Of a stretch of 64,000 nucleotides of DNA, positions 1 to 64,000 are shown piece by piece. Position numbers and translations under genes: made by a program. This DNA is from Collinsella sp. AK_207A (GTDB lineage Bacteria; Actinomycetota; Coriobacteriia; Coriobacteriales; Coriobacteriaceae). The notes under the pieces are model-generated. The model ran no database searches. It had not been told where the DNA came from and was given only the letters and a program-made list of their open reading frames with translations. The stretch is taken from assembly GCF_902501965.1 (NCBI RefSeq), contig NZ_CABWID010000010.1:186001-250000 (forward strand), read 5' to 3'. Position 1 is the stretch's first letter. Each line of letters opens with the position of its first letter.

Positions 1-119
1 TTAGGATCGGCGGCGCCCGCCACGCCGTTACCCTCCAGGATCTTGGGCAGCGCGAAGGTCAGCACGGCGACCACCAGCACCGTCGCGGTCACGATCGGCA
101 AGACGATGTTCCTCTTCAT
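1..119 (-). CDS. Truncated membrane or secreted protein, N-terminus only
   Basis: The gene starts with ATG at 119 and runs off the left edge, so only 39 residues are visible. They begin MKRN, followed by about 18 hydrophobic residues and a short Gly/Ala-rich stretch, which fits an uncleaved signal anchor or signal peptide. A good Shine-Dalgarno (GGGGAGGA) lies 8-10 bases upstream. The family cannot be named from this much sequence. The 188 bases up to the flavodoxin stop presumably hold its promoter. Confidence 0.6.
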   Translation of the reverse strand, partial: MKRNIVLPIVTATVLVVAVLTFALPKILEGNGVAGAADP

Positions 120-264
120 AAGAAATGGTCCTCCCCACATCTCATTTCTTGGACGCGGACGATACTACACCCCGGGGAGGTCTCTGTCAGGTTCCGAAGC
201 CGTCACTTGCCCATCTTCAGACAAACTTAATAGGTTATTAGTAGGAACAAATCGGCAGCGCCGT

Positions 265-295
265 GATCGAACGAACCGGACACGTTCTTTCGATC
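265..295 (-). terminator. Imperfect hairpin after the flavodoxin gene
   Basis: GATCGAA and TTCGATC form the outer stem, with a partly paired CGAAC/GTTCT inside. It lies just past the flavodoxin stop on the minus strand. There is no U tract, so it may be a 3'-end stabiliser rather than a strong terminator. Its core (AACGTGTCCGGTTC on the minus strand) resembles palindromes at 837, 33012, 33373 and 57605. Confidence 0.45.
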
Positions 296-307
296 ATGCT
301 GGTTGAA

Positions 308-817
308 TTACCGCCCCAGCGCTTGCTTCGCTGCGGCTACCACGTGTGCCACGTCGGCCTCCGTTGGATGACCGGCCGCGGCGTCGTACGTCGCCAGCAT
401 CATCTTGGCGCGTTTGTCCTCCGGGTCCTTGGCGAGCGCCGCCTCCCAACGCCCACGGGAGGCCGGGGCAATCTGGCCCTGGCACATGGCCGTACCCAGC
501 AGCTCAGCGTCATCGGGTAGGTGCTTCTCCACGGCGCCGAGCACGCGGTCGAAGTACTCCGCCGAGCCACCGAAGCCCGCCGTCCCGAACAGGAACACCT
601 GCTTGCCGGAAAGCCCCGCCAGCACCCTCGCCGCGGCCGGCGAGCAGTCGCCCTTGTCGCACCAAAAGCCCGCCAGCACGGTGCCGGCAGCGTCGATGGC
701 GGCGTCCACCTGCGAATCGTCCGCAGTCACGACCTCGCTACCCAGCTCCCGCGCCAGCGCATCGGCCAGCTTCCGCGTGTTGCCCGTCTTGCTCTCGACC
801 ACGATTGCGTACGTCAT
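308..817 (-). CDS. Flavodoxin family protein
   Basis: The 169-residue protein opens with a beta strand and an FMN phosphate-binding loop, SKTGNTRKLA (residues 9-18), as in short-chain flavodoxins. FLFGTAGFGGSAEYF near residues 76-90 matches the second flavin loop. Flavodoxins carry one or two electrons on FMN in the cytoplasm; the partner here is unknown. The last 50 residues are less typical. ATG at 817 follows the strong SD site GGAAGGGA. The gene stands alone, with a palindrome near its transcription start, so a dedicated repressor is plausible. A specialised flavodoxin-like reductase accessory protein is an alternative. Confidence 0.85.
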   Translation of the reverse strand: MTYAIVVESKTGNTRKLADALARELGSEVVTADDSQVDAAIDAAGTVLAGFWCDKGDCSPAAARVLAGLSGKQVFLFGTAGFGGSAEYFDRVLGAVEKHLPDDAELLGTAMCQGQIAPASRGRWEAALAKDPEDKRAKMMLATYDAAAGHPTEADVAHVVAAAKQALGR

Positions 818-836
818 GATGATCCCTTCCTACACA

Positions 837-853
837 AACGAACCAGGTTCGTT
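837..853. promoter_or_regulatory. Perfect palindrome at the flavodoxin promoter
   Basis: AACGAACC-A-GGTTCGTT is a perfect 8+8 inverted repeat. It begins 20 bases upstream of the flavodoxin start codon. On the minus strand a TACTAT box (about 857-863) precedes it, so the palindrome covers the likely transcription start, a normal place for a repressor site. The binding protein is unknown. Confidence 0.5.
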
Positions 854-880
854 CTTTCACGTATAGTACCCCGCCCGTCA

Positions 881-914
881 CGGTGAACGATGGAAGGGGA
901 CATTCCTTCCATCG
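881..914 (-). terminator. 14-bp perfect hairpin after the ABC exporter operon
   Basis: TGAACGATGGAAGG and its exact complement enclose a 7-base loop directly after the stop codon at 916. There is no clear U tract in either direction. The half-site GAACGATGGAA recurs at 57605, downstream of cbiO. Confidence 0.6.
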
Positions 915-915
915 T

Positions 916-2775
916 TCAACACGCGGCGGGGCTAGCGAATTGGCTGTTGTAGAGCTCCGCGTAGAAGCCGCCCGCTGCGAGCAACTGCTCGTGCGTGCCG
1001 CGCTCGACAATGCGCCCGTCGCGCATGACCAGGATGCAGTCGGCGTGCACAATGGTGCTCAGCCGATGCGCAACCACAAAGCTCGTGCGCCCGCGCATCA
1101 GCTCGTCAAAGGCCGCCTGCACCTGCAGCTCCGTGCGGGTATCGATGCTCGAGGTCGCTTCGTCCAGCAGCAGGATGGCCGGATCGGTAAGCATGACGCG
1201 CGCGATGCAGAGCAACTGGCGCTGGCCCTGGCTGAACGAGCCTCCATCCTCCGCGATCACCGTGTCGTACCCCTGTGGCAGCGTGTCGATGAACCCGTCG
1301 GCATGCGCCCGTCGCGCAGCATCGACGATCTGCTCGCGCGTGGCATCGGAGCGACCGTAGGCGATGTTCTCGGCAATCGTGCCCTCGAAGAGCCAGCTAT
1401 CCTGCAGCACCATGCCAAAGCTGTGGCGCAGGCTGGCACGCGTGAGCTCGCGGATATCGGTCCCGTCCAGCTCCACCGCGCCGGCGTCCACATCGTAGAA
1501 GCGCAGCAACAGATTGATGAGCGTGGTCTTGCCGCAGCCGGTTGGGCCCACCAGGGCGAACCGCCGGCCCGGCGCCGCATCCACGCAGATGTCCTGCAGG
1601 AGTTTCCGATCCGGCACGTAGGAGAAGTCCACGTGCTCCAGCGCCACGGCACCCTGCGGAGCCGCCAGCACCAGGGCGTCCGGCGCATCCGGCTCCTCTT
1701 CCTCCGCATCCAGCAGCGCGAAGACGCGCCGCGCGCTCGCATATGCGGTCTGAATCTGCGTGATCACACTCGTGACCTCGTTGAACGGCTTGGTGTACTG
1801 GTTCGCGTACGAGAGAAACACCTGCACGCCGCCCACGGTGAGCGGTGCCGGCCAGCCCGTGATCACGCACGCACAGCCGATTACGCCGACGACCGCGTAG
1901 ATGACGTTGTTGATGAAGCGCGTACCCGGATTGGAGAGCGAACTCAGGAACTGCGCGCGCTCACCGGCCGTGTAGAGCTCGCCGTTGATGGCATCGAAGC
2001 CCTCCTGCGCGCGCGGGCCAAAGGCAAAGGCCGAGACCAGCCGCTGGTTGCCCACGTACTCCTCGATATGCCCCGTCAGCTGCCCCAGAATACGCTGCTG
2101 CGCGGAGAAACTCTTGTTGGACACCTTGGCGATGACACCGGCGCCAAAAATGGAGAGCGGGGTCACGAGCACCACCACGATGGCCATGGGCACCGAGATG
2201 GTCAGCATGAAGACAAGTGTCCCCACAATGGTGAAGACGCCGGTGAAGAGCTGAGTGAATCCCTGAAGCAGGCCGTCCCCCACCAGGTCCACGTCGTTCA
2301 CCACGCGCGAGATGAGATCGCCGTGCGGGTGCGCGTCGATGAACGAGATGGGCATGCGGCTGATCTTATCGCTCGCCTGAACGCGCAGGTCGCGCACCGT
2401 CTCGTACGACAGGCGATTGATGCAGTATCCCTGCAGCCACTGGGTGACCGATGCCCCGATCACCACCAAGCCGAGGCGCAGGACCAAGGGAGTCAGCGCG
2501 GCAAAGTCCACCCGCCCGGCGCCGACGATGAGGTCGATGCCCTGGCCAATGAGGATGGGCACGTACAACTGCAGCGTCACGGAGACCGCGGCGGCCACGA
2601 ACGAGAGCGCGAACGAACCGGCATGCGGGCGCACGTAGGAAAGCAGGCGCCGCGTGACCTCGCCCGCGGACATGGCCGGGACGCTGCGATCGCCGTCGTT
2701 CAACTCGGAGCCGCCGCCCGTCACGCTGGCGGTGACCGTCGAAATCGACCCGACTGCGGAATACGAATTCGGCAT
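916..2775 (-). CDS. ABC exporter half-transporter, second subunit
   Basis: 619 residues with the classic exporter plan: six membrane helices (about 50-350), then an ATPase domain. Walker A is VGPTGCGKTT near residue 410, the signature is FSQGQRQ and Walker B is ILLLDEATSS. Its ATG overlaps the stop of the upstream half-transporter by one base (TGATG), so the two are translationally coupled. Such pairs (BmrCD/LmrCD/TmrAB type) form heterodimers exporting drugs, lipids or peptides. The signature here reads SQGQ rather than SGGQ, as often seen in asymmetric heterodimers. The substrate cannot be read from sequence. Confidence 0.93.
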   Translation of the reverse strand: MPNSYSAVGSISTVTASVTGGGSELNDGDRSVPAMSAGEVTRRLLSYVRPHAGSFALSFVAAAVSVTLQLYVPILIGQGIDLIVGAGRVDFAALTPLVLRLGLVVIGASVTQWLQGYCINRLSYETVRDLRVQASDKISRMPISFIDAHPHGDLISRVVNDVDLVGDGLLQGFTQLFTGVFTIVGTLVFMLTISVPMAIVVVLVTPLSIFGAGVIAKVSNKSFSAQQRILGQLTGHIEEYVGNQRLVSAFAFGPRAQEGFDAINGELYTAGERAQFLSSLSNPGTRFINNVIYAVVGVIGCACVITGWPAPLTVGGVQVFLSYANQYTKPFNEVTSVITQIQTAYASARRVFALLDAEEEEPDAPDALVLAAPQGAVALEHVDFSYVPDRKLLQDICVDAAPGRRFALVGPTGCGKTTLINLLLRFYDVDAGAVELDGTDIRELTRASLRHSFGMVLQDSWLFEGTIAENIAYGRSDATREQIVDAARRAHADGFIDTLPQGYDTVIAEDGGSFSQGQRQLLCIARVMLTDPAILLLDEATSSIDTRTELQVQAAFDELMRGRTSFVVAHRLSTIVHADCILVMRDGRIVERGTHEQLLAAGGFYAELYNSQFASPAAC

Positions 2776-4571
2776 CAGTTCTCGCCCCCTTCATCCGCAT
2801 CCGGACGCGCGCGCCGGGCATCTTCCTCCAAAGCGGGGTGACCGGCACGATCATCAACCCCCTGAGAGGCGCAGATCTCCTGGTACACGGTGCAAGCGCG
2901 CAACAACTCGTCGTGCGTGCCCAGGCCCACGGCCTTGCCGCGGCGCATGACGAGGATCTGGTCCGCGCTGCGCACGGAGCTCACGCGCTGCGACACGACG
3001 ATGCGCGTCACGCTCATGCCGGCAAGTGCGCGCCGCAGCGCGGCGTCCGTCTTGAGGTCGAGCGCGGAGGCGGAGTCGTCAAGGATCACAATGCGCGGCG
3101 AGCCCACGAGCGCGCGGGCGATGGTCAGGCGCTGGCGCTGGCCGCCGGAGAAGTTCTTGCCGCCCGCCTCGACCGGGGCGTCCAGGCCCTGCGGCAGACG
3201 CCGCACGAACTCGCTGGCCTGCGCGGTGTCGAGCGCAGCCCAAAGCTCCTGGTCGTCCGCGTCGGCATTGCGCCAGCGCAGGTTCTCGCGGATGCTGCCG
3301 GAGACGAGCGAGGCCTGCTGGGGCACGAGCCCCACCGCATGGCGCAGGTCATCGAGCGCCCACGCACGCACGTTCCGGCCGAGCACCTCAACGGAGCCCG
3401 ATGTGGTGTCGTACAGGCGCGGCACCAAACTCACCAGCGTGGACTTACCAGAACCGGTACCGCCGATGACGCCGAGCGTACCGCCGACCGGTAGCTCGAG
3501 CGAGATGTCGTCCACCGCGTTTGCCGCGCATGGACCAAACGAGAAGCAGGCATGGTCAAAGCGCAGGGCGGACGTCTCGCGGTTCGCAGCCTGCGGAGAC
3601 GGAGCCGCCGCGTCATCCTCGATGCTAGGCTCCGCATGCAGCACCTCGTTGATGCGCGCCGCGCTCGCGCTCGCCTTGGTGAACACCACCACCAGGTTGG
3701 CCACGTAGACAATGGAGAGCAGCGTCTGGGTCATGTAGTTGACGAACGCCATGACCTCGCCCTGGGTCAGCTCGCCAACGTTCACCTCAACGCCGCCTTG
3801 CCACAGAATGGCGCAGATGGCGAGGTTCATCACCAGGAACGTCACCGGGTTCAGCGTAGAGGAGAGCCGGCCCACGGCGATGGCGATATCCGCCTGCTCC
3901 GCCGCCGCCCGGTGGAACCGCTCGCGCTCATGGTCCTCGCGCACGAAGGCGCGAATCACGCGAACGCCGGAGAGCCCCTCACGCTGGATAAGGCCGATGG
4001 TATCCAACTTGGCCTGCAGGTTCTTGAAGTACGGGATGCAGCGCGCCATGACCAGCCAGAACACGATGCCGATGAGCGGCGTGGACACTAAGACGGCCAT
4101 GCCAAGGCGCACGTCGATGAGCAGGGCGGCGACCACGGACCCCACCGCCAGGAACGGCCAGCGGATCAGCTGGCGCACGCCGAGCGCCACGGCGAGCTGC
4201 ACCTGATTGACGTCGTTGGTGATGCGCGTGATCAACGAGGGCGTACCAAAGCGGTCCAGCTCGGCATAGGCGAACTGGTTGACCCGCGCGTACAGATCGT
4301 GACGGATATCCGTGCCCATGCCCTGCGAGGCAAGCGCGGCCATCTTCTGGCATACCAGCGTGAAGCAGAGTCCCACAACCGCCATGACCAGCAAGAGCAC
4401 GCCGTACTTGAGCACGATTCCCAGGTTGTGCGAGCCGACGCCTTCGTCGATCATGCGCGCGATGACCATGGGCGTCAGCAAATCGAAGAACACCTCGAGC
4501 AGTTTGCACGCCGGTCCGATTACGAAATACCAGCGGTACCTTCCCGCAAATCGTCTCAACAGCTCGATCAT
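2775..4571 (-). CDS. ABC exporter half-transporter, first subunit
   Basis: 598 residues. Six membrane helices occupy roughly residues 10-310. The ATPase domain has Walker A GGTGSGKST, signature FSGGQRQ and Walker B IVILDDSASALD. The catalytic position after Walker B is Asp (LDDSAS) rather than Glu, which suggests a degenerate ATP site, as in one half of heterodimeric exporters; the partner keeps Glu (LDEATSS). The ATG at 4571 (MIELLRRFAGRYRW) is preferred over a TTG eleven codons earlier because family members start at this helix. It is the first gene of a two-gene operon. Confidence 0.92.
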   Translation of the reverse strand: MIELLRRFAGRYRWYFVIGPACKLLEVFFDLLTPMVIARMIDEGVGSHNLGIVLKYGVLLLVMAVVGLCFTLVCQKMAALASQGMGTDIRHDLYARVNQFAYAELDRFGTPSLITRITNDVNQVQLAVALGVRQLIRWPFLAVGSVVAALLIDVRLGMAVLVSTPLIGIVFWLVMARCIPYFKNLQAKLDTIGLIQREGLSGVRVIRAFVREDHERERFHRAAAEQADIAIAVGRLSSTLNPVTFLVMNLAICAILWQGGVEVNVGELTQGEVMAFVNYMTQTLLSIVYVANLVVVFTKASASAARINEVLHAEPSIEDDAAAPSPQAANRETSALRFDHACFSFGPCAANAVDDISLELPVGGTLGVIGGTGSGKSTLVSLVPRLYDTTSGSVEVLGRNVRAWALDDLRHAVGLVPQQASLVSGSIRENLRWRNADADDQELWAALDTAQASEFVRRLPQGLDAPVEAGGKNFSGGQRQRLTIARALVGSPRIVILDDSASALDLKTDAALRRALAGMSVTRIVVSQRVSSVRSADQILVMRRGKAVGLGTHDELLRACTVYQEICASQGVDDRAGHPALEEDARRARPDADEGGEN

Positions 4572-4741
4572 GCGACCCAATCTTTCGCGCACACCCGGCG
4601 GCAAAGGGCCTCGCCCATGAAGCCGCCCGCAATTCCATGCATCATGATAGGTCCGCCATGGTGCAGAAATGTCAATAAACGGTAAATGTCCCGATAGGCA
4701 AAAACGGAGAACGAGAACCGTCTCGCTTATGAAAAAACGCC

Positions 4742-4847
4742 GTGCGCTCGATGGGAACGGATGCCCGACAGAGGCTCCTTATGGCTGCTTCCTTCCGGAC
4801 CTGACCAGATTCGGAACATGTCGTCATCCGAACCCATCGAACGCACG
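4742..4847 (-). ncRNA. ffs: Signal recognition particle small (4.5S-type) RNA
   Basis: The minus strand contains the near-invariant SRP core CAGGTCCGGAAGGAAGCAGC (in 4781-4806), whose GGAA tetraloop and asymmetric loop bind Ffh. The flanks pair into one long hairpin: TCGATGGG-AACGGATG at 4748-4763 pairs with 4825-4840, and the outer GTGCG/CGCAC arms close it. The length of about 106 nt fits the small bacterial type without an Alu domain. A run of six U follows the 3' arm (4732-4737), giving termination. Confidence 0.95.
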
Positions 4848-4861
4848 TGGCGCTTCCATCG

Positions 4862-4890
4862 ATGATACCTGCTTGTGCGCGCGCTGTCGA
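4862..4890 (-). promoter_or_regulatory. Promoter of the SRP RNA
   Basis: TCGACA (4885-4890) and TATCAT (4862-4867) are separated by exactly 17 bases. They sit about 15 bases before the RNA's 5' arm, as expected for a sigma-70-type promoter. Confidence 0.7.
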
Positions 4891-4947
4891 GGGGCAGCGA
4901 CCTGGCGCGCGGCAGGCGAATCGAGCAAGACGCCGGTGCCGCGGCGA

Positions 4948-6693
4948 CTACCGTCCCCGCAGGCGATACGCCCGCACCGCAGCCTCCCCGGCGCAAGCCA
5001 AGTTGACGCGCGCCTCCGCCGCCTCAAGCGCTTGCGCGCGGTCCATGGGCTCGCGTGTAACGGGAAGCACCAGGTCAATCCCCTGCTTGTACACAACGCT
5101 CAGGTCCTCGGCACGTCCGCCCACCAGGGCGATGACGGGCTTCTGCGACCGCTTGGCTCGAGCCGCCACGACAACGGGCGCCTTGCCCTCGGCAGTCTGA
5201 GCATCGATGTGCCCCTCGCCGGTGATGACCAGGTCTGCCTGTACCACCGCGTCGTCGAAGCCCACCAGGTCGAGCACCGTATCCGCTCCCGAGACCAGCG
5301 TGCCGCCGAGGGCGAGCAGCGCGGCACCCAGGCCACCAGCCGCTCCCGCTCCGGGCACGCCGGCAAGCGAGCGAAAGCGGCGCGACGCGTCCCCGGCGCG
5401 ACGCGAGCGCTCGAATGCCCGGGAGAGCAGCTGCGCGTACGCAACCATCGTGCCGTGGTGCGCGGCGGGGTCCGCAAGACCCTTCTGCGGACCGAACACG
5501 GCTAGCGCCCCACGCGCGCCCAGCAGCGGCGCGCGAACATCGGTCAAGCCGATGAGCTCAACGCCGTCGAGCAGGTGCGCGGCGGGACCCAGGTCGATGG
5601 AATCAAGCTGCGCCAAGCCATCCAACCCAGGAGGAATCGGTACCCCCGCCGCATCGAGCAAGCGCGCGCCCAGGGCCTGTAGGAACCCGGCGCCGCCGTC
5701 GTTCGCGCACACCCCGCCCAGTCCAAGGTAGATGCGCTCGGCGCCGCCTGCGATCGCAGCCCGCACCACGTCTCCCACCCCGGCCGTGGAGGCACGACAC
5801 GCTGCCTCATCCGTGCAGGGACTGAGTGAAATACCCGCCGCGCTCGCCGATTCGATGAGCGCCTCCGTGCCGAAGCGCGCATATGCCGCCGAGCGCTCCC
5901 CGCCCAGGGGGCCGCGGGCCGTGACGTGACGCAGCTCGCCCGGTCGCGCCGCCAAGACGGCCTCGACGGTGCCCTCGCCCCCGTCCGCCACGGGCAGGCA
6001 GACGACCCGCGCTTCCGGCTCGGCGCGGCGCACGCCTTCCGTAACCCAAGCTTCTACCTGGGACGACGAGGCGCAGCATTTGAAGGAATCCATGGCGATC
6101 GCCACGCGGAGCGGTGGAGCGGCCGCAGTGGGCAGCGACTCCGCGACAACCGGATCAGGCGCCTCGTCCCGCGCCAGCTCGTGCGCATGGTCGCCGGCAA
6201 GCAATGCCGCCACGCCCCCTCGCCGCTCGGCAAAGAACGCGCGCAGCACCGCGGAGCACTCGTCTGCCAGCACGCCCGCCGTAACCGGAAAGGCGTGGTT
6301 CAGCCGTGAGTCGTCCTGCAGGCGCAGCACCGAGCCCAGTGCTCCCGCCTTGGCATCCGCCGCGCCGAAGACGCACCGACCCACCCGTGCGTTCACCATA
6401 AGACCCGCGCACATGGGGCACGGTTCGAGCGTCACGTACACCGTGCAGTCGGAGAGGCGCCACCGGCCCAGTTCATGCGCTGCGGCCACCAGGGCAGAGA
6501 ATTCGGCGTGCGCCGACGGGTCACCGTCCAGCTCGCGCCGATTGCACGCGCGAGCGATCACCCGACCTGCGCGCACCACGACGGCGCCGACGGGCACCTC
6601 GCCCAGCGATGCCGCCCGCCTCGCCTCGGACAGTGCCTCGCGCATGAACCGCGCGTCGGCTTCGCGAATATCCTGCTGTTTATCCTGCTGCAC
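4948..6693 (-). CDS. Fusion of tRNA adenosine deaminase (TadA) and glycerate kinase
   Basis: 581 residues with two complete enzymes. Residues about 10-165 are TadA-like: the zinc motif AHAEFSA and the PCPMC motif are intact. TadA converts A34 to inosine in tRNA-Arg(ACG). After a linker, residues about 195-580 form a type-1 glycerate kinase (MDSFKCC start, GLGGVCANDGGAG loop, ALVGG near the end), which phosphorylates glycerate. The GTG at 6693 is chosen because SD site AGAAAGGGG lies 4-5 bases upstream; an ATG at 6711 is the alternative. No frameshift or stop separates the domains. The SRP RNA gene follows. The two functions have no obvious biochemical link. Confidence 0.88.
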   Translation of the reverse strand: MQQDKQQDIREADARFMREALSEARRAASLGEVPVGAVVVRAGRVIARACNRRELDGDPSAHAEFSALVAAAHELGRWRLSDCTVYVTLEPCPMCAGLMVNARVGRCVFGAADAKAGALGSVLRLQDDSRLNHAFPVTAGVLADECSAVLRAFFAERRGGVAALLAGDHAHELARDEAPDPVVAESLPTAAAPPLRVAIAMDSFKCCASSSQVEAWVTEGVRRAEPEARVVCLPVADGGEGTVEAVLAARPGELRHVTARGPLGGERSAAYARFGTEALIESASAAGISLSPCTDEAACRASTAGVGDVVRAAIAGGAERIYLGLGGVCANDGGAGFLQALGARLLDAAGVPIPPGLDGLAQLDSIDLGPAAHLLDGVELIGLTDVRAPLLGARGALAVFGPQKGLADPAAHHGTMVAYAQLLSRAFERSRRAGDASRRFRSLAGVPGAGAAGGLGAALLALGGTLVSGADTVLDLVGFDDAVVQADLVITGEGHIDAQTAEGKAPVVVAARAKRSQKPVIALVGGRAEDLSVVYKQGIDLVLPVTREPMDRAQALEAAEARVNLACAGEAAVRAYRLRGR

Positions 6694-6773
6694 CGGGCCC
6701 CTTTCTCGCATGCTTGCATGGGACCACGAGCAAACGCCAACGCGAGGCGCACGCCCCGCCCTCGGCAAGAACA

Positions 6774-6863
6774 TGGCGGAGAGACGGGGATTCGAACCCC
6801 GGAGACGCTCGCGCGCCTAACGGTTTTCAAGACCGCCGCATTCAACCGCTCTGCCATCTCTCC
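6774..6863 (-). tRNA. tRNA-Ser (anticodon UGA)
   Basis: On the minus strand GGAGAGA pairs with TCTCTCC. The D arm, an anticodon loop CTTGAAA with anticodon TGA at 6827-6829, a long class II variable arm and a GGTTCGAATCC T arm are all present, and CCA is encoded (6774-6776). The long variable arm and the anticodon both identify serine. Confidence 0.96.
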
Positions 6864-6966
6864 GTATCCAGCAATGATAGCATCTCAGCGCCCGGACGCA
6901 GGGTGCGGGCGAGCGTCGGCAAACGGCGCATCCCCAAGCAGCAGGCGGCCACCCACTCAGCTCGCC

Positions 6967-8913
6967 CTACTTTGCCGCTGCCGTGTTGACACCCTTCGCG
7001 AGCCGGTCCGCCACGCCCTGTGGCATCTTATGGGCAAAATCCTGCATGAGGCCCGGCACCGGGTCGTTGCCGCCATCGCCGATATGCACCGGCAGCACAT
7101 CCGAGATCGCCTGGTGAACGAGGTCGATGTACTGCTTCGCGCCGGCTTCGGTCACATGGGTGCCATCCCCGTCGAAGACGTCGGGATGCTCGCCGCTGTA
7201 GCCGTACCAATCGGCCACGCGCACGTTCTTGTACCGCTGGGCGGCAGACTGCAAGACCTCGTTGGTGGAGGAAACCCAGTCGCGCGGGCTCCGCGTGGTC
7301 ACAAAGACCAGCCGACGGCCCTCGCCCACCATCCGCACAACCTGGTCTATCTGATCGTTCGAGACGGGACCGTTCGTACCCAGGGCGAACACGACGATAC
7401 CGCCCACATTGCCCTGGTCGAGGTACTGCTGGAGCAGGGAGATACCGTCCGAGAACTGACGGTTGACCGCCGCGTCGATATGCCCGTGCGGGAAGCTCTG
7501 CTGAAAGCTGGAGATGGTGCGCACGGACACCGAGTCGCCGATCATGAGCACGTCGTAGGCGCCCTCCGCATAGCCCGCAGTGGTTGCAGACGAGCCCTCG
7601 CCATTTGGCTGCTCGCCTTCCAGCAGCCGAGCTCCGGCTTCGCTGAGCGCCGAGGCGGGCGGAACCGCCACTACGCAGATGACCGCAGCCAACACGACCG
7701 CCGCGTAGGCGGCCACCGGCGCAAGCGTCCGCACGCGGTGCACCGGGGCAGGCTTCGAGGCCACCTCATCCCCATCGGATGCCTCGTCCTCAGACGCACC
7801 TCCGCGCACCAATGCCACGAGCTGCCGGGCCAGACGCCCCAGCGCGCCATGGCGGCATGGCTCCTCCAGATAGCGATACGATGCCTCGGCAACCAGCAGC
7901 ACGAGCGCCAGCTGCAACACCGTCAGCCACCAAGGCCTCGGTCCGATCACGCTCATGGGATTCATAAGCAGCAGCAACGGATAGTGCCAGAGGTACACGC
8001 CGTAGGAACGCTTTCCCAACCACACGAACGGCGGCAGCGCGAGCACCCGAGCGACAGCACCGCCCCTATGCGCGCTCGCGGCCACGAGCATCATCGTGAA
8101 CACCGTGCAGAGCACCATGCCGCCACGGTACTGGAAGGCGGTGTACCCGTTGGACAGGGCGAACATCAGGAGCAGCCCCACCAAGCCAACGACTCCCAGC
8201 GCCTCGACCACCATGCCGTCCCGGCCGCGCGCGAGCTCGAAGCGCCGCATCGGAAGCAGCGCCAGCCACACGCCCGCCAGCAGCGAGAACGCACGGGTAT
8301 CCGTGCCGTAGTAGATGCGACTCGGATCGCCGCCGGGGTTGTAGAGCACCGTCATGGCGAGCGCCGACACCACGGCCAGCGCCGCTACGATGCGGCGCAC
8401 CATCGTGCGCTTCACGCCCGCGCGATACATCAGGAACAGCGCAAACGGCCAGATCAGATAGAACTGCTCCTCGATTGCCAGGGACCAGAAATGCGTGAGG
8501 GGCGATGGGTCGCCCAGGGCGTTGAAGTACGAAACCTGGTTGAAGATCTGCCACCAGTTATTGACGAACAGCAGCGACGGCAGGATATCCGGACGCATCT
8601 TGGTGAGCATCACGCGGTTGAGAAGCGCGCAGAGCACCACCGTCACCGGGATCAACAGGCAGATAGCCGGCAAGAGACGGCGGACGCGCCGCAGGTAGAA
8701 GCCCTTGAAGTCGATGGTCTTGGTGGTGCCAACCTCATGGATGAGCGAGCGCGTGATGATATAGCCCGAGATGACGAAGAACATCGTCACGCCGAGCAGG
8801 CCTCCCTGCATGAACGGCACATGGATATGGTACAGCACCACCGCAGCGACCGCGATGGCGCGCACGCCATCAAGACCGGGTATATAGCGCATCTTTCGCG
8901 CGGTATTCGTCAT
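6967..8913 (-). CDS. OatA-like membrane acyltransferase with SGNH domain
   Basis: 648 residues. The first about 385 form an acyltransferase-3 membrane domain with about ten helices; it begins YIPGLDGVRAIAV and carries the FFVISGYI and HFWSLAIEEQFYLIWP motifs. An acidic linker and another helix lead to an extracytoplasmic SGNH hydrolase-like domain with IGDSVS (Ser nucleophile) and the DGTHV catalytic Asp-His. This plan matches peptidoglycan O-acetyltransferase OatA and polysaccharide acetylases. ATG at 8913 has SD GGAAGAG. It is a single gene. The acceptor (peptidoglycan or surface glycan) is inferred only. Confidence 0.9.
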   Translation of the reverse strand: MTNTARKMRYIPGLDGVRAIAVAAVVLYHIHVPFMQGGLLGVTMFFVISGYIITRSLIHEVGTTKTIDFKGFYLRRVRRLLPAICLLIPVTVVLCALLNRVMLTKMRPDILPSLLFVNNWWQIFNQVSYFNALGDPSPLTHFWSLAIEEQFYLIWPFALFLMYRAGVKRTMVRRIVAALAVVSALAMTVLYNPGGDPSRIYYGTDTRAFSLLAGVWLALLPMRRFELARGRDGMVVEALGVVGLVGLLLMFALSNGYTAFQYRGGMVLCTVFTMMLVAASAHRGGAVARVLALPPFVWLGKRSYGVYLWHYPLLLLMNPMSVIGPRPWWLTVLQLALVLLVAEASYRYLEEPCRHGALGRLARQLVALVRGGASEDEASDGDEVASKPAPVHRVRTLAPVAAYAAVVLAAVICVVAVPPASALSEAGARLLEGEQPNGEGSSATTAGYAEGAYDVLMIGDSVSVRTISSFQQSFPHGHIDAAVNRQFSDGISLLQQYLDQGNVGGIVVFALGTNGPVSNDQIDQVVRMVGEGRRLVFVTTRSPRDWVSSTNEVLQSAAQRYKNVRVADWYGYSGEHPDVFDGDGTHVTEAGAKQYIDLVHQAISDVLPVHIGDGGNDPVPGLMQDFAHKMPQGVADRLAKGVNTAAAK

Positions 8914-8973
8914 GCTCTCTTCCCAAGACAAAGCCAAACCAAGCGGATTGTAGCCCATCGCACGGACAAAAGC

Positions 8974-9002
8974 GCCCCTGTCTTCATATCGAAGGCAGGG
9001 GC
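8974..9002 (-). terminator. Terminator after lemA
   Basis: On the minus strand GCCCCTG-C-CTTC and GAAG-A-CAGGGGC form a strong stem around a GATAT loop, followed by GCTTTTG. It lies 31 bases past the lemA stop. Confidence 0.7.
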
Positions 9003-9032
9003 ACGGACAGGCGCAGCTATAAGGACGGCGGA

Positions 9033-9584
9033 TTAGAACTTGACCTGGGGAGCCTGGCGCGACGCCTCGGCAGCCTCAAAGCCCTGACGCTCCCGGAACT
9101 GGAAGATGCCGGCGAAGATGTTGCCCGGGAAGGTCTGGATGGCGTTGTTGTAGTTCAGCACGCAGTCGTTGTAACTCTGGCGCGCGTAGCTCACCTTGTT
9201 CTCGGTGTCCTCAAGCGTGTCCTGGAGCTGCGTGAAGTTGGCGTTCGCCTTGAGGTCGGGATAGGCCTCGGCCACGGCGAAGAGCTGGCGAAGCGCACCG
9301 GTCAGCACGTTGTCCGCAGCCATCTTCGCGTCGGGCGTCTGGGCGGAGAGGGCAGCGTTGCGCGCGTTCACGACGGCCTCGAGCGTGCCCTTCTCGTGCG
9401 TGGCGTAGCCCTTGACGGTCTCAACCAGGTTGGGAATGAGGTCGTTTCGGCGCTGGAGCTGCGTGTCGATGTTCTGCCACGCGTTGTCGATGCGGTTGCG
9501 AAGCGTGACCATGTTGTTGTAAATACCCGCGACGATGCAGGCAAGCACCACGACCACCACGATGATGATAACGATGACGACCAT
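9033..9584 (-). CDS. lemA: LemA family protein
   Basis: 183 residues. One N-terminal membrane helix made almost wholly of Val/Ile (residues 2-20) is followed by the long-helix LemA domain: NNMVTLRNRIDNAWQNIDTQLQRRNDLIPNLVETVKGY is the hallmark, and the C-terminal YNxxIQTFPGNIFA motif is kept. LemA proteins are membrane-anchored four-helix bundles of unclear role. ATG at 9584 places the membrane helix first; the frame is open upstream to 9704 but that part lacks family similarity. No htpX or TPM-domain partner lies alongside. Confidence 0.92.
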   Translation of the reverse strand: MVVIVIIIVVVVVLACIVAGIYNNMVTLRNRIDNAWQNIDTQLQRRNDLIPNLVETVKGYATHEKGTLEAVVNARNAALSAQTPDAKMAADNVLTGALRQLFAVAEAYPDLKANANFTQLQDTLEDTENKVSYARQSYNDCVLNYNNAIQTFPGNIFAGIFQFRERQGFEAAEASRQAPQVKF

Positions 9585-9700
9585 CTGGAAGTCCAATCTC
9601 TTGAAGGTACCCCCAGTATACCTCCGGAACGAAAGCGGGCGACCAGAGGCCGCCCGCCGAATGCGAATTTGAGGTTGACCGGCCAGATTCACAACCGGCC

Positions 9701-10039
9701 TCACCAGAAAGCGTTAGTCCTCGATCGCCCCGTCATATAGACGAACTGCACGCGGTCGATGCCATTGGTCGTGCTCTCCGTCACAAAGTCCGTGGGCGTG
9801 AACGCGGGATTCAGGTACCCCTCGAGCTTGTCCTTGATGGTGTCGATCACCTTGGTATCCAGGCCGGAGGTGGCGTCGGCCAGCTCCGCCGCGCCGTCCG
9901 CCAGCTGATGGCTACCGGAAACCAGCTCGTCAAAGCGGCTGTTCAGCGTGTTGACGCCGCCCGTATAGGTCTTGATACCGCTCTGCAGGCTGGCGGTACC
10001 GGCCTGCTGGGCCTCGACTGCCGCCCCCTTTCGCGTCGA
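9701..10039 (-). pseudogene. C-terminal remnant of a YhgE/Pip-like membrane protein gene
   Basis: An open frame of 112 codons runs from just after a TAA (10040-10042) to TGA at 9701-9703 with no ATG, GTG or TTG near its start. The translation has the heptad-rich signature of YhgE/Pip or MMPL-type soluble regions (GGVNTLNSRFDELVSG, QLADGAAELADATSGLD) and a typical end, NPAFTPTDFVTESTTNGI. A TATAAT box and an SD-like AAAGGGGG stand upstream, which looks like a promoter and leader joined by deletion to the gene's tail. Non-functionality is inferred from the missing start and missing membrane region. Confidence 0.6.
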
Positions 10040-10107
10040 TTATATTCCCCATTTGTAGTTAATAACACAGTTGAGTTTTTTTCGTCATATATAGATTTAC
10101 GTGGCTG

Positions 10108-10140
10108 CCATAAAAAAGCGCGCCACCGGAATCCCGATGG
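10108..10140 (-). terminator. Terminator after the NRAMP-like gene
   Basis: On the minus strand GCCATCGG-GATT-CCGGTGGC (one G-U pair) is followed by GCGCTTTTTT, about 60 bases past the stop at 10196. Confidence 0.65.
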
Positions 10141-10195
10141 CACACAAGCAGACGATGTCATTGATGCGGCCGAAGGAGCCGGCTCGTCCTCGCGT

Positions 10196-11437
10196 TTAAT
10201 ACCCCATGGCCTGCAGCGCGAACATCACCACGGTCAGCACCGTGATGAGCACGATCGTCGCCCAGGTGAGCACGGTCCAGATCCGGCCGTTGCGATACTC
10301 GCCCATGATGTGCTTGTCCGCGGCGATGAACACCTGGAACACGAGCACCACGGGCAGCAGCACGCCGTTGATGACCTGCGAGGTCATCATGATCTGGAAC
10401 AGGTCAACGCCCGGCATGAGCACCATGAGGGCGGACGCGCCGATGATGGCCGTGATGATGCCGCGGTAGAGCGGAGCCTCGTCCCAGCTGCGGTCGGCAC
10501 CGCGCTCCCAGCCAAAGGCCTCGCAGATCGCACTCGACGTCACACCCGGCAGCACGCAAGCGGCCAGAAAGCTCGCCGCCACCAAGCCCGCGGCAAAGAG
10601 CACCGTGGAGAACTCGCCCGCGATGGGCTCAAGCGCCTTGGCAGCGTCGGCGGCGTCGGCGATTTGCACACCCGCGGGAAAGAGCACCGTGCCGGTCGTG
10701 ATGATGATGAACCAGGCAATCAGATCCGCCGCGATCGAGCCGCTCACCGTGTCGATTCGGGCAAGCACGATGTCGTCTTCATCCGAGTTCTTGTCGACCA
10801 CGTTGTTCTGCGCCAGGAAGACCATCCACGGCGCGATGGTGGTACCGATGGTCGCCACCACGAGCGACACGTAGCCGGGATCGGCCTCGAACTCCGGGAT
10901 GACGGTCACGCGCGCCACCTCGCCCCAGTCGGGGCCGGCCATGAAGGCTGCGACCACATACGTCACGAAGACGCAGCTCACGGCAAGCAGCACCTTCTCG
11001 ATACGCTGGAAGCTCCCGCCCATGGTGAGCATCCAGATGAGCAGGGCCACGAGCGGCACCGAGACGCTCGCGGGGATGCCGAAGAGCGCCAGCCCGCTCG
11101 CGATACCGGCGAACTCGGAGATGGTCACCGCGGTGTTGGCCACCAGCAACGCCGCCATGGCGAGCACGCTGCGACGCACGCCGAATTTCTCGCGAATGAG
11201 CGAGGCCAGGCCCTTACCGGTGACGCAGCCGCAGCGCGCCGCCGTCTCCTGCACCACGATGAGCAGCAGCGTCATAACCGGTAGCATCCAGAGCATGCCG
11301 TAACCGTAGCTCGCGCCCGCGCTGGAATACGTGGCGATGCCGCCGGCGTCGTTGCCTGAAAGCGCGGCGAGGAGTCCCGGGCCCATGGCCCCGAGCACCG
11401 CACCGACGGTAAGCTTTCGCTTGGTGTTCTTCGTCAT
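10196..11437 (-). CDS. NRAMP-family transporter of the magnesium-type (NRMT) subgroup
   Basis: 413 residues, about eleven membrane helices. Canonical NRAMPs bind transition metals with DPGN in helix 1 and a Met in the MPH motif of helix 6. Here helix 1 reads NDAGG (Asp kept, Asn replaced by Gly) and helix 6 reads IAPWM (Met replaced by Ala, His by Trp). Loss of the soft Met ligand is the feature described for NRAMP-related Mg transporters, first studied in Eggerthella lenta, also a coriobacterium (from memory). The MgtE-N/CBS gene lies 12 bases upstream in the same direction and supports magnesium. It could instead be an ordinary Mn/Fe importer, which I think less likely. Confidence 0.85.
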   Translation of the reverse strand: MTKNTKRKLTVGAVLGAMGPGLLAALSGNDAGGIATYSSAGASYGYGMLWMLPVMTLLLIVVQETAARCGCVTGKGLASLIREKFGVRRSVLAMAALLVANTAVTISEFAGIASGLALFGIPASVSVPLVALLIWMLTMGGSFQRIEKVLLAVSCVFVTYVVAAFMAGPDWGEVARVTVIPEFEADPGYVSLVVATIGTTIAPWMVFLAQNNVVDKNSDEDDIVLARIDTVSGSIAADLIAWFIIITTGTVLFPAGVQIADAADAAKALEPIAGEFSTVLFAAGLVAASFLAACVLPGVTSSAICEAFGWERGADRSWDEAPLYRGIITAIIGASALMVLMPGVDLFQIMMTSQVINGVLLPVVLVFQVFIAADKHIMGEYRNGRIWTVLTWATIVLITVLTVVMFALQAMGY

Positions 11438-11449
11438 GATGCCACCGCC

Positions 11450-13324
11450 CTACAGCAGCGGAAGGGTTCCGAGCACCGAGAACGCCACGGCCGAGAGCAC
11501 CACGGCGACGAACGTCAGAGCCGTGCCCGACGTGGGTAGATCGTGCTCGTCGCGCCAATTCAAAACCCGCAGGTACACCGCGGAAGTTGCGTAGGTCGCC
11601 ACGATGACCCCGCTCGCCGCGAGGAAGCAGTTGTGGAAGGCCTTGGCCGCCCACGGCTCGGCCTCGGCAAAGAGGTTGCCGCCCACGAGCTCGCCGCAGA
11701 GCATCACCACGCCGCCCAGCACCACGCCGATGAGCGTGGTCTTGGCAAAGAAGGCCAGGTAGGGATGCTGCTCATCCTCGTGGTCGTCCTGCTCCAAGAA
11801 GCTGCGCTTCACGAACGACGTCATGCGCATGGCCGCGAGCAGCACGATCGGCATGATCGCGACGGGCATGAGCGAGCGAAGCGCCCATGAGGTGATATAG
11901 TCGGCCACTCCTATTGCAGCGTTCACACTGTCGGCCTTGGGGACCACGAGCGCCGCGATCGCGCAGGCCGCGATCGCCCACACCAGGATCCAATACTGGC
12001 GCTGCGCGAACCACATGAGCGCATGCGTGCTCTCGCCCGTGGTGTTCTCGCCTGCGGAGACGCCGGCGATCTGCAGGTCCTCGGCGTGCTCCTCGGTCAT
12101 GACGTCCATGGCGTCATCTACGGTGACGATGCCCAGGATATGCTTGGTCTCGTCGCACACGGGGATAGCGGCCAGGTTGTACTTGGCCATCTCCTCGGCC
12201 ACTTCCTCCTGGTCCAGATCGGGGGCGACCCACACCACGTCCTTGTAGGCCAGATCGCGCAGGCGATCGGTCTTCTCGGCCACGATGATGGAGCGCAGCG
12301 ACAGCACGCCCGTGAGGGCACCGGCCGGATCGAGCGTGTAGACGTAGTAGACGCTCTCGAAGTCCTCGTCCAGCTTGCGGATGGCTTCCACCGCATCGGC
12401 CACGGTATCGGTTGCCGGCAGGGCAACGAACTCCGAGGTCATGATACGACCGGCGGTGTCTTCCTCGTAGCCCAGCAGGTTTCGAATCGCACGCTCGTCC
12501 GCCACGCCCATCAGGCGCAGGAGCTTCTCGGCCTTCTCGCTGCCGAGCTCGTCGATGATCTCAGCGGCGTCGTCCGGGTCCATGAGGGCAAGCATCGAGG
12601 ATGCGTCGCGATCGGACATGCCCTCGAGCATCTCGGAACGCAGGTCCTCGTCATCGAACTCCGAGATGGCCTCGGCGGCCTGCGCGGTATCGAGCTGCGC
12701 GAACACCTGACTGCGGAGGCGTGGGTCCAGTTTCTCGATGATGTCGGCGATGTCCGCCGGGTGCAGTTCGTCGAGCGTCTTGTGCGAGACGGAGAGCTTG
12801 ATCTGCTTGGTGCTGCGCTCCAGCAGGTCCATGTAGCTCCACGCGATGATATCCTCGGGGAGCGGTTTGCCGATTGCCTTCGCCATGCGGGCCACCGCGT
12901 GCTCCAGCGAGGGATGAATGGCCCGCAGCAGGCCGCGTGCACCCACCTCGGCGCCCAGCATGCGTAGCTGGTTCTCCACGCTGCTCGAGAACTTGATGTC
13001 GTTAACGCGCACGACCTTCAGGCCCTGCGTGTCGACGATCTGCTTGTTCATGATGTCGCGCGAAAGCAGCACCTCGTCGGGCTGCAGATAGGAGAAGCGA
13101 ATGTCCGTTGCGGGACACTTGAGGTAGACACCGTCGTCGTCAAAGCGCTCCACATACTTGCGCCAGCTGATCATGAAAGGCGTCTTGCCCGGCCCCTGGA
13201 AGGCCAGCGACGTGACGTGCGGGAAAATCTCACCCGTCGCAATGCCGAGGTCGTTGACCACGCCGATTTTTTCACCCGTCGAGTCGACAACGGGTAGTCG
13301 AAGCATTTCGGAAAAGTAGTTCAT
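11450..13324 (-). CDS. MgtE-N/CBS-domain membrane protein, probable Mg transport partner
   Basis: 624 residues. Residues about 1-170 hold two PRC-barrel-like segments; about 185-290 an MgtE N-type helical repeat (LHPADIADIIEKLDP, MDPDDAAEIIDELGSEK); about 305-425 a CBS pair (GRIMTSEFVALPATDTVADAV, IPVCDETKHILGIVTVDD); about 450-620 four or five membrane helices. In MgtE the N and CBS domains bind Mg and gate the pore, but this membrane part is not clearly the MgtE pore. The NRAMP-like gene follows 12 bases later, so the protein may sense Mg and gate or assist that transporter (inference). ATG at 13324 has SD GAAGGAG, which lies inside a stable hairpin. Confidence 0.85.
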   Translation of the reverse strand: MNYFSEMLRLPVVDSTGEKIGVVNDLGIATGEIFPHVTSLAFQGPGKTPFMISWRKYVERFDDDGVYLKCPATDIRFSYLQPDEVLLSRDIMNKQIVDTQGLKVVRVNDIKFSSSVENQLRMLGAEVGARGLLRAIHPSLEHAVARMAKAIGKPLPEDIIAWSYMDLLERSTKQIKLSVSHKTLDELHPADIADIIEKLDPRLRSQVFAQLDTAQAAEAISEFDDEDLRSEMLEGMSDRDASSMLALMDPDDAAEIIDELGSEKAEKLLRLMGVADERAIRNLLGYEEDTAGRIMTSEFVALPATDTVADAVEAIRKLDEDFESVYYVYTLDPAGALTGVLSLRSIIVAEKTDRLRDLAYKDVVWVAPDLDQEEVAEEMAKYNLAAIPVCDETKHILGIVTVDDAMDVMTEEHAEDLQIAGVSAGENTTGESTHALMWFAQRQYWILVWAIAACAIAALVVPKADSVNAAIGVADYITSWALRSLMPVAIMPIVLLAAMRMTSFVKRSFLEQDDHEDEQHPYLAFFAKTTLIGVVLGGVVMLCGELVGGNLFAEAEPWAAKAFHNCFLAASGVIVATYATSAVYLRVLNWRDEHDLPTSGTALTFVAVVLSAVAFSVLGTLPLL

Positions 13325-13496
13325 GGTGCTCCTTCGCGGTTCTTACAGTTCGAAGGCGTGCGCGCAACCCCGGCGCGCGCCGCGAAGGCACCCGCTCGGG
13401 CTAGCGACTATGAGGTCGAGGTTTTGACTTCACCTGAAACCCTTCTCTTTGCCCTGCGTCTCTCCCTAACATGGCAGGCCAGATGACCTGAAAACC
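13325..13496 (-). promoter_or_regulatory. Structured 5' leader that can sequester the SD of the MgtE-N/CBS gene
   Basis: An extended -10 element TGGTATAGT (13503-13511) puts transcription start near 13496, leaving a leader of about 172 nt. Its last part is a strong hairpin: CCTTCGCGG (13380-13388) pairs perfectly with CCGCGAAGG (13331-13339), whose 3' arm carries the SD. A second CCTTCG (13351-13356) offers an alternative partner, and a GC-rich inner stem (13357-13379) lies between. This is the layout of a translational riboswitch or attenuator. I could not match it to a known Mg riboswitch consensus. Confidence 0.55.
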
Positions 13497-13652
13497 GGAG
13501 ACACTATACCATCAGCCCTTCAGCGGGGCGCCAGCTTTTAAAAACTTGAAGCGCAGCTTACATGGCAACCCATTCCACCTGCTGCGGCAAACGATTTCGC
13601 ACGAATCAGATACGTTCATGCCGCGGGCGAGCCCTTTACGCCAAACCGGCGG

Positions 13653-13858
13653 GATACTTTATCGGTTATTGGACAAAGAAATGAAAGCGACCCGATACTT
13701 TATCGGTTTCCGCGCGACCATCCGGTAGCCATCCTGCCAGTTCAAATAAAACCCCTGTTCACCGCAATGTCTCATTTTTCTCTATTCGAGACGACCCCTG
13801 AAAACCGATAAAGTATCGGCCTGCTTTTTGCCACAGCATCCAAAAGCGATAAACTATC
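13653..13858. repeat. Four-arm palindromic repeat element, copy A
   Basis: Four copies of the near-palindrome GATACTTTATC are centred at 13658, 13699, 13812 and 13853. The first two read forward, the last two in the opposite orientation (GATAAAGTATC, GATAAACTATC). Centre spacing is 41 bp within each pair and 113 bp between pairs. Most copies extend to CCGATACTTTATCGG followed by T-rich bases. The middle holds a small hairpin (GTCTC/GAGAC, about 13769-13792). The last copy contains the TAG stop of the DUF559-like gene. Together with 13497-13652, where I see no gene, it fills the gap between two coding regions. Confidence 0.8.
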
Positions 13859-15050
13859 GCCTCTTTTTTCGGCCGCGTTCAAACAACTGCTCATGAAAGC
13901 ACTCGCGACGCTCTAGAAATGCCGAAGTTCGAGCCCGTATCCCCATCCCGAGCACCCGCGACAGTGCTTGCACGCGCGCATCCCATTGTTCCAGATCGGC
14001 CATTTGGCTGTAAGTGATATCAAAGACGGTAAGCCCCATGTTCTCGAGTGCCGCCGTTCTACCTGATTTGACGAGGAAGCCCTGACGATCGGCATGGTAT
14101 CCAAAACCGTTGATCTCGACATCAATGCCTGACTCAAGCCACAGCTGATCGCATATCGCATAACTCGTGTTAGTCAGCCGCTTTGCCGCCGGCGTATAGT
14201 CCACGCGTCGATTAACCCAGGGTACCTTCCAGCCCTCACCTCCCTTCCAGCAATCAGCGCACATCAGCAACAACGCCCGCGATTCCAAAGGAGAGCCTGA
14301 TCCATTGATAGCCAGATCAACGGCCTCCAATAGCTTTCGGCTACCCCGGGCGCCACTTTTGCTCAACGCGTAGGCGCGCACCTCATCGACCTCCGTCAGC
14401 GGCGCCCTCTTCCAAAGGTCCGTGGGGAGCCCATTTCTGTCAAACGACAGCTCCCAAGGAATTCCTCCGCCGCCTCGCCCCAGCGGAGCCACACGGGTGC
14501 CCCTCGCATCGTAGTACTCGCGAAGATGATTCCGTCGCGCCCGCTGAACAGCCTCATCGACAACCCCCTGTGCCAACAGCGCGTTCAAAACAAACGATGC
14601 AGCAGGCGTTTCATTCCAAATTGCAAACAACCCCGCCGCTTCCATAATGAACAACGCCAGGGAGACGACATTCATTCCACGTGCAAGTGAAAGCAGGGTG
14701 GCGTGGGGAGACAAGACCTTGAGTCCCCCGCCAAGCGGAACAAGATCGGAACTCTCGAGCCAATCAACCTGTTTGTGCGGCCAAGACAGCGCCGTCGGAG
14801 TACGACTCAGAGCCGCGTCGGCCATAACATGAACCGGAGTATCGACCGCCTTGAGATCGATAAGTAGCCGCCCTGCAACAAGCGCATCGAGCTCGCGCGC
14901 ATTGCCACGGTCACAGCGAAGCTCAGGTCTAAGCCCAGCACCGTTGGGGTGCGGTGCAAATGCAATCCCCTCTGGCAAATCAACCTCTCCAATAACGGGC
15001 GGAGTCGTCCAGTACTGCCAGGCTGAGATTCCGGTTATGACGGGGTCCAT
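13854..15050 (-). CDS. DUF559/Vsr-like nuclease-fold protein with AbiEi-like N-terminal region
   Basis: 398 residues. The C-terminal third resembles DUF559 PD-(D/E)XK proteins: an early Glu (PLESRALLL), then LWLESGIDVEINGFGYHAD with Asp-X-Glu and a conserved YH, then a GLTVFDITYSQM strand. The N-terminal part resembles the AbiEi/restriction-like proteins seen beside DUF559 domains (LKVLSPHATLLSLARG). The family is common in actinobacteria and usually annotated as hypothetical. ATG at 15050 has SD AGGAGG. The gene is visibly AT-richer than its neighbours, lies alone between repeats and unrelated genes, and its stop codon lies in a repeat arm; recent transfer is likely. A role in DNA cleavage or defence is inferred from fold only. 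Confidence 0.65.
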   Translation of the reverse strand: MDPVITGISAWQYWTTPPVIGEVDLPEGIAFAPHPNGAGLRPELRCDRGNARELDALVAGRLLIDLKAVDTPVHVMADAALSRTPTALSWPHKQVDWLESSDLVPLGGGLKVLSPHATLLSLARGMNVVSLALFIMEAAGLFAIWNETPAASFVLNALLAQGVVDEAVQRARRNHLREYYDARGTRVAPLGRGGGGIPWELSFDRNGLPTDLWKRAPLTEVDEVRAYALSKSGARGSRKLLEAVDLAINGSGSPLESRALLLMCADCWKGGEGWKVPWVNRRVDYTPAAKRLTNTSYAICDQLWLESGIDVEINGFGYHADRQGFLVKSGRTAALENMGLTVFDITYSQMADLEQWDARVQALSRVLGMGIRARTSAFLERRECFHEQLFERGRKKRR

Positions 15051-15275
15051 GCTGCCTCCTTTGGAGAGTCCTTGGGAGATAGCATCTCATGGCGTCCCGG
15101 CGCGCTTCTGGGCTGGATGTCCTCGCAATCTCAAGCACGGCTAACAGAAATGCACGGGCTATCTAAACGAAGCAGGCAAAACCGCATGCCGTTTCCGCCG
15201 GCACCGCAAACACCGAGAATAACTACACGGCGAATCCACCAGCATATATGACGGGTTTTTGAAGCCGCAACACGC

Positions 15276-16697
15276 CTATCCGTTGGCCGACGTGCCAGCG
15301 CTCGCCGCCGAATCGCCGGCGGCCGAGGCAAGCGTCGGCAGCGCGGCGTCCTTGGGCATGCTCACCTTCAATGGCGAGGCAAGCTCCTTCGCCAGGTCCT
15401 TGTCCGTGGCGATGAGCTCGGAGAGCGTCACGAGCGTGTACCCCTCGCCCTGCAGGCCGTCGATGACGCCGGAGAGCGCCTCGGCCGTTTGCGCAGAAGT
15501 GCTCTCGTTGTCCGTGAGCAGCACGATGTCACCGTTCGCCACTCCGCTGACCACGTTGTTCACCACCGCCTGAGCGCCCGGCAGCAGCCAATCACCCGAG
15601 TCGAGGTTCCAACCCACCACCGCGCTCACCAGATCCATGGCGTCGCACCAGTTCTGCTCCGAGAAGCTCGCAAAGGGCGCGCGAAGCAGGGCAGTGGTGC
15701 CCCCGCCCGCCGCGGCGATGGCAGAAAAACCTTGGTTGAGCTGGTTGCGCAGGGTATCGCCGGAAAGGGTGCTGAGATCCTTGTTGGAATAGGAGTTCGA
15801 ACCCACCTCATGACCGGCAGCCGCAATCTGAGCCACAACGGATTTGTTCGTCTCCACGGCATCCCCCTGCAGGAAGAACGTCGCCTTCACGCCCTTATCC
15901 TCGAGCACCTTGAGGATCGCAGCCGTGCCCGAACTCGGTCCCTCGTCAAAGGTCAGCGCCACGTACTTGGCCTTCTTGCTGTCCGGACTCACGCTCCGTG
16001 CCTTCACAACTGCGTTCTGCGCCTCTTTCACCACGCCGCGATCCTGGGTCTTGCCCGAGGTCGCGCCCGTCCACACCTCGGACCGGCCCGGAACACCCCA
16101 CGTCTGCACGTATTGGATGGCACCCGAGCCCTCGACGGTAATCGTCGGCTTGATCTCGGTTGCCTGCACGCGATGCTCCTCGTAAACGTCCTCGCCGTCG
16201 CCGATCTTGACCGTCTCGCCGCCCTGCAGCTTGGTGTCGGCGAGCGCGGAAACGTCCACCTTCTTCTTGTTCACATGCACGGTGCAGGTGGTACCTGCGC
16301 TTTTCTTGAGCACCGTATCATCAACCGCGAGCAGGTTGCCGGGCTTGAGGTCGAGGCCCTGGTCATCGATGAGCTGCTGCACACTGGAATTGATGCGCAC
16401 AGAGGTCTCGGAGCCGTTGAGCGTGATGGTCACGCTGCGGTTGGCGTACCACAGCACGCTTGCAGCAAAGACCAGAAAGGCGCAACCCACCGCGATGAGC
16501 GCGTACGTGCGCCGCGCCGTTTCGCGGCGATTGCGGTACCGCCGGCGGTTGCCACCGCTGAAACCTTGCGAATGGCGCAGGTACATGGCACCCCGCTTGC
16601 GCTGCGCGCGGCTGCGAGCACCCGGCAGCTGCTGACCCGTATTCCTGCGGAAAGAGGGCTTTTTGTTCGAGGGATAGGAGGTGGTGTATTTTGGCAC
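15276..16697 (-). CDS. Polysaccharide deacetylase-like (NodB fold) protein with degenerate active site
   Basis: 473 residues. A basic cytoplasmic N-terminus (1-65) and one membrane helix (66-86) lead to a DUF348/G5-like segment (about 90-180) and a NodB domain (about 240-430). Normal enzymes have TFDDG, HxxxH, RxPxG, WxxDxxDW and an LxHD motif. Here they read TFDEGPS, HEVGSNSYSN (both metal His replaced by Asn), RAPF, WNLDSGDW and IVLLTDN (catalytic His lost). Zn-dependent deacetylation seems unlikely, so it may bind glycan without cleaving it. GTG at 16697 has SD GGGAG. It stands apart from glycan genes, with a hairpin after the neighbouring PRC gene. Confidence 0.85.
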   Translation of the reverse strand: MPKYTTSYPSNKKPSFRRNTGQQLPGARSRAQRKRGAMYLRHSQGFSGGNRRRYRNRRETARRTYALIAVGCAFLVFAASVLWYANRSVTITLNGSETSVRINSSVQQLIDDQGLDLKPGNLLAVDDTVLKKSAGTTCTVHVNKKKVDVSALADTKLQGGETVKIGDGEDVYEEHRVQATEIKPTITVEGSGAIQYVQTWGVPGRSEVWTGATSGKTQDRGVVKEAQNAVVKARSVSPDSKKAKYVALTFDEGPSSGTAAILKVLEDKGVKATFFLQGDAVETNKSVVAQIAAAGHEVGSNSYSNKDLSTLSGDTLRNQLNQGFSAIAAAGGGTTALLRAPFASFSEQNWCDAMDLVSAVVGWNLDSGDWLLPGAQAVVNNVVSGVANGDIVLLTDNESTSAQTAEALSGVIDGLQGEGYTLVTLSELIATDKDLAKELASPLKVSMPKDAALPTLASAAGDSAASAGTSANG

Positions 16698-16720
16698 TGA
16701 TGCTCCCGGGTCTCGAGTCC

Positions 16721-16760
16721 GCGGGCCGCGAACCCGGATGCATCCAACCCCGCGGCCCGC
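16721..16760 (-). terminator. GC-rich hairpin after the PRC-barrel gene
   Basis: GCGGGCCGCG (16721-16730) is the exact reverse complement of CGCGGCCCGC (16751-16760). It sits just past the stop at 16767 and ahead of the deacetylase-like gene. No U tract is seen. Confidence 0.55.
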
Positions 16761-16766
16761 GTGAGC

Positions 16767-17522
16767 CTACTTTTTCTTCTTTGCGGACGTGCCCGCGGCC
16801 TTCTTGTACTCGTCCATAAAGCCGCCGAACATGCCCTTGGCACGCCCCAGCTGCTTGCCGAGGGCGCGGCTGCCCTTGTCAACGGCCTTGGAGCCATGCT
16901 CGTCAAGCACGGCAGCACCCTTCTTGGCCTGGGCCTTGACCTTAACGGTGGCCTCAGCCGCAGCCGCGGCAGCGCCGCCCGAGCATTCGAGCTCGGCGGC
17001 AGCGTCGTCGACGATCATCTGCCCGTTGTGGTAGCCGCGCATCATGGCAACGGGCATCTCGACGTTGCCCAGCAGGGCCGAGGCGGCCCCGCTCTGCGTG
17101 AGCGAGAAGGTCGAGACCTTGCCCGTGCGCGGATGGCACTGGGCGTCGGCGCAATAACCCAGCCGCTTGCCGGAACGCGTCACCACATCCATGCCCGTCC
17201 AGATCAGACACCGGTCAAGATCGACCCCCAATCGCTTGGCGGCAGCGGTGCCCATGGCGTCCTTGGCGTCGGACACGACCAAGGCCTCCCCCACCACATC
17301 AAGGGAGTCAAGCGCCACGAAGCGGTCATCCTGCTTCACCATGCCCACGATATCGGGCAGCTTCACCATGAAACCCACGACCCGACGCCCGTCGGGGGCG
17401 AACACCGGGTTATGGATACGGCCGAGCTTCTTGGGATCGCGCTCCGTGCCGTCCTTGCGAACGCGCTTGTCTTCGGGCGGCAGGCGATAGACCTTGACGC
17501 CCTGAAAGTCGGCGACGCGCAT
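16767..17522 (-). CDS. PRC-barrel domain protein
   Basis: 251 residues. Two PRC-barrel-like beta segments are visible (VADFQGVKVYRLP... and GMDVVTRSGKRLGYCADAQCHPRTGKV), then a low-complexity Ala/Lys tail ending KKKK. PRC barrels are small protein- or RNA-binding beta domains found in photosystem H subunits and RimM; here the partner is unknown. Its ATG directly abuts the stop of the YtxH-like gene (TAGATG), so the two are translationally coupled and probably function together, perhaps at the inner face of the membrane. Confidence 0.8.
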   Translation of the reverse strand: MRVADFQGVKVYRLPPEDKRVRKDGTERDPKKLGRIHNPVFAPDGRRVVGFMVKLPDIVGMVKQDDRFVALDSLDVVGEALVVSDAKDAMGTAAAKRLGVDLDRCLIWTGMDVVTRSGKRLGYCADAQCHPRTGKVSTFSLTQSGAASALLGNVEMPVAMMRGYHNGQMIVDDAAAELECSGGAAAAAAEATVKVKAQAKKGAAVLDEHGSKAVDKGSRALGKQLGRAKGMFGGFMDEYKKAAGTSAKKKK

Positions 17523-17927
17523 CTACGCCTCGGACGAGGCGTCGGCCTGCTCGGCCTGGCGCTGCGCAGCCTGCTGGTCCACCGCAGACTCGACCACCAC
17601 GTCGGCGGCCGGCGTGACATTGCCGCTCGCCACGGCCTCGTTCAGCTGCTCGCGAAGCTGGTCCATGCGCTCGCGGGCCAGGTCGACCTTGGCGCGCAGC
17701 TCATCCGCCTTGGCGTCCACCATGGGGCCGAAGTCCGTCGCAGCGGCGCGCGCCTGGTCAACGCCCTGCTCGTACAGGTCGCGTGCGGAATCCCACGCGT
17801 CGTTGGCCATGTCGGCCGCCATGGCGCGCGTCTCGGCACCGGAACGCGGAGCCAGCATGATGCCGATGACGGCACCGGCCGCAGCACCCAGAACGGTACC
17901 AGCAACAAATCCAAGACCCTTGCCCAT
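17523..17927 (-). CDS. YtxH-like small membrane protein
   Basis: 134 residues. An N-terminal Gly/Ala-rich helix (GFVAGTVLGAAAGAVIGIMLAP) followed by RSGAETR is the standard YtxH/gas-vesicle-like start; the rest is a charged amphipathic helix rich in Ala, Glu and Arg (about 40-105). Such proteins are linked to general stress in Bacillus, but the function is not established. ATG at 17927 has an AGAGG-containing SD region, and a TATAAT box lies at 17977-17982. First gene of a two-gene operon with the PRC-barrel protein. Confidence 0.8.
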   Translation of the reverse strand: MGKGLGFVAGTVLGAAAGAVIGIMLAPRSGAETRAMAADMANDAWDSARDLYEQGVDQARAAATDFGPMVDAKADELRAKVDLARERMDQLREQLNEAVASGNVTPAADVVVESAVDQQAAQRQAEQADASSEA

Positions 17928-17976
17928 CGTGATTACCTCCAGAGGTTAAAAGGAAAGCTTCCTCACATAGTCGTTC

Positions 17977-17982
17977 ATTATA
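17977..17982 (-). promoter_or_regulatory. -10 box of the YtxH-PRC operon
   Basis: A perfect TATAAT on the minus strand, 50 bases upstream of the YtxH start. No convincing -35 hexamer is found at 16-18 bp spacing. Confidence 0.5.
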
Positions 17983-18077
17983 CCCACGGCTCGAGGGTGC
18001 GATCGGCACGGGTGGAGCGGCTCCGCCAATGCGAAATGCAGTCGGCGACTGCAACGCCGTGCGCAGACTCGCAGTTC

Positions 18078-18701
18078 CTACTCCGCCGCGGCGCCACCGA
18101 ACTGCGCGTTCGCGGGCACGTCATGCGCCACGGCGCTTGCGCCCTCCGTGTCGATGGGACCGCACGGCACGTCCTCGACGCCATCGTCACCGTTGCCGAC
18201 AACGTCCGCTTCGCCCGCGTCCTCGCCGCGCAGCCCCAGCACGAGCCGACGCAGCGCCTCCACCGTGGCGGGGAAGTCGGGAGCCGGCTGATCGGGATGC
18301 AGGAACGCCCACTGCATCATGAAGGCAGCGGAAGAAAGCGCGCCCACGGTGAGCGCGTCATCCGGGCAGGAAAGCTCAACGTCGAACAGCCGCTCGTCCT
18401 CCGGCACCGAACGCGTGCGACCCGAGACCACGTCGCCCGCCAGGCCGGTCTGCTTCATGATCTCAACCGTCAGATGCTCGAGCAGATGTGCGAGCTCGGT
18501 ATCGGCCATGCAATCCTGGAAGTGCTCGCCGGCGTCCCCCAGGCAGGCATGGGTGGCGATGCCCGGTGCCAGGTAGTACACGCGCGCCGTACCCTCGATA
18601 TCCTCCGAGGTGCGCACGGGGGCACCGGGGTTCACAAGCACGCGCGCGGTGAGCTTGTCCGGCCCCACCGTGATCTTCAGCATATTGAACAGGTCCGCCA
18701 T
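18078..18701 (-). CDS. Stand-alone protein resembling the cyanophycin synthetase N-terminal domain
   Basis: 207 residues. Residues about 60-100, with HLLEH at 72-76 followed by LTVEIMKQTGLAGDVVSGRTR, resemble the N-domain of cyanophycin synthetase (EH-ALE... and FGRTR pattern). In some synthetases that domain has a zinc HxxEH site and makes peptide primers (from memory of the CphA1 literature). No synthetase or ligase domain accompanies it here. The C-terminal 50 residues are acidic and low-complexity. The next gene downstream on this strand starts at 17927. Cytoplasmic; a metallopeptidase-like role is inference, and a structural role is equally possible. Confidence 0.6.
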   Translation of the reverse strand: MADLFNMLKITVGPDKLTARVLVNPGAPVRTSEDIEGTARVYYLAPGIATHACLGDAGEHFQDCMADTELAHLLEHLTVEIMKQTGLAGDVVSGRTRSVPEDERLFDVELSCPDDALTVGALSSAAFMMQWAFLHPDQPAPDFPATVEALRRLVLGLRGEDAGEADVVGNGDDGVEDVPCGPIDTEGASAVAHDVPANAQFGGAAAE

Positions 18702-18753
18702 CTGGCCTCCTCGGTCGTTCGCGTAACGGGGAATCGGATCCCGTCACATCATT

Positions 18754-20118
18754 CTACTCGTCCGCTTTCGCATCCTTGGGCGCGGGGTCGGTGGATGCGG
18801 CCTCCGCCTTGTTCTCGGCGGAAACCTCACCGGGAGCGGGAGCGGTCACGCGCACGAGCGAGATGCGCTGGCCGCGCATGCTCTGCACCTTGAACTTATA
18901 GCCCTCGACCTCAAAAACCTCACCGATATCCGGCACGGAGTCCGAAAGCTCCAGAATCCAGCCGGCAATCGTCTCGTAGTCATCGCTCTCGCGGATGGGC
19001 CAGCCGAGTTCCTCGGCATCATCGCAGCTAAAGCGGCCGTCAACCAGCCACTCGCGGCGAGAGAGGCGCGTCAGGTACTTGTTATCAGGGTCGAACTCGT
19101 CCTCGATCTCGCCCACGATCTCCTCGACGATGTCCTCGATAGTGATGATGCCGGCCGTTCCGCCGTACTCGTCAACCACGATGACGATCTGCTCGTGCGC
19201 AGTCTGCATCTCGGAGAGCAGCGGCAGGATGTCCTTGGTATCGGGGATGAAGGTGGCGTCGCGCACGAGCCCGCCCACCGGCTCGCTGCCACGGCCCTCG
19301 ATCGCCGGCGCGATCAGGTCCTTGATGTGCGCCACGCCCACCACGCTGTCGGGGTCGTCGTGGTACACCGGCACGCGGCTGAAACCCGTCTTGCGCATGA
19401 CCTCCATGACCTCGTCCACGGTGTCGGTGTCCTCCACCATGGTGACGTCCACGCGCGGGATCATGACCTCGCGCGCCACGGCGTCGCCCAGGTCGAACAC
19501 CTCGTGGATGATGCGCTTCTCCTCGTCGAGCAACGTGTCCTGCTCAGAGATCATGTACTTGATCTCCTCCTCGGACACGTTCTGACGGTCGTCGGCGCTC
19601 TTGATGCCGAGCAGCTTGGAGAGGCCGTTCGCGCTGGCCTGCGTGAGCCACACGAGCGGCTTGGCTGCCTTGCGGAAGCCCTCGAGCGGGCCGGCGACGG
19701 ACTTCGCCATGCCCTCGGCGTCGGCCAGGCCGATGCGCTTGGGCACCAGCTCGCCCACCACGATGGACAGGTAGGACACCACGAGCGTGATGATGATGGG
19801 CGACGCCACGGGGGCGATCGTGGAAAGCCAGGAAACCCCGAAGCCCTTGAACCAGCTGGTCAGTGGGTCGGACAGCGTGTTCGAGGAAACCGTGGCCGAG
19901 AAGAAGCCCACGAGCGTGATGGCCACCTGAATGGTCGCCAGAAAGTCCGTGGAATCCGTGGAGAGCTCCAGCGCCTTGGCCGCGCGCTTGTCGCCCTCGT
20001 CGGCATCGTGCTCGAGGCTCGCGCGCTTGGCGGTGGTCAGCGCCATCTCGCTCATAGAGAAATAGCCGTTCAGCAGCGTGAGGAGCAGGGTTGCGATGAT
20101 CGAGATTGCTATGCCCAT
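18754..20118 (-). CDS. CNNM/CorC-family (hemolysin-type) membrane protein
   Basis: 454 residues with the standard order: DUF21/CNNM membrane domain (about 1-190, opening [26 protein letters not shown]), a CBS pair (about 210-335, [38 protein letters not shown]) and a CorC/HlyC C-terminal domain (about 350-425). Related proteins export or regulate Mg and Co at the membrane; old hemolysin names are misleading. Helix 1 has the FSMSEMALT motif that carries cation-binding residues in characterised CNNMs. With the NRAMP-like and MgtE-N genes, this window holds both likely uptake and efflux of Mg. SD is weak (GAG). Confidence 0.92.
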
Positions 20119-20211
20119 AAGGGTATGCTCAAACCTCCCAATACCGAGAAACAGGACCGAGGCGCAACGAGGGATTGCCGTCGTCGCGGTGCGGCGAAGG
20201 TCGCCGGGATG

Positions 20212-21054
20212 CTAGATGACGAAGAAGATCACCGCCATGAACTGGAAGATGCTCCCCGCCAGCACCCACAGGTGAAACACGCTGTGCATGTAGCGAATGC
20301 GCTTGGCGAGGTAGAACGGCGTGCCGATGGTGTAGCACACGCCGCCGACGGCGAGCAGCGCGAGCGCCACCGGGTCGAGCAGCACCACGAGCTGCGGCAG
20401 GCGGAACACGATGAGCCAACCCATCAGGAGGTAGATGGCGATGGTCAGCCAGCGCGGTTGACGCTGGCGCAGCGCCACCTCAAAGGCCACTCCCAGCAGC
20501 GCAAGCACCCAGATGACGACGAACATGACGATGCCGCCCGCATCGCGCAGGGTAATGAGCAGAAACGGCGTGTAGCTACCCGCGATGAGCAGGTAGATGC
20601 AGCTGTGGTCGATGATGCGAAACACGCGCTTGGCGCGGTGCGGGGCGATGGCATGGTAGAGCGTGGAGGCGAGGTACTCGAGGATGAGCGTGACGCCGAA
20701 CACCAGAGCGCTCGCGATATGCGCCGGTTCGGCACCGCCGAGTGCCGCCTTCACCAGCAACAGCACCAGACCGGCGATGGCAAGCAGGCAGCCCACGCCG
20801 TGGGTGACGCTGTTCATGATCTCTTCGCCGAGGGTGTAGCGGGGCAGGCCGTCATCTTCTGGCTCGGAATTTGGGTGCGCCGCCGACCACGCCGTTGCAG
20901 CGGCTTCGTACACGTTGCCCGGCTCGCGGTCGGTGCCCGCCGCGGCTTGACCGGCACCGGATGCATTCTCGCCCGCGGCAGCGAGCGAGGACTTTACCAC
21001 AAAGGGTGCCGCGGTCTCGGACCGCGGCGAAGGACTGTCACTGGAATCGGGCAT
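20212..21054 (-). CDS. Hemolysin III/PAQR-family membrane protein
   Basis: 280 residues. The first about 80 are hydrophilic and Ala/Ser-rich; then YTLGEEIMNSVTHGVGCLLAIAGLVLL starts a seven-helix PAQR domain. The metal-site residues are present: SVTHG, LASTLYHA with the SxxxH pattern, and a C-terminal YMHSVFHLWVLAG with two His. Bacterial members (YqfA, HlyIII) are zinc-containing membrane hydrolase-like proteins of uncertain substrate. ATG at 21054 is preceded by GGAGGC at rather long spacing (about 14 bases). The long N-terminal extension is unusual. Monocistronic. Confidence 0.88.
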   Translation of the reverse strand: MPDSSDSPSPRSETAAPFVVKSSLAAAGENASGAGQAAAGTDREPGNVYEAAATAWSAAHPNSEPEDDGLPRYTLGEEIMNSVTHGVGCLLAIAGLVLLLVKAALGGAEPAHIASALVFGVTLILEYLASTLYHAIAPHRAKRVFRIIDHSCIYLLIAGSYTPFLLITLRDAGGIVMFVVIWVLALLGVAFEVALRQRQPRWLTIAIYLLMGWLIVFRLPQLVVLLDPVALALLAVGGVCYTIGTPFYLAKRIRYMHSVFHLWVLAGSIFQFMAVIFFVI

Positions 21055-21224
21055 GTGTGCCTAACTGCCTCCAAAGTCAACGATTCTGGTAATAATAGCA
21101 GAATCCGCAGGTTGCAATGAAAAGGCACCGTAAGACGAGTCCAACGGCAACACCATGCGCAGCGGGCGCGCCGGATCGTGCTCGCCACGTTGACCCGCAA
21201 CTCGCCGCGCCCGCGAGCGAGAAC

Positions 21225-22436
21225 CTATTTAACCTCGATGAGCTCGTACTTGTTCGTACCAAGGCCGATCTTCTCGCCGTGCTCGATCATGGACTTCCAA
21301 TCCGTGTCGGGGTGCGTCACGTAAAAGTGATCGTGCGCGTGCTCCTCATCCAGGTGCACGCCCGCGGCCTCCAGCTTGGCGCGGCTCTCTGTAAGCTCGG
21401 TGTCGGGCATCGCGGGCTGCGCTAGGACGGCGTCGATGCACGCCTGGTCGATGGCCACCGGGTCAAAGCTCGCGAACATACCCACGTCCGGCACGATGGG
21501 CGTGTCGTTCTCAGCGTGGCAGTCACAGTTGGGGCTCACGTCGATCGCGAGCGAGATGTGGAAGCACGGGCGATCCTGCACGATGGCCTGCGTGTACTCG
21601 GCGATTTTGTAGTTGAGCACCTCGACGGCCGCATCGTAGCCGGGCTCGATGGCATCCTGGTTGCACACGCCGATGCAGCGGCCGCAGCCCACGCAGCGAT
21701 CGTGGTCGATGGTGGCCACGTGGATCTCGCGCGTCTTGCCCGAGGGCAGCTCGCGTTCACGCGTGGCCTCGAAGCCAATAGCGTCGTGCGCGCAGATGCG
21801 CTCACAGGCCCGACAACCGATGCACTTCTCATGCGCCACGCTCGGCTTACCGGCTGCATGCTGCTCCATCTTGCCGGCGCGGGAACCTCCGCCCATGCCG
21901 AGGTTCTTCATACAGCCGCCGAAACCCGCCTGCTCATGACCCTTGAAGTGCGTGAGGCTGATGACGATGTCGGCGTCCATGAGAGCCTGGCCGATCTTGG
22001 CCTCCTTCACGTACTCGCCGTTTTTCACCGGCACGAGGGCCTCGTCCGTACCCTTGAGACCGTCGGCGATAATCACGTGGCAACCGGTCGCGTACGGGGT
22101 AAAGCCATTCTGGTAGGCGCAGTCGATGTGCTCGAGCGCGTTCTTGCGGCTGCCCACGTAGAGCGTGTTGCAGTCCGTGAGAAAGGGCTTGCCGCCCAGC
22201 TCCTTCACCACGTCGGCGACGGCGCGCGCGTAGTTGGGCCGCAGGAAGGAGAGGTTGCCGAGCTCACCGAAGTGAATCTTGATGGCAACGAACTTATTAG
22301 TAAAGTCGATCTGCCCGATGCCTGCACGCTTGATGAGGCGCTTGAGCTTGTCGAGCTGGCTTTCGCGGCCGTGCGTCCGCAGGTTGGTGAAGTACACCTT
22401 GGCGGGCGTCGATGCGCTCTTTTCCATAGCGTCCAT
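21225..22436 (-). CDS. DUF362 protein with 2x[4Fe-4S] ferredoxin domain
   Basis: 403 residues. A DUF362 domain (about 15-185) is followed by two 4Fe-4S motifs, CIGCRACERICAHD and CVGCGRCIGVCNQD (about 195-255), and a C-terminal continuation of the DUF362 fold with CDCHAENDTPIVPDVGMFASFDPVAIDQA. Such proteins are cytoplasmic Fe-S proteins of unknown role, frequent in anaerobes. ATG at 22436 has SD GAGGGGAG; the longer open frame upstream lies in repeat-containing intergenic DNA. It follows the ech operon's 3' end in the same direction but is separated from it by repeat B. Confidence 0.88.
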   Translation of the reverse strand: MDAMEKSASTPAKVYFTNLRTHGRESQLDKLKRLIKRAGIGQIDFTNKFVAIKIHFGELGNLSFLRPNYARAVADVVKELGGKPFLTDCNTLYVGSRKNALEHIDCAYQNGFTPYATGCHVIIADGLKGTDEALVPVKNGEYVKEAKIGQALMDADIVISLTHFKGHEQAGFGGCMKNLGMGGGSRAGKMEQHAAGKPSVAHEKCIGCRACERICAHDAIGFEATRERELPSGKTREIHVATIDHDRCVGCGRCIGVCNQDAIEPGYDAAVEVLNYKIAEYTQAIVQDRPCFHISLAIDVSPNCDCHAENDTPIVPDVGMFASFDPVAIDQACIDAVLAQPAMPDTELTESRAKLEAAGVHLDEEHAHDHFYVTHPDTDWKSMIEHGEKIGLGTNKYELIEVK

Positions 22437-22590
22437 GATGGCTCCCCTCAGAGCGATGTATATGACAGGCGATGTCATTATGGTAGCGCGTAGGGAGGTA
22501 TTCCGAAACGAAACCGGTGCAGAAGCCCGATCATCCTGGCCGCTAACATCCATACGCCTCACCCCACGGACAGGCGCCTGAAAACCGGCC

Positions 22591-22805
22591 GATACTTTAT
22601 CGGTTTGAGGGCTTCGCAAACAAACCGGGACGATACTTTATCGCTTTTCGGGTACCCGCTCGGTAAGGCGCAGAAAGGGCGACTCGTTTTCGCAGGTAAC
22701 GCGATTACGAGTCACCTTTTTCTTGCAGGCTACATCATTGATGCGAAAAAACCGATAAAGTATCGCCGTGTTTTATGCTCCGTGCGCCAGAACCGATAAA
22801 GTATC
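22591..22805. repeat. Four-arm palindromic repeat element, copy B
   Basis: Copies of GATACTTTATC are centred at 22596 and 22637 (forward) and 22759 and 22800 (reverse), so both pairs again have 41-bp spacing; the pairs lie 122 bp apart. The middle differs in sequence from copy A but also holds a hairpin (GACTCGT at 22681-22687 with ACGAGTC at 22706-22712). On the minus strand the first unit met after echF (stop at 22815) could act as a weak terminator. No gene is seen between 22437 and 22814. Confidence 0.8.
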
Positions 22806-22814
22806 CCGTAGTTT

Positions 22815-23345
22815 TTAGCCTTCCTGGCCCGCTTCGGCCTCGGCTGCCTTCTTGGCGGCCTCCTTCTTGGCGCGGGCAGCGGCCACGCGGGCCTCCTGCT
22901 CGGGCGTCAACTTGGGCTTGGGCTTTGCGGCAGCTCCGGCACCGACGGCCGCGGCCTTCGCCTCCGCCGCCTTGGCGGCGGGACGAGCCGGCTTTGCGGG
23001 CATGTCCTTGTGCATGGTCACCGTGCCCAGCTTGGCGGTAACGGGCGTGGGGTCAGCCCCCATGCTCAGGCATTTCTTCGGGCACTCGTGCACGCACCGG
23101 GCGCACTGCACGCACTCGTACGGATTGATGATCCAGTCGCCGGCCTTGCGATCAACCACGATGGCACCCACCGGGCAGGCACGCTGGCACATGCCGCAGA
23201 GGATACAGACATCCAAGTCGTTGATCACGTGCCCGCGCATCGCCTCGTAGGAGCGCGCCGGCACCTGTTCGGCAGGATATTGGACCGTCGCCGGCTTGCT
23301 GAAGAGCGAGCGCAGCGTCATCTTTCCCAGCTTGAATCCACCCAT
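22815..23345 (-). CDS. echF: Ech-type hydrogenase ferredoxin subunit EchF (NuoI-like)
   Basis: 176 residues. Two 4Fe-4S motifs, CILCGMCQRACP and CVQCARCVHECP (about 47-90), match the polyferredoxin subunit of group 4 [NiFe] hydrogenases and NuoI. It passes electrons between soluble ferredoxin and the small subunit. The last about 65 residues are Ala/Lys/Glu-rich and low-complexity, which is not normal for EchF. Last gene of the ech operon, 6 bases after echE. ATG at 23345 has an SD-like GAGGTAGG. Confidence 0.92.
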   Translation of the reverse strand: MGGFKLGKMTLRSLFSKPATVQYPAEQVPARSYEAMRGHVINDLDVCILCGMCQRACPVGAIVVDRKAGDWIINPYECVQCARCVHECPKKCLSMGADPTPVTAKLGTVTMHKDMPAKPARPAAKAAEAKAAAVGAGAAAKPKPKLTPEQEARVAAARAKKEAAKKAAEAEAGQEG

Positions 23346-23351
23346 GTCTTC

Positions 23352-24443
23352 CTACCTCTCAGTGCAGCTGATGCACGGGTCGATGGTCAGAATGATCATG
23401 GGCACGTCGGCCACGTCCACGCCCTGTAGCGCGCGCACCAAGCCGCCAAGGTTCTGCGAGGTCGGGGTACGCATACGGAAGCGCTCGAGGTTCTTGGTGC
23501 CGTTGCCGCGCACATAGTAGAACGCCTCGCCGCGCGGCTGCTCGATGAGCACGTGGCTGCGGCCCTCGGGGACGACCACCTTGGGACCGGGCTTGTTGCC
23601 GATGCCGTCGTGCGGGATCTTAGCCACCAGCTCCTTGATGATATCGATGGACTGGTAAACCTCCTCGCAGCGCACCTTGCAGCGGGCGTAGCAGTCGCAC
23701 TCGTTCGAGATGATCGGCTCGAAGTGCTCCAGGTCGCCGTACGCGCCAAAGCCCGTGGAGCGCATATCGTGCTCAACACCGGAGCCCTTGGCGAACGGAC
23801 CGACCATCGAGAGATCAACGGCTTCCTCGAAGCTGATGGAGCCCACGCCGCGCAAACGGCTCGCCACGGAGTCGTCATGCAGCATGGTGTTCACGATCTC
23901 GGCGTACTCGCGCTTGATGCCGTCGAGCTTCTCGCAGGCGCGCTTGAGCATCTCATCCGGAATATCGTGGGCCATGCCGCCCACGATGGTGATGGAGAGG
24001 ATAATGCGGCCGCCGCAAGTCTCCTGGAAGATATCCAGAACCGTCTCGCGCAGGCGCCAGCAGTGGTTGAAGAGCGCCTCGAAGCCAAAGGCATCCGCGA
24101 GCAGACCAAGCCACAGCAGGTGGCTGTGCACGCGGGAGAGCTCCTCCAAGATGGTGCGCAGGTACTGCGCACGACGCGGGATCTCCAGGCCGATCAGGTT
24201 CTCGGTGGCCATGGCGTAACCCCAGCCATGGCCGAAGCTGCAGATGCCGCACACGCGCTCGGCAACGTACACGAACTGGTTGAAATCGCGCTTCTCAACG
24301 AGCTTCTCCAGGCCGCGATGCACGTAGCCGATCTGCGGGATGGCCTCGATGACGTGCTCGTCCTCGACCACCAGATCAAGGTGCACCGGCTCCGGCAGCA
24401 CCGGGTGCTGCGGGCCAAAGGGAATGACGGAACGGGTTGCCAT
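23352..24443 (-). CDS. echE: Ech-type [NiFe] hydrogenase large subunit EchE
   Basis: 363 residues. Both nickel-binding CxxC pairs are present: RVCGIC (about 64-69) and DPCISC (about 355-360). This distinguishes it from NuoD, which lacks them, so it should carry a real NiFe site for proton reduction or H2 oxidation. The protein ends three residues after the last Cys (TER), so there is no C-terminal peptide for a maturation protease to remove. The opening FGPQHPVLPEPVHLDL is typical of group 4 enzymes. Fourth of five genes, 3 bases after echD. Confidence 0.95.
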   Translation of the reverse strand: MATRSVIPFGPQHPVLPEPVHLDLVVEDEHVIEAIPQIGYVHRGLEKLVEKRDFNQFVYVAERVCGICSFGHGWGYAMATENLIGLEIPRRAQYLRTILEELSRVHSHLLWLGLLADAFGFEALFNHCWRLRETVLDIFQETCGGRIILSITIVGGMAHDIPDEMLKRACEKLDGIKREYAEIVNTMLHDDSVASRLRGVGSISFEEAVDLSMVGPFAKGSGVEHDMRSTGFGAYGDLEHFEPIISNECDCYARCKVRCEEVYQSIDIIKELVAKIPHDGIGNKPGPKVVVPEGRSHVLIEQPRGEAFYYVRGNGTKNLERFRMRTPTSQNLGGLVRALQGVDVADVPMIILTIDPCISCTER

Positions 24444-24446
24444 CGG

Positions 24447-25187
24447 TTACTCGCCATCCTTAGAGGTCGCAGGTGCGGAAACGTCGATGCCGCGAGCGGC
24501 CAGGTTCTCGCGCAGCTTGGCAGCCTTCTCGGGATCCTTAGCCTCGAGCGCGGCGAGCTTGGCGAGCATCTTAGCGGTGCGGTCGTCCACGCCGGCAGGG
24601 GCCGGTGCCGCCTCAGCAGCGGGCTCGGCGGGCTTCGCAGGATCGACGGGCTTCGCGACCTTGGGCGCGAGCTCGTTCACCTTCGCCACGGCCTCGGCGT
24701 CGGCCTGGGCGGGCGTCTGCTCCTCGGCCTTCTTGGCGGCAGCGGACTCCGCGGCCTCGCGGGCGGCCTTGGCCTCCTTGGCAGCCTTGGCAGCGGCAAG
24801 CTTGGCCGCCTTCTCGCGAGCAGCCTTCTGCTCGGGCGAGATGATCGTCATCGGGGCATCCTGCGCCACGTTGAAGAAGTGCCCGCCAAAGTCGAGCTTC
24901 ATGTTGGCGAACCGCACGCCAAAGAGATCGTGAGCCTCGTTCTCATACGAGAAGGAAGCAAAGTACAGGCCCTGGATGGACGGCACGCGCGCGTCCTCGG
25001 GCAGCTGCACCACCAGGTTCAGCGCGTGGTCCTCCACCTCGTTGTAGAAGGTGTAGACCACATCCAGCGAATCATCCGCGTTCTTCTCGGCAAAGAGCTG
25101 CACGAAACGAACGCCCTCGTGCTTGATGGTCTGAACGCGCTCGAGCAGGTTCTCGAGCGGAACGTTTACGAAAGACGTGGTGTACAT
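24447..25187 (-). CDS. echD: Ech-type hydrogenase subunit EchD (NuoC-like) with long Ala-rich tail
   Basis: 246 residues. The first about 120 are a NuoC/EchD domain (DSLDVVYTFYNEVEDHALNLVVQLPEDARVPSI, ending near HDLFGVRFANMKLD), which links the large subunit to the complex. Residues about 130-246 are an Ala/Lys/Glu/Pro-rich region with helix-forming heptads, absent from most EchD proteins. Its start directly abuts the echC stop, so the two are translationally coupled. Confidence 0.88.
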   Translation of the reverse strand: MYTTSFVNVPLENLLERVQTIKHEGVRFVQLFAEKNADDSLDVVYTFYNEVEDHALNLVVQLPEDARVPSIQGLYFASFSYENEAHDLFGVRFANMKLDFGGHFFNVAQDAPMTIISPEQKAAREKAAKLAAAKAAKEAKAAREAAESAAAKKAEEQTPAQADAEAVAKVNELAPKVAKPVDPAKPAEPAAEAAPAPAGVDDRTAKMLAKLAALEAKDPEKAAKLRENLAARGIDVSAPATSKDGE

Positions 25188-25823
25188 CTATTCACTCCCC
25201 TTCTGGGCAGACGCAGCTGCGGCGGTGCCGGCACCAGCTCCAACAGCACCCTGCTCCGCCAGCTTTCCATGGGGATCACTGGGCGAGAAGGCGTCGAAGC
25301 CCGGCTCGACCGCATGCTCCTCGGGTTCGCCGAAGCGCTTGCCCTCGGCGGCGCGCCGCTCGGCGTACTCGGCGGAGCTCAGCGTCTTGAGCTCGCCCTT
25401 CTTCATGAGCTCGGCTTTTTTGTCCAAGATCTTCACGCCCTCGAGCACGGCGTCGATGATGGTCTCGGGCCGCACGGCGCAACCCGGTGCGTACACGTCA
25501 ACCGGGATGACCTTGTCAACGCCGCCCAGGATGTTGTAGCACTCGCGGAACACGCCGCCCGTGCAGGCGCACACGCCGCAGGCCACCACGACCTTGGGCT
25601 CCAGCATCTGATCGTAGATGTGGCGCACCACGTTCTGGTTCTGATGGTTGACGGAACCCGTCACCAGGAAGATGTCGGCATGCTTGGGATTGCCGGTGTT
25701 GATGATGCCAAAGCGCTCCACGTCGTAGAGCGGCGTCATGGAATCAAGCACCTCGATGTCGCAGCCGTTACAGCTCGAACCATCGTAGTGGATGACCCAC
25801 GGCGATTTGGAAGAATAGCCCAT
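25188..25823 (-). CDS. echC: Ech-type hydrogenase small subunit EchC (NuoB-like)
   Basis: 211 residues. The proximal [4Fe-4S] ligands are visible: CNGCDIE (about 18-24), ACGVCACTGG (about 81-90) and PGCAVRPE (about 113-120), as in NuoB and EchC. It passes electrons from the ferredoxin subunit to the NiFe site. The last about 70 residues form a charged, Ala-rich extension beyond the usual end. It starts 13 bases after echAB and overlaps translational signals with echD. Confidence 0.93.
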   Translation of the reverse strand: MGYSSKSPWVIHYDGSSCNGCDIEVLDSMTPLYDVERFGIINTGNPKHADIFLVTGSVNHQNQNVVRHIYDQMLEPKVVVACGVCACTGGVFRECYNILGGVDKVIPVDVYAPGCAVRPETIIDAVLEGVKILDKKAELMKKGELKTLSSAEYAERRAAEGKRFGEPEEHAVEPGFDAFSPSDPHGKLAEQGAVGAGAGTAAAASAQKGSE

Positions 25824-25835
25824 ATCCGCTCCCCT

Positions 25836-28712
25836 CTAGATAAACGGCGTGATGAGCACGTAGAACAGGTTGACGATGCCCACCACGAGCGCCACAAGCC
25901 AGGCGTACTTGAGGCACGCCTGCCACTTCATGCGAGCAAAGTCGTTGTCGATCCACACCTCGAAGAACCAGGCAGCGGCGATGGCCACCACGGCGAGCAC
26001 CACGGAGAGCGGGTTGCTCCAGATGAAGAACATGCCCACCCACATGAGGAAGAGCACGCTCTCGGCCCAGTGCAGAATCTCGACCTTGGCGAGCGTGCGA
26101 CCGCTCATCTCGGTGGTCACACCCTTCACGAGCTCCTGGTGGGCATGGTGGCTGTAGGAAAGGTCGAACGGCGACTTCCGCAGCTTGATGGTGAGCACGA
26201 AGATGAGTCCCAGGAAGATGGGTCCGAGCAACGTGATGATCGGCGCCTCGAGCGCGCCGAGCGCCGCCACGTCAAAGCTCTGCGTGACAACGAAGTAGCC
26301 GGCAGCCATGATGAGCAACATGGGCTCGTAGCTCATGACCTGCAGAATCTCGCGGTCGGCGCCCATGTCGGCATACGGAGAGCGCGCCGAGTAGGCGGCC
26401 ATGACCACGAAGAGCGTGGCGAGCGTCACCAGGAAGATGCACATCAGCAGGTTGGAACCCGAGACGAACATACCGCCCGCCACCGCGCAGAACACGAGCG
26501 CGCAGGTAACGTAGGCCTCGTCCACGGAGTTGACCGTGGCCTTCTCCTTCATGAAGAGCTTGCGCACGTCCCAATAGGGTTGCAGAATGCGCGGGCCCAC
26601 ACGGCCCTGCATGCCGGCGGAGACCTTGCGGTCAAGACCGTCGAGCAAACAGCCGATCACGGGAGCGAGCACGGCGAACACCACGGTGCCGAGCAGGAGG
26701 CCCAGCATGTCCGGACCCATGAGGTCGACCCGACGCTCGTGGAACCACGCGCCGCCGGAGAGGAAGGCATCGCTGAAGAGCCACGTCGAGGCAAACGACA
26801 TGAGCACCACGGCCGTGGCCACGATGACGCCGATGCGCGTGAGCAGCGGCTCACCGAAGAACTTCTCCAGGTACCAGTTGCGCTTGGTGGACGTCATGGT
26901 GCGGCCCATGGAACCATGGTAGCGACGACCGTCCGGGTCGGCGCACTGGCCGCCCAGGTACACGGCCTGACGACGCTTCTTGCTGTCGCGACCCCAGGGC
27001 GTCAGCAGCACCACGGCCACGAAGATGACACTCGCCACCATGATGATCAGGTTGTTGGTGTCGATGAGGTAGGGGGCCTCGCTGTACACCGTCTCGAGGT
27101 ACGGCCCGATCACCCAGGCCGAGATGGCCGGAAGCGCCAGGCAGGAGATGATCATGAGGCACGCGATGGAGCGGATGGCCGCCCACTCGGAAGCATGCAC
27201 GCCGCCCTCCACGTTCTCGGCTTTCTGCGGCACGCCAACCAGCTTGCCGAGCCACTTGGTCCAGAAGAAGAACGTCGCGGCGGAACCAAAGGCCAGCATA
27301 ATCAGGAAGATGATGTTGCCCGTCTCGGCAAAGGACACGAGCGTGGCCCACTTGGAGATCAGCATGCCGAAGGGTGCCACGAACATGCCCATGATGCCGA
27401 GCATCATGAAGCGCGTGAGGCGCGGCAGGCGCGCGAAGAGGCCGTCCATGTCCTCGATGTTGCGGCTCCCGATGCGGTGCTCCACGGTGCCCACGCACAG
27501 GAAGAGCAGCGACTTGGACACGGTGTGGAAGATGATCAGGAAGATACCCGCCCACACGGCCTCGGCAGTACCCACGCCCGCGCACGCGGCGATGAGGCCT
27601 AGGTTGGCGATGGTGGAGTAGGCGAGCACGCGCTTGGCGTTACTCTGGCTGATGGCCATGAAGCTGCAGAGCAGGAAGGTCACGCCGCCGATGGAGACCA
27701 CCATGAACGACGCCACGGGGTACACCAGATAGAGCGGTGCGAGCTTGACCAGCAGGAACACGCCCGCCTTCACCATGGTGGAGGAGTGCAGCAGCGCGCT
27801 CGTGGGCGTGGGCGCCACCATGGCGCCGAGCAGCCAGCGATGGAACGGCATCTGCGCGGCCTTCACCAGGCCGGCAACGGAGAGCAGCATGAGCGGCAGG
27901 ATGAGCACGGGCGCCGCGGGCGTGGCGGCGATGGCCACGAGGCCCGAGAGCGAGAGCGGCACCTCCATCACGTGCAGGAAGATCACAGCGATATGGAATC
28001 CCAGGCCGCCCACCATGTTGAGGTTGATCTGCAGGATGGCGCTCTTGCGCGCCTCGGGCGTGTGCGTGTAGCCGATCATGAGGAACGAGCAGACGGTGGT
28101 GATCTCCCAGCCGGCGAGCATCCAGTCCATGTTGTCCGAGGTCACGATGACGAACATCGCGGAAAGGAACAGGAACATGAGAGCCGTGAACTGGTGACGG
28201 CGGTCGTCGACCTCGCGGCCGGCGGCGCGGGCCGCCTCGTTCTCGTGGTGCTGGAAGTCCTTCATGTAGCCCAGGGCGTACACGCAGATCGCGCTGCCCA
28301 CCAGGCCCACGATGAGCACCATGACCACGGAGAGGTTATCCACGTAGAGAGGCTTCTCGAAGACGTCCTCGGGCGCCGTGGCCAAAGATCCGCACCAGAT
28401 GGAGAAGAAGAACTGCACCACGGAGAGCGCGAGCATGGTGGGGTCGCGGAACGAGATGGCATAGCGGAGCACCACGCCGCAAAGCAGCAGGTCAACGCCC
28501 ACGGCCACAAAATTACCAGCCAGGGACAGGTCGCGCGGGACGGCCAGGTGCGCTGGCGCGTTGAGAAACGTGGCCGCGAACGCGATCGACGCGACGGCGG
28601 TTGCCACAGCCGACGCGATGACGATGCGATCGCGCGCCGCGTCCTCCCGAACAAACAGCAAGACGAGCGCCACTAACAACGGAAACGCAAACAGGAAGCA
28701 CAGCAGGCCCAT
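25836..28712 (-). CDS. Fused membrane subunits EchA-EchB of the Ech-type hydrogenase
   Basis: 958 residues in one open frame. Residues about 1-600 are an antiporter-like subunit (NuoL/HyfB/EchA type): TSDNMDWMLAGWEITTVCSFLMIGYTH, a Lys-containing KAAQMPFHRWLLGAMVAPTPTSALLHSSTMVKAG and the HRIGSRNIEDMDGLF loop are hallmarks. After a charged stretch (PWGRDSKKRRQ..., STKRNWYLEKFFGEP) residues about 670-958 are EchB/NuoH-like, with LDRKVSAGMQGRVGPRILQPYWDVRKLF and KLRKSPFDLSYSHHAHQELVKGVTTEMSGR. These carry ion translocation coupled to the hydrogenase. In characterised Ech complexes the two are separate proteins. ATG at 28712 has SD GGAGGGG. First gene of the operon. Confidence 0.92.
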   Translation of the reverse strand: MGLLCFLFAFPLLVALVLLFVREDAARDRIVIASAVATAVASIAFAATFLNAPAHLAVPRDLSLAGNFVAVGVDLLLCGVVLRYAISFRDPTMLALSVVQFFFSIWCGSLATAPEDVFEKPLYVDNLSVVMVLIVGLVGSAICVYALGYMKDFQHHENEAARAAGREVDDRRHQFTALMFLFLSAMFVIVTSDNMDWMLAGWEITTVCSFLMIGYTHTPEARKSAILQINLNMVGGLGFHIAVIFLHVMEVPLSLSGLVAIAATPAAPVLILPLMLLSVAGLVKAAQMPFHRWLLGAMVAPTPTSALLHSSTMVKAGVFLLVKLAPLYLVYPVASFMVVSIGGVTFLLCSFMAISQSNAKRVLAYSTIANLGLIAACAGVGTAEAVWAGIFLIIFHTVSKSLLFLCVGTVEHRIGSRNIEDMDGLFARLPRLTRFMMLGIMGMFVAPFGMLISKWATLVSFAETGNIIFLIMLAFGSAATFFFWTKWLGKLVGVPQKAENVEGGVHASEWAAIRSIACLMIISCLALPAISAWVIGPYLETVYSEAPYLIDTNNLIIMVASVIFVAVVLLTPWGRDSKKRRQAVYLGGQCADPDGRRYHGSMGRTMTSTKRNWYLEKFFGEPLLTRIGVIVATAVVLMSFASTWLFSDAFLSGGAWFHERRVDLMGPDMLGLLLGTVVFAVLAPVIGCLLDGLDRKVSAGMQGRVGPRILQPYWDVRKLFMKEKATVNSVDEAYVTCALVFCAVAGGMFVSGSNLLMCIFLVTLATLFVVMAAYSARSPYADMGADREILQVMSYEPMLLIMAAGYFVVTQSFDVAALGALEAPIITLLGPIFLGLIFVLTIKLRKSPFDLSYSHHAHQELVKGVTTEMSGRTLAKVEILHWAESVLFLMWVGMFFIWSNPLSVVLAVVAIAAAWFFEVWIDNDFARMKWQACLKYAWLVALVVGIVNLFYVLITPFI

Positions 28713-28905
28713 AGACGCCCCTCCATGATCGAATGGTCCGAGGCACGGCGAGAGGCCTCGAAGCATTCTGCTCATGTTACGGACATTCGAACAATTTCCA
28801 ACAACGATTCCGCCTATGGGCCGATCCGCGCCGCAAATGGCACTCCGCAGTGACCGGGGCGGGGTCTGGGCTGGCCCTCACGCGCTCCAAGACGGCCCCG
28901 GGAAG
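28713..28905 (-). promoter_or_regulatory. Upstream region of the ech operon
   Basis: A possible promoter on the minus strand is TTGTTC, 17 bases, then GCAGAAT (about 28762-28794). Between them, at 28774-28780, lies GTAACAT (minus strand) inside ATGT-CCGTA-ACAT, the heptamer also found three times before the metal importer at 60422. The rest of the region up to the flavodiiron gene shows no open frame of interest. Confidence 0.4.
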
Positions 28906-30090
28906 CTATTTCTCCTCGAACTCGATCAGCGTCTTCACCTTGGCCTGCAGCGCGGTGAGGTCGGCCTCCTTGGGAATCCACTGCTGCGTGATGACGGGCT
29001 CGGGCAGCTGGAACTTCGCGTTCTCGAGCTCGGCATATACCTGCTTGGGGCCGAGCGGCGCCCAGCCGTAGGAGCCGAAGGCTAGGCCGATGCGATGCTG
29101 GTTGCGAGGCGAGAGGCCGCGCATGTAGGTGAGGAACGCGGCCACGTTCGGTAGCATCTGCGAGTTCAGCGTCGGCGAACCCACCGCCACGTACTTGGCG
29201 TCCATCATGTAGAGGATGATGTCGGAGATGTGGGTTGCCTTGAGGTCGATGAGCTGGGCGGAGATGCCCTCGGCAATGAACGCGTCGGTGATCTCGCGCG
29301 CCATCTTCTCGGTGGAGTGCCACATGGAATCGAACACCACCACGGCCTTGTCCACCACCTGGTTGGTGGTCCAAGACTCATAGGCGTCGAGGATATCGGA
29401 GATGTGGCTGCGCCAGATCACGCCGTGGCTGGGCGCGATCAGCTTGAGGTCCAGTCCCTTCACGACCTCCAGGGCCTTGCAGGCCTGCGGGCCGTAGGGC
29501 TGCACGATGTTCGCATAGTACTTCTTGGCCTGCTTCATGGTCTCGCACAGGTCGTTCTCGTCGTCGAAGCGCTTGGTGGTGGCGTAGTGCTGGCCAAAGG
29601 CATCGTTGGAGAAGAGGATCTGGTCGGTATCGGAGTAGGTAACCATGTTGTCGGGCCAGTGAACCATGGGCGTCTGCACAAAGGTGAGGGTGCGCTCGCC
29701 GATGTTCAGCGTGTCGCCGGTCTTCACGCCCTTGACCTCAAAGCCGTAATGGGCCTTGATCTCGGCCACGCCGGCCGGCGCGCTCGCATAGAACTCGGCA
29801 TGCGGAGCGATCTCGTGAATCTTGGGAAGGCTACCGGAGTGGTCCATCTCCACGTGGTTGGTGATCACCACATCGATCTTGGAGGGATCGATTACCTGAC
29901 CGATGCGCTGTAGGAACTCATCGCAGAAGGTTGCCTTGGCGCAGTCGATGAGCGTGACCTTCTCGTCCATGATGAGATAGGCGTTGTAGGTAATGCCGCG
30001 CTCGGTGGTGTAGCCGTGGAACAGGCGCTCGTTCCAGTCGATGCCACCGACCCACCAGACCTTCGGACTGATCTCGATCGCGTTCAGCAT
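28906..30090 (-). CDS. Flavodiiron protein (A-type flavoprotein, FprA family)
   Basis: 394 residues. An N-terminal metallo-beta-lactamase-fold diiron domain (about 1-250) has the ligand set NHVEMDHSG (H-x-E-x-D-H), HWPDNMVTY and the later SHGVIW; the C-terminal flavodoxin domain (about 255-394) has FDSMWHSTEKMA and GSPTLNSQMLP. Flavodiiron proteins reduce O2 to water or NO to N2O in anaerobes. No rubredoxin domain is attached, so the donor is separate. Lying just before the O2-sensitive ech operon it may protect it (inference). ATG at 30090 with SD AAAGGAA. Confidence 0.95.
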   Translation of the reverse strand: MLNAIEISPKVWWVGGIDWNERLFHGYTTERGITYNAYLIMDEKVTLIDCAKATFCDEFLQRIGQVIDPSKIDVVITNHVEMDHSGSLPKIHEIAPHAEFYASAPAGVAEIKAHYGFEVKGVKTGDTLNIGERTLTFVQTPMVHWPDNMVTYSDTDQILFSNDAFGQHYATTKRFDDENDLCETMKQAKKYYANIVQPYGPQACKALEVVKGLDLKLIAPSHGVIWRSHISDILDAYESWTTNQVVDKAVVVFDSMWHSTEKMAREITDAFIAEGISAQLIDLKATHISDIILYMMDAKYVAVGSPTLNSQMLPNVAAFLTYMRGLSPRNQHRIGLAFGSYGWAPLGPKQVYAELENAKFQLPEPVITQQWIPKEADLTALQAKVKTLIEFEEK

Positions 30091-30133
30091 GGGTATTCCT
30101 TTCGATCGGGAGAACGTTTTCCGCACGAATCAT

Positions 30134-30182
30134 AGCACCCTCGCCAGGCACGGGAAGACTCTCCCGACCCGACGAGGGTGCT
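30134..30182 (-). terminator. Long hairpin between the orphan OrfA and the flavodiiron gene
   Basis: AGCACCCTCG (30134-30143) and CGAGGGTGCT (30173-30182) are exact complements, with an inner CGGGA/TCCCG stem. On the minus strand it is immediately followed by TATGAT (about 30130-30135), a possible -10 box of the flavodiiron gene. It may therefore be either the end of the upstream transcript or an operator. Confidence 0.5.
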
Positions 30183-30230
30183 CTTGGAACTATTTCAAGC
30201 CGCGGATCGGCCCGAGGCCGAGAGGGATCA

Positions 30231-30620
30231 TTAGTCGTTCTTGGGATGCTTTGGCTTGCGGCCGCGCGGCTTATCGATGAGCGCGGTCTCGCCCCGCTCA
30301 CGGTAATGGCGGCACCACGTCTTGACGGAGGATTCGCTCGGCACGCCATACTTGATCATGGCCTCGCGCACCGTGAGCCCGTTCTCCAAACGGTCCTTCA
30401 CCACCGCGAGCTTGAGCTCAAACGGATAAATGCGATGCTGAGAGCCTGCGTTCATGACAGAGGCAGCGCCGCCCACGGCGTAGGCACGCGCCCACTGGCG
30501 AGCGGTGGCCTCGGGTATACCGAGAACCGTGGCAAGCGCGCGATGACCGGCCCCTGTTGCCAAGACCTTCACCGCCTGGCGTCGCACCTCGGCGTCGTAT
30601 ACAGCCCTTTTGTTTGCCAT
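30231..30620 (-). CDS. Orphan IS3-type transposase OrfA-like helix-turn-helix protein
   Basis: 129 residues with two helix-turn-helix units: RRQAVKVLATGAGHRALATVLGIPEATARQWARAY (about 10-45) and ELKLAVVKDRLENGLTVREAMIKYGVPSESSVKTWCRHYRERG (about 67-110), the double-HTH layout of IS3/IS150 OrfA proteins. No OrfB integrase frame follows; 230 bases later the flavodiiron gene region begins, and no inverted terminal repeats were found. The ATG at 30620 is chosen because similarity starts there (MANKRAV); the SD is weak. It is an IS remnant or a domesticated DNA-binding protein. Confidence 0.75.
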   Translation of the reverse strand: MANKRAVYDAEVRRQAVKVLATGAGHRALATVLGIPEATARQWARAYAVGGAASVMNAGSQHRIYPFELKLAVVKDRLENGLTVREAMIKYGVPSESSVKTWCRHYRERGETALIDKPRGRKPKHPKND

Positions 30621-30858
30621 ATCTACCACTTCTATCAAGCACGGGTGTGTCTGAATTTCAACAGAATGCAGTGTACCATGGATATTGCGCTGCGCACATC
30701 GCATATTGCGCGTTAGCTCTCCTCTTACTCGCGCGCAACAGTTCACTCACATCATATACCCACAAAAGAAGAGGGTAGGCTCGTCCGTATTGCCTATACC
30801 TTCTGCACGCTTCCTCCCTCCCATATGCTCAAGAGCTCACAAGCACCCGCTCGCACGA

Positions 30859-30893
30859 AAGGGGGCCGAAGGCCATCTTCCGGCCTTCGGCCC
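30859..30893 (-). terminator. Terminator of the EF-G-like gene
   Basis: GGGGCCGAAGGCC and GGCCTTCGGCCCC form a 13-bp stem around a 7-base loop, followed on the minus strand by CCTTTCG. It lies 25 bases past the stop at 30918. The 238 bases between this and the OrfA-like gene hold no gene I can support. Confidence 0.8.
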
Positions 30894-30917
30894 CGGCACC
30901 GCCTCTCAACAGCCGCG

Positions 30918-32978
30918 TTACTTGGTGCGCTTCTCCTCGTAGAGCTCGATCAGATGCTTCTGAACGTCGTAGGGCACCTGCTCGTAGCCGGCGGACTCCA
31001 TCTGGAAGTCACCTGTACCGCGCGAGAGCGAGCGTAGGCGCGTGGCGTAGTCGGTGAGCTCGGCGTAGGGCACGGTCGCCTGCACCACGGTGTCGCCGCG
31101 CTCGTTGGTGTCCATGCCCGTCACGCGACCGCGACTCGCGGAGACGTCGCCCATCACCGCGCCGGCGTAGCTCTCGGGAATGGTGACGGTGATGTTCTTC
31201 ATGGGCTCCAGGATCACCGGATCGGCATCGGCACAGGCCTTGCGCAGGCCGATGCGCGCCGCCTGGCGGAACGCCATCTCGTTGGAGTCGACGGGATGGT
31301 AGCTGCCGTCGTAGACCGCTACGCGGATGCCCGTGAGCGGGTAGCCAGCGATAATGCCCTCCTTCATGGTCTCGCGCACGCCACGGTCCACAGCCGGGAT
31401 GAGCGCGCGCGGGATGCGCCCGCCCACGACCTCGTCCACGAACTCGTAGTCCGTGTCATCCATGAGCGGCTCCACGCGCAGGTAGCAGTCGCCGAACTGG
31501 CCGGCGCCGCCCGTCTGCTTCTTATGGCGCCCCTGGGCGGATGCCACACGGCGGATGGTCTCGCGGTAGGGAATGCGCAGCGGCACGATGTGCGCCACCA
31601 CCTTGGTGCGGTCTTCCAGGCGGTTGAGCAGCACGGACACCTGGGCCTCGCCCACCGCGGAGATGATGGTCTGGCCGGTCTCCTCGTCGCGCTCGATCTT
31701 CATGGTGGGATCGGCCTGGCACGCCTTGTCGATGAAGCTGAAGAGCTTCTCCTCGTCCCCGCGGTTCTCGGCCTCGATGGCAATGCGGTACTGCGAGTTG
31801 GGGAACTTGAAGGCCGCGGCCTCCACCTTGCCCGAGACGGAGAGCGTGTCGCCCGTCTCGGCGGAGAGCTTGGGCACCACCACGATGTCGCCCGCGTACG
31901 CGTGGCCGACCTCCGTCATGTCGCGACCGCACATGACGTTCAGGTGCGCCAGCCGCTCACCCTTGCGCGTGCGCGCGTTCACGAGCTCCTGGCCGGGCTC
32001 GATCGTGCCCGTCAGCACCTTGATGAAGGAGAGGCGACCCTGCTGGGCATCGTTCAGCGTCTTGAACACAAAGACCACGGGACGGTCGTCCTCAGAAGAG
32101 ATCTGCAGCGTGTCGCCGTCGATGAGCGGCATCTCGCCAAAGCCCGTGGGCGCGGGGAAGTAGACGGCGATATCGTCCATGAGCGAGTTCACGCCCTGCT
32201 CCTTGATGCAGCTTCCCACGAACACGGGCACGAAGAGACGGCTTGCGATGGCCTTGGCCATGAGGCCCTCGACCTCTTCGTTGGTGAGCGGCTCGCCCTC
32301 GAGGTACTTCTCCATCAGGTCGTCGTCGGCCTCGGCCACGAGCTCGGTGAGCGTCTCGCGCGCCGCCTGGGCCTGAGCGAGGTACGCCTCGGGAATCTCG
32401 GACTCCGTCTGCTTGGTGCCCTCGCAATGGCGTGCCTTCATGCGCACGATGTCGATGATGCCGTTGAAGTCGTCCCCCTGGCCGAGCGGCAGGGTCACCG
32501 CGCCCAGGCGCATGCCAAAGCGCTCGCGGAGCAGCTCCATGCAGGTCTCGTAGTCCGCGTCGGGCTTGTCGATGCGGTTGATGAAGACGGCGCGGGCCTG
32601 GCGCAGGTCCTCGGCCGCATACCACAGGTTGACGGTGGTGGGCTGAGGACCGGCTGCCGCGTCCACCACGAAGAGCGACGCCTCCGCCACGGCCATGGCC
32701 GCGTAGGCGTCGCCGATGAAGTCGGGATAGCAGGGGGCGTCCAGCACGTTGATGCGAACGTCCTTCCAGTCGATGGGCGCGATGGAGGTCGAGATGGAGA
32801 ACTCGCGCTTGACCTCCTCGGGGTCGGTATCGAGGGTGGGCTTGGTGCCGTCGTGGCCGCCCAGACGGGCGGTCTTACCGGAGAGGTGGAGCATGGCCTC
32901 CGCGAGCGAGGTCTTGCCCACCCCGCCTTGGCCTACGAGAACCACGTTCCTTACGTTGCCGGTCTTGGGTGCGCCCAT
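30918..32978 (-). CDS. EF-G-like translational GTPase
   Basis: 686 residues with the five-domain EF-G plan. The G1 loop is GQGGVGKTSL instead of the canonical AHIDAGKTT; G3 reads DAPCYPDF where EF-G has DTPGHVDF; G4 is NRID. Domains II-V follow, with QTGGAGQFGDCYLRVEP (domain IV start) and RGRVTGMDTNERGD. This matches the EF-G-like paralogue group of actinobacteria and Thermus, whose role in translation is not settled. The altered G3, in which the catalytic His is replaced by Tyr, suggests slow or absent GTP hydrolysis. ATG at 32978 has SD AAAGGGG. Monocistronic. Confidence 0.88.
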   Translation of the reverse strand: MGAPKTGNVRNVVLVGQGGVGKTSLAEAMLHLSGKTARLGGHDGTKPTLDTDPEEVKREFSISTSIAPIDWKDVRINVLDAPCYPDFIGDAYAAMAVAEASLFVVDAAAGPQPTTVNLWYAAEDLRQARAVFINRIDKPDADYETCMELLRERFGMRLGAVTLPLGQGDDFNGIIDIVRMKARHCEGTKQTESEIPEAYLAQAQAARETLTELVAEADDDLMEKYLEGEPLTNEEVEGLMAKAIASRLFVPVFVGSCIKEQGVNSLMDDIAVYFPAPTGFGEMPLIDGDTLQISSEDDRPVVFVFKTLNDAQQGRLSFIKVLTGTIEPGQELVNARTRKGERLAHLNVMCGRDMTEVGHAYAGDIVVVPKLSAETGDTLSVSGKVEAAAFKFPNSQYRIAIEAENRGDEEKLFSFIDKACQADPTMKIERDEETGQTIISAVGEAQVSVLLNRLEDRTKVVAHIVPLRIPYRETIRRVASAQGRHKKQTGGAGQFGDCYLRVEPLMDDTDYEFVDEVVGGRIPRALIPAVDRGVRETMKEGIIAGYPLTGIRVAVYDGSYHPVDSNEMAFRQAARIGLRKACADADPVILEPMKNITVTIPESYAGAVMGDVSASRGRVTGMDTNERGDTVVQATVPYAELTDYATRLRSLSRGTGDFQMESAGYEQVPYDVQKHLIELYEEKRTK

Positions 32979-33011
32979 GGTGACCCCTTTCTTGCCGCGC
33001 AGGACAAAAGC

Positions 33012-33022
33012 GAACCTGGTTC
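33012..33022. promoter_or_regulatory. GAACCTGGTTC palindrome before the EF-G-like gene
   Basis: An 11-base palindrome 34 bases upstream of the EF-G-like start codon. The same core occurs at the flavodoxin promoter (840-850) and at 33373-33383. Whether it is an operator or a short dispersed repeat is open. Confidence 0.35.
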
Positions 33023-33147
33023 CTCGTGCCATGCGGGCGGTCGCTGTACCTATGGGGCCACCCTACCCCCGCCCGCCGCGGCGCAATCCGTCCATTCGGC
33101 ATGCGCGGGCGGGCAGGCGGTAGATGGTGCGGCGCGGTTGGGAGGAT

Positions 33148-33283
33148 AAAACGCTAAAAATGAGAGTTTTGGGGGCCGGTGACGAGTAGCGGCCCTGCTG
33201 GCCGTGGCGCGACCTGGGGTTTCGTACGTGGCGGCGCGGGGGCTACTCGGCCGGGGGCCGCATAACTCTACGTTTCAGCGTTT
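33148..33283. repeat. Long imperfect inverted repeat in a 436-bp gap
   Basis: The arm at 33148-33190 (starting AAAACGCTAAAAATGAGAG) is matched in reverse complement by 33242-33283 (reverse complement starts AAACGCTGAAACGTAGAG), with both arms ending in GAGTAGC next to the 51-base loop. About three quarters of positions match. Such a structure could be a small mobile repeat or a stable transcript. The rest of 32979-33414 holds a palindrome at 33373 and no gene. Confidence 0.6.
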
Positions 33284-33372
33284 CGTTGCGCCCGCGCCCG
33301 CCGGCGGGCCGGCGCTGCGGGTTCATTCAGCGCACAACGCGGGCGCGGAGTTGGGGGCACCGGTGAAAAAAA

Positions 33373-33390
33373 GAACCAGGTTCGTTCCCC
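33373..33390 (-). terminator. Palindrome plus U tract after the MacB-like gene
   Basis: On the minus strand GAACGAACCTGGTTC is followed directly by seven T (33366-33372), about 30 bases past the stop at 33415. The palindrome has almost no loop, so the hairpin would have to open at its tip. Called mainly on the T run and position. Confidence 0.4.
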
Positions 33391-33414
33391 CACAACCCCG
33401 GGCCCAGCCTCCGG

Positions 33415-36087
33415 CTACTCCGTCCGCAGCGCGGTCACCGGGTCCTTCTTGGCGGCCATCCGGCTGGGCGCCAGCCCCGCCGCGAGCGCCAGCGCCACGC
33501 TGATGAGCACGAGCACCGCCCCGGCGCCGGCGGGCACCGCCGCCAGGTTGCGCACCCCGGCCACCGCCTCGATGATCCAGTTCACCGGGAAGTCGAGCAG
33601 CACCGTGATGCCCACGCCGAGCAGGCCGGACACCAGGCCGGTAATGAACGTCTCGGCCGTGAAGATCCGACTCACGTCGCGCTTGCTCGCGCCGATCGCG
33701 CGTAGGATGCCGATCTCCTTGGTGCGCTCGAGCACGCTGATGTAGGTGATGATGCCGATCATGATGGAGCTCACCACCAAGCTGATGGCCACGAACGCGA
33801 TCAGGATGTAGGTGAGCGAGTTCACGATGGAGGTCACGCTGCTCATGAGCGTGCCCACGATATCCGTGTACTGGATCTCGCTTCCCTCGCCCGCCGCCTT
33901 GATGTCCTTGTTGTAGTCGTCGATCAGGGTGTCGATCTGCTCCTTTGCCTTGAAATCCACGGGGTAGATCTGGATGACCGACGGATCGTCCAGGCTCGCC
34001 GCGCCCAGCTTCTCCAGGTTGCCGTCGTAGGTGGCGTCATCGGTCTGCGAGCTCATGAGCTTGGAGAACGCCGCCGCGATCTCCTCATCCGAGCTTCCCT
34101 GGGCGCGCATCTGGTCGATGTAGGCCTGCGCCTGCGTAGCCTGCTCGCCACCCATCATGCCGATCATCGATTCGATCTCGTCCAGGCTCATGGTGGCAGA
34201 CGCCGTATCCGAGAAGGGGTAGCCTGTGAAGATGTCCGTGCCCGGATCGGCTTTCTGGGCGGCAACGACGTCGCTCGCCGCCACCGTCTCCACCATGTGC
34301 TTCATGAGGCTCGCGGGGTAGAGCACGCCGCCGTAGCGGGCCACCGTGGCGCCGGCGTCGCCCGTGGCGCGCACCACGCCCACCACGTGCACCTGCTCGC
34401 CGGCGGCCACCGCGCTCTTCATGAACGCCGCGTCCTCCGACATGTCCTTCCACGTGCCGTCCGCCTGCTTCTGGTACTTGGAACTCTCGGGCACCAGGCG
34501 AAACACCAGCTTCATGAGCTCGTCGTAGGAGTACGAGGTCTCCTTGGCCCCCTCGACCTTCTTGCCGGCCAGCACGTTGCGCATCATGCCCTTCAGGTCC
34601 GATTGGTCGAGCATCCCCAGCGCATAGAGCGTGTAGTCCGAGATACGACCATGCTCGTCGAGCGCTATCACGACCTCGTTCCACGCCTGGGGCATGCGAC
34701 CGTCCACGAGCTTCCAGTCGCGGTCCACGGCCTTCTTGCTCGAGAGCAGCTCGCTCCACACGTCGTAGCCCTGTCCCGTGGAGGCCATGGAGCTCATGAG
34801 CTGCGTCTGCGTGGAGCCCGAGGTGGAGATGCCGAGCGCGTTCATCACCGTGGCGGGGTTCACCTGCACCGCTCCGGCCGAGGTATCGTCCTTGAACACG
34901 TTCAACGGTGTGCTGTAGTTATATTGGATGTCCGTCACCAGGTCGCTGATGTCGCCGGGATTGGTCTCGAGCCATTGCTTGATGGCCTTCATATCGTTTT
35001 CCGTGGCCCCGCCGCCGATGCTCTCCACCATGTCGGTGACGATGTTCTTGCTCTCGGCGGTCCCCTTGGGCGCCTCGCCCTTGGTGTCTCCCGTGCCCAT
35101 CATGGCGGACATCATACTTGCCATGTCCACGGCGGTCTTCTGGATGGTGAGGGGATAGCTCCCCATGGTGGTCTCCTCGGTCTCGGCGATGTAGTTCTGC
35201 GCGCCGTCTGAGAGCGAGAGGATGAGCGCGATGCCGATGATGCCGATGGACCCGGCAAAGGCCGTGAGGAACGTGCGGCCCTTCTTGGTCATGAGGTTGT
35301 TAAATGAGAGCTGGATGGCCGAGAGGTAGCTCATGCCGCGCTTGCCCTTGCGGGCGTCGGCCACGGCGTGCTCCTGGATCTGCTCGGGCGTGAGCGACTC
35401 CGCCTCGGCGTCCACGGGACGCGAATCGCTCGTCACCTCGCCGTCGCGGATGCGCACGATGCGGTCGGAATACTCCTCGGCGAGCTGTGGGTTGTGCGTG
35501 ACCATGATGACCAAGCGGTCCCGGCTCAGGCGCTTCAGGATCTCCATGACCTCCACCGAGGTCTCGGTATCGAGCGCGCCGGTCGGCTCGTCCGCCAAGA
35601 TGATCTCGGGGTCGTTGACGATGGCGCGCGCGATGGCCACGCGCTGCATCTGCCCGCCCGAGAGCTGGTTGGGCCGCTTGTGCATCTGCTCGGCCAGGCC
35701 GACCTGCGCGAGCGCCGCCGCGGCGCGGGCGCGACGGTCCGCCCTGGGCGCTCCCGAGAGCAGGAGCGCCATCTCCACGTTGGCGATGACGCTCTGGTGC
35801 GGGATGAGGTTGTAGCTCTGGAACACGAAGCCCACCGAGTGGTTGCGATACGTATCCCAGTCGCGATCTTGGTAGCTCTTGGTGGAGCGGCCGTTGATGA
35901 TGAGGTCGCCGCGCGTGTAGTGGTCGAGCCCGCCGATGATATTCAAGAGCGTGGTCTTACCGCAGCCGGACTGGCCGAGGATGCTCACGAACTCCTGGTC
36001 GCGAAAGGCAACGGAGATGCCCTTCAGCGCATGGACCACGGTGTCCCCCGAAGGGTAGTCTTTGGTGATTCCTTTGAGCTCGAGCAT
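33415..36087 (-). CDS. MacB-like ABC transporter, ATPase fused to permease
   Basis: 890 residues. The N-terminal LolD/MacB-type ATPase (about 1-225) has Walker [10 protein letters not shown], signature LSGGQMQ and Walker [13 protein letters not shown] helix near residue 275 opens a long extracytoplasmic domain (about 295-745), then three FtsX-type helices (about 750-890) close the permease. This topology suits mechanotransmission type VII transporters that act on peptides, lipoproteins or cell-wall hydrolases, or export peptides. No partner periplasmic-adaptor-like gene lies alongside. ATG at 36087 with GGAG upstream. It diverges from the cobalamin-riboswitch gene. Confidence 0.92.
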
Positions 36088-36224
36088 AGGGGGCTCCATC
36101 CTATCGCGCGGGCGGGCATTGGCCGCGCGTCAACCGGTTCGAATTCGACGCGGCTATCCTACCCGGCAAAGCGGGAGATAATCGCCCGCGTGGGCGTATT
36201 CCTCTATACAATGGTACGGTACAG

Positions 36225-36343
36225 AAGCCGGGGTGTGGTGCGCGAACGCGCGGCTACAGGAGAATCGGGTGGGAATCCCGAACAAGGCAGTTACTGTGAG
36301 TCGGTGCCAGGCACGCCGGCAAGTCAGATCGCCTGTCCACGCC
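36225..36343 (+). promoter_or_regulatory. Cobalamin riboswitch
   Basis: The conserved core is readable: GGAGAATCGGGTGGGAATCC (36251-36270), then CCGAAC, CAGTTACTGTGA (36285-36296), GGTGCC and a B12-box-like AAGTCAGATCGCCTGTC (36323-36339). It lies 170-290 bases upstream of the large surface protein, on the same strand. A TATACAAT box (36205-36212) could start the transcript. The 168 bases after the aptamer hold several hairpins; the last, CCGCCGA-CGCC-TCGGCGG (about 36474-36491), stands just before the SD, and no terminator U tract is seen, so translational control is likelier. Confidence 0.88.
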
Positions 36344-36511
36344 CCCTCGTGAGGAACGAGAACGCTGCGGGTGCCGCTGAACTCCGGCAACCACGGCGCG
36401 CGCAGCATCGTTTTGGGGCGCACACGCCCGCGATGCGCTCTGGTCTCCCCACGCGACAGGCAGGAAAGGTAACCGCCGACGCCTCGGCGGGACGTGAAGG
36501 GGAAAGGGCGT

Positions 36512-39500
36512 ATGAAGCACAACGTTCACACCTGGTTGAGAAAAGCCCTGGTCTGGGCCATGGCGATCGTGTTCGCCTGGTCCGGCTCGGGCACCATGGC
36601 GCTTGCCGAGGAGATCGGGCAGGCAACCGCCGCGGCACAGGAGGCTGCGGGCGAAAAGACGGCGGAGACGACCACTGACGCCGCCACGAGCGCGAAGGGC
36701 GACGCCACCGAGGCTGAATCCGGCAGCGCGGCCGAGCAGAAGGGCGCCGGCGCAGCCGCGGATGAGACGTCCGACGCTGGCACCGCAAACGGCACGGCGT
36801 CCACCCCGCAGGAGGACGCGACGCAGCGTGACGCGGCAGCGTCCGATACGACGGCAGCCGACGCGCCGGCAGCCGGCACCACCGCCCAGGCACAGCCGGC
36901 AACCCGCACCGCGCGCGCAGGCGAGCATCTCACCGTCACGAGCGCCGATGAGCTGCCCCAGACCATCGAGGCCGGGGCCACCGTCACGCTCGGCGCCGAC
37001 ATCACCCTGGCGACGGACCAGCAGATCGAGTCCGTGGCCGGTACGCTCGACGGCGCGGGCCACACCATCACCCTCGCCAACAAGCCGCTCGCGAACCAGG
37101 TCTCCGGCACCATCCAGAACCTCGGCGTCACGAGCGCCGGCACCATCGCGAGCGAGGACTACCTTGGCTCCCTCGCCGTCTCGCTCTCGGGCACCATCCA
37201 GATGTGCTGGTCGAGCGCGAGCCTCAATCTAAGTGGTTGGTCAGGCGAGGTCGGCGGCCTGGTGGGCAAGCTCGAGGGCGGCACCGTGCGCAACTCGTAC
37301 TTTGCCGGCGCGATCACCGCCATGATGAGCGGCGGCATCGTGGGCGAGGGCTCTACCGGAACCGTGGAGAACAACGTCTTCACCGTGGGCGACAGCGAGG
37401 TCTCCGTGGGATACGGCTCGCTTGTGAAGCAGAACAACAAGCGGCTCTCCGCCGGCGAGCTCAAGACCTCCGCAGCCACGGACATCCTGAACGCCAACGC
37501 TCCCAAGACCGGCTTCTCCTGGACGCTCACGGGCGGCTATCCGCAGCTCACGAGCGACTCCGCGCCCGTCGTCGTCAACAAGGACGCCCTCAAGGCGGCC
37601 GTTGCCGCGGCGACCGCGCTGAACGAGACCGATTACGAGACCGCCGGTTGGAGCGCCTTCGCCAACGCGCTCGCGAACGCCCAGACGGTGCTGAAGGATA
37701 CCGGCGCCACGCAGGACGACGTGAACGCAGCGGCCCAGGCGCTCACCGCCGCGCAGGCGGCGCTCGTCAAAAAGAAGCCCACGGCCCCGGTGCAGCAGCC
37801 CGAGAGCGTCATCCACCTCTCCACCCAGGGCGACCTGGAGGACAAGCTCACCGCGAGCGCCGATGCCTACTACGTGCTCGATAACGACATCGTCGTCGAC
37901 GGTGGCGACTTCGGCTTCTTCATGGGCGGCCTCGTCACCCTGAACGGCACGTTCGACGGTCAGGGCCACACCATCACCTTCAAGAACGCGGGCGCGGGCG
38001 CCAAGCTCTTTGCCGGCATCGGCGCCACCGGCGTGGTGCAGAACCTGAACGTCACCGGCGAGATGGTCTACGAGAGCGGCAACAAGCTGGCCCAGGGCCC
38101 CTTTGGCATCACGGTTTCCGGTGCCATCATCAATTGCAGCACGAGCGTCACGGGCGACAACATCGCCGGCTTTGCACGCACGCTCGCCGGCGGCGTGGTC
38201 TCCAACTGCTGGAGCGCCGCCCGCGGCACCAAGGTGGGCGCCCCGCTCTTCGCCACGTACGCCTCCGGGCGCCTGGTCAACACCTACTGGCAAGATGACC
38301 TGCCCAATCAGACGAGCTTCCCGGCGAGCGCGCTCGTCAACTCCTTCGCCGTCTCGGCCGAGGACGCCAAGACGGCGGGCTTCGTCGAGCTGCTGAACGC
38401 CAACCGCGGCGCCTTCGGCACGAGCTGGGGCCGCGACACCGCTGGCAGCCTCATCTTCGGCGCCGACCAGGGCTACGAGGCTCCCGGGGACACCCTCGCC
38501 GACAACCTCTACGCCGTGACCTTCACCGCCAACAACGGCACCAAGACCACGCTCGCCGACCACACCCTCGAGCTCTCCCCGGACGACGTGGCCGCCGACC
38601 GGTCCATCGGCACGCTGTCGCTCTCCGGCGTGGCCAAGGGCAGCTCCATCACCTGGAGCACCGGGGACGCCAACAAGGGCAACATCGGCGTCAACGAGAC
38701 GACCGGCCAGCTCTACCTCTACGACAACGCAACCGGCACCGTCACGGCCACCGAGCACCTGGCCGATGGTTCCGAGCGTACCGCGGCGACCGTCGTGATC
38801 CGTGCCAAGTCGCAGCCTATCGATGATTTCCAGATCTGGTACAACGGCGAGAACGTGACCGATGGCCAGATCAGCGTCGCCGGTTCCGAGGTGCGCAACC
38901 TCGAGGTCCGCGTCCACTACACGGGCAGCGCCGCCGGCGAGTACGTGCCGGCGAGCTTCACGCGCTTCGTGTTCCAGGGCAGCGACCCGAGCATCCTCTA
39001 CAGCAATACCTACTCGGCGTGCTTCTCGTTCAAGCGCACCGGCACCGCCAAGATCTCCGTGAGCTCCCGTTCGTGGGCTAATGCCGGCACCAAGAGCGTG
39101 ACCGTCACCTCCACGCCCGTCGCCGCCACGAGCATCCAGATGGGATACGCCGCGGACGGCAAGACCATCCTGCTGCACGGGCGCAACCCGCTCTCCACCA
39201 AGGGACTCGCGTTCCTCACGGATAAGGCGAGCCCCGTCGTGACGCCGGACAACGCGAGCAACCGCGGCAACTTCACCGTCACCTCGAGCAATCCCGCCGT
39301 AGCCGCGTACACGACGAGCGGGGATATCGGCTTCACGCCCTATAAGGCCGGCACCACCACCTTCACCGCCACGCTGCCCGATACGGATGCGAACGGCACG
39401 CAGCTGAGCGCCTCGGTGAATGTGACCTACGCCTACCAGAACCCGCTCAAGAGCGTGAAGGCCAAGACCAGCAAGCTCTCCCTCAAGGCGGGCAAGAGCG

Positions 39501-41062
39501 CCGCGCTCGACCTCGCATACACCGGTAAGCGCGATAGCGAGGGCTACAGCGTTTCCGAGCCGGGCCTCACCTGGACCTACAGCACCGATGGCGTGGTGAG
39601 CATCGACCCCACAGACGGCGGAGCCTGGAAGCACCAGACCGGCGCCCCCGACGACGGCCTCTTCCTGGCAACCGGCAACTACACGGTGACGGCGCTCAAG
39701 GCCGGCACCGTGGTGGCCACCGGCACGCCCATCGATCAGACCGGCGGCGCCCAGCCCGTCACCGTGACGATCACCGTCACCGGCGTGGCGCCCGCCCCCA
39801 AGACCGAGCAGGTCGCTCAGACCGGCCTGGAAAGCGCCGCGCGCTACCTGGATGCCACGCGCTATGAGGATTCCTATCAGTACCTGCAGGAGTGGGAGCT
39901 CTACTCCTTCCTGAAGGCCGGCCGCACCATTCCTCAGGCCATGCTCGACCGCTACGTCGCCTCGGCCAAGAGCACCCGCGCCACGTGGCTGGGCACCCCC
40001 ACCGAGACCGAGCGCGTGGGCCTGGCGCTCGCCGCCCTGGGTAAGGACATCACCAGCTTCGACGGTACCGACCTGGTGGCCACCGTGTGCAACAACCCGA
40101 ACCTAGGCCGTACCTACAACGAGCTCGTCTACGCACTCCTGATGATCGACGAGGCCGGGGCGACGCCCGCCGCTGGGAGCGCATGGACGCGCGGGAAGCT
40201 CGTGGACGCGGTGACCGCCGGCCTGACGGATGCGCGCGCGGAGAGCAACGGCAGCGTCGACATGACCGCCATGGCCATCCAGGCGCTCGCCCCCTACTAC
40301 GCGAGCGATAGCGCCGTGCAGAGCGCCGTGGACGCCGCACTCGCGTGGCTGCGCACCCAGATGAGCGCGGGCACCTGCGACTTCGGTTCCGCCGAGTCCA
40401 ACGCCCAGGTACTGCTCGCCCTGCTGGCACTCGACCTCGACCCCGCAAGCGAGGCTGTCGGCTTTGCCAACGCCTCCCACAGCGTGGTGACGGCCCTCGC
40501 TTCCTATCAGGTGAGCGGCAACGGCTTCTCGCACCTGAAGGGTGGAAAGGCCGAGCCGATGCCCACGGTCCAGGCCCTGCAGGCGCTCACCCTGTACCAG
40601 GTGTCCGCCAACGACTCCGTGAACTGGTCCTTCCTGGGTGCCGTGACGCAGGGCGGGGTTAAGCGCGAGAACGGCGGCAAGGACCCAATCACGCCCGCAC
40701 CGGTTCCCGAGGAAGACAAGAACGAGGAGTCCAAGGGAGAGGAGCAGCCGAAGGCGCAGGACGACCCGAAGAAGCGGCCCGCCGCGCATGAGACGCCCAA
40801 ACCGCAGGCCGCGACGGGCAAGAAGGCCGATGAGAACGCTGAGGCCGACACCACGGCTTCCGCCGGCCCGGCCGCAACCTCCAACACGGATGCCGATGGA
40901 AGCGAGGTTTCGGATGCCGCCGTCGGCACCATCGCCAAGACCTCGCTGAACGCCGATGAGGCGGTCTCCAGCCTGCCCACTTTCGCCCTTGCCATGGGCG
41001 GTGTGGGCCTGCTCGGCCTCGTGTTCGCCGCCATCCTGTACCGCCGCTCCAAGAGCGCGTAA
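36512..41062 (+). CDS. Riboswitch-controlled 1516-residue surface protein with alpha/alpha-toroid-like domain
   Basis: A signal peptide (about 1-34, ending ALAEE) is followed by an Ala/Thr-rich linker; two GLUG-like beta-helix domains (about 130-350 and 433-640) flank a FIVAR-like helical domain (about 354-425). Several Ig-like beta domains span about 650-1090. Residues about 1105-1380 form helical repeats like the squalene cyclase/prenyltransferase or transcobalamin alpha-domain (SAARYLDATRYEDSYQYL, MDVTAMAIQALAPY-like repeats, ESNAQVLLALLALDLD). A Pro/Glu/Lys-rich stalk, one membrane helix (about 1487-1510) and RRSKSA end it; no LPXTG motif. Likely surface-exposed and made when B12 is scarce; cobalamin or corrinoid capture is inferred. 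ATG has SD GGGGAAAGGG. Confidence 0.85.
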   Translation: MKHNVHTWLRKALVWAMAIVFAWSGSGTMALAEEIGQATAAAQEAAGEKTAETTTDAATSAKGDATEAESGSAAEQKGAGAAADETSDAGTANGTASTPQEDATQRDAAASDTTAADAPAAGTTAQAQPATRTARAGEHLTVTSADELPQTIEAGATVTLGADITLATDQQIESVAGTLDGAGHTITLANKPLANQVSGTIQNLGVTSAGTIASEDYLGSLAVSLSGTIQMCWSSASLNLSGWSGEVGGLVGKLEGGTVRNSYFAGAITAMMSGGIVGEGSTGTVENNVFTVGDSEVSVGYGSLVKQNNKRLSAGELKTSAATDILNANAPKTGFSWTLTGGYPQLTSDSAPVVVNKDALKAAVAAATALNETDYETAGWSAFANALANAQTVLKDTGATQDDVNAAAQALTAAQAALVKKKPTAPVQQPESVIHLSTQGDLEDKLTASADAYYVLDNDIVVDGGDFGFFMGGLVTLNGTFDGQGHTITFKNAGAGAKLFAGIGATGVVQNLNVTGEMVYESGNKLAQGPFGITVSGAIINCSTSVTGDNIAGFARTLAGGVVSNCWSAARGTKVGAPLFATYASGRLVNTYWQDDLPNQTSFPASALVNSFAVSAEDAKTAGFVELLNANRGAFGTSWGRDTAGSLIFGADQGYEAPGDTLADNLYAVTFTANNGTKTTLADHTLELSPDDVAADRSIGTLSLSGVAKGSSITWSTGDANKGNIGVNETTGQLYLYDNATGTVTATEHLADGSERTAATVVIRAKSQPIDDFQIWYNGENVTDGQISVAGSEVRNLEVRVHYTGSAAGEYVPASFTRFVFQGSDPSILYSNTYSACFSFKRTGTAKISVSSRSWANAGTKSVTVTSTPVAATSIQMGYAADGKTILLHGRNPLSTKGLAFLTDKASPVVTPDNASNRGNFTVTSSNPAVAAYTTSGDIGFTPYKAGTTTFTATLPDTDANGTQLSASVNVTYAYQNPLKSVKAKTSKLSLKAGKSAALDLAYTGKRDSEGYSVSEPGLTWTYSTDGVVSIDPTDGGAWKHQTGAPDDGLFLATGNYTVTALKAGTVVATGTPIDQTGGAQPVTVTITVTGVAPAPKTEQVAQTGLESAARYLDATRYEDSYQYLQEWELYSFLKAGRTIPQAMLDRYVASAKSTRATWLGTPTETERVGLALAALGKDITSFDGTDLVATVCNNPNLGRTYNELVYALLMIDEAGATPAAGSAWTRGKLVDAVTAGLTDARAESNGSVDMTAMAIQALAPYYASDSAVQSAVDAALAWLRTQMSAGTCDFGSAESNAQVLLALLALDLDPASEAVGFANASHSVVTALASYQVSGNGFSHLKGGKAEPMPTVQALQALTLYQVSANDSVNWSFLGAVTQGGVKRENGGKDPITPAPVPEEDKNEESKGEEQPKAQDDPKKRPAAHETPKPQAATGKKADENAEADTTASAGPAATSNTDADGSEVSDAAVGTIAKTSLNADEAVSSLPTFALAMGGVGLLGLVFAAILYRRSKSA

Positions 41063-41087
41063 GCGGTTCACCGACTCCCGATGGCGC

Positions 41088-41126
41088 AAGGGCCGCGACG
41101 GATCGTTCCGTCGCGGCCCTTTTTCT
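41088..41126. terminator. Strong terminator between convergent genes
   Basis: AAGGGCCGCGACGGA and TCCGTCGCGGCCCTT enclose TCGT, followed by TTTCTT on the plus strand and with AA preceding the stem. It ends the surface protein transcript and may also serve the converging methyltransferase operon. Confidence 0.9.
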
Positions 41127-41171
41127 TATGCACACGCCTGGGAACGGGGCAGGGATCCTCCCAATCGCCCG

Positions 41172-42440
41172 TTAGCGTTCCCGCGCGAGCGCCGCCACGG
41201 TCTCCACGTGGGTGGTGTGCGGGAACATGTCCACCGGCGTCAGGCGCTCAAGCCGGTAACCGTCGCGCGCAAGCTGCTCCAGATCGCGCGCCTGCGTTTC
41301 GGGGTTACAGCTGATGTAGACGATGCGCCGGGGCGCCAGCGCCACCGCCGCGGCAAGGAACTCGGGCGTGGAGCCCGCGCGCGGCGGGTCCATGGACAGC
41401 ACGTCCACGCGCTCGCCGCGCTCCGCCGCTCGACGCATATAGGCGGTGGCGTCCTGCGCAACAAAGCGCGCGTCGTCCTCCAGGCCGTTCAGCGCCGCAT
41501 TGCGCTCGGCGTCCTGGATGCCGGCGGGGTTCCGCTCAACGCCCAGCAGCCGCACACGCCTTCCCGCCGCAGCCGCCTCATGCGCCGCGCAGAGCCCAAT
41601 GGTCCCGCTCCCGCAGTACGCATCCAGCAGCACGTCGCCGTCGCCCAGCTCCATGCCGTCGATGGCGAGCTGGTAGAGCGCCTCGGTCTGCTGAGGATTA
41701 GTCTGGTAGAACGCCGTGGGCGAGATCTCGAACGTGCAGCCCAGCAACTCATCGCGCATGCGGGGCGCACCCCAGAGCACATGGGTCTCGGTTCCGAGGA
41801 TGGCGTTGGTCACGCGCCCGTTCATGTTCTGCGCGATGGTGGTGATGCGCGGGTCGATCTGCCGTAGCCGCTCGACGAACTCCCGGTAGCGGGGAATCTC
41901 CCGACGCGCGGTCACGAGCGTAAGCAGCCCCTCGTTCGTCTTCCACCCCAGGCGCAGCACCGCGTAGCGCAAAAGCCCGCGCCGAGCGTCCTCGTCGTAC
42001 GCGGGAACCCGACACGCCTCGGCGGCACGCGCCACCTCGTTGAGCAGGCGACGCGCACCGGGAGCCTCAACGCAGCAATCCCCCACCGGGACGATGCGGT
42101 GCGTGCCGCGCGCGAAGAACCCGCACTGCACCGTCCCGCGCGGACCGGGAGCGAAGGGCGTGACCGCTTTATAACGGAACGCCCGCGGACTCGGCAGCTT
42201 CTCCCCCGCCTCGCCCGTACCGCCCATGCCGACGATCGGGTCGATGGAAGCGCCATCGCCCATCCGCCGCAAAAGCGGGGCGAACAGCTCCTCCATGGCA
42301 GCCTGCTTGCGCGCAAGCTGCTTCTTATAGGGCAGGCCCAACCACGCGCAGCCGCCGCAAGCGCGCATGACGGGGCAGGGCCCGTCCGTCTTTGCCGGCC
42401 TCGGCGCGACTCCGCGCCCCCGGTTCTTGAAATCTCTCAT
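41172..42440 (-). CDS. 23S rRNA/tRNA (uracil-5-)-methyltransferase, RumA/TrmA family
   Basis: 422 residues. N-terminal Cys cluster CPVMRACGGCAW is the [4Fe-4S] motif of RumA-type enzymes; the methyltransferase domain has LLDAYCGSGTIGL (SAM loop), MDPPRAG and the catalytic ISCNPET motif. It would methylate U747 or U1939-type positions in 23S rRNA, or U54 in tRNA; which one cannot be told. The first TRAM domain is missing or very short. ATG at 42440 is used; an in-frame GTG at 42473 is possible because the upstream gene ends at 42480. Last of a three-gene operon. Confidence 0.9.
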   Translation of the reverse strand: MRDFKNRGRGVAPRPAKTDGPCPVMRACGGCAWLGLPYKKQLARKQAAMEELFAPLLRRMGDGASIDPIVGMGGTGEAGEKLPSPRAFRYKAVTPFAPGPRGTVQCGFFARGTHRIVPVGDCCVEAPGARRLLNEVARAAEACRVPAYDEDARRGLLRYAVLRLGWKTNEGLLTLVTARREIPRYREFVERLRQIDPRITTIAQNMNGRVTNAILGTETHVLWGAPRMRDELLGCTFEISPTAFYQTNPQQTEALYQLAIDGMELGDGDVLLDAYCGSGTIGLCAAHEAAAAGRRVRLLGVERNPAGIQDAERNAALNGLEDDARFVAQDATAYMRRAAERGERVDVLSMDPPRAGSTPEFLAAAVALAPRRIVYISCNPETQARDLEQLARDGYRLERLTPVDMFPHTTHVETVAALARER

Positions 42441-42479
42441 GCCGGCAATTTTACCGGAAGGATGCCGCCCCACCCGGCC

Positions 42480-43352
42480 CTAGCTCTCTTGGTCGAGCGA
42501 GTCGCGACCAAGGTCAGTCGTCTCGCTGCCGGCGCCCAGCATCTCGTCGCGCAGGTCGGCCACGCCGCTCGCGGCAAGCTCACCCACGAACGCCTCCAGG
42601 CTGCGGTTGACGATGAGCTCCTGGGGAAAGTGAATCTCCTCCAGAAAGCTCGTGAGCACGGGGAAGCGCCCGACGTCGGTGCAGATATGCGCGTCCGTGG
42701 AGAGCGTCACGCCCACGCCCAGCTCCGCGCAGCGCTCAGCGACCTTGCGGCATGCCTTTTGGTGCGCGCCGTGCGGGTCGCTGTTCAGGCTGTGCTCGTT
42801 CAGCTCGATGAGCTTGTGCAGCTCCTTGGCGTGCTTGAGCACCTCGTCGATATCGAAGGTCACGCCCGAGCGCCCCGGATGACCGATGATGAACACCTTG
42901 GGCTGCTCCAGCGCGCGCAGGTACATCTCCGTGGCCTGCACCGTGCTGGCGCCCTCGGTGAATCCGGCGTTGTGCACGCTCGCCACCACGTAGTCCAGAT
43001 TGTCCGTCACGCGGTCGAAGAGGCTCCGGTCCTTCTTGTACGCGCGCCCCACGATGCTCACGGGCGAAGGCGTGTCCTGCCCGTAGAGGTCGCCGCGCAG
43101 GGTGAGGATGTCGGCTTCGCAGGCGCGGAACAGCGCCACGCCCTTCCACCGACGCGGCCAGATGCCCACGTTCAGAAAGAATTGGAAGGTACGGATGTCG
43201 CGCTCGGTGAAGAGCATATCGCCAAAATGGTCGGCGGAACCGAGCATCTCGAGCCCTTGCTCGGCGGCCGCCGTGACGTTCTCCTGAATGGTCGAGTATG
43301 CATGACGCGAGTACAGCGTATGCGTGTGCATATCGCCCTTGATCTGGTACAT
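42480..43352 (-). CDS. PHP-domain phosphatase/hydrolase
   Basis: 290 residues. The PHP metal motifs are visible: GDMHTHTLYSRHAYST (motif I), a SADHFGD loop (motif II), VASVHNAG, FIIGHPGRSG (motif III) and STDAHICTDVGRF (motif IV). It resembles YcdX-like PHP phosphatases more than polymerase PHP or histidinol phosphatase. The substrate is unknown. Middle gene of the operon, 16 bases after the aminotransferase. Confidence 0.85.
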   Translation of the reverse strand: MYQIKGDMHTHTLYSRHAYSTIQENVTAAAEQGLEMLGSADHFGDMLFTERDIRTFQFFLNVGIWPRRWKGVALFRACEADILTLRGDLYGQDTPSPVSIVGRAYKKDRSLFDRVTDNLDYVVASVHNAGFTEGASTVQATEMYLRALEQPKVFIIGHPGRSGVTFDIDEVLKHAKELHKLIELNEHSLNSDPHGAHQKACRKVAERCAELGVGVTLSTDAHICTDVGRFPVLTSFLEEIHFPQELIVNRSLEAFVGELAASGVADLRDEMLGAGSETTDLGRDSLDQES

Positions 43353-43368
43353 GGTGCCGAAGCCCCTC

Positions 43369-44550
43369 CTATCGATAGCTCTCGGCCAGCGCTTTCCACG
43401 CCGGCAACGAGGCCTTGATCGTCTCGTAGCTCACGCAGTAGCCGATGCGCACCCAGCCAGGGACGCCAAAGCTGTCGCTCGGAACGGGCAGCAGCTCAAA
43501 GCTCTTCGCTCGCTCGCAGAAGGCCTGCGCATCGGGCTCCAGGGCACGCACCCATAGGTAGAAGGCCCCCTGCGGCTCCACCGTGGTATAGCCCATCTCA
43601 CCGAGCGCGTTGGCGAGCAGGTTCCGGTTGCGCGCGTACGCCTCCACGTCCGCCGGCTCGTCCACGCAATCCTCCACCACGCGCTGGAAGAGCGCCGGAG
43701 CGCACACGAATCCGAGTGACCGGGCGGCACCCGCGATGGCGGGCATCACTTTGTCGGCCATGGGATCCGTATTGGGCACGAGCACCCAGCCCACGCGCTC
43801 ACCCGGCAGGCTGAGCGACTTGCTGTACGAATAGCAGACCACGGTGTGCTCGTAGAGGTCCGGCACCCAGGGCACCTCCGCCCCGTAGGTGACCTCGCGG
43901 TAGGGCTCGTCAGAAATGAGGTAGATGGGATGCAGGCGGCTCTTGTTGCGCTCGTGCAGGATGTTTGCCAGGCGCGTGAGCGTCTCGCGCGGATACACGG
44001 CCCCCGTGGGGTTGTTGGGCGAATTGACGATAACCGCCGCCGTCTTCTCGGTGATGGCACTCATGATGCTCCCCACCGAGAGGTTGAAGGTGACGGACTT
44101 GGCGGGTGCTTCCACGCACACGGCGCCCGCCTCCTCGATCCACACGCGATACTCGGGGAAGTACGGCGAGACCACGATCACCTCGTCGCCCGGATTGGTG
44201 AGGGCATGGAGCGCGCAGCACACCGAAGCAGCCGCGCCGCAGGTCATAAAGATATTTTGCTGACCGTAGGCGGTGCCGAAACGACGATTGAGCGAATCGG
44301 CCACCGCCTTGCGCGTGCTCGGCAGGCCGGGGGCCGGCGTGTAGCCGTGCAGCTCCTCCGGCGAGCGCCCCATCAGGTTGCGCTCGATGCTCTCGCGCAC
44401 CGCTGCCGGAGCGGGAATGCTCGGGTTGCCCAGGCTGAAGTCGAACACGTTCTCGGCGCCGATTTGCTCTTTGCGTTGGCAGGCATAGGTGAAGATCTCG
44501 CGAATGACGGAGCTCTCGGCCCCGCGCGCGTACATGGTCTTGTTGATCAT
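43369..44550 (-). CDS. PLP-dependent class I/II aminotransferase
   Basis: 393 residues. The family motifs NSPNNPTGAVY (substrate and PLP contacts), SDEPYREVTYG and YSYSKSLSLPGERVGWV, with the Schiff-base Lys in SYSKS, are intact. The VFDFSLGNPSIPAP start is typical of the pyridoxal phosphate-dependent aminotransferases of anaerobes related to aspartate aminotransferase. Its substrate cannot be stated. ATG at 44550 has SD GAGGGGG; codons upstream of it come from the adjoining repeat. First gene of a three-gene operon. Confidence 0.92.
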   Translation of the reverse strand: MINKTMYARGAESSVIREIFTYACQRKEQIGAENVFDFSLGNPSIPAPAAVRESIERNLMGRSPEELHGYTPAPGLPSTRKAVADSLNRRFGTAYGQQNIFMTCGAAASVCCALHALTNPGDEVIVVSPYFPEYRVWIEEAGAVCVEAPAKSVTFNLSVGSIMSAITEKTAAVIVNSPNNPTGAVYPRETLTRLANILHERNKSRLHPIYLISDEPYREVTYGAEVPWVPDLYEHTVVCYSYSKSLSLPGERVGWVLVPNTDPMADKVMPAIAGAARSLGFVCAPALFQRVVEDCVDEPADVEAYARNRNLLANALGEMGYTTVEPQGAFYLWVRALEPDAQAFCERAKSFELLPVPSDSFGVPGWVRIGYCVSYETIKASLPAWKALAESYR

Positions 44551-44571
44551 GCGAACCCCCTCAACCAAAAA

Positions 44572-44642
44572 GTGGTACATCGGGACAGTCCCAATGTACC
44601 ACGTTCATGAACTGGTACGCTGGGATCGTCCCACTGTACCAC
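44572..44642. repeat. Two tandem GGGACAGTCCC-type palindromic repeats
   Basis: Unit 1 (44572-44602) is GTGGTACAT, a CGGGACAGTCCCA core and ATGTACCAC; unit 2 (44613-44642) has TGGTAC, a GGGATCGTCCCA core and GTACCA. Each is a near-perfect inverted repeat. They resemble REP-like palindromes seen in many gut bacteria and lie between two minus-strand genes, where they could also end the aminotransferase's upstream transcript. Confidence 0.75.
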
Positions 44643-44659
44643 CGTCGCTTACGTGAAGC

Positions 44660-47600
44660 CTACTTTTTGCCGCGTCGCGCGAAGATGCCCACGGCGATGC
44701 ACACGACGGCCACACCGGCCACGCCGATCAGCAGCAGCGGGCTCCAGGTATCGCCCGTGCCCGGCAGCGCTGCCTTGGGCTGCTCGGCCTTGGGCGCCGG
44801 GTTGTCCGGGTTTGGCGTGCTCGGCTTCTCGGTGCCATCGGTGTTGTCCGTATCATTGGTATCGTCCGGGTTCGACGGGTTCTCGGGCGCACCGGGGTTC
44901 GTAGGCTCCCCCGGCTTCTTGGTGTTGGTGATGGTGAAGCCCTTCTCGGCGCTACCGGTCGTCTTAGAGGTGTAGCCGTCGGGCACGGCCTTCTCGCGCA
45001 CCGTGTAGGTGAACTGCTCGCCCGTGCCGTCGGCTCCCACCGTCCGGTAGACGGGCAGGTTCTCGAACGTAGCCTTCCAGCCGGTATCGGCGGAGAGCGT
45101 GGCCGTGTCGATCACGGCGTCACCGTTCAGCAGCTCGACCTCGACGCTCTGCGGACGGTCGACCGCGGCGTCGTCCTTCCAGACCTTGGAGACCTCGACC
45201 TTCGTCAGCTCGCCCCGCGCATCGCCCGAGGCCACGCCGCCGTTGGTACCGATGCCGCCGCCGCGCTTGGCGCTGTTGCCGGTGATGAACAGCGTGGCCG
45301 TCTCCCTGGCGAGCTTGGCCGCGTCATCGCTCACCTGGGCCTTGAGGGCAAGGTTCCGAGCCACACCGCCGGCAAGGTCATCCACCGCGGTATTGTCAAC
45401 GCCCTCGGTGCCGTAGCGCGCGCCATCGCCCACCTCCGTGTTGCCCATGCCCATGGGCGTGTAGACGCTGCCATCCGCATACCACGTAACGGAGCCGCCA
45501 CCCAGCACGCGATCGGCCAGAGCGAGCGTATGAGCCTCCTCACCCTTCTCGTAGCCGTTCACCACGTCGTCGCCCGCCGCCTTGCCGTCCTGATCGTCCG
45601 TCTTGGCCGTGTTGCCGGCAATGTAGGCACCGAGCGCCACCGTCGCCTTGACCTCGCCCGTCGGACACGACCACAGACCACCGCCCTGCTCGGCGGTGTT
45701 GCCGCTCACGTAGGCGTTGTAGATATGGAGCGTGGAGTAGTAGTCCTTGTTGCCCTCGCTGTAGATGCCGCCGCCTTTGTCGGTGGCAACGTTATCGGTG
45801 ATGTAGCCCGCCCTCAGTTCCACGCCGTTCGCGTAAGAATAGATGCCAGCGCCCACAGCCGCACGGTTCTTGGAGATGATGCCGCCGTTCATGATGAACG
45901 CCGTACCCGACTCTGTCGACGCCGAGGCATGCTGCAGACCGCCGTCGACAACGCAGACGCCACCGCCCTGCACACCCTGGTTGCCGGTGATGGTGCCGTC
46001 GTTCATGGTGAAGGCGGCCACATCCTGAACGTGCACCGCGGCGCTGCCCTGGAGCGTGCTCGACGTGCTTGTGGTCGTGTTGCCCGAGATCTCGCCGCCG
46101 TCCATGGTGAAGGATGCCTGCTCGTCCTTGGTCGTTCCGCCCCACAGGTAGACCGCGGAGCCACGATGGCCCTTGTTGCCCGAAATGGTGCCGCCCGTCA
46201 TCTTGAAGGAAGACGCCCCATAGAGCATGATGCCAGCACTCGAGGTGTGACCGTCATCCGCCAGGCCGTCGTTATCCTTGATGGCACCGGACTTCATCTC
46301 AACGCTCGCCCCGTCCTTCACGAGTACGGAGCCCGAGTAGGAGGTGCCGTTCACCAGCGTGTTTTCGCTGATGGCGGCGCCATCAAGCAGGAGGGAGGCC
46401 TTGGTGCCCGCGACCTTCACCGCGCCACCAAACGTGTTGTCACCCACCCGAAAGCGCGTGATCGTCACGCCGTCGCGCAGCTTGAGCTCGCCGGCCGAGG
46501 TGATTGCAGGGGCGGTCGTCGCGCTGTAGCGACCGTCGAACGTGAGCGTGGCGCCATCCTCCGCTTTGAGAGTGAGCGAGGCGCCCTCTGCCACGCTGAT
46601 GAGCGCACTGTTCAGCGGGCTATCTTTCTTGCCGATAATCCGCCAGTCGCCGCCCTTGGCGGCGATGGTGACCTTCTTGCCAGCGGGCACGGTCACGGTC
46701 TTGGTTGGGCGCACGTTCTTGGTGATATAGATGGTATCGCCGTCTTGGGCGGCGTTGATCGCCTCCTGCAGCGTGGGCGCGTCGGCGTCATCGGAGATGG
46801 TGTCGTCCGTGTCTGGGATGGAGGGAAGCGTGTAGACCTTCTCCGCCGAGGCGGGCAGCGAGCCGTTGGTCACCACAACGTCATCCTGACTGTTGTTGAA
46901 GGTGATCTTGGTCACACCGCTCGTGGGGAAAATGCTCGCATCGACCTTCTTCAAGCCGGAGCCGATGGTGAACTCCGTGGCGTCGGTCCCCCGGAATGAG
47001 CCTGTTCCGATGCTTGTCACGGAATTCGGAATGACCATCGGATTGGCCACCTTGCCGTAGTAAAACGCATACGTGCCAATAGTCTGCAGGCCGTCGGGCA
47101 ACGTCACATGGGAGGTATCGCAGTGGATAAAAGCCCAATTCCCGATAGCGGTCAGGTTGGAACTCAGCTTGGAAACCTTTACGTGCGAATAGGCAAATGC
47201 GTTTGTTGGAATGTCGTTCAACGCGGAAAGGTCCACCTCAGTCGTAAGCGAACTGCAGCCTGAAAACGCATAGGACCCCATCTTGCTCACCTGGGAGAGG
47301 TCCGGGATCGTCGTGAGCGAACTGCAGTCTGAAAACGCGCTGCTACCAATGGAGGTGATAGTCGACGGCGCGATAACCTCGGTCAGCGACGTGCAACCGC
47401 TGAAGGTGCTCATCGGAATAGACGTCATGGCGGACGGCAGGGTAATGCTCTTGAGCGCGGTGCACCCGCTGAAGGTGCTGTTTTCCTCGATTACCAGGTC
47501 ATCAGGCAGGCTAATGGATTCCAGGGCGGTCGCATTGGAAAAGATCGCCACACCGCTGATCTTCTTGAGCGAGCTCGGCAGGTTGACCGTCTTGAGCGAT

Positions 47601-48106
47601 TCACAGCCAGACACCATTGAATTACCGGTCAGGTCCTCAACGCCCTCTTCAAAAGTAATCGACTCGAGCCTGCGGCAGTTCTGGAAGCTGCCGTTGAACT
47701 CCTTCACCGCGCCGGGGATCGTCATAGTAGCGAGATCCGAGAAATGACTGAAGTTTGCAGACGAATAATCGGTAATGGTATCCGGCAGCTTGAGCTCGGT
47801 CACGTTGGCGACCTTTTCGCTCCAGGCGGAAAGAGAAATATCAGTCACCGCATACGACACGCCGTTGTACTCAACCTTGCTGGGAACGGTGACCACAGTG
47901 GGCGAGGCGGGTCCAGAGACATCCGTGAAAGTCGCCGTCTTCGTCGAATCGTCCAGCTCGAAGTCGAGCTGCAGGCCATCGACCTCAATCGTGGTGTCCG
48001 TCGTGGCAGCGCGGGCAACCCGCGGTACCGAAAAAGCGACGATAGCCACCAGAACCATGGCCGCAAAAAGCGGCACCCTCCTCAACAGGCTGTGCGTGCG
48101 TTTCAT
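44660..48106 (-). CDS. LPXTG surface protein with BspA-type leucine-rich repeats and beta-helix
   Basis: 1148 residues. Signal peptide (1-33, ending ARAA); BspA/LRR_5 repeats (about 60-430; CSSLTTIPDLSQVSKMGSYAF and like units); a right-handed beta-helix region with repeated MxxGxIxxN turns (about 450-960); a Cna-B domain (about 975-1070, KVEVSKVWKDD to GFTITNT); a Pro/Asn/Asp linker; then LPGTG (1114-1118), a membrane helix and RRGKK for sortase anchoring. BspA proteins bind host matrix or other bacteria. ATG at 48106 with SD GGGGAAG. The promoter contains a ten-base poly-G run. Confidence 0.93.
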   Translation of the reverse strand: MKRTHSLLRRVPLFAAMVLVAIVAFSVPRVARAATTDTTIEVDGLQLDFELDDSTKTATFTDVSGPASPTVVTVPSKVEYNGVSYAVTDISLSAWSEKVANVTELKLPDTITDYSSANFSHFSDLATMTIPGAVKEFNGSFQNCRRLESITFEEGVEDLTGNSMVSGCESLKTVNLPSSLKKISGVAIFSNATALESISLPDDLVIEENSTFSGCTALKSITLPSAMTSIPMSTFSGCTSLTEVIAPSTITSIGSSAFSDCSSLTTIPDLSQVSKMGSYAFSGCSSLTTEVDLSALNDIPTNAFAYSHVKVSKLSSNLTAIGNWAFIHCDTSHVTLPDGLQTIGTYAFYYGKVANPMVIPNSVTSIGTGSFRGTDATEFTIGSGLKKVDASIFPTSGVTKITFNNSQDDVVVTNGSLPASAEKVYTLPSIPDTDDTISDDADAPTLQEAINAAQDGDTIYITKNVRPTKTVTVPAGKKVTIAAKGGDWRIIGKKDSPLNSALISVAEGASLTLKAEDGATLTFDGRYSATTAPAITSAGELKLRDGVTITRFRVGDNTFGGAVKVAGTKASLLLDGAAISENTLVNGTSYSGSVLVKDGASVEMKSGAIKDNDGLADDGHTSSAGIMLYGASSFKMTGGTISGNKGHRGSAVYLWGGTTKDEQASFTMDGGEISGNTTTSTSSTLQGSAAVHVQDVAAFTMNDGTITGNQGVQGGGVCVVDGGLQHASASTESGTAFIMNGGIISKNRAAVGAGIYSYANGVELRAGYITDNVATDKGGGIYSEGNKDYYSTLHIYNAYVSGNTAEQGGGLWSCPTGEVKATVALGAYIAGNTAKTDDQDGKAAGDDVVNGYEKGEEAHTLALADRVLGGGSVTWYADGSVYTPMGMGNTEVGDGARYGTEGVDNTAVDDLAGGVARNLALKAQVSDDAAKLARETATLFITGNSAKRGGGIGTNGGVASGDARGELTKVEVSKVWKDDAAVDRPQSVEVELLNGDAVIDTATLSADTGWKATFENLPVYRTVGADGTGEQFTYTVREKAVPDGYTSKTTGSAEKGFTITNTKKPGEPTNPGAPENPSNPDDTNDTDNTDGTEKPSTPNPDNPAPKAEQPKAALPGTGDTWSPLLLIGVAGVAVVCIAVGIFARRGKK

Positions 48107-48142
48107 CTTCGTCTTCCCCGTTGAGCCTCGACGGTACGGAGG

Positions 48143-48170
48143 GGGATATTCTGTACCCCCCCCCCGTCAA
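48143..48170 (-). promoter_or_regulatory. Promoter with ten-base poly-G spacer upstream of the LPXTG gene
   Basis: On the minus strand TTGACG (48165-48170) runs into a G10 tract (48156-48165), then TACAGAATATCC. A weak -10, TATCCC (48143-48148), lies 16 bases from the -35. The tract is within the spacer, so gain or loss of a G would change promoter strength. Confidence 0.5.
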
Positions 48171-48252
48171 AGCGAGCTTGAGGTTACACAATAGCAAACC
48201 CAACGGTGGAAAGTAGCGAAATGGAAGCGTTTCCAAGTCTTAATTTGAAAAA

Positions 48253-48280
48253 TGGTGCACCGGACTGTCCCGGTGCACCA
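48253..48280 (-). terminator. GGGACAGTCC-type repeat acting as ftsH terminator
   Basis: TGGTGCACCGG and CCGGTGCACCA flank GACAG on the minus strand, followed by TTTTTC. It stands 8 bases past the ftsH stop and belongs to the same family as the repeats at 44572-44642. Confidence 0.75.
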
Positions 48281-48287
48281 TGTTTAG

Positions 48288-50537
48288 CTAGCTCTCGTCG
48301 TCTGCCGAGTTGCCTACCGAGCTCGCAGCCGCCATGCCGGAGACCTGCTCGGCAGCGTAGGCCGCGGCCTCGTCTTGCAGGGCCTCCTCCTGCTCGGGCG
48401 TAAGCGGGCGCTTCTTGTCAGCCGGAGCCTCGGACCCGTCATCTCCACCCTTGGCGGCCTCGCGCTCCAGGTAGGCATCCCACTCGTTATCGAGCAGCGC
48501 CTCCACGGCCTCGCCCTCCACCGTCTCGCGCTCAAGCAGCACCTTGGCCATCAGGTCGAGCTGATCATGGCGCTCGGAGAGGATCTTCTCGGCGCGCGCG
48601 TGGGCCTCGCGCATGATGCGCTGGACCTCCTCGTCAATCCGCTCGGCGGTCTTCTCGGAGTAGTCCTGGTGGTCGGCGTAGTCGCGACCCAGGAACACCT
48701 GGTGCTGCGCCTCGCCGAACACCTGCGTGCCCAGCACCTCGCTCATGCCCAGGCGCGTCACCATCTCGCGCGCCATCTTGGTGGCCCGCTCCAGGTCGTT
48801 GCTCGCACCGGAGGTCACGTCGTCGCACATGAGCTCCTCGGCCACGCGACCACCCAGGAACACGGCGAGCTCATCGAGCATCTCGTTCTTGGTCTTGAGG
48901 TAGTGGTCCTCGGTGGGCAGCTGCAGCGTGTAGCCCAGCGCCTGGCCGCGGCTGATGATACTGATCTTATGCACCGGATCGGAGTTGTCCAGCACATGCC
49001 CCACCAGCGCGTGACCGCTCTCGTGGTAGGCGATGGTCGTGCGCTCCCTCTCGGTCATCACGCGGCCCTTCTTCTTAGGGCCGGCGATGACGCGCTCCAT
49101 GGACTCCTCCACCTCTTCCATAGAGATGAAGCTGTGGTGCCGGCGCGCCGTGAGCAGCGCCGCCTCGTTCAAGAGGTTGGCAAGGTCAGCACCGGTAAAG
49201 CCCACCGTGAGCTTGGCGAGTTTGTCAAAGCGCACATCGTCCTTGAAAGGCTTGTTTTCCGCATGCACGCGCAGAATCTGCTCGCGACCCTTCACGTCCG
49301 GGCGGTCCACCGTCACCTGACGGTCAAAACGGCCGGGACGCAGCAGGGCGGGGTCCAGGATGTCCGGACGGTTGGTGGCGGCGATGAGAATCACGGACTC
49401 GTTATCCTCAAAGCCGTCCATCTCAACGAGCAGCTGATTGAGCGTCTGCTCGCGCTCGTCGTGCCCGCCGCCCAGGCCGGCGCCACGCTGACGACCCACG
49501 GCATCGATCTCGTCGATGAAGATGATGCTCGGGGCCTGCGCCTTGGCCTCTTTGAAGAGGTCGCGCACGCGCGAAGCGCCCACGCCCACGAACATCTCAA
49601 CGAAGTCGGAACCGGATATGCTGAAGAACGGCACGCCCGCCTCACCGGCCACGGCCTTGGCGAGGAGCGTCTTGCCCGTGCCCGGAGGGCCCACCAGCAG
49701 CACGCCTCGCGGAATCTTGGCGCCGAGTTTGCGGTAGCGGTCGGGATCGGCCAGGAAGTCGCGAACCTCTTCCAGCTCCTCGACCGCCTCGTCGATGCCC
49801 GCCACGTCCTTGAACTTCACCTTGGGGCGCGTGGCTTCGCTCGTCTTTGCGTTGGTCTTGCCGAACTGCATCGCGCGGCTGTTGCTCCCGAGCGTCTGGC
49901 GCATGAAGTACACCATCACGGCGATGATCGCGATGGTGGGCAACACGGTGACGATCACGTTAGTCCAGAAATCAGGATCGACGGTATTCACCTTGTAGAC
50001 CACGCGGGGATGATCGGCCATGAGCTCGGAGAGCGAGTCGGAGCCCACGTAGCTGGTCTTATACGACTTGAGCTTGGAGAGGCTCTTCTCTTTGGCAGCG
50101 CTCTTGCTGGTCCAGTACTTGCCTTCCACGGCACCGTTGGCGGTGGTAAAGGTAGCGCTCTGAACGCGGTCTTCCTTCACTGCCGTCACGAACTCACTGG
50201 TAGCGAGCTCGGTCACGTTGGACTTGCCGCCAAAGACGCCGCCCATGTTGAAGATGATGTAGGCGATGAGCGCCACGGCGACGGCGAGGTACACCCAGTT
50301 CACGCGCGGGCGCTTGGGACCATCGCCTTGCGGGTCGGAGCCGCCGCCCGAGAGCAGGTCCTCCAGGCGATCGCGCGCGGACTCGTCCTTGCGGCGCGCG
50401 GGGCCGGCCGGCTCGGAACCCCGGTCATCCCGCTCTCCCGAGGCCGGCGGCTGGGGACCGCGCCCTTTACCAGAGCCGCCGCCCTCGGTCATGAGGACGA
50501 CGGCACGCTCGTTTTCGGTTGCAGTATCGAACGTCAT
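48288..50537 (-). CDS. ftsH: ATP-dependent zinc metalloprotease FtsH
   Basis: 749 residues. An acidic/basic N-terminal extension of about 75 residues precedes two membrane helices (about 80-100 and 180-205) around a short extracytoplasmic domain. The AAA domain has [17 protein letters not shown] and a second region of homology with [18 protein letters not shown]; the protease has HESGH. It degrades membrane and regulatory proteins. ATG at 50537 follows the hpt stop by one base; an SD-like GGAGG is 13 bases away, suggesting coupling. The order tilS-hpt-ftsH is widely conserved. Confidence 0.97.
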
Positions 50538-50538
50538 G

Positions 50539-51087
50539 CTACGAATAGACCTCCGGTTTAAGAACGCCCACGTAGGGCAGGTTGCGATAGCGCTCGGCAT
50601 AGTCCAGGCCATAGCCCACCACAAACTCGTTGGGGCAGTGCGTGCCCACGTACTTGGGATCCACCGCCGTGGTGCGGCCGGGCACGTCCTTCCACAGGAA
50701 GGTCGCCACCTCGAGCGAGGCCGGATGGCGGTTGGACAGGTTCTTCATGAGGTACTTGAGCGTGAGGCCGGAATCCAGCACGTCCTCCACGATCAGCACG
50801 TCGCGACCCTTGATGTCCATGTCGAGGTCCTTGACGATGCGCACGATGCCCGAGGACTTGGCGCCGTCGCCGTAGCTGGAGACGGCCATGAAGTCGATGG
50901 CGCATCTGGTGTCGATGGTGCGCATGAGGTCGCCCATGAACACCACGGCGCCGCGGAGCACAGCGATGAGCACGAGGTCCTTGCCCTGATAGTCCTGGGT
51001 AATCTGCTCGCCCAAGCGCTTGACGATGCCCTTGATGTCGTCTTCGGTGAAGAGAACGCGCTCGATGTCCGGATGCATGGCTTCCAT
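50539..51087 (-). CDS. hpt: Hypoxanthine phosphoribosyltransferase
   Basis: 182 residues. The PRPP-binding motif VLIVEDVLDSGLTL, the flexible loop region MAVSSYGDGAKSSG and the C-terminal VVGYGLDYAERYRNLPYVGVL are all typical. It salvages hypoxanthine and guanine to IMP and GMP. ATG at 51087 (MEAMHPD) has SD AGGAAGGG. Second gene of tilS-hpt-ftsH, 86 bases after tilS. Confidence 0.97.
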   Translation of the reverse strand: MEAMHPDIERVLFTEDDIKGIVKRLGEQITQDYQGKDLVLIAVLRGAVVFMGDLMRTIDTRCAIDFMAVSSYGDGAKSSGIVRIVKDLDMDIKGRDVLIVEDVLDSGLTLKYLMKNLSNRHPASLEVATFLWKDVPGRTTAVDPKYVGTHCPNEFVVGYGLDYAERYRNLPYVGVLKPEVYS

Positions 51088-51173
51088 GAAGGCCCTTCCT
51101 GCTCGGTGATGTGCCTGGTAGCAGCGCGCGGAACGATACCGCGCGCCTTCGGTGCCTTTGGATTGTAGCGCGG

Positions 51174-52673
51174 CTAGGCGCCGGTAACAGGGCGATTGGT
51201 CAATTTCACGAGCCGCGTGCTGCGCTCCGTGCACTTAAAGCGCTCGTCCAAGCGGATCCCGGGGAGCCACACCACGGCTCCGCCGGGTTCCGTGCGCACC
51301 ACGGGCACCAGATGGCGCTCAGCCACGGGAACGCGCGCGGCGCCCAGGATGTCCGAGAGCTTCTTCTTGCGACCGTTCATGCCGAGCGGGCACATCACAT
51401 CGCCGGGAGCCGGCGCATCCACCCACAAACGCCCGTTCAACAGGCTCGCATCCACGTAGGCAACCGCGGCGGGAGAAGTATCTGATACGTTGGAGCTGTC
51501 CCGCTGCACCACCCAATCCAGTGGGTTCACGCCGGCGGGCACGCGCAGCAGCTCGGCGATCAGGATGCTTCCCGCCGCCGTGGCAAAGCTGCCCGGAACG
51601 GCGAGCCAGCCCGTGGCAAGCTCCTCGCGCGCCCGGGGCGTGCGCAACGTGAGGGTGCCGAACTCCATGCGGGCATCCAGGCCGCCGGGCAACGTGACGG
51701 AACCCTCGCCCGCTCCCACGCAGGCGAGCACATCCTCCACATGGCGCATCTCGAGCCGCGCATCCGGATCAAGCGCCTTGACCGCAAGGCGCACCATCCG
51801 CCGCGCGATCGCAACCTCGCTCGCCGCCAGGCGCGCGCCGTCGATCACCAGCAGGCCGTCCTGGCTCCGGCGCGTGCACGTGCGGAGCGCCGTCGCCGCG
51901 AGCTGCTGCATGAAGGCATCTTCGTCGCCGAGGATCTCGCAGCCCGTGCCCACCGTGCGCTCCAGGTTGCCGTTGCGCTCACGCGCCACCGGCAGCAGCT
52001 TGTGTCGAACGAAATTCCTCAGGTAGGAGGTATCGGCGTTGCTGACATCCTCCCGCCAGGGCTGACCGGCCATCTCCAGGTAGTCCACAAGCTGCTCGTG
52101 GGTGAGGTCGATGAGCGGGCGAACGATGATGTTCCGCCGCCGGGGGATGCTCGAGAGCCCGGCGGGCCCCGACCCCTTGATCGCGTTCATGAAGAAGGTC
52201 TCCGCCCGATCGCTCGCCGTGTGGGCCGTGACGATGCGCGCGGCGGATCGCGGCGTGTCTGAGGCGCGACACAGCTCGCGCACGTACCGACGCGCGGTCG
52301 CATAGCGCACCTCGCGCGCGGCAGCCTCCAGGTTCCGGCCTCCTAAATCCCCAAAGGAGGCATGTTCCACGCAAAGCGGCAGCCCGTAGCGCTCGCACAG
52401 GTCGCGGACGAACGCCTCATCGCCATCGGATTCGGCCCCGCGCAGGTGATGGTTCACGTGGAGCACGTGCAGCCGCTCGCGCGCGATGCGCGAAGGACCG
52501 CGACCATCCGCCAAATCAAGCTCCGCGGTGCAGGCCATCAGCAGGAGCGCGGTGCTGTCCGCCCCGCCCGACACCATGAGCACCACGGGGGCGCGACGCT
52601 CCGGCTCAGCCGCCGCAGCCACCCGCTCCCCGCGAGCACGACGGTTGGCATAGCGCTGGGCAACGGTGGGCAT
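51174..52673 (-). CDS. tilS: tRNA(Ile)-lysidine synthase TilS
   Basis: 499 residues. The PP-loop MVSGGADSTALL (about 33-44), HVNHHLRG and HTASDRAETFFMNAIKGSGPAGLSSI are hallmarks; substrate-binding and C-terminal TilS domains follow (DVMCPLGMNGRKKKLSDILGAARVP). It makes lysidine at C34 of tRNA-Ile(CAU) so that AUA is read as Ile. SD AAGGAGGAA precedes ATG at 52673. First gene of the tilS-hpt-ftsH cluster. Confidence 0.96.
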   Translation of the reverse strand: MPTVAQRYANRRARGERVAAAAEPERRAPVVLMVSGGADSTALLLMACTAELDLADGRGPSRIARERLHVLHVNHHLRGAESDGDEAFVRDLCERYGLPLCVEHASFGDLGGRNLEAAAREVRYATARRYVRELCRASDTPRSAARIVTAHTASDRAETFFMNAIKGSGPAGLSSIPRRRNIIVRPLIDLTHEQLVDYLEMAGQPWREDVSNADTSYLRNFVRHKLLPVARERNGNLERTVGTGCEILGDEDAFMQQLAATALRTCTRRSQDGLLVIDGARLAASEVAIARRMVRLAVKALDPDARLEMRHVEDVLACVGAGEGSVTLPGGLDARMEFGTLTLRTPRAREELATGWLAVPGSFATAAGSILIAELLRVPAGVNPLDWVVQRDSSNVSDTSPAAVAYVDASLLNGRLWVDAPAPGDVMCPLGMNGRKKKLSDILGAARVPVAERHLVPVVRTEPGGAVVWLPGIRLDERFKCTERSTRLVKLTNRPVTGA

Positions 52674-52771
52674 GAGGTTCCTCCTTCTTCAACGGCATCA
52701 TTGTATCCACGGGAGCAAAGCGAAAACGCATCCGGCTCAAACGATCCCGAACCACCTTGCCCCCGAAACAA

Positions 52772-52795
52772 AAAGCCCGGAGCCGAAGCTCCGGG
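52772..52795 (-). terminator. Terminator of hsp20
   Basis: GCCCGGAGC-TTCG-GCTCCGGGC followed by TTTTTG on the minus strand, 35 bases past the hsp20 stop. Confidence 0.92.
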
Positions 52796-52829
52796 CCAAA
52801 ACCGTCTCGCGCGCTGATAGGCGGCAAGG

Positions 52830-53264
52830 CTAGTCGATGGCGACCTTCGTGACGTTCTTCTTCTCCACGAACTTGGGCACCGAGACCGTGAGCACGCCGT
52901 CCGCGTACTTGGCCGTTAAGCCCTCGCTCGCCGCGTCCTTCAGGTACACGCCACGCGTCGCGCTGTAAGAGGTGAACTCTTTCTGCAGGTAGTTCTTGCC
53001 CTTGTCCTCCTCCTTGTCCTCAACGTTCACGGAGATGGACAGGCGGCCCTCGTTGAGCTCGACGTCGATGTCGTCCTTGTTCACGCCGGTAAGGTACGCC
53101 TTGACCTCGTACTGATCGCCCTTGTCCTCAACGTCGATCGGGAACGCCTTGTTCGCGAGCGGCGAGCTGGCGAAGTCCATCATGTCATCGAACGCGTCGA
53201 GCCACGAAGCCGGGACAGCGGGACGAATACCAAAAACCGAACGATACGGAACCATGCTTGCCAT
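52830..53264 (-). CDS. Hsp20 family small heat-shock protein
   Basis: 144 residues. The alpha-crystallin domain (about 42-140) includes DQYEVKAYLTGVNKDDIDVELNEGRLSISVNVEDK and the A-x-x-x-n-GVL-like AKYADGVLTVSVPK. These chaperones bind unfolding proteins without ATP. ATG at 53264 is used since AAGGAG lies 8 bases upstream. It is alone, with its own promoter and terminator, and diverges from the tail-anchored protein gene. Confidence 0.95.
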   Translation of the reverse strand: MASMVPYRSVFGIRPAVPASWLDAFDDMMDFASSPLANKAFPIDVEDKGDQYEVKAYLTGVNKDDIDVELNEGRLSISVNVEDKEEDKGKNYLQKEFTSYSATRGVYLKDAASEGLTAKYADGVLTVSVPKFVEKKNVTKVAID

Positions 53265-53561
53265 GATTATCACTCCTTCAGGTGACTACCGCTCCCCTCG
53301 CTTCCGGGGATCGCGGTCTTCTTTGTACGCTTGTGGTTATTCCCACGCCCATTGGCTCTAAACAATTTATCTGAGATTTTCTAAGCGTCATATCATCATC
53401 AAATCTAAGTCTATACCGCTTAGGTATTTGATGGACCGTCCGGCTCACGTGGCATCGCCTTACATCTCGCTAAACCTTTATCGCATTTTCTGAGGCGGGT
53501 TCGCACACCCCGTGCAAGGTCGTAGAATGGTGCATAAGCGACCCGAAAGCAGAGGATCTCG
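53265..53561. promoter_or_regulatory. Divergent regulatory region between hsp20 and the tail-anchored gene
   Basis: For hsp20 a possible promoter on the minus strand is TTGTTT-17-GAATAA (about 53336-53364). The leader carries a hairpin CCCC(TCGCTTCC)GGGG (about 53291-53310). Further upstream, around 53400-53430, CAAATCTAAG and CTTAGGTATTTG form an imperfect inverted repeat, and TCTAAGCG at 53390 repeats half of it. This could be a repressor site; it is neither a CIRCE nor an obvious HAIR element. Confidence 0.4.
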
Positions 53562-54101
53562 ATGAGCGAACAGGACAAACCGCACGACACGTATGCGGAG
53601 CACGAGGGCGGTCGCCCCTTGCCCGGGGCCACCCCCTCCCAGCCGTACCACCGTCGCGTACCACATGTCACGCAGTCCCCCATCAACGACGTGGAGCCTG
53701 AGTACGCCACCATCAACCGCTACGCCACGCTCGATCAACAGCGCACCGCCTACGCCGAGCAGCGAGCGGAGCGGGGCAGACGCCATATGGGAACCGCCAC
53801 CTCCGATGCCGACTATCTCCCACTGACGGATTTTCAGAAGCAGCAGGATCGCGCCGCCGCGATCGCCGCGCGCGGCCAAGGCAAGGAGCCGAATTCGAGT
53901 AGCCCGGCCTTGGCATCAGACGAGACCGGCGCCGCTCCTCGGAGCCTGCATGCGAGCCGGTACCTGCAAACGCCCAAATCTGGCCGGTCCATCTTCGTGT
54001 CCCGCCAAGCACGTCAGCAAAAGCGCCATAAGGCTCTGCTCCTTCTCTTCGTGGTGCTTGCGCTGGTGCTCGCCCTGGTGTGGTTCTTCATCCTGCGGTA
54101 A
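53562..54101 (+). CDS. Unknown tail-anchored protein
   Basis: 179 residues. The first about 150 are hydrophilic and look disordered (rich in Gln, Arg, Ala, Pro). A C-terminal membrane helix (about 156-176, LLLLFVVLALVLALVWFFI) ends with LR, giving a tail-anchored form with the N-terminus in the cytoplasm. I do not recognise a family. ATG has SD GAGGATC. It precedes the cysteine desulfurase gene by 66 bases on the same strand. Confidence 0.75.
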   Translation: MSEQDKPHDTYAEHEGGRPLPGATPSQPYHRRVPHVTQSPINDVEPEYATINRYATLDQQRTAYAEQRAERGRRHMGTATSDADYLPLTDFQKQQDRAAAIAARGQGKEPNSSSPALASDETGAAPRSLHASRYLQTPKSGRSIFVSRQARQQKRHKALLLLFVVLALVLALVWFFILR

Positions 54102-54167
54102 CCCGCTCGGCTCACCCGTACCGAAAGCCGCCGGGCACCCCCCCCGCATTCATACAAGGAAGACTTC

Positions 54168-55397
54168 ATGAGCACGCAATCCGATAATCCCTACATCTAC
54201 GCCGATAACGCCGCCACCACCCCGCTCTCACCGGTGGCGCGCGAGGCCATGCTGCCATTTCTCGGCGGCACCTTCGGCAATCCCAGCGGCATCCACCGCG
54301 TGTCGCGCGAAGCTGCCCACGCCCTTGCGGACATCCGTGCGCGCCTGGCCCGGGCGCTCGGCGCACGCGATGCCGGCGAGATCTACCTGACAAGCGGCGG
54401 TTCAGAGTCCGATAACTGGGTGCTCCGCGGTGCGGTTCGGCGCTTCCTCGACCAGCATACCGCCGATGAATCCCACTCCCCGCATCCCTTTGTGGTGACC
54501 AGCGCGATCGAGCACCATGCGATTCTCCACTGCTGCGAGGCTATGGAGCATGAAGGTCTCGCCACCGCCATCTACCTGCCCGTCGACGCGCAGGGCCATG
54601 TGCGCGCCGAGGATCTAGAGCGCGCGCTTGCCGCCCATGAGGGCCAGGTCGCACTCGTCTCCGTCATGCTCGCCAACAACGAGATCGGAACCGTGGAGGA
54701 CATCCGCGAACTGGCGCGTATCGCGCACGAGCACGGCATCCCCTTCCATACCGATGCCGTTCAGGCGGTCGGCCACATCCCCGTAGACGTTCGCGCGCTC
54801 GGCGTGGACGCGCTCTCGCTCTCCGCCCACAAATTCCACGGTCCCCGCGGCGTCGGGCTGCTCTACCTGCGTGAAGGATTCTCAATTCCCCCGCTCATCG
54901 CCGGGGGCGCCCAGGAGCGCGGCGAGCGAGCCGGCACTGAGAACCTCGCCGGTGCCGCCGGCATGACGGCCGCACTCGAGTCCGCGCTGGGCGGCCTCGA
55001 AAACCGCATGACCCGCGTCGCCGCCCAGCGCGATCGCCTCATCCGCGCCGTGATCGACGCGGTTCCCGACGTTAAGCTCACGGGAGACGCCGGACCTGAC
55101 GCCACGCGCCGCTTGCCTTCTATTGCTTCCTTTATCTGCAAGGATGTGGACGGGGAACTGCTCGTGGTGCTCCTCGACCGCGCGGGCGTTGCCGCGGCCA
55201 CGGGCTCCGCGTGCGCCACGGGCTCCACCGACCCCTCGCACGTGATTCTCGCCCTGGGCGAGACGGACCGTCGCTGGAACCACGGCACCCTGCGGCTCTC
55301 GCTCGCAGACGATGCAACGGCCTCAGATATCGACGCTCTCTGCGAGCGCGTTCCCGCCTGCATCCTGCGCGCGCGGGCACTCAGCGGAACCATGTAA
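54168..55397 (+). CDS. Cysteine desulfurase (NifS/IscS type)
   Basis: 409 residues. It opens YADNAATTPLSPVARE; the PLP Lys lies in SAHKFHGPRGVGLLYLR, and the catalytic Cys in ATGSACATGSTDPSHV. The early GSESDNWVL and SVMLANNEIGTVEDI motifs are also standard. It moves sulfur from cysteine for Fe-S clusters or tRNA thiolation. No IscU, IscR or MnmA gene lies alongside, so the pathway served is uncertain. ATG follows AAGGAAG closely. Confidence 0.95.
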   Translation: MSTQSDNPYIYADNAATTPLSPVAREAMLPFLGGTFGNPSGIHRVSREAAHALADIRARLARALGARDAGEIYLTSGGSESDNWVLRGAVRRFLDQHTADESHSPHPFVVTSAIEHHAILHCCEAMEHEGLATAIYLPVDAQGHVRAEDLERALAAHEGQVALVSVMLANNEIGTVEDIRELARIAHEHGIPFHTDAVQAVGHIPVDVRALGVDALSLSAHKFHGPRGVGLLYLREGFSIPPLIAGGAQERGERAGTENLAGAAGMTAALESALGGLENRMTRVAAQRDRLIRAVIDAVPDVKLTGDAGPDATRRLPSIASFICKDVDGELLVVLLDRAGVAAATGSACATGSTDPSHVILALGETDRRWNHGTLRLSLADDATASDIDALCERVPACILRARALSGTM

Positions 55398-55444
55398 CGG
55401 CAAGCGGAAGCCGCGCGGTAGCCGCCACCGACACAAGGCGCGCC

Positions 55445-55576
55445 TTACACGGAGAACAGGGACACGATCCAGACCGAAACGGCAACGAGCGCGAGAACGG
55501 TGAGCACGTACACGATGGCGGCACGGCGGACGTCTTTATCCCCCAGTTTCTCGGTGCTCATACGCATACCCTTCAT
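55445..55576 (-). CDS. 43-residue single-pass membrane protein
   Basis: An ATG at 55574-55576 with a perfect SD (AAAGGAG, 5 bases away) opens 43 codons to TAA at 55445-55447. The product has a charged start (with EKLGDKDVRR) and one membrane helix of about 22 residues, ending SLFSV. It converges with the cysteine desulfurase gene. Small size, the strong SD and a clean helix support a real gene of unknown function. Confidence 0.75.
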   Translation of the reverse strand: MKGMRMSTEKLGDKDVRRAAIVYVLTVLALVAVSVWIVSLFSV

Positions 55577-55613
55577 GACGGCTCCTTTCACGCAGAGCGT
55601 TTTCTAGCTTCAT
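55536..55613 (-). CDS. Possible 25-codon upstream ORF overlapping the small membrane protein
   Basis: ATG at 55611-55613 has the strong SD AAGAGGAGACGAAG upstream and reads 25 codons (Arg/Glu-rich) in another frame to TAA at 55536, ending inside the 43-residue gene. Its ribosomes would cross that gene's SD. It may be a regulatory leader peptide or the result of chance. Confidence 0.35.
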   Translation of the reverse strand: MKLENALRERSRHEGYAYEHRETGG

Positions 55614-55691
55614 CTTCGTCTCCTCTTATTAACGCACGGTAAGGGAGGGGTAAATTGTTACTTGCGTCTTTCGCAGGTGATCGGTCGGCAT

Positions 55692-55753
55692 AGAAAGCGG
55701 GCCCCGTACACCGTCCATGCCGTGCATGGAGCGTGTACAGGGCCCGCTTATCA
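55692..55753 (-). terminator. Terminator of the phosphoglucomutase gene
   Basis: AAGCGGGCCC-x-GTACAC and GTGTAC-x-GGGCCCGCTT pair around a loop that itself contains CCATGC/GCATGG. It lies 30 bases past the stop at 55783. Confidence 0.8.
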
Positions 55754-55782
55754 GCATCCTCTCGCGAGGATACCAGCCGAGA

Positions 55783-57477
55783 TTACGACAGCAGCTTGCG
55801 ACCGTCCTCCTCGATCTTCGCAAGCAGGGCATCGGCCGCGGCCGCGTCCTCGCCCTTGGCAAAGATGTACAGCTTGATCTTGGGCTCGGTGCCGGAGGGA
55901 CGCACGATGGCCTTGTTGCCGCCCTCGAGGTCGAACTCGAGGACGTTCGCCTTGGGCAGGCCGCTCACGCCCTCGTTGTAGTCCACCACAGCCTCGACCT
56001 TGCTGCCCGCGATCTCCTGCGGAGCCTCCTCGCGCAGCGCAGCCATGATGCCGGCCATCTTGGCGTGGCCGTCGGCGCCGGGATAAGCCAGCGCGATCGT
56101 CTTGTTGTGGTAGTAGCCGTACTTCTCGTACAGGTCGTGGATGGCATCGGCCAGGTTCTTGCCCTGCAGCTTGTAGTACTGGGCCATCTGGCAGATGAGC
56201 AGCGACGCGTTCACAGCGTCCTTATCGCGCACGTGGTCGCCCGTAAGATAGCCGTAGCTCTCCTCAAAGCCAAAGATGAAGCGCTCGACATGCCCCTCGT
56301 CGGCGAGGCCGGTGATGATATCGCCGATGTACTTAAAGCCGGTGAGGCAGCGACGCAGCTCAAAGCCGTACTCGGCAGCCAGCGCGTCCACCATGGCGGA
56401 GGATACGATGGTGGTCACGGCAACCTTGTCGGTGAGGTCCTCGCCACGCTCGGCGCGCATCTTGCAGATGTAGTCGAGGAGCATGACACCCATCTCGTTG
56501 CCGGTGATGAGCTGGTAGTCATCGCCCGCCTTGCAGGCCACGCCCACGCGGTCGGCGTCGGGGTCGGTCGCGAGCAGCAGGTCGGGATGCACCTGCTCGC
56601 ACATGTCGATGCCCTTCTGCATGGCCTCGCGAATCTCGGGGTTGGGGTACGGGCAGGTGGGGAAGTCCCCATCGGGGTTGGCCTGTTCGGGCACCACGGT
56701 GATATCGGTCATGCCGGCGCGCTCGAGCACGGTCGTCACCGGGATGAGGCCGGTACCGTTGAGCGGCGTGTACACCAGCTTGAGCGGAGCCTCGGCCACT
56801 TGCTTGTCCGTGAGGTTGGAGACGGACTTGGTAAGCACCGCGTCGTAGTAGGCCACGAGCACGGAGTCGTCGATCCAGTTGATGATGCCGTCCTTGGCGG
56901 CCTGCTCAAAGTCGGTGGTCTTCACGCCGTGGAAGGTGTCAGTCTCGGCGATGGCGGCGGAGATGGCGGCCGCCGCCTCGGAGGTGATCTGGCAACCGTC
57001 GGGACCATAGGCCTTGTAGCCGTTGTAGGCAGCCGGGTTGTGGGAGGCCGTCATGCAGATACCGCCCGAGCAGTGCAGGTAGCGGGTGGCCCAAGAGAGC
57101 GTGGGAACCGGCGAGATCTTGGGGTAGATGTAGGACTTCACGCCGTTGGCAGCCAAAATGGAGGCCGTCACGCGCACGAAGAGGTCGCCCTTGTTGCGGC
57201 TATCGCGCGCGATGGCAACGCTCGGGTTCTCGTAGTTTTTCACCAGGTAGTCCGCAAAGCCCTGCGTGGCGCGACCGACGGTGTAGATGTTCATGCGGTT
57301 GGTGCCCGCGCCCAGCGTGCCGCGCAGGCCGGCGGTGCCGAACTCAAGGTCCTGGAAGAAGGCATCGGTGATGGCGTCCTCGTCACCGGTATCCTTCATG
57401 GCCTTGAGCTCGGCGGCCAGCTGCGGATCCGTGACATTCTCGATCCACGTATCGAGAAGCTTGTTCACATCTTGCAT
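55783..57477 (-). CDS. Phosphoglucomutase/phosphomannomutase family enzyme
   Basis: 564 residues. The four alpha-phosphohexomutase regions are present: GTAGLRG (entry), catalytic CMTASHNPAAYNG with the phosphoserine, metal loop DPDADRVGV, sugar loop GFEESYGYLTG, and phosphate-binding VRPSGTEPKIKLYI. Its length fits the bacterial phospho-sugar mutases of the PgcA/YhxB group, which convert glucose-1-P and glucose-6-P. ATG at 57477 has SD GGAAGGG. Monocistronic. Confidence 0.95.
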   Translation of the reverse strand: MQDVNKLLDTWIENVTDPQLAAELKAMKDTGDEDAITDAFFQDLEFGTAGLRGTLGAGTNRMNIYTVGRATQGFADYLVKNYENPSVAIARDSRNKGDLFVRVTASILAANGVKSYIYPKISPVPTLSWATRYLHCSGGICMTASHNPAAYNGYKAYGPDGCQITSEAAAAISAAIAETDTFHGVKTTDFEQAAKDGIINWIDDSVLVAYYDAVLTKSVSNLTDKQVAEAPLKLVYTPLNGTGLIPVTTVLERAGMTDITVVPEQANPDGDFPTCPYPNPEIREAMQKGIDMCEQVHPDLLLATDPDADRVGVACKAGDDYQLITGNEMGVMLLDYICKMRAERGEDLTDKVAVTTIVSSAMVDALAAEYGFELRRCLTGFKYIGDIITGLADEGHVERFIFGFEESYGYLTGDHVRDKDAVNASLLICQMAQYYKLQGKNLADAIHDLYEKYGYYHNKTIALAYPGADGHAKMAGIMAALREEAPQEIAGSKVEAVVDYNEGVSGLPKANVLEFDLEGGNKAIVRPSGTEPKIKLYIFAKGEDAAAADALLAKIEEDGRKLLS

Positions 57478-57604
57478 GGATGCACCCTTCCGTTGTTCGA
57501 TAGGCAGTCCCATGGCGCATGCGCACCATCCATCTGCATGATATGCCATATATAGCACCCTGCGCACATCAACTGCGCCAAGCGGGAGTTTAACCCGGGC
57601 GTGT

Positions 57605-57633
57605 GAACGATGGAACCAGAGACGTTCTTTCCC
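57605..57633. repeat. GAACG...CGTTC repeat after cbiO
   Basis: Minus strand GAAAGAACGTCTCTGGTTC then CATCGTTC. The unit shares GAACGATGGAA with the hairpin at 881-914 and the GAACGT-TC-GGTTC pattern with 265-295. It lies 18 bases past the cbiO stop. Confidence 0.5.
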
Positions 57634-57650
57634 GCGCGCTCGCAGGCGCG

Positions 57651-58391
57651 CTAGCGGGCGGCCACGTTGCCGACGGCGCTCTCCGGCACGGCATCGGACA
57701 CCAGGCGGTGGTCCTTGCCGATGCGGATTGGCCGCGCGCCCAGCTGCTCTACGAAGTCCCGGTGGTGGGTGGAGACCACCACCGTCTTCCCCGCCTTGGC
57801 GTAGGACACCAGAAAGGCCGTCACCGCGTCGGCGGAGTCCTCATCCAGCCCGTTGGTGGGCTCGTCGAGCACCAGCACGTCCGGGTTCATAGAGACGATG
57901 GCGGCAAGCGTCACACGCTTCTTCTGCCCGCCCGAGAGCCGGTACGGAGCGAGCGGCGCCAGATCGGAGATGTTGAAGAGCGCGAGGGCGTCCGCCACCC
58001 GGCGGTCGACCTCCTCCTCGGGAAGTCCCATCTGCGCGGGCCCGAAGGCCGCTTCTTCTTCCACACTCGGGCAGAAGAGCTGGTCGTCGGCGTTCTGAAA
58101 CACGTAGCCCATGCGCTGGTGCAGGCGCTTAGCGGCCAGCTCGTCCTTGGCAAGCGCCCGGTCCACGCGCTCGCCCTCGAACATGACGGTCCCAGAATCG
58201 GCAAACTCCAGCCCGTTCATGATGCGCATAAGCGTGGTCTTGCCGCACCCGTTGGGCCCCAGCAGTGCCACGATCTCGCCGCGGTTCACCGCAAACGACA
58301 CGTCGTCCACCACGGTAGCATCCCCGTACGCGAAGCTCACGTGCGAGAACTCAATCAGCGGGACCGCGTTCTCAGCTTCCGTCAAACCCAT
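57651..58391 (-). CDS. cbiO: Energy-coupling ATPase CbiO/NikO
   Basis: 246 residues. Walker A LLGPNGCGKTTLMR, Q-loop FQNADDQLF, signature LSGGQKKRV and Walker B VLVLDEPTNGLD are typical of group I ECF-type ATPases. It powers the CbiMN-CbiQ importer. It starts 9 bases after cbiQ with SD AGGGG. Confidence 0.95.
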   Translation of the reverse strand: MGLTEAENAVPLIEFSHVSFAYGDATVVDDVSFAVNRGEIVALLGPNGCGKTTLMRIMNGLEFADSGTVMFEGERVDRALAKDELAAKRLHQRMGYVFQNADDQLFCPSVEEEAAFGPAQMGLPEEEVDRRVADALALFNISDLAPLAPYRLSGGQKKRVTLAAIVSMNPDVLVLDEPTNGLDEDSADAVTAFLVSYAKAGKTVVVSTHHRDFVEQLGARPIRIGKDHRLVSDAVPESAVGNVAAR

Positions 58392-58400
58392 TGCAAACCC

Positions 58401-59258
58401 CTAACCCAGCAGCAGGTAGCACAGCACGAGTAGCGCGATGCCACCAAGATAGATAATACCCGCGGGCGTCATCACGCGCTCGCGCCGGCAGACATACGTT
58501 CCCGTGAACCCGCGGCAGAGCATGGCCTCGTCAAGCGCCTGCCCGCAGGTGTACGCCTTGAGAAACGTGGCGCCCATCACACCCGCCGAGGACGTGGTCT
58601 TATCAAAGCGCCCGCGCGTACGGCCCACGCTTCGCAGCACCAGCGCCTCGTTGAGCCGCGTCGCCGAGCGCCCCAGGATCTCGATGTGCTTGAGCGCAAG
58701 GTCCAGCGTGAAGATGATCTCATCCGGCAGGTGGAAGAGCTTCAGGCCCGCGATCAGCCGGTTCCAGGGAACCGTCCACGACACCCCAAGCACCAGGGTC
58801 ACGTTCAGCAGGATCTTGGCGGCGATGCTCACCATGGCGACGGCGCCGTTCACCCAGATGGCGGGGATGGCCAGGACCAGCGCAACGATCGCCGCACCAA
58901 ACGAAGGAAGCAGCGTGGCCTTGATGCCGGCCGCGGGGCGCAACGCCACCATCACCAGGACCACGCAACCCATGAGCATGAGAAAAACCGGGTTGTGGGC
59001 GATCAGCGTCAGGGCGATGCACACCAGCAGGCCGATCAGCCGCAGCGCCGGGGACACGTGCGAGAGCGCTCGGTCGATAGGTGAGACGGGACCGGTGCCG
59101 TACGCGAGTGCCGCCGCGCCGCCGCCCATCTTCACGTGGGCGACCATGCTCGTCAGATGCAGCAGGTTTCGGGCCATGAAGCCCGTCTTGTCGTGCTCTG
59201 GCCGGTAGTCTTCGCGCTGCGCGAGCCAGGATGGAAGGGTTATATCAGGCTGCGGCAT
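58401..59258 (-). CDS. cbiQ: Energy-coupling transmembrane protein CbiQ/NikQ
   Basis: 285 residues with five or six helices and the two ATPase-contact motifs of ECF T proteins, including LVLRSVGRTRGRF and AMLCRGF. It opens with about 45 hydrophilic residues, then IDRALSHVSPALRLIG, the usual CbiQ start. The first 35 residues, including a stretch around AREDYRP, may not be translated; another start may apply. It lies 93 bases after cbiMN in the same operon. Confidence 0.92.
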   Translation of the reverse strand: MPQPDITLPSWLAQREDYRPEHDKTGFMARNLLHLTSMVAHVKMGGGAAALAYGTGPVSPIDRALSHVSPALRLIGLLVCIALTLIAHNPVFLMLMGCVVLVMVALRPAAGIKATLLPSFGAAIVALVLAIPAIWVNGAVAMVSIAAKILLNVTLVLGVSWTVPWNRLIAGLKLFHLPDEIIFTLDLALKHIEILGRSATRLNEALVLRSVGRTRGRFDKTTSSAGVMGATFLKAYTCGQALDEAMLCRGFTGTYVCRRERVMTPAGIIYLGGIALLVLCYLLLG

Positions 59259-59351
59259 GGCAGAATCGTCGTCCCTGTTTTTCCAAAAGGCGACCCGCCG
59301 CCGCGTGATGCGACAGGCGGGTCAGCGAAACTATACGTACCGAACACGGTC

Positions 59352-60422
59352 TTACGCAGCGTACGTCGTCTTCGAGTTGTCATCCTTCGCGGCCAGAGAC
59401 ACGAGCTTGAAGATGATGGTCAGACTCGCGGCGCCAATCACGCCGGACAGGATGTAGACGGCCGCCTGACCGACAAAGGAGAAGTTGTCGTTCTCGGCCA
59501 GCACCTGCATGTAGTCACCTAGCGGCGCGTTATCGGCGTAGGTGGGCGCGTCGAGGCCGACGGACGGCTTGATGCTCGAGTCGCCGTTCTCCTGCACCGC
59601 GGTCGCGGCGCCCTCGGCATCCCACTCGCCCCAAGCATCACCAGTGGCAAGCAGGCCCAGCGGCGTGGCCACGATGAGCACGAGGGTCAGCACGATGGTG
59701 GGCACGAGCGTCGTCTTCTTGGCCGGGGTGGTAAACACGTCGCCGGCACCCGGTCCAACCACGAGCTCAGACGCCGTGCGCTTGATGAACAGCAGGATGG
59801 CGGCACAGGATACACCCTCCACCACGCCGGCGACCAGCATGTGCGGGATCACCATGGCCGGGATGGAAACGGAGAGCGGGAAGGGGCAGAACAGCGGATT
59901 GCCCGCAGCATCGTGGAAGAGCGCGGGCTGGATGCCGAACTCGATGGACGCGCAGAGCGCCGCGACGCAGATGCCCACCCAGCCGCCGACGGCCGCGGAG
60001 ATGGCGAAGCCGGTCGCGTTCTTCGGCAGGTGGGAGCGCAGGCCGTTGAACACCAACACGCTCAGGAAGGGCAGGACGAACGCCATGTTGAAGCAGTTGG
60101 CGCCGAAGGAGAGGATACCGCCGTCGCCGAACAGCAGAGCCTGGATGGCCAACGCGACCGAGACAGCGATACACGCGGCTTCCGGCCCCAGGAGCAGGGC
60201 GATGAGCGAGCCGCCGACCGCGTGGCCCGTGGTGCCACCGGGCAGCGGCACGTTGAACATCATGAGCAGAAAGGAGAAGGCAGCGCAGATGCCCAGGAAG
60301 GACAGGTGCTTGCGGTCGAGGGTCTTCCGGACGGTGCGGACCGAGTGGACCCAGACCGGCACCATGGCAACGGCCATCACGGCGTCCGTCTGCGGCGAGA
60401 GGTAGTTATCTGGAATGTGCAT
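59352..60422 (-). CDS. cbiM: Fused CbiM-CbiN-like metal-binding membrane protein
   Basis: 356 residues. It starts MHIPD, whose His2 and N-terminal amine are metal ligands in NikM/CbiM; GGTTGHAVGG carries a second conserved His. Residues about 1-220 are CbiM with seven helices. After a hydrophilic linker, one helix near 235-255, an extracytoplasmic PDGLE-like stretch and a last helix (about 325-347) form the CbiN/NikN part. The system imports Co or Ni. No cobalamin riboswitch precedes it, and the window encodes a NiFe hydrogenase, so I lean to nickel. Confidence 0.92.
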   Translation of the reverse strand: MHIPDNYLSPQTDAVMAVAMVPVWVHSVRTVRKTLDRKHLSFLGICAAFSFLLMMFNVPLPGGTTGHAVGGSLIALLLGPEAACIAVSVALAIQALLFGDGGILSFGANCFNMAFVLPFLSVLVFNGLRSHLPKNATGFAISAAVGGWVGICVAALCASIEFGIQPALFHDAAGNPLFCPFPLSVSIPAMVIPHMLVAGVVEGVSCAAILLFIKRTASELVVGPGAGDVFTTPAKKTTLVPTIVLTLVLIVATPLGLLATGDAWGEWDAEGAATAVQENGDSSIKPSVGLDAPTYADNAPLGDYMQVLAENDNFSFVGQAAVYILSGVIGAASLTIIFKLVSLAAKDDNSKTTYAA

Positions 60423-60533
60423 GCGCGTCAGCTCCCAACTGCACGCGCCCCGCTTACCACGCGGGACGATCCGAACAATGCTCGTTGCGTGAGGTGAGGG
60501 CTCGAAGGCGATACAGGTCGCGCAGCTGTGGAG

Positions 60534-60613
60534 ATGTTACTCCGATTGGAATTCGTGCTATTGCCGATTGTCGCGGAAATAGATTCGTAACATATTCCTT
60601 AGCATCGTAACAT
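60534..60613. promoter_or_regulatory. Three GTAACAT sites upstream of the metal importer operon
   Basis: GTAACAT occurs at 60587-60593 and 60607-60613, exactly 20 bp apart (two helix turns), and its reverse complement at 60534-60540. Each lies in a weak palindrome, e.g. GGAG-ATGTTA-CTCC. They sit 110-190 bases before the cbiMN start, where a metal-responsive repressor would act. The same heptamer is in the ech promoter region at 28774. Confidence 0.5.
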
Positions 60614-60702
60614 GATGTGAGAGTTGGACGTGCGAGGTCGGCAGGACTGGCGGGCGGTGCCACCGGTGGATACCGCCGCCATCATGCTACAATGCTGCAC
60701 GC

Positions 60703-60778
60703 GCACCGTTAGCTCAATTGGCAGAGCAGGGGACTTTTAATCCCAAGGTTCAGGGTTCGATTCCCTGACGGTGCACCA
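60703..60778 (+). tRNA. tRNA-Lys (anticodon UUU)
   Basis: GCACCGT pairs with ACGGTGC; AGCTCAATTGGCAGAGC forms the D arm, CTTTTAA the anticodon loop with TTT at 60736-60738, GGGTTCGATTCCC the T arm, and CCA is encoded. The anticodon gives lysine. Confidence 0.97.
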
Positions 60779-60789
60779 TCCGGAAACCG

Positions 60790-60821
60790 AAAGAGGGGCG
60801 CCGCGGCGCCCCTCTTTTTTT
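60790..60821 (+). terminator. Terminator of tRNA-Lys
   Basis: AGAGGGGCGCC-GC-GGCGCCCCTCT followed by seven T. Confidence 0.95.
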
Positions 60822-60862
60822 CGATTATGCTATTGCCGGCGACGGGCCGGCTGCGGTACGCC

Positions 60863-62146
60863 CTACTCCCAGCCCCACTGGCCGTTCACGAACACGGGAA
60901 TCTCCTCGCCATCGGCAGTGATGCCTACGATATCGAGGTCATCCGTTCCGATCATAAAGTCCACGTGCGTGGCGGAATGATTGACATGCGCGGCCTGAAG
61001 CTCCGCGGACGTCATGTCGTAGCCGCCCTCCAGGCACTCGGCAAACCCGATACCCAGTGCGAGGTGACAGCTCGCATTCTCGTCGTAGAGGGTGTCGTAG
61101 AAGAGAATCTCGCTCTCGCGGATAGGCGTGTTCTTGCTGATGAGCGCAGCCTCGCCCAACCGACGCGCACCTTCATCCGTGTCCAAGATGCTCTGCAGCG
61201 TGGCACGGCCCACCTCGGCGTCGAAGTCGACCACGCGACCGGCCTCAAAGCGCAACCAGAACCGGTCGACCCTGTTGCCATGGTGAATGAGCGGCAGCGC
61301 GGAGTGCACGATACCGTCCACGCGCGTGCAATCCGGCGAGGTGAACACCTCCTCCGTGGGGATGTTGGGGAAGAACGGATGCCCGTCGGGCGTCTCACCG
61401 CGCCCGCCGGCCCAGATGCCGCCCGGATTAAGGCCCACCACCAGGTCCGTTCCATTCTCGCTCGTATAGTGGAGGCGGTCGAAGTGCTTGCCATTCAGGA
61501 ACCGCAGGTTCTTCTCAAAGGTCGCGTCGTGCAGCTCCCAATCCGCCTCGGGGTCCTCGCCGTCCGCGCGCGCCACGGAAAGGATGGCGCGCCACAGACG
61601 ATACACCGCCACTTCGTCATCCTCGCAGTCCGGAAACACCTGCCGCGCCCACGCCGCCACCGGCGCGCCGGCAATGCACCACGGGTTGATGTTGAAGTCG
61701 AGGCCATGGCGGAATGCGCGGCACTGGGTGTTCTGCGCCTTCGAAGCGGCGGCGGGTTTGGCAGGGTCGATACCCTTCAGCGCCGCAGGGTCCGCACCCT
61801 CCACGAAGATGAAGCACGCGCCCGCCTCGGCAAGGGAATCCAGCTGCACGCGTTGCCACTCGGGCGTCTGCTCGAACCAGCTCGCCGCCACGTTCTCGTA
61901 CGTCAAACGGGAAACGACGTCATCGCCCCAGATAACCGTCACATGCCCCGCGCCCGCTGCGTATGCGCGCGCCACCAGAATGCGGCAGAAGTCCGCACGT
62001 TCAACCGGGCACCGAATCACGACCTCCTGGTCACGCTTGACGTTCACGCCCTTGCGAACAATGAGGTCCGCATAGCGCTCGAGCTGCGGCACGAGCTTGC
62101 TCATGCCGATTCGGGCATCTTCCCTGGTGATCTTTGCCACGACCAT
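60863..62146 (-). CDS. M29-family (thermophilic type) aminopeptidase
   Basis: 427 residues. The family features are present: an N-terminal LERYADLIVRKGVNVKRDQEVVIRCP, NIPTEEVFTSPD with metal-binding Glu, LHYTSENGTDLVVGL, FDAEVGRATLQSIL, LGEAALI and the C-terminal NHSATHVDFMIGTDDLDIVG with catalytic His/Tyr-type ligands. It removes N-terminal residues from peptides with two metal ions. ATG at 62146 has SD GGAAGGGAAG; upstream codons do not belong to the family. Single gene. Confidence 0.93.
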   Translation of the reverse strand: MVVAKITREDARIGMSKLVPQLERYADLIVRKGVNVKRDQEVVIRCPVERADFCRILVARAYAAGAGHVTVIWGDDVVSRLTYENVAASWFEQTPEWQRVQLDSLAEAGACFIFVEGADPAALKGIDPAKPAAASKAQNTQCRAFRHGLDFNINPWCIAGAPVAAWARQVFPDCEDDEVAVYRLWRAILSVARADGEDPEADWELHDATFEKNLRFLNGKHFDRLHYTSENGTDLVVGLNPGGIWAGGRGETPDGHPFFPNIPTEEVFTSPDCTRVDGIVHSALPLIHHGNRVDRFWLRFEAGRVVDFDAEVGRATLQSILDTDEGARRLGEAALISKNTPIRESEILFYDTLYDENASCHLALGIGFAECLEGGYDMTSAELQAAHVNHSATHVDFMIGTDDLDIVGITADGEEIPVFVNGQWGWE

Positions 62147-62287
62147 GAAACGGCTTCCCTTCCTGTGGTGACGCGGACTCGCAATCCGCCGGACCCACCT
62201 TTTTGCATACGGACAGAACGGGTGGACCACCCGATTCCAAGTGATCCACCCGTCATCGCTCACATCAAGCCATCGCCGCGCGACGAG

Positions 62288-62914
62288 CTACTTGCGCTTA
62301 CCGCGCTTACCGGCCTTCTTGGCCTCCTTGTCGGCGCGCTTGGAATCCTCCTTGGAGGCCCCGCGCTCGACCGTGGCGCTGAGCCGTGCCTCGCTCATGC
62401 CCTCGGCCTTGGCACGCGCCTCGTTGCGGATGGGACGAATCTTGACGAAGTCGAAGATGAACGCCGCAAAGATAGCAATGTAGGCAATCGCCACCGTGGC
62501 ATACTCCACCACGGAAAGGGTAGCTGAGGGCTTGTTCCCCGCAAACGAGAACAGGATGAACGCCACAACGATCACGGCAATACCCGCAGCGATGAGAATC
62601 ATCCAGATCTTGCGATAGCGGTTGTAGTCAAAGTCCTCGCGCATGAGAACGTTTGCAGCCGCAAAAACACGGTCGTCATGCCGGCGAATCTCGGCCTTGC
62701 GGGCGCGCTTCTCCTCGCGCGACAGACCGGAAAGGTCCTCGCCGCGCTCAGCCTGCTGGCGCTTGGCCTTGGAATTGGCGGGGACCACGCGGACGGACTC
62801 GGCCGCAGTGCGCGCCGGCTTGGCGGAACCGGCGGACTTGCGCATCATGCCGCCCTTGGTCTCACCGCGCAGGCGCTCCTGGGTTCGCTTGTTCTGGGGA
62901 CTACGGGTGCTCAC
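62288..62914 (-). CDS. Unknown membrane protein with two helices and basic tails
   Basis: 208 residues. Residues 1-98 are basic and hydrophilic (AKRQQAERGEDLSGLSREEKRARKAEIRRHDD), followed by two membrane helices (about 100-120 and 130-152) and a Lys/Arg-rich tail. The helices are separated only by a short loop, so both ends lie in the cytoplasm. I do not recognise the family. GTG at 62914 is preferred because SD AAGGAG precedes it by 10 bases and overlaps the purC stop; internal ATGs are alternatives. Confidence 0.7.
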   Translation of the reverse strand: MSTRSPQNKRTQERLRGETKGGMMRKSAGSAKPARTAAESVRVVPANSKAKRQQAERGEDLSGLSREEKRARKAEIRRHDDRVFAAANVLMREDFDYNRYRKIWMILIAAGIAVIVVAFILFSFAGNKPSATLSVVEYATVAIAYIAIFAAFIFDFVKIRPIRNEARAKAEGMSEARLSATVERGASKEDSKRADKEAKKAGKRGKRK

Positions 62915-62918
62915 GTGC

Positions 62919-63803
62919 CTACTGCTCCTTCTTGCTCTCGAACTTGCTGCCGGTGATGATCTCGAACGCCTCGCGATACCGCGCCGACGTACCCTCGATG
63001 ACATCCTGGGGCAGCTCGGGCGCCTCGCCCTTGAAGTCCCAGTTGGCCTTCAGCCAGTTGCGCACGAACTGCTTGTCGTAGCTGGGCTGGACCTTGCCCT
63101 CCTCATAGGAGTCCGCCGGCCAGAAGCGGCTGGAGTCCGGGGTAAGGCACTCGTCGATGAGCGTGACCTTACCGTCGATGATGCCGAACTCGAACTTGGT
63201 GTCGGCGATGATGATGCCGCGGGTCAGCGCGTACTCGGCCGCCGCGGTGTAGATCTTGAGGGAGAGGTCGCGGATTTGTGCGGCAATATCCTCGCCCACG
63301 ATCTCGGCGCAGCGCTCGTACGAGATGTTCTCGTCATGCTCGCCCAGCGCCGCCTTGGTGGACGGGGTGAAAATCGGCTCGGGAAGCTTGGAAGCCTCGA
63401 CCAGGCCCTCGGGGAGCTTGATGCCGCACACGGTGCGATCCTGGTCGTAGGTCTTCTTGCCGGAACCGGTCAGGTAACCGCGCACGATGCACTCGATGGG
63501 GATGGTCTTGGCCTTCTTCACCAGCATGGAACGGCCGGCCAGGTAGCTCGCGTACTTCTGGAACTCCTCGGGATAGTCGGCCGTGTCGCACGAGATGAGG
63601 TGGTTGGGCACCAGGTCGGCGAACTTGTGGAACCAGAACTCGGAGATGCGGTTCAGCACCTCGCCCTTGAAGGGAATCTCATCCGGCAGGATGTAGTCGA
63701 AAGCCGAGATGCGGTCGGATGCCACCATCAGCAGGGCGTCACCCGTATCGTAGATATCGCGGACCTTGCCATGCGAATCGGGACGAAGCTCCATCTGTGC
63801 CAC
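62919..63803 (-). CDS. purC: Phosphoribosylaminoimidazole-succinocarboxamide synthase PurC
   Basis: 294 residues. GKVRDIYD, MVASDRISAFDYIL, ECIVRGYLTGSGKKTY, FTPSTKA, IADTKFEFG and DECLTPDSSRFW are the standard SAICAR synthase motifs of the longer (type II-like) PurC group. It joins aspartate to CAIR in purine synthesis. GTG at 63803 has SD AAAGGAG at 10 bases; ATG at 63794 is the alternative. The next gene begins 4 bases after the stop, so they are co-transcribed. Confidence 0.96.
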   Translation of the reverse strand: MAQMELRPDSHGKVRDIYDTGDALLMVASDRISAFDYILPDEIPFKGEVLNRISEFWFHKFADLVPNHLISCDTADYPEEFQKYASYLAGRSMLVKKAKTIPIECIVRGYLTGSGKKTYDQDRTVCGIKLPEGLVEASKLPEPIFTPSTKAALGEHDENISYERCAEIVGEDIAAQIRDLSLKIYTAAAEYALTRGIIIADTKFEFGIIDGKVTLIDECLTPDSSRFWPADSYEEGKVQPSYDKQFVRNWLKANWDFKGEAPELPQDVIEGTSARYREAFEIITGSKFESKKEQ

Positions 63804-63974
63804 TGGTGACCAGCTCCTTTGCGGTCGATGTTGCAGGTTGCAACCTCGTATTGTATCCCATACGCGTACCGCGCGCGGCGCAAAGGGTCGGCTTGACGCA
63901 GAGGCCATCGGCAAAGGGAGGGCGTTTCACGTGAATCAGATGCTGCCCGCTTCAGGTACTGCCCGCTGGCAGAT

Positions 63975-64000
63975 CTAATCCTCCGCCTGCTCGCGCGGCA
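63975..64000 (-). CDS. Possible C-terminal end of a gene entering from the right
   Basis: On the minus strand the last codons before TAG at 63975-63977 read PREQAED. The acidic, gene-like end and the following 170-base gap before purC suggest a stop codon of a gene outside the window, but only eight codons are visible. Confidence 0.25.

Follow-up and report, generated by a model that had tools for sequence, protein, structure and literature searches.

Scattered palindromic elements and a neighbouring family of nuclease-like genes in Collinsella-type bacteria

Short symmetric DNA elements scattered between the genes of Collinsella-type gut bacteria appear to belong to a family of nuclease-like genes, as each gene often sits next to or between copies of its own version of the element. 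The window analysed here is a stretch of 64,000 nucleotides of Collinsella sp. AK_207A (GCF_902501965.1, contig NZ_CABWID010000010.1, positions 186,001 to 250,000), and its genome is referred to as G000. The elements consist of inverted arms that are specific to a genome or class, 13–16 bp of unconserved sequence, a 62-bp core (GTAG-N22-ACCTG-N26-CTACT) that is shared across genera, and then the mirror image. Family genes found by homology, seed loci excluded, are flanked by inverted-repeat elements on both sides in 14 of 43 loci, compared to 3 of 495 control genes (p=3e-14). Literature searches revealed no description of this element or association among open-licence papers, and the arrangement looks like a previously undescribed partnership between a DNA-cutting-type enzyme and a genome-wide population of its own target sites, although its mechanism is inferred from sequence alone.

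Four-arm elements in the window

An earlier note, made from the sequence of the window alone, described two four-arm palindromic elements with arms spaced 41 bp apart, close to four helix turns. This observation is confirmed, and coordinates and spacing are right. The window contains 8 matches to GATACTTTATC with at most 1 mismatch, where 0.19 are expected (0 of 100 shuffled sequences reach 8). Element A comprises an outer left arm (13653–13663, + strand), an inner left arm (13694–13704, +) at a distance of 41 bp, an inner right arm (13807–13817, − strand) and an outer right arm (13848–13858, −). In contrast to the four copies of one sequence stated in the note, the fourth arm is GATAGTTTATC, hence element A has three exact arms and one variant, the latter overlapping the stop codon of a nuclease-like gene (13854–15050, −). 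Element B comprises arms at 22591–22601 (+), 22632–22642 (+), 22754–22764 (−) and 22795–22805 (−).

Random spacing of the motif, or no other pairs at 41 bp, had been named in the note as the outcome that would refute it. A scan of the whole genome for two arms 41 bp apart returned 17 pairs, and none for the reversed-pattern control. These pairs make up nine four-arm elements, with arm offsets of 0/41/154/195 in six copies and of 0/41/163/204, 0/41/155/196 and 0/41/165/206 in the other three (B, E, H). The middle thus varies by about zero or one helix turn, the changes of +9 and +11 being about one turn. None of 44 other genomes of the genus and none of 22 others of the family has this arm pair with up to 2 mismatches. 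A lone arm at G000:C14:74110 is not part of an element. Searches of viral contigs returned single hits for the arm pair and for the core; the arm-pair hit is AT-rich and lacks the inverted pair, and is attributed to chance.

The sequence between the arms, which the note considered unconserved, is not wholly so, as a core with GTAG, CAGGTA and CTAC at fixed places lies between the inner arms. In element A a variant of the 62-bp core is located at 13724–13785, read on the − strand (core profile score 22.0, with no false positive in 400 kb of shuffled sequence). The core of element B (22662–22734, −) is one helix turn longer (GTAA...GCAGGTAA...CTAC on the + strand). A third element in the window belongs to another arm class, with a left arm AAAACGCTAAAAATGAGAGTTTT (33148–33170, +), a core that matches GTAG-N22-ACCTG-N26-CTACT exactly (33186–33247, +) and a right arm (33262–33283, −).

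A wider family of elements in Coriobacteriia

In a relative (G025, about 75% amino-acid identity), the region upstream of the ortholog of window gene 11450–13324 contains a four-arm element with the same 41-bp doubling but a different arm, TTGTACCAGTTTT. G025 has about 21 such elements, nearly all with the same inner offset of 143. One of them (G025:C21:50886–51162) has a right-hand array of four arms at a 41-bp period with near-identical 41-bp units, suggesting that arms multiply by tandem duplication. Alignment of the G000 and G025 sets revealed the shared centre, namely GTAG, then ACCTGC, then CTACT at fixed distances. The pattern GTAG-N22-ACCTG-N26-CTACT matches exactly in 29 of 398 Coriobacteriia genomes, up to 19 times per genome and repeatedly in most of the element-bearing members of the window's family, with the reversed control at 0–1 there. 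In a scan of GTDB genomes, 80 of 82 matching stretches are from Coriobacteriia, with Pasteurella and Bradyrhizobium as probable chance hits. The organisms include Collinsella tanakaei, intestinalis, provencensis, massiliensis, stercoris and vaginalis, Enorma massiliensis, Olsenella, and an Eggerthellaceae MAG.

Most genomes carry one arm per side (20–44 bp), 13–16 bp from GTAG or CTAC. The 41-bp doubling is one lineage's variant, confirmed only in G000, G025 and a further genome, G044. Arms are uniform within a genome or fall into a few classes. In C. tanakaei ET10 (G042) and ET30 (G043), arm-to-arm spacing is exactly 108 bp in 50 of 57 pairs and 107–110 bp in the rest, and very few arms are unpaired. 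In eight G043 loci (L385, L386, L387, L396, L407, L411, L417, L420) another subfamily has arms CGCGAAGTGAGTGCTT, a core beginning with TATAC instead of GTAGAC, and arms further from the core; similar arms (CGAAGTGCGTA) flank family genes in the genomes G237, G313 and G322. In C. tanakaei genomes a second repeat, GGTTGGGGACGTGTTCC...GGAACACGTCCCCAACC, with its own inverted ends often lies directly beside the elements (right flanks at G043 loci L208–L210 and G042 locus L203), and at G042 locus L204 repeated palindromic stretches such as GACAAGATGGTGCCGGGTGCAAACTTGTC lie in tandem next to the element.

The earlier note also proposed that arms followed by T's may serve as weak terminators, which is not supported. 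Of 110 elements examined, 107 are intergenic, and neither a rule of gene orientation, an association with promoters nor a convincing recurrent neighbour gene other than the nuclease family was found. The core consensus from 106 sequences (about GTAGaCCGAAAAnsGGCAAcgCtTcTACCTGCGGgTTTgTT...CCGTCTACT) displays no covariation, and GTAG and CTAC are conserved without a conserved or covarying stem in the bases that follow. No element matched an Rfam covariance model, in the window or in 20 loci. In G025, arms are not hairpins but are conserved as sequence rather than as complements, and arms of one element are not clearly more alike than arms of different elements (only L2–R2, p=0.027). Although the arms are inverted repeats, some of them followed by T runs, their uniform sequence within a genome and a spacing constant to about 1 bp make transcribed RNA structures or bidirectional terminators very unlikely. 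The element is read here as a double-stranded DNA site, not an RNA. By contrast, the idea in the note that a protein reads the sites is well supported by the uniform arms, the rigid and helix-phased spacing, and a gene family flanked by the elements. Overall, the interpretation given in the note is partly supported; neither the conserved core nor the neighbouring gene was visible to its author.

Inheritance and replacement of elements

The sister genomes G042 and G043 were compared. In the three cases where orthologous flanks could be aligned, an element is present in both. At L206/L398 both arms change together from CGTTTACGGTTCGG to CGTTTAGAAGACGG, and at L198/L412 they differ by a few bases. 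At L207/L210 the G043 element is a near-copy of two other G043 elements, replacing the older class in place, as gene conversion predicts. Although resting on a few loci only, this data suggests that sites are largely inherited, while arm sequence drifts in concert and copies can overwrite each other.

The suggestion in the note that the arms are ends of a tiny mobile unit is therefore only half right, as copies can spread (three near-identical copies in G043), but most sites that could be compared are inherited in place. Transposition of the elements by the neighbouring protein, in a copy-paste or cut-paste reaction that would make them miniature mobile elements with a domesticated single-copy enzyme, like REPIN-RAYT but with a Vsr-type enzyme, would be consistent with these copies, with the population of dispersed copies, and with genes flanked by two elements whose cores are 57 (genome G019), 51 (G050) and 50 (G060) of 62 identical. 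However, fillers are usually unrelated even where arms are identical, sites are conserved between species, no target-site duplication was seen on inspection of the flanks by eye, and Vsr-fold enzymes are not known to transpose DNA. Hence transposition remains possible but appears unlikely.

A gene family associated with the elements

The gene beside element A (398 aa, P0001; 13854–15050, −) matches no Pfam family on its own. Homologs lie next to elements in G025, G042, G019 and G138. A profile of seven members finds the family in 271 of 398 genomes, with several paralogs each. Conversely, loci found by homology were examined for elements. Over 50 loci, inverted-repeat elements occur on at least one side in 36 and on both sides in 16, compared to 120 and 3 of 495 control genes. 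Without the seven seed loci, elements or long inverted repeats occur on both sides in 14 of 43 loci (see above), and strict elements on both sides in 7 of 43 versus 0 of 495 (p=1e-8).

The arm class beside the gene equals the class dispersed through the same genome in G000, G025, G042, G138, G050, G047 and G046 (16–31 identical bases, against typically 8–11 with other genomes), and by eye in G017 (loci L481 and L158), G019 (L467 and L216) and G245 (L443 and L176). In G000, a second paralog (C15:135431–136585, locus L464) is flanked by arms of the class of the third window element (33148–33283), and a third paralog (C15:31894–32994, locus L463) has a 14-bp inverted repeat (ATGTCAGTTAAGCC) in its 3′ flank, possibly a third arm class. 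However, of the nine class-GATACTTTATC elements in G000 only A lies beside the gene, and in G066, G060 and G019 (L437) the gene-flanking arms match none of the few dispersed elements in hand. The protein family also occurs in genomes without detected elements, such as the C. aerofaciens-like clade, where the best members have no flanking element.

Orthologs at the mgtE-like locus are only 43–49% identical between G000, G025 and G044, while the neighbouring MgtE-type protein is about 75% identical. The protein evolves fast, as its arms do. Across all pairs, correlation of protein and arm similarity is not significant (Mantel p=0.14), and only pairs above about 45% identity share arms clearly (mean arm score 12.5 versus 6.6).

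A predicted Vsr-type nuclease domain

The C-terminal domain matches the I-Bth0305I catalytic domain by profile (PDB 3r3p, E=0.005), a homing endonuclease model of PADLOC (E=0.0033 in one member) and DUF559 in 3 of 7 members (best E=6e-4, below family cut-offs). Structure prediction of the full-length protein was poor (pLDDT 49), and only the C-terminal domain was usable (pLDDT 70). The model of this domain aligns to 3hrl (Z 6.7), 3r3p (6.4) and Vsr (5.0; 1cw0 and 1vsr, down to 4.9). These values are modest, but agree with the sequence evidence. E256, D301, E312, H319 and R331 are invariant in 50 of 50 members, which suggests an active nuclease, with cleavage inferred from residues of catalytic type.

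As 10–75 chromosomal targets would be dangerous for a cutting enzyme, the nuclease-fold protein may instead be an architectural or regulatory DNA-binding protein, with the elements as chromosome-organising or looping sites. Rigid helix-phased geometry, intergenic placement without orientation preference, and inheritance of sites in place are in line with this view. Yet a pure binder would not need the invariant residues E256, D301, E312 and H319, and the near-identical copies in G043 point to copying. We consider this alternative unlikely, although it remains open.

ALTERNATIVES

The arm-core-arm anatomy recalls attP, which may suggest phage- or ICE-type attachment sites of a tyrosine recombinase. 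However, G025 (about 21 elements) and G017 contain only two PF00589 proteins, best explained as the universal XerC and XerD, which excludes a dedicated recombinase. The sites are symmetric and multi-copy with no integrase gene beside them, and this reading is very unlikely. A Y1/RAYT transposase is excluded as well, since no PF01797 (Y1_Tnp) match was found in G017, G019, G025 and G044, all of which carry elements.

Interpretation

The data establish at the level of sequence an element family with class-specific inverted arms and a core common to all classes, its geometry, a paralogous protein family with a conserved nuclease domain whose genes lie next to or between such elements, and, in most testable genomes, a match between the arm class at the gene and the dispersed class. 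All that concerns binding, cutting and copying by gene conversion is inferred. With moderate confidence, we hypothesize that the four-arm element is one of a genome-wide population of cognate sites for the neighbouring Vsr-like protein. In this view, the N-terminal ~250 residues would read the arms, which set the specificity of each paralog, and the nuclease domains of a dimer or higher oligomer would meet at the common core (GTAG...ACCTGCGG...CTAC) in a phased, bent complex, with a second pair of protein units on the outer arms in the lineage with 41-bp doubling. The protein would nick or cut elements, probably rarely or under control, and repair from another copy would keep the arms uniform, replace old elements in place and occasionally seed new copies. 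Gene and sites would then drift together, much as a homing endonuclease drifts with its target or a RAYT with its REPINs. The conversion step is suggested by in-place replacement and concerted arm drift. An active nuclease with this many targets should be toxic unless it nicks or is restrained; Vsr itself nicks, and a nickase or tight control would explain tolerance of tens of targets.

More tentatively, the elements and genes may represent a new class of selfish or domesticated genetic system, in which Vsr-type homing nucleases keep, by break- or nick-driven gene conversion, a chromosome-wide population of their own symmetric targets, each paralog owning an arm class and all classes sharing one catalytic core site, so that protein specificity and tens of sites drift in concert.

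Relation to known systems

The arrangement resembles REPIN-RAYT systems (a literature search on which gave background only) in its dispersed intergenic palindromic elements, a gene next to or between copies of its own class, classes that differ between species, long persistence, and GTAG/CTAC tags, the latter by coincidence or convergence. However, the protein is Vsr-like instead of Y1, and the element is 110–210 bp long with arms outside a fixed core and double-strand helix-phased geometry, not a GTAG-tagged hairpin. EDxHD/Vsr-like homing endonucleases such as I-Bth0305I share the predicted catalytic-domain fold and, as inferred from sequence, the acidic/His residues, and I-Bth0305I dimerises on a target of nearly 60 bp (PMC3943268), comparable to the 62-bp core. 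Here, the gene does not interrupt its target or lie in an intron, as complete elements lie on one or both sides of it; tens of targets persist in the genome; and the N-terminal region is different and without assignment. DUF559/MTES_1575 Vsr-type hypothetical endonucleases share the C-terminal domain, but an association with an element population has, as far as we found, not been described. Like MITE-like repeats of other bacteria (Correia/NEMIS, ERIC), the elements are short and intergenic with inverted ends, but here the arms vary by class while the centre is conserved, the reverse of a MITE, and the cognate enzyme is nuclease-like.

If this reading is right, REPIN-RAYT is not the only way in which a bacterium carries a persistent population of tiny palindromes tied to one enzyme, as an unrelated nuclease superfamily has a similar arrangement. 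Dozens of paralog-arm pairs over one conserved core would provide a natural series of matched protein and DNA-site variants, useful for studying how DNA specificity evolves and how a genome tolerates many targets of its own nuclease. It would also give a plausible role to part of the DUF559/Vsr-like hypothetical proteins. Finally, elements lie at the very ends of contigs C10, C30 and C69 of the C. massiliensis genome G061, so these repeats seem to break short-read assemblies of Collinsella genomes.
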